A stretch of DNA of 10,255 nucleotides from Candidatus Adiutrix sp. (GTDB lineage Bacteria > Desulfobacterota > Desulfarculia > Adiutricales > Adiutricaceae), in the NCBI GenBank assembly GCA_031285975.1, contig JAITVE010000184.1:1-10255 (forward strand), given 5' to 3'. Each line of letters starts with the position of its first letter. Within the stretch, counting starts at the first letter, position 1. Positions 1 through 10,255 of this stretch are shown here, piece by piece. The notes under the pieces were generated by a model, which worked only from the letters and a program-made list of their open reading frames with translations, ran no database searches and was not told the origin of the DNA. The position numbers and the translations under genes are program-made.

Positions 1-1
1 C

Positions 2-643
2 CACGACCCCATGGAAAGCACCACCCACGCCCAGCGCGTGGCCGCCCTGGCCGTGATGCTCTATGAGGAATGGGCCCGCAAACGCTCCGCCGACCCCCAC
101 AGCCTCAAGCGCGAACTCGGCCGCCTGCGCGTGGCCGCCATGCTCCACGACGTGGGCAAGGTCGGCATTCCCGACTCCATCCTCAACAAGCCCGGCCGCC
201 TGGCGCCTACCGAGCGCCAGGAAATGGAAAAACACGTGCTCCTTGGCACCCGCCTCTTCGAGCCCGTCTACTCCGGCCTTGACGTGATGACCCACGATGT
301 TATCCTCAACCACCACGAGCGCTGGGACGGGCGCGGCTACCCCGGCTGGATCAACCCCGAAACCGGGCTGCCCCTCCCCGGCCACCACGGCCAGAACCAC
401 CGCGCCGTCGGCAAAAAAGGCGAGGAAATTTCCATCTTCGGCCGCGTCACCGCCGTTGCCGACGTCTTCGACGCTTTAATTTCCCCCCGTCTCTACAAAG
501 AAGCCTTCGACGAAGAACTCGTCATCCAAATAATGCTTCAGGAAAGCGGGCACCACTTCGACCCCGAGCTGGTGGATATTTTGCTCACCAACTTCGAACG
601 CGCCAAACGAATTCGCAACCGCTTCCCCGAAAGCCAGCACTGA
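2..643 (+). CDS. HD-GYP domain protein, C-terminal part (5' end outside window)
   Basis: Metal-dependent phosphohydrolase domain of the HD-GYP class, which hydrolyses cyclic di-GMP in the cytoplasm. The frame is open to the window edge and the visible part starts inside the domain, so the true start and any N-terminal sensor domain lie upstream. Numbering from the ATG at 11, the visible ligand motifs are H6, HD at 46-47 followed by GK, H75, HHE at 101-103, GYP at 109-111 and D151 in the ADVFDAL motif. All of these are intact, so activity is expected. Between GYP and the next conserved block (EEISIFGRV, from 138) lies a loop of about 26 residues, rich in G, P and H, that is longer than in the usual family pattern; I recall similar loops in deltaproteobacterial members. 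It is convergent with the next gene. The partner domain cannot be seen. Confidence 0.93.
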   Translation, partial: HDPMESTTHAQRVAALAVMLYEEWARKRSADPHSLKRELGRLRVAAMLHDVGKVGIPDSILNKPGRLAPTERQEMEKHVLLGTRLFEPVYSGLDVMTHDVILNHHERWDGRGYPGWINPETGLPLPGHHGQNHRAVGKKGEEISIFGRVTAVADVFDALISPRLYKEAFDEELVIQIMLQESGHHFDPELVDILLTNFERAKRIRNRFPESQH

Positions 644-646
644 GAG

Positions 647-663
647 TACAAGCCTTGCTTGTA
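647..663. other. Small hairpin between convergent genes
   Basis: A perfect 7-bp inverted repeat (TACAAGC / GCTTGTA, 3-nt loop) starts four bases after the HD-GYP stop codon. No T-run follows on either strand, so it is at best a weak bidirectional terminator. The rest of the 125-bp convergent spacer shows nothing recognisable. Confidence 0.35.
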
Positions 664-768
664 AAGACGGCTCAAACAAGCGGCGGTGCCGTGGCGGCGT
701 GGAAGAGGGTGGGCGGTGCTTGCCAGTGGGGTGTGGGAAGAAGAAATAGCGGCGGCTCGAAGGACGGA

Positions 769-1554
769 TTACAAATCGTCATCCTCGGGGGGCGCGTTGG
801 GGACGATGATGTCGCCGGGGCGGAGCAGTGGGGCGGCCAGGCGGCGCCAGCGGCGCCAGGCGTAGAGGGTGCGGCGGTCGGCGTCAGCGGGCGGGAGCTG
901 CGGCGTGGTTTGTTCCGCGTCTTCTTCGCCTTTCAGGGTCGCCCACATGGAGCGCTCTTTGGCGGCGGCTTCGGCTAGCAGTTGTGCACTCCGGCGGCGG
1001 TCGTGTTCGCTGACGGCCCAGAGGGCCAGGTAGGAGCGGTCGTCCAGGCCGGGGAGGGCGTGCGCGCCGCCGCCATCCTGATAATGCCGCAGGGACGAGA
1101 CGAGCCCCGGCAGGCTTTCGGGGGCCCGGCCGATGGTCTCCAGAAGGCCGCCCCCCAGTTCACCGGCGGCGCGGATCAGTTGATCCAGGGCCGCGAAATC
1201 TTCTTCCGGGCTGCGGAGGCTCGGCAGGAGCAGCGGCGCGGCCTGGGGCCGCTCTCTTGTTTCCTGCTTCTTTTCTGTGTACAATAGAGCATTTTGCAAT
1301 TTACCTGCCTTTAGTAAATTGCAAAATACGTAAACATCCGGGCGCTTTTCATTTTTCGCATATGACCTTGAAAGAGAAAAGCGCTCTAGTCTGCGTACCA
1401 GAAATAATTCCCAGGCGGGCCAGGAGAGGTAGAAGATCGGGCCGGATGCAGCGTCCGAAAGCGGCTCCGCCAAAGTTGGGGGGAACGGCAGGGGGGCCAG
1501 AATGCGCCGCGTTTCCGGCTGATTTTGCTCGGCGGACTGATTGGTCATAGCCAT
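769..1554 (-). CDS. Hypothetical protein, 261 residues
   Basis: I do not recognise this protein. The ATG at 1554 is chosen because GAGG and AAGGA lie just upstream; a TTG eight codons earlier (1578) and an ATG two codons later (1548) are alternatives. There is no signal peptide and no clear membrane segment. The N-terminus is Q/P-rich, followed by a hydrophobic stretch at about 38-53 (GPIFYLSWPAW). A glycine/leucine-rich helical part follows, then a basic segment near 235-245 (AWRRWRRLAAP) and an acidic tail (PEDDDL). Codons for about residues 52-98 are AT-rich (about 39% GC by hand count over 1261-1400) in a gene that is otherwise very GC-rich. That part contains two perfect inverted repeats. 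It may be a later in-frame insertion or an operator inside the gene. The gene is divergent from the small gene at 1616. The long, biased open frame supports it being real, but its function is unknown. Confidence 0.7.
   Translation of the reverse strand: MAMTNQSAEQNQPETRRILAPLPFPPTLAEPLSDAASGPIFYLSWPAWELFLVRRLERFSLSRSYAKNEKRPDVYVFCNLLKAGKLQNALLYTEKKQETRERPQAAPLLLPSLRSPEEDFAALDQLIRAAGELGGGLLETIGRAPESLPGLVSSLRHYQDGGGAHALPGLDDRSYLALWAVSEHDRRRSAQLLAEAAAKERSMWATLKGEEDAEQTTPQLPPADADRRTLYAWRRWRRLAAPLLRPGDIIVPNAPPEDDDL
1291..1327. repeat. Perfect 14-bp inverted repeat inside the hypothetical gene
   Basis: The arms at 1291-1304 (ATTTTGCAATTTAC) and 1314-1327 are exact reverse complements with a 9-nt loop. 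The repeat is translated in frame as part of the hypothetical protein (about residues 76-88, around CNLLKAGKLQN). It lies in a strongly AT-rich island within a GC-rich gene. Confidence 0.9.
1342..1384. repeat. Second inverted repeat (9-bp arms) in the same AT-rich island
   Basis: GCGCTTTTC at 1342-1350 is matched by its reverse complement at 1376-1384, with 25 nt between. It sits 14 bp from the 14-bp inverted repeat, also within the coding frame. Together they fill about 95 bp of the low-GC part of the gene. Confidence 0.75.
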
Positions 1555-1576
1555 TTCCTTTTCCTCGTCATTGCAC

Positions 1577-1598
1577 AAAAAAACCGCCGGAGGGGCGG
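1577..1598 (-). terminator. Terminator-like hairpin in the leader of the minus-strand hypothetical gene
   Basis: Read on the minus strand, CCGCC, a CCTCC loop and GGCGG are followed by seven T. This is the form of an intrinsic terminator. It ends about 22 nt before the start codon of the hypothetical gene. It could stop antisense transcription from the right, or act as an attenuator for the gene. No alternative pairing (anti-terminator) was worked out. Confidence 0.5.
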
Positions 1599-1615
1599 AC
1601 TCTAAAGGTTATACC

Positions 1616-1915
1616 ATGAATGACTCAAGCACGACTCTCGGCTGCTCCCCGATGGATACCCAAATCTTCAACCAGGGCCTGTCAGTGACGGCCACCTCGG
1701 CCTACATCATCATCGCCGCGCTTATGGGCGACGGTTTCAGGCCGGAAATGCCCGCCATCACCGCCCGCTGGAACGCCGCCCCGGAAGAATTGGAAGCGGC
1801 CCTGGCCGAACTGCGGGCCCTGAACATCGCCGAGCGTCACCCCGGCCTTGATGGCGGCGAGCCGGTCTACATCGTGAATCCGGCCTCGCTCTGGGGCAAG
1901 CGGGCGGAACTGTAA
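1616..1915 (+). CDS. Small conserved-looking protein, possible winged-helix fold, 99 residues
   Basis: The start at 1616 is supported by AAAGG seven bases upstream; the frame is open further upstream, but without a better ribosome site. The body (about 20-75) reads as three helices: an alanine/isoleucine-rich helix (TSAYIIIAALMGDG), then PEMPAITARWNA, then the helix PEELEAALAELRALNIAER. A short PVYIVNP strand segment follows. This order and the 'N-A-A-P-E-E-L-E-A-A-L-A-E-L' helix resemble small winged-helix transcription regulators, but I know no named family. No membrane segment or signal is convincing. It is divergent from the hypothetical gene at 769-1554 and could regulate it; that is only a guess from position. 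Coding is supported by regular GC-rich third positions and a good ribosome site. Confidence 0.72.
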   Translation: MNDSSTTLGCSPMDTQIFNQGLSVTATSAYIIIAALMGDGFRPEMPAITARWNAAPEELEAALAELRALNIAERHPGLDGGEPVYIVNPASLWGKRAEL

Positions 1916-1941
1916 GCCGTTTCGCCGCAATGGTTTCTCTG

Positions 1942-1970
1942 CGTCAACCCCGGCGAAGGCCCGGGTTTTC
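1942..1970 (+). repeat. REP-like palindrome; possible terminator of the small gene
   Basis: GCGTCAACCCCGGCGAAGGC is followed by CCGGG and TTTT. A 5-bp G:C stem (1949-1953 with 1961-1965) closes a 7-nt loop and leads into four T. The core matches the palindrome at 10013-10034. It lies 27 bp after the stop of the small gene and may double as its terminator. Confidence 0.6.
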
Positions 1971-1996
1971 TGTATCCATCACCCCTGTGCCAGGCC

Positions 1997-2040
1997 CGGC
2001 GAAAGGCATGGGTTCCGGCCTTCGCCGAAATGGCGGGACG
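1997..2040 (-). repeat. REP-like palindrome, inverted copy
   Basis: The reverse complement of 2001-2026 matches 10021-10046 at 24 of 26 positions (GGCGAAGGCCGG, two differences, CCCATGCCTTTC). GGCGAAGGC and GCCTTTCGCC form the stem with one bulged base. It lies just downstream of the flavoprotein gene's stop and faces the copy at 1942, which gives a head-to-head pair. Confidence 0.75.
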
Positions 2041-2049
2041 GGGCCGCAA

Positions 2050-3162
2050 TCAGGCAATGGCCAGGGCGGCTTCGTATTCCTCGGCCAGGGTTTCGATAAG
2101 TTTTTTCACCGACACAATGTCGCAGACCTTGGCCACGTTGGCCCCGGCAAAGGCGAAGCCGCGATCCAAAAGGCCCTTCTGGGCGTTGACCAGGGCCAGG
2201 CTGATGCAGTAGGGCGTGGTTTTGGGGTCGCAGGTTTTGATGCAGTGGTAAATGCAGTGGGGCGGCTTTTTCAGGCCGTTTTCCATGTCTTCCAGGAATT
2301 GGGAGCGGATGGCCCGGCCCGGCAGACCCACCGGGCTGTGGATAATCATGGAGTCGTCTTCGCCCGCCGCCAGGTAGGCTTTTTTGAAGGCCAGGGAGGC
2401 GTCGCATTCCCAGGTGGTCACAAAGCGGGTGCCCATCTGCACGCCCGCCGCGCCCAGTTCCATGATTTTGCGGATCTCTTCGCCGGTGTAGACGCCGCCG
2501 CCCGCCAGCACGGGAATAGCCCGGCCGCTTTTGTCTTCAAAGGGTTTCAGGGCTTCCACCACCTGGGGGACAAGCACCTCCAGCCGCTGATCCGCCGCGT
2601 CGAGCTCAGAGCGTTTGAAGCCCAGGTGGCCGCCCGCTTTGGGGCCTTCCACCACCACCATATCGGGCAGGTAGTCATGGCTGTTCAGCCATTTTTTAGC
2701 GATAAGGGTGGCCGCCCGCGCCGAAGAGACGATGGGGGCCAGCTTGGTGTGGATTTCTTCCTGCGCCTTTTCCGCCGCTTCTTTCAGATACCCCGGCAAG
2801 TCCAGCGGCAAACCCGCGCCGGAGAAGATCACGTCGATTTTTTCCGACAGGGCCGTGCGCACCAGGGCGGCGAAATTCACCAGGGCCACCATGATGTTGA
2901 CCCCCAAAAGGCCCGGCGCGTCCTGGCTTTTTTCCCGGGCTTGGCGAATTTGGGCGGCCAGGGCCCGGCTGTCGGCTTCCGCCGGGTGCTGGGCGATATC
3001 TTTTTCCATAAAGCCGATGAGGGCCCCGGCGATAACCCCGATTCCCCCTTCATTGGCCACGGCCGCGGCCAGGCTGTTCATGGAAACACCAATGCCCATG
3101 CCGCCCTGGATGATGGGCAGGGGGATGGTTTTATCGCCGATGGTCAAAGAAGGGAAAGGCAT
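2050..3162 (-). CDS. Nitronate monooxygenase / FabK-like flavoprotein
   Basis: FMN-dependent TIM-barrel oxidoreductase of the nitronate monooxygenase (former 2-nitropropane dioxygenase) superfamily, which also includes enoyl-ACP reductase II (FabK). It is 370 residues long, full length for the family. Visible motifs are QGGMG at 19-23 (N-terminal flavin loop), VVVEGPKAGGHLG at 169-181 with the expected catalytic-type H179, AGGGVYTGEEI at 220-230 and GVQMGTRFV at 240-248 (phosphate-binding part). Near the C-terminus four cysteines, C303, C307, C311 and C319, form a cluster that suggests a metal or Fe-S site; classic nitronate monooxygenases lack it. The start at 3162 has GAGGA six bases upstream. 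It has its own promoter and lies 120 bp from the chemosensory operon, so it is probably a separate unit. The true substrate cannot be told from sequence. Confidence 0.92.
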   Translation of the reverse strand: MPFPSLTIGDKTIPLPIIQGGMGIGVSMNSLAAAVANEGGIGVIAGALIGFMEKDIAQHPAEADSRALAAQIRQAREKSQDAPGLLGVNIMVALVNFAALVRTALSEKIDVIFSGAGLPLDLPGYLKEAAEKAQEEIHTKLAPIVSSARAATLIAKKWLNSHDYLPDMVVVEGPKAGGHLGFKRSELDAADQRLEVLVPQVVEALKPFEDKSGRAIPVLAGGGVYTGEEIRKIMELGAAGVQMGTRFVTTWECDASLAFKKAYLAAGEDDSMIIHSPVGLPGRAIRSQFLEDMENGLKKPPHCIYHCIKTCDPKTTPYCISLALVNAQKGLLDRGFAFAGANVAKVCDIVSVKKLIETLAEEYEAALAIA

Positions 3163-3219
3163 GGGATGTCCTCGCTGAAATTGGCCTCTGAAATTTCTAT
3201 TTTCCAGATTAAGAGGCTT

Positions 3220-3248
3220 AATTTATCAGGTATTTGCCATAAAGTCAA
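3220..3248 (-). promoter_or_regulatory. Sigma70-type promoter of the flavoprotein gene
   Basis: On the minus strand, TTGACT (3248-3243) and TAAATT (3225-3220) are separated by exactly 17 bp. The -35 matches consensus at five of six bases and the -10 at four of six. It is AT-rich, in an otherwise GC-rich region, and lies about 57 bp upstream of the start codon. Confidence 0.7.
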
Positions 3249-3258
3249 AAGGCTTTCG

Positions 3259-3284
3259 AAAAAAAACGGCGGACGGGGCCTTTT
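3259..3284 (-). terminator. Probable terminator of the chemosensory operon
   Basis: AAAAGGC, a CCCGTCC loop and GCC are followed by G and eight T on the minus strand. The stem is short (three G:C pairs, extendable by A:T pairs past one bulged G). It begins within the stop codon of the last operon gene. The T-run and position, between two genes on the same strand and before a new promoter, support the call. Confidence 0.5.
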
Positions 3285-3861
3285 AATTTTTTAGGGCCCG
3301 GAAACCGTCGAACAGAAGGTTGCGTTCGTCGGCGGCAATGGCCGTGGCCGAGGTCATGTCCAGGCCGTGGTCGTCGCCGCCGTCGGCGGTCAAATCCTCA
3401 TGGCCGAGGCTATTTTTGGCCAGAGTCATCAGTTCTTCGGCCTGGCGGCCCTCCCAGGGGCGGGCCAGGGCCCGGCCATAGGCGGGGAGGGCGGCCGCGG
3501 GCCCCACTGTCCGGGCCAAGTCGGCCGTCAGTTCCGCCAGCCAGCGGCGGCAGCGCAGCGCGTCTGCGTCCGGCAAAATAACGGCCACCAAATTGTCCTT
3601 CCGGGCCGCCAGATCTATGCGCCGCAGGGAGGCCCGCACCACGCGGCCCACCGCCGCCCAGTCCGCCGCGCTCAAGCCGGGCATTTCCAGGAGCACCAGG
3701 CTCAGGGGGCGTTCCCAGCGGTCGAGGCGGGCCAGTTCCTGGTTCAGCACCGCCCGGAAATGCAGGTGGTGGTAGAGCCCGCTTTCCGGCTCCAGGCAGC
3801 AGGCCGCTTGTTCTGATATGACGGTCAATTTTTTCAAGGCGACCTCGGGGGAGTTTTCCTC

Positions 3862-3867
<6 letters not shown>
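3283..3867 (-). CDS. Degenerate GGDEF-like protein, last gene of the che operon
   Basis: A 194-residue protein that keeps the outline of a GGDEF (diguanylate cyclase) domain. The usual DxLTGLYN start appears as PESGLYHHLHF at 27-37. It is followed by a helix (LNQELARLDRWERP), the strand LSLVLLEM at 55-62, a helix to residue 83, then IDLAARKDNLVAVILPDAD at 84-102. The last piece aligns with the catalytic hairpin, but the GGDEF residues are replaced by K-D-N-L and one position is missing. Diguanylate cyclase activity is therefore not expected; a binding or scaffold role is more likely. The C-terminal 50 residues are acidic and not recognised. The start at 3867 is 23 bp after the cheB stop; the nearest ribosome site is AGGG, 11 bases away and inside a duplicated cheB end. 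It is probably co-transcribed with cheB, which points to a role in this signalling pathway. Confidence 0.78.
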
Positions 3868-4943
<1,076 letters not shown>

Positions 4944-4976
4944 TTACAGCATGGATAAACCAGGTAAAAGCCCCGC

Positions 4977-5843
4977 CTATTCTTTGAGGTAGATGCAGGG
5001 CGCCACGTATTTGAACGGGTGCTTGAAGCCCGACAGGCTTTCGGAGTGCCCGATGAACAGGTAGCCGCCGGGGGCCAGGATGTTGTAATATTTGTTGACG
5101 AGCTTCATGATGGTTTCTTTGTCGAAATAAATCATCACGTTGCGGCAGAAGATCAGGTCGAGGGGCCCCTTGAACGGCAGGGGATCCATGAGGTTGAAGC
5201 GGCGGAAGGCGATGGTGTTGCGCATCTGGTCGGTGACCTGATACATTTTTTCGCCGCGCTCGGTGTCGGTGCGGTTAAAATGCTTTTGCAGGTATTGGGA
5301 TGGGATGTCCTTGACCCGCTCCGGGCCGTAGCGGCCCGTCTTGGCCACGGTGAGCACTTTGGTGGAAATGTCGGTGGCCAGGATTTTGAAATCCCCGCCC
5401 TGCCCGAAATAGGGGTTTTTTTCCATGACCACCATGGAGATGGTGTAGGGCTCCTCGCCGGAGGAGCAGGCCGCGCTCCAGATGCGGAGGCGGCGGCTGT
5501 TCTGGGCCTTGCGGCGCTTTTCCAGTTCGGGCAGGTAATCCTTGGCCATGAACTGGAAGTGCTGGGGCTCGCGGAAAAAGCTGGTGAGGTTGGTGGCCAG
5601 CGCGTCGAGGAGGAAAACAATTTCCTCGCCGCTCTCATCGCTCATGACATATTTGAAATAGGTTTTGAAGTTGGTGAATTGCAGGGCCCGGATGCGCTTG
5701 GCCAGGCGGGTGCGCATGAGCTCCTTTTTGCCGTCCAAAAGGTTGATGCCCGCAGTTTTGTGGACAAAAGCGGCAATCTCGTGATATTCCTGATCGCTCA
5801 GTTCGATGTTGTTGAAGTCGGTGGGGGCGATGGCTGCGGACAT
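4977..5843 (-). CDS. cheR: CheR chemoreceptor methyltransferase
   Basis: S-adenosylmethionine-dependent glutamate O-methyltransferase acting on chemoreceptors, the partner of CheB in adaptation. It has 288 residues, the normal length. The N-terminal helical domain covers about 14-80. Motifs in the catalytic domain are TNLTSFFRE at 84-92, WSAACSSGEEPY at 122-133 (SAM-binding loop), ATDIS at 156-160, DLIFCRNVMIYFD at 229-241 and FIGHSES at 263-269. No TPR or other C-terminal extension is present. AAGG lies eight bases upstream of the ATG. It is separated from cheW by 114 bp of very GC-rich spacer (5844-5957) that has several short GGCCCGGCC-type repeats but no T-run and no visible ORF, so co-transcription remains likely. 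Confidence 0.97.
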   Translation of the reverse strand: MSAAIAPTDFNNIELSDQEYHEIAAFVHKTAGINLLDGKKELMRTRLAKRIRALQFTNFKTYFKYVMSDESGEEIVFLLDALATNLTSFFREPQHFQFMAKDYLPELEKRRKAQNSRRLRIWSAACSSGEEPYTISMVVMEKNPYFGQGGDFKILATDISTKVLTVAKTGRYGPERVKDIPSQYLQKHFNRTDTERGEKMYQVTDQMRNTIAFRRFNLMDPLPFKGPLDLIFCRNVMIYFDKETIMKLVNKYYNILAPGGYLFIGHSESLSGFKHPFKYVAPCIYLKE

Positions 5844-5957
5844 ATTCTTACCTTCAAATCAAGGCGCGGCCGAGTGCACAGGGGCCGGGCGCGGAAACGG
5901 TTGCAGTGGGAAGGGGAGCGTGCGGCCGGGCCCAGGCGGGCCGGGCCTCCGGGGGGA

Positions 5958-6455
5958 TCAGCCGCCGAACGTCAGTTCCTCGTCAGTCAGGATCAGATCA
6001 ATATCCAGGATAATAATTACCTTGTCTTTGGTTTTGGCCATGCCCCGGATGTATTCGCTTTTCAGCCGGGCCCCGAAATTGGGCGCGGGCTCCACCTGGG
6101 CCGCCGGGATGCTGATGACCTCGGACACCGCGTCCACCACAATACCCATCTGCACCTGGCCGTGAATGGACTTGAACTCAATGACGATGATGGAGGTGCG
6201 CGCGTCGTACTCCGATTCCTCCAGCCCGAACTTGAGCCGCAGGTCGATGACCGGCACCACCTTGCCGCGCAGGTTTATCAGGCCTTTCATGAAGACCGGC
6301 GTCTGGGGCACGGCGGTGATGTCCATCAGGCCGTTGATTTCCCGAACCTTGAGAATATCGACCCCGTAAAATTCGCCGGCCAGCTCAAACTGAAGCAGCT
6401 TGTGATCCTGAACTAAGCCCGGCGTGGGGCAGTTCGGACTGGCTTCCGTGGTCAT
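5958..6455 (-). CDS. cheW: CheW coupling protein
   Basis: Scaffold that links chemoreceptors to CheA in the signalling array. The chosen start at 6455 has AAGGAG six bases upstream; an in-frame ATG 15 codons earlier has no such site. The resulting 165-residue protein is the usual size. The CheW beta-barrel core runs from about residue 19 (KLLQFELAGEFYGVDI) to 157, with the conserved GLINLRGKVVPVIDL motif at 58-72. It lies 60 bp after cheA, with a hairpin in the spacer, and matches the P5 domain at the C-terminus of that CheA in fold type. One CheW and no CheV appear in the window. Confidence 0.96.
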   Translation of the reverse strand: MTTEASPNCPTPGLVQDHKLLQFELAGEFYGVDILKVREINGLMDITAVPQTPVFMKGLINLRGKVVPVIDLRLKFGLEESEYDARTSIIVIEFKSIHGQVQMGIVVDAVSEVISIPAAQVEPAPNFGARLKSEYIRGMAKTKDKVIIILDIDLILTDEELTFGG

Positions 6456-6476
6456 GTGATGCTCCTTATATGGTGA

Positions 6477-6502
6477 GGGCGCGGATGTCGCCATCCGCAC
6501 CC
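6477..6502 (-). other. Hairpin in the cheA-cheW spacer
   Basis: GCGGATG (6481-6487) pairs with CATCCGC (6492-6498) over a 4-nt loop. After one C-A mismatch, GGG/CCC extends it by three pairs. No T-run follows on the minus strand, so it is more likely an mRNA processing or stability element than a terminator. The cheW ribosome site follows nine bases later. Confidence 0.6.
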
Positions 6503-6515
6503 GGTCTTTCGTTGG

Positions 6516-9218
6516 TTAAGAACCAGAGTCCTCCATACCCCAATCGTCGCTAAAGTCAGCCGACGCGCCGCCGTAGTGGAGCGGGCCGCCGCCGTATTGG
6601 CCCGAGGCTTCGAAGAGCCCGGCCACATCGAGAATGAGCCCCACCCGGCCGTCGCCCAAAATGGTGCCCCCGGCCAGGGCCCGCACATATTTCAGGCGTT
6701 CCCCGAGGCTCTTGATAACCACTTCCTGCTTGCCGAGCACCTCATCCACCAACAGGCAGCGGGGCTCGCCCTCGTTCTCTATCACCACCACCAGGGCTTC
6801 GTCCGGGTCGGAGAGGGCCCCGCGCGCGCCGACCAGCTGATCCAGCCGCATCAGGGGCAGAAGGCGCGACCGCACGCGGATCATTTCCCCCTGGTTTTTG
6901 ACCGTGAAATAATCTTCTTTGGGCGGGCGGAAGGACTCCACAATGGAGATGGTGGGGAGGATGTAACGGTGCTCGCCCACCCGCACAATCATGCCGTCGA
7001 TGATGGCCAGGGTCAGCGGCAGGCGGATGGTCATGGTGGAGCCGCGGCCGGGCACGGAGGTGAAATCCACCTTGCCCCGCAGCTTTTCAATGGATTGCTT
7101 CACCACGTCCATGCCGACCCCCCGGCCGGAAACATCCGAAATCTTTTCGGCGGTGGAAAAGCCCGGCGCGAAAACCAGGGCGTGGAGGGCGGCCTCGCTC
7201 AAAACTTCGCCCGGGGCCACCAGCCCCTGGCTCAGGGCCTTGTTGAGCACCCGTTCCCGATCCAGCCCCCGGCCATCGTCGGAGAGCTCGATAACCACGT
7301 TGCCGCCCTGGTGGTAGGCCTTCAGGCGCACCGTCCCCTGGGGGGGCTTCCCGGCGGCCCGGCGCTCGGCGGGCGTTTCCAGGCCGTGATCCAGGGAGTT
7401 GCGCATCAGGTGCACCAGGGGGTCATAGATGCACTCCACCATGTTGCGGTCGATTTCCGTGTCGCTGCCGACGGTCTCGAATTTCACGTCCTTTTCGAAC
7501 TTGTGGGCCAAATCGCGCACCAGGCGGTTCATTTTCTGGAACGTCTGGTGAATTTGAACCATGCGCAGGCTCATGGCGTTGCGCTGCAATTCGGAGGTGA
7601 TGCGGGAGACGTGGGCCAGGTCTTTGCTGATCTTCTGCTCCTTGAGGCAACTGATAGCCTCGTTGGAGGTGATGAGGGACTGGGCGATGACCAGTTCGCC
7701 CACCAGGTCGATGAGGCCGTCGAGCTTCAGAGTCTCCACCTTCACGGTCTGGGCCGCAATCTGGCCGGAGCGCGCGGTCACGCTGCCGCCTTCGCTCTGC
7801 TTCTGCTCGCGGAGGGCCAGGGCCACCTTTTCCGGGGCCCCGATTTTGGATTTCACCAAAAATTCCCCAAGCTTGGTTTCCCGCTTTTCTTCCTGGTTTT
7901 TGATGGCCTCGTCAATGTGCTCGTAGTCCACCTTGCCCAGAGCCACCAGAATTTCGCCCAGCCGCTTGCCGGGGCTGCGCCGCTGCTCGGCCAGGGCTTC
8001 ATCCAGGTCTGCCTGGGTGATGTATTTTTCAGCCACCAGAATATCGCCCAGGGTAGTTTTGCGGGCCTCTTGCTGGGCCTGGATAAGGCCGCCCAGGTCG
8101 CCTTCGGAAATCAGGCCCTTTTCAATGAGAATTTCGCCGATTTTTTTGGGTTTGGGGGCCTGGGCCGTCCCGGAAGTCGCGGCCTCAGCCGGGGCCGCCA
8201 TGGGCAGGATGCCCTGGCGGGCCATCCACAAATCGTCGATGAAGGCTTCCAGCGCGGCCTGGTAGCCGGGCTCCTGCCCGCCGCTGTGGGAGAGCCCCCG
8301 GGGGCCCAGTTCCAGGGCGCCCAGTTCTTTCAGCAGGTAGTCGCAGGCTTTCAGCAAAATATCGGTGACGGCGGTGGAATAGGGCACCTGCTCCTCAGCC
8401 ACGTATTCTATGAGGCCGGAGGCGTTGTAGGCCAGGGCGGCCATGCTTTCCTGCGCCAGCAAACTGGCCCCGCCCAGAATGGCCCGGAAATTGCGGCTCA
8501 ACTCGCTCAGGGCGGCCAGGGGCTCGCTCTTCTGCTCAATGGCCACCAGGAGAACCTGGATTTCCTCCACCTCGGCCACAAATTCCCTCTTGAAATTATC
8601 CACCGACAGGCCGCCGACACGGTGCAGACCCGGCGGGGCCGTCAGTTCCTGATAAGCTTCCGAGACCGGCGCGTCAGCCGCGTCCCCATCGGGGAAATCG
8701 GCAATTTCCGGCGCGGACTCGTCGGGCGGGAAGTCGGGGATGGTCTCCGCCGATTCGTCCTGAGCCGCTTCCACCAACGGCGCGTCATCCTGCCCCGGCA
8801 ACGTAGAAAATTCTGGTTCAGCCACTATCATCGCGGCGGGCAACTCGTCGTCCATATAGCCCTGCGCGGTCACCAAAACGCCCAGAGAGGCCGCCCAGGC
8901 CGCGACGTCGCCCTTGAAGGGGGCCTTCACCGGCAGCGACCGGGCCAGTTCCTGCAACATGGAAATGCCGTCGCCGACCAGGCCCAGGGCCCGCTCCGCC
9001 TCGGGTATCTGGCCCCGGATAACGGCTTTCAGGCTGTCGAGAATCACCCCGATGACGCGGCCCGGCAGGTCGGATTCCAGGGGCGCGAAGGCTTCGGTCA
9101 ACGGCTCCGCCTTCCCGAGCACTCCGCTGACCTCCACCAGGTTGTCCGGGGAAATCATCATCAGGTCAAGGCTGATGGCATTGAGCAGTTCTTCTACTTT
9201 TTCAAGATCGAAAGCCAT
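6516..9218 (-). CDS. cheA: CheA-type kinase with degenerate HPt segments and MshEN-like repeats
   Basis: The central kinase of the operon, 900 residues. Domains in order: residues 1-100, a helical segment that may be a very divergent HPt; 101-203, an acidic, proline-rich linker; 204-300, a clear HPt fold in which the histidine is Arg245; 359-477, four tandem 30-residue repeats (LGEILVxxGxI…LxxAL…Q) like the c-di-GMP-binding MshEN motif; about 493-560, the P3 dimerisation helices (LDGLIDLVGELVIAQ); about 561-740, the ATPase domain with N box HLMRNSLDHGLE (603-614), DDGRGLD (647-653), FAPGFSTAE (683-691) and SGRGVGMDVV (697-706); about 741-880, a CheW-like P5 domain. The ATP-binding motifs are complete. 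No P2 domain is seen. The start overlaps the previous gene's stop (TAATG), with AAGG upstream, so translation is probably coupled. It may phosphorylate an HPt encoded elsewhere. Confidence 0.95.
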   Translation of the reverse strand: MAFDLEKVEELLNAISLDLMMISPDNLVEVSGVLGKAEPLTEAFAPLESDLPGRVIGVILDSLKAVIRGQIPEAERALGLVGDGISMLQELARSLPVKAPFKGDVAAWAASLGVLVTAQGYMDDELPAAMIVAEPEFSTLPGQDDAPLVEAAQDESAETIPDFPPDESAPEIADFPDGDAADAPVSEAYQELTAPPGLHRVGGLSVDNFKREFVAEVEEIQVLLVAIEQKSEPLAALSELSRNFRAILGGASLLAQESMAALAYNASGLIEYVAEEQVPYSTAVTDILLKACDYLLKELGALELGPRGLSHSGGQEPGYQAALEAFIDDLWMARQGILPMAAPAEAATSGTAQAPKPKKIGEILIEKGLISEGDLGGLIQAQQEARKTTLGDILVAEKYITQADLDEALAEQRRSPGKRLGEILVALGKVDYEHIDEAIKNQEEKRETKLGEFLVKSKIGAPEKVALALREQKQSEGGSVTARSGQIAAQTVKVETLKLDGLIDLVGELVIAQSLITSNEAISCLKEQKISKDLAHVSRITSELQRNAMSLRMVQIHQTFQKMNRLVRDLAHKFEKDVKFETVGSDTEIDRNMVECIYDPLVHLMRNSLDHGLETPAERRAAGKPPQGTVRLKAYHQGGNVVIELSDDGRGLDRERVLNKALSQGLVAPGEVLSEAALHALVFAPGFSTAEKISDVSGRGVGMDVVKQSIEKLRGKVDFTSVPGRGSTMTIRLPLTLAIIDGMIVRVGEHRYILPTISIVESFRPPKEDYFTVKNQGEMIRVRSRLLPLMRLDQLVGARGALSDPDEALVVVIENEGEPRCLLVDEVLGKQEVVIKSLGERLKYVRALAGGTILGDGRVGLILDVAGLFEASGQYGGGPLHYGGASADFSDDWGMEDSGS
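7788..8144 (-). repeat. Four tandem 30-residue MshEN-like repeats inside CheA
   Basis: Repeat starts fall at residues 360, 390, 420 and 450, an exact period of 30. Each begins (I/L)G(E/D)(I/F)L(I/V) and ends near a Q: IGEILIEKGLI, LGDILVAEKYI, LGEILVALGKV, LGEFLVKSKIG. The repeats are diverged at the DNA level, so they are old. The basic residue before LG, important in MshEN domains, is K, T, R and K in turn. Confidence 0.85.
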
Positions 9219-9688
9219 TACACGCCTTCTTCCGTCGTCTCATCGTCGTCCGCCCCGGCTGATTCCGGTTCGGCGGCCTCGCCGACCCCGGCGGGGAGGC
9301 TGCGGCCGGACAAAAGCACTTCTTGCCAGCGGCTCAGGCGGCGGCTTTCATTGACGATGGTGTCCACCACTTCATCAAAATATTCGGGGAAACGGGGAAA
9401 GTAATCGGTGAGGCCGCCCGAGAGCGCGTCAATCATGCCCAAAAGGCTGGGCTGGGAAGCCAGGACAATGAGCCGGGCCAGGGGGCAGCGGTTGAGCACT
9501 TCGCGGCCCAGGTTGCGGTCCATCAGCAAATTGGCGTCGGCCAGCAAAAAGTGCAGGCTGGCGCTTTTGATATAGGACTGAACCCCGGAACCGCTGTCCA
9601 CCACCACGACTTCAAAGCCCGCTCCGGTCAGTTTATCGACGAGAGGCTTCAGCGTGTCCAGATCACGACCGACAATAACTACCTTCAT
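9218..9688 (-). CDS. Pseudo-receiver domain protein, first gene of the che operon
   Basis: A 156-residue protein with a response-regulator receiver fold at about 1-115 and an acidic, disordered-looking tail (120-156). Strand and helix order fit a CheY-like fold: VVIVGRD, VDKLTGAGFEVVVVDSG, FLLADANLL, LARLIVLAS, GGLTDYFPRFP. The phosphoacceptor position is kept (D51), but the usual acidic pair is replaced by G7-R8 and the conserved lysine by R99. Normal magnesium-dependent phosphorylation is therefore doubtful. The stop overlaps the cheA start by one base. GGAG ten bases and GAGG two bases upstream of the ATG are the possible ribosome sites. As the first gene under the operon promoter and coupled to cheA, it may be a structural partner or phosphate-independent regulator of the kinase. 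It should not be called CheY. Confidence 0.85.
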   Translation of the reverse strand: MKVVIVGRDLDTLKPLVDKLTGAGFEVVVVDSGSGVQSYIKSASLHFLLADANLLMDRNLGREVLNRCPLARLIVLASQPSLLGMIDALSGGLTDYFPRFPEYFDEVVDTIVNESRRLSRWQEVLLSGRSLPAGVGEAAEPESAGADDDETTEEGV

Positions 9689-9730
9689 TCCCTCGCCACT
9701 CCACAGTCAACATTTGAACGACATTCCATG

Positions 9731-9750
9731 ACAGAGTAAATTTACTCTGT
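9731..9750. promoter_or_regulatory. Perfect 20-bp palindrome, candidate operator
   Basis: The half-site ACAGAGTAAA is followed directly by its exact reverse complement TTTACTCTGT. The centre lies about 52 bp upstream of the first operon gene and just after the candidate -10, so a bound protein would cover the transcription start. The palindrome is AT-rich in a GC-rich region. No known regulator consensus was recognised. Confidence 0.75.
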
Positions 9751-9754
9751 TTAC

Positions 9755-9782
9755 GCTATATTAAAGTAGCATGTTATGTCTT
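9755..9782 (-). promoter_or_regulatory. Candidate sigma70-like promoter of the che operon
   Basis: AAGACA (9782-9777) and TATAGC (9760-9755) are spaced by 16 bp, each with four of six consensus matches. TTTACA with TACTTT, 17 bp apart, is an alternative in the same AT-rich stretch. The location, just upstream of the palindrome and 67 bp from the first start codon, is the main support. Confidence 0.4.
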
Positions 9783-9897
9783 TTTTGTAAATGACAATGA
9801 GTGCGGCGCAGCCAAGGAAAATTCGCCCGGGCTTTTTGGCGCCAACGCCGCCCGCCCGCACCGCTCCCGCCGCCATGCAGGCGGAGGCCGGAAGCCA

Positions 9898-9921
9898 TTG
9901 CCGATAGTCTCTTATCGGCAA
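9898..9921. repeat. Perfect 9-bp inverted repeat containing GCCGATA
   Basis: TTGCCGATA (9898-9906), loop GTCTCT, and the exact reverse complement TATCGGCAA (9913-9921). No T-run follows on either strand, so it is not a standard terminator. One arm overlaps the candidate flagellar-sigma promoter. Confidence 0.8.
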
Positions 9922-9939
9922 GACCCTATGCAAACTACA
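9912..9939 (-). promoter_or_regulatory. Candidate sigma28 (FliA) promoter
   Basis: On the minus strand GCCGATAA (9919-9912) equals the FliA -10 consensus. Twelve bases upstream lies TGTAGTTT (9939-9932), six of eight matches to TAAAGTTT. The usual spacer is 11, so it is one base long. It points toward the chemosensory operon, whose first start codon is about 220 bp downstream. Confidence 0.35.
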
Positions 9940-10012
9940 ATTGCCGCCCGGCCGCAGGGGAGGCAGGGTAAACTCTTCGGGAAAAAATTGCGAACCGCCA
10001 CCCCACCGCATC

Positions 10013-10046
10013 GTCACCCCGGCGAAGGCCGGGGCCCATGCCTTTC
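10013..10046 (+). repeat. REP-like palindrome, third copy
   Basis: CGTCACCCCGGCGAAGGCC followed by GGGG forms a stem of six to seven G:C pairs (CCCCGG at 10017-10022 with CCGGGG at 10029-10034). The 26 bases from 10021 match the inverse copy near 2001-2026 at 24 positions. Confidence 0.75.
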
Positions 10047-10087
10047 TCTTTGCTGGGCATTACTTCTCCCCTACGTCCCCCCACCGC

Positions 10088-10107
10088 GTCATTCCTGCGG
10101 CGGCAGG
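10088..10107 (+). repeat. REP-like half unit
   Basis: CGTCATTCCTGC…GCAGG begins like the copy at 10013 (CGTCA-Y-YCC) and makes a 5-bp stem (10094-10098 with 10103-10107). It lies in the same orientation about 75 bp further on, the paired layout typical of dispersed REP elements. Confidence 0.5.
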
Positions 10108-10144
10108 CAGAGTGTGCCGACAAGTTGCGCTACTGAAAATCAAG

Positions 10145-10229
10145 ACCACCCGCTGAGCGGGTGGTTTGCACAGCCCTATAAGGGCATGGTACAGGCAGCG
10201 CCAGAGGGCGCATTGAAGGTTTGCCAACC
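10145..10229 (+). repeat. Array of four hairpins at the window edge
   Basis: Four stem-loops follow each other: ACCACCCGC/GCGGGTGGT (9 bp, loop TGA, 10145-10165), GCCCT/AGGGC (10173-10185), GCGCC/GGCGC (10198-10211) and GGTT/AACC (10218-10229). The first is followed by only three T, so it would be a weak terminator. The density suggests a structured RNA or the end of a mobile element (for example IS200/IS605 or a REP-associated transposase). The rest lies outside the window. Confidence 0.6.
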
Positions 10230-10255
10230 GCATTCATTTCACAGGCTTGCCCCTT

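Follow-up and report, generated by a model that had tools for sequence, protein, structure and literature searches.

The CheA encoded in the window, a 10,255-nucleotide stretch of DNA from Candidatus Adiutrix sp. that was analysed as a whole, retains an HPt-like domain derived from P1 in which arginine occupies the column of the phosphorylatable histidine, and is best read as a predicted ATP-competent kinase carrying a pseudo-HPt. Sequence comparison indicates that the loss of the histidine holds as fixed across a single GTDB family (taken to be Candidatus Adiutricaceae), which is related to the termite-gut genus Adiutrix. No earlier report of such a pseudo-HPt CheA family was found among the open-access papers listed. 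The features of the protein are as follows:

6516–9218, minus strand: CheA, 900 amino acids, with an N-terminal domain, the pseudo-HPt (P1), four MshE-type motifs at the place of P2, and P3, P4 and P5
8919–9218, minus strand: CheA residues 1–100, N-terminal domain common to the His-bearing relatives (profile comparison)
8313–8609, minus strand: CheA pseudo-HPt domain, residues 204–302 (homology to HPts)
8484–8486, minus strand: codon 245, CGG, Arg at the phospho-histidine column, within ELSRNFRAILGGASLLA (family alignment)
8475–8477, minus strand: codon 248, Leu at the catalytic Lys column (family L55 Q5 V3 M1; relatives K 12/12)
8427–8429, minus strand: codon 264, Tyr at the second conserved His column (relatives H 12/12; family H 2/64)
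8418–8420, minus strand: codon 267, Ser at the Glu column (relatives E 12/12; family E 2/64)
7803–8144, minus strand: four 24-residue MshEN-like (c-di-GMP) motifs, CheA residues 359–472 (NF053729, 86 bits, two stretches)
7569–7751, minus strand: CheA P3 dimerisation domain (PF02895, 45 bits, above cut-off)
7011–7424, minus strand: CheA P4 ATPase/kinase domain (PF02518, 64 bits, above cut-off)
6606–6995, minus strand: CheA P5 CheW-like domain (PF01584, 82 bits, above cut-off)

The P1-derived domain and its distribution

In an alignment with relatives that keep FRPFHTIKG, Arg245 falls in the column of the histidine and Leu248 in that of the lysine, as the earlier note had read them, and the HPt active-site His, Lys, His and Glu are all absent from the pseudo-HPt. 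The same note had found no histidine in residues 240–300, and indeed none occurs in residues 204–300. The 12 His-bearing relatives comprise P0072, P0074, P0075, P0076, P0078 and seven loci, with P0073 and P0077 excluded; an HTIKG-like motif was demanded of the seven loci and was present in all seven tried. The family set contains at least 71 proteins (P0001–P0071) from the best 8000 candidates scored, of which 64 were counted, P0065–P0071 being excluded from the column counts because these sequences begin past the phospho-His column. Homologues, which the earlier note had proposed to consult on Arg245, mostly share its state: the column reads Arg in 53, Lys in 7, His in 2, Gln in 1 and Ser in 1, and the codons of the 60 Arg or Lys residues vary (CGN, AGR or AAG). 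Given this 60/64 prevalence and a rate of only 0.9% for Hpt domains that lack the histidine in one survey (PMC12632262, in its accessible text), the loss appears to lie beyond chance. The two in-family His carriers, P0022 and P0026, both lack the lysine (HVIVG and HSLLA), and their histidine was rejected as ancestral, as P0022 pairs with P0029 (Arg) and P0026 lies inside a larger Arg-rich clade.

The assignment of residues 204–302 as homologous to HPt, which the earlier note had proposed for residues 204–300 from the sequence pattern, is supported by profile comparison. In hhalign, the family segment scores 96.8% against the HPts of other proteins (a set of 11 rows, one spurious, one duplicate and some near-identical), with Arg on His, versus 0.3% for a P3/P4 control segment, and an HMM of His-bearing HPts, whose training set included orthologous relatives, matches the window segment with a domain E of 4.7e-9. 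The Pfam Hpt model gives no match to the window CheA even at E ≤ 1, and a family-only profile run against PDB sequences retrieves the P1 domain of T. maritima (1tqg) at E 0.12, behind SNF7 matches at E 0.08, again with Arg on His. The proposal that residues 1–100 form a second HPt, with Ala65 at the His column, was abandoned: this region scores 1.9% against HPts and 98.9% against the N-terminal domain of the relatives, in which no column holds His in more than 4/12.

The CheA tree, which is midpoint-rooted for drawing, warns of long branches and holds 63 family rows (P0034 left out), fits a single loss of the histidine at the base of the family. The closest CheA outside it (L111) has the same layout and retains FHTIKG. 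More generally, the His-bearing relatives from the same order (L111 and L120), the same class (L112–L115), Candidatus Hydrogenedentes (P0075) and Planctomycetota (L030) share P1, MshE-type motifs (two or four as judged by eye), P3–P5 and the profile-matched N-terminal domain, but differ in that FHTIKG or FHSMKG is retained.

The pseudo-HPt CheA is present in 32/37 family genomes. Most family sources are metagenome assemblies, which is what sequencing or assembly error would need, but the same state recurs across numerous assemblies and also in the complete 4.5 Mb chromosome CP026657 (L007), where the Arg codon at this column is CGC, leaving error a negligible explanation. There is also very little probability that the system is decaying and that the changes are neutral relics of symbiont genome reduction. 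Such decay would accord with G001, a 2.1 Mb genome of the same genus that has no match to the pseudo-HPt CheA or any other CheA at E ≤ 1e-10 and in which a stand-alone HPt gene is disrupted, and with the somewhat faster evolution of the pseudo-HPt than of P4 (median dN/dS 0.31 versus 0.23 in 40 pairs). However, the breadth of occurrence, complete chromosome included, the recurrent operon order and a median dN/dS below 0.5 in each CheA domain all argue against it, and the value for the pseudo-HPt indicates purifying selection; these estimates come from 25 loci and 40 of 300 pairs, which are non-independent, and one pair gives 1.07 for the N-terminal domain.

Kinase core and MshEN-like motifs

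The kinase, P3 and P5 domains, thought intact from the sequence alone, give Pfam matches above cut-off, and the kinase motifs are conserved. The ATP-binding N, G1 and G2 motifs are present, with key residues in 61–64 family sequences: the N-box His603 of P4 in 64/64, Asn607, Asp610, His611, Gly612, Gly649, Gly698, Gly700 and Gly702 each in 63/63, and Asp648 in 61/63. Conservation of these residues, N-box His included, is about that of the His-bearing relatives. We note that a conserved ATP site is by itself no proof of phosphotransfer. It is highly improbable that a different residue of the same CheA serves as phosphoacceptor: the window protein does contain 12 histidines, including His199, His311 and His434, but within residues 1–490 the best-kept His columns reach only 33/63, at 434, and 30/64, at 280.

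The stretch at the place of P2 exceeds the NF053729 cut-off of 38 bits and matches MshE and PilF in the PDB, its division into four motifs being a reading by eye. The accessible text of PMC5013675 describes the MshEN c-di-GMP receptor domain as built of 24-residue motifs and mentions its association with CheA. The motifs here share that length and nearly always retain Gln24 and Gly3 within the family, but differ in that Lys usually replaces Arg1 in the first and fourth motifs and that the turn Gly is retained in 18/63 sequences in motif 2 and 0/64 in motif 4; c-di-GMP binding is putative.

Operon neighbours

Upstream and downstream of CheA, the window encodes the following proteins:

9218–9688, minus strand: receiver-like protein, 156 amino acids, with altered phosphorylation pocket and a stop codon that overlaps the start of CheA (TAATG)
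5958–6455, minus strand: CheW, start uncertain (ATG 6455, ATG 6494 or GTG 6500; Pfam searched on 5958–6467)
4977–5843, minus strand: CheR (Pfam)
3891–4916, minus strand: CheB, its receiver and methylesterase motifs both canonical (Pfam, column counts)
3283–3867, minus strand: GGDEF-like protein that lacks the GGDEF signature (Pfam E 0.07, under cut-off)

This gene order recurs across the family operon loci, and that of L120, outside the family, is likewise REC, CheA, CheW, CheR, CheB and GGDEF. The gene at 9218–9688 is assigned, from its residues at the CheY columns, as a pseudo-receiver, a receiver homologue that lacks key phosphotransfer residues: Asp13 is replaced by Arg, Lys109 by Arg and Thr87 by Ala, and Asp57 is retained. 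A Pfam search of the window copy gave no match. Among the coupled receivers of the family loci, Arg occupies the Asp13 column in 23/23 and the catalytic Lys109 column in 22/23, and the Asp57 column holds 22 Asp and one Glu; among 18 close homologues, Arg is at position 13 in 17, Lys109 is replaced by Arg in all 18, and the Asp57 column holds 13 Asp and 5 Glu. The GGDEF signature is retained in 0/16 family GGDEF-like proteins. CheB keeps the receiver Asp, Asp, Asp, Ser and Lys in 18/18 family proteins, a count taken with no motif filter, and the methylesterase motifs in 18/18. L120 has a canonical receiver and a canonical GGDEF (15323–15877). The losses in the receiver and the GGDEF-like gene, with CheB spared, go beyond what the earlier note had observed. 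Since both the CheA phospho-His and parts of the receiver pocket are lost, the operon probably signals otherwise or via a partner. The canonical CheB receiver and methylesterase motifs suggest that a phosphodonor exists.

A possible reading, although we hold it to be rather unlikely, is a scaffold free of phosphotransfer, in which ATP binding by P4 would do no more than fix the array's conformation, and the output of a complex between pseudo-HPt and pseudo-receiver would follow receptor state and perhaps c-di-GMP on the MshEN motifs too. Consistent with this, one and the same family has lost the donor site, the pocket of the receiver and the GGDEF signature, and the Arg or Lys maintained through codon changes lies opposite a receiver with an acid at the Asp57 column and Arg13. 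However, the kinase motifs are about as conserved as those of the His-bearing relatives, a pure scaffold would not need the canonical CheB receiver, and the complex itself is putative. Substitutions at position 13 point both ways in the accessible part of PMC4671073, CheY D13K being active in E. coli and EpsW D13K inactive. More doubtful is the proposal that His-Asp phosphotransfer has been abandoned at the operon's own output, with the fixed positive charge docking on the acid of the Arg13-locked receiver; if true, arrays (perhaps c-di-GMP on the MshEN motifs too) would steer a binding switch, not phosphate.

Candidate acceptors for a proposed phosphotransfer in trans

Among the explanations weighed, we tentatively favour, with somewhat less than an even chance of its being right, the one in which the P1 site is lost, P4 remains ATP-competent and phosphorylates an HPt in trans, and the pseudo-HPt now serves in binding or regulation. 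The operon is read as descending from a chemosensory system whose CheA bore P1 and which also encoded a CheY-type receiver and a GGDEF protein. The comparisons show that P1 lost its phosphotransfer site (His to Arg or Lys, together with the Lys, second His and Glu) at the base of the family and stayed under selection, that within this family the receiver lost its Asp13/Thr87/Lys109 pocket and the GGDEF protein its signature, and that P3, P4, P5 and CheB remained canonical; the CheW and CheR genes persist. We infer that P4 uses ATP and hands the phosphate to an HPt on another protein, a route that would serve CheB and other regulators. The phosphate might be accepted by P1 domains that belong to the other CheAs or by a stand-alone HPt protein that most family genomes encode.

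The idea of an ATP-competent CheA that lacks its own acceptor stands as an inference from the conserved kinase motifs and the family-wide loss of the P1 histidine, but the likeness drawn to the CheA3/CheA4 pair proved weak. R. sphaeroides CheA4 resembles the family in combining CheA kinase domains with the lack of a phosphorylatable His; its P1 is absent altogether and its P1 partner, CheA3, lies in the same operon (PMC10782961, in its accessible text), whereas here a P1-derived domain is retained. A scan of 26 family stretches, which total 312,886 bases and were read in frames of at least 50 codons, recovered the pseudo-HPts of the CheAs themselves in 24/26, plus one 53-codon frame at E 6.5, and no other HPt. 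Because no further HPt was found in these 313 kb of family loci, the system does not appear to be a Rhodobacter-type split kinase with an operon-encoded partner.

A conserved stand-alone HPt protein (306, 332 and 276 amino acids in L126, L127 and L128; also in L132) occurs in 32/37 family genomes, the copy in G001 being the one that is disrupted. A genome search for such proteins, as the earlier note had proposed, was fruitful across the family, but the protein is not CheA-specific and was not found in the window's own 78%-complete assembly. It was rejected as a specific partner because its occurrence does not track the pseudo-HPt CheA: 27 of the 37 genomes have both and each is missing only where the other is present, as in G002, where the stand-alone HPt was found and the pseudo-HPt CheA was not, and in G028 its match adjoins a His-bearing CheA. 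A STAS-like reading of its C-terminal half was dropped, since Pfam gave nothing up to E 10.

The 78%-complete genome of the window contains two more CheAs, each with the P1 His and P4 motifs, which are probably independent of the pseudo-HPt CheA because they have kinase motifs of their own. These two P1-bearing proteins are what a CheA heterodimer would require, in which P4 phosphorylates the P1 of another cellular CheA, but the kinase cores are only 39% and 35% identical to that of the pseudo-HPt CheA and we consider such pairing improbable. E. coli CheA has a short form, to which the heterodimer would be analogous; it lacks the phospho-His, is able to act across the dimer and arises when translation of the same gene begins at an alternative site. 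By contrast, the gene here has no longer, His-bearing version in the window. Weighing against phosphotransfer in trans as a whole, no partner HPt was found nearby, the stand-alone HPt is non-specific and the other CheAs are probably self-sufficient.

In the accessible text of a 2023 survey of CheA architectures, P1 is a core domain and missing P1s reflect contig ends or a separate operon gene (PMC10782961). The same text reports Hpt folds that lack the conserved His in the CheAs P. aeruginosa ChpA and R. sphaeroides CheA3; both also own a working Hpt, whereas the only recognised HPt-like domain of the window CheA is the His-less one. According to that survey, what such Hpt domains do has yet to be established. 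As for pseudo-receivers, the accessible part of PMC12632262 calls their control a mystery and describes 20 bacterial atypical regulators, all but two of them orphans; the window pseudo-receiver, unlike these mostly orphan proteins, has its gene coupled to that of a pseudo-HPt CheA, and its Asp is kept in 22/23 loci. One family appears to retain, under selection, a domain that derives from P1 but has lost its chemistry, alongside its coupled receiver, and offers a natural case for probing the roles of His-less Hpt-like domains and pseudo-receivers.

The HPt-like domain of CheA

The analysis centres on the following features of the window:
9218-6516, minus strand: CheA, 900 aa
8484-8486, minus strand: codon 245 of CheA, CGG (Arg)

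The CGG codon places Arg245 where the phosphorylatable His is expected, as the earlier note had proposed, and residues 204-300 are devoid of any His. Although a Pfam search of the window CheA does not return Hpt, even at E<=1, the HPt pattern that had been read in this segment is supported by comparison with relatives, the His-bearing CheAs outside the family. In these, the corresponding segment is still a standard HPt, with the motif FRPFHTIKG in protein P0072, in L111 (same taxonomic order) and in L112-L115 (same class), and with the variants FHTAKG (L117) and FHSMKG (L030). When aligned to the relatives, Arg245 falls in the His column and Leu248 in the Lys column. When its profile is compared with HPts taken from other proteins, the family segment scores 96.8%, likewise with Arg on His; a P3/P4 segment scores 0.3%, and the N-terminal 100 residues, where a second HPt had been suspected but is not supported, score 1.9%. 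An HMM of His-bearing HPts, with orthologues in its training set, matches the window segment at a domain E of 4.7e-9 and family CheAs at whole-protein E-values of 3.7e-10 to 7e-4. Matching is weaker with a family-only profile against PDB sequences, where T. maritima P1 is reached at E 0.12 and SNF7 scores slightly better; the stronger P1 matches come from a profile including five His-bearing relatives. We refer to residues 204-302 as the pseudo-HPt.

The remaining domains appear intact, as had been claimed: P3, P4 and P5 lie above their Pfam cut-offs, and the key residues of the P4 N, G1 and G2 motifs (Asn607, Asp610, His611, Gly612, Asp648, Gly649, Gly698, Gly700 and Gly702) are conserved in 61-63 of 63 sequences and the N-box His in 64/64, other positions inside these motifs being more variable. 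Two stretches of predicted MshE-type c-di-GMP motifs (86 bits, NCBIfam) lie between P1 and P3, and MshEN together with CheA has been mentioned before (PMC5013675). Median dN/dS, taken from 40 of 300 pairs with dS below 0.9 that are not independent, is 0.47 for the N-terminal domain, 0.31 for the pseudo-HPt, 0.15 for MshEN, 0.13 for P3, 0.23 for P4 and 0.08 for P5.

Distribution within the family

The His-less CheA clade lies within one GTDB family, which we take to include Candidatus Adiutrix and whose members, going by the genus name, would be termite-gut bacteria. The gene is found in 32 of its 37 genomes at E<=1e-95. The five genomes without such a match are G001, G002, G012, G041 and G044; among them, completeness exceeds 90% in G001 alone. 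The His column has R or K in 60 of 64 family sequences (R53 K7 H2 Q1 S1); the Lys column reads L55 Q5 V3 M1, and the second His and the Glu are each present in 2/64, whereas all four residues (H, K, H, E) occur in 12/12 relatives used. At the DNA level, 24 loci (with a 25th truncated) have CGN, AGR or AAG as the codon at the His column, and once AGT, so that the codon has changed while the positive charge remained. A maximum-likelihood tree was built from P3-P5 with 75 rows and drawn with midpoint rooting. The 63 family rows form a single clade in it (support 100/99), which groups with the His-bearing L111 (99/96), and the two family sequences with His are nested inside the clade.

Operon neighbours

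Wherever the contigs extend far enough, family loci share the gene order receiver, CheA, CheW, CheR, CheB, GGDEF-like, with the exception of L027, which has no GGDEF-like match within 5 kb after CheB. In the window, the receiver stop and CheA start overlap (TAATG). Across the window and 22 other loci (L013 and L025 are without match), the receiver column of Asp13 (CheY numbering) is Arg in 23/23, that of Lys109 Arg in 22/23 and that of Thr87 Ala in 21/23, with Asp57 kept in 22/23 and replaced once by Glu. Among 18 close homologues (P0104-P0121, including the window's own), the same changes are seen in 17/18, 18/18 and 14/18, respectively, and at the Asp57 column 13 have D and 5 have E. In the receiver of the relative L111, all four positions are canonical (D, T, K and D).

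The retained acid, facing Arg/Lys of the pseudo-HPt, and the Arg at position 13 suggest a model in which the two proteins would dock free of phosphate, which we offer as speculation. For the R. sphaeroides P1-CheY6 complex in its unphosphorylated state, the His-Asp distance is described as 7.5 A, with salt bridges absent (PMC2817712). D13K is reported to activate CheY of E. coli but to leave EpsW inactive, and Glu in the Asp57 position to be an activating change in some regulators (PMC4671073).

The GG[DE]EF signature is found in 0/16 GGDEF-like family proteins, the counterpart in the relative L120 being a standard GGDEF domain (153 bits). CheB keeps both its methylesterase motifs and its receiver pocket in 18/18. 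The pseudo-HPt, receiver, GGDEF-like and CheB counts thus set losses against retention within one lineage: the P1 donor site, the pocket of the coupled receiver and the cyclase signature are lost, while the kinase motifs, CheB and the operon are kept.

In the L120 operon, a single gene that reads by eye as a receiver plus a histidine-kinase-like part (8168-9385, plus strand) lies upstream of the canonical receiver. Two window ORFs (769-1578, minus; 1541-1915, plus) have no Pfam match above cut-off, and matches to them also occur near the che operon of Smac51 (L007, 17054-18033). An HD-domain protein (2-643, plus; PF13487, 96 bits) is cut by the window edge.

Candidate phosphate acceptors and the role of the kinase

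A search of family loci totalling 312,886 bases gave no further HPt frame. Candidate acceptors for the proposed HPt in trans may lie elsewhere in the genome. The window's assembly (78% complete) holds two other CheAs, one with HMHSLKG in a gene cut by the contig end (C137) and one with a C-terminal HPt (C191), as well as two hybrid kinases with Hpt matches, over the Pfam cut-off on C99 and just below it on C157 (24.2 bits). A search for stand-alone HPt proteins found one, disrupted by stops in G001 (itself without CheA match), in 32/37 family genomes but not in the window's 78% complete assembly; the genomes that lack it are not those that lack the His-less CheA. A trans acceptor among these candidates is therefore possible. 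The stand-alone HPt protein is encoded at:
L126, 4532-5449, minus strand
L127, 5732-6727, plus strand
L128, 3643-4470, minus strand
L132, 5783-6505, minus strand

No Pfam family matches its C-terminal half, and an oxidoreductase-like gene, read by eye, adjoins it in L126, L128 and L132. A second CheA type, P3-P4-P5 followed by a C-terminal HPt (FRHFHSIKG), occurs in L002 (52-2232, plus) and L131 (8946-11126, plus), followed by a gene reading like a double receiver. The G003 chromosome gives about 40 weak Hpt matches, most of which cover an identical set of 15-20 profile positions within frames of ~38 codons; they resemble copies of a dispersed DNA repeat whose translation imitates the HPt motif.

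The split CheA3/CheA4 pair and the His-less Hpt domains of multi-Hpt CheAs are the nearest kinds; as described (PMC10782961), neither shares the layout of the family CheA. Relative to the open-access papers searched, a CheA family with a pseudo-HPt as its only recognised P1, paired with a pseudo-receiver, is new. That this CheA has become an ATP-gated scaffold, the second role raised in the earlier note, is a less likely reading. We rank as the most likely reading, at close to an even chance, that P4 would remain a kinase acting in trans.
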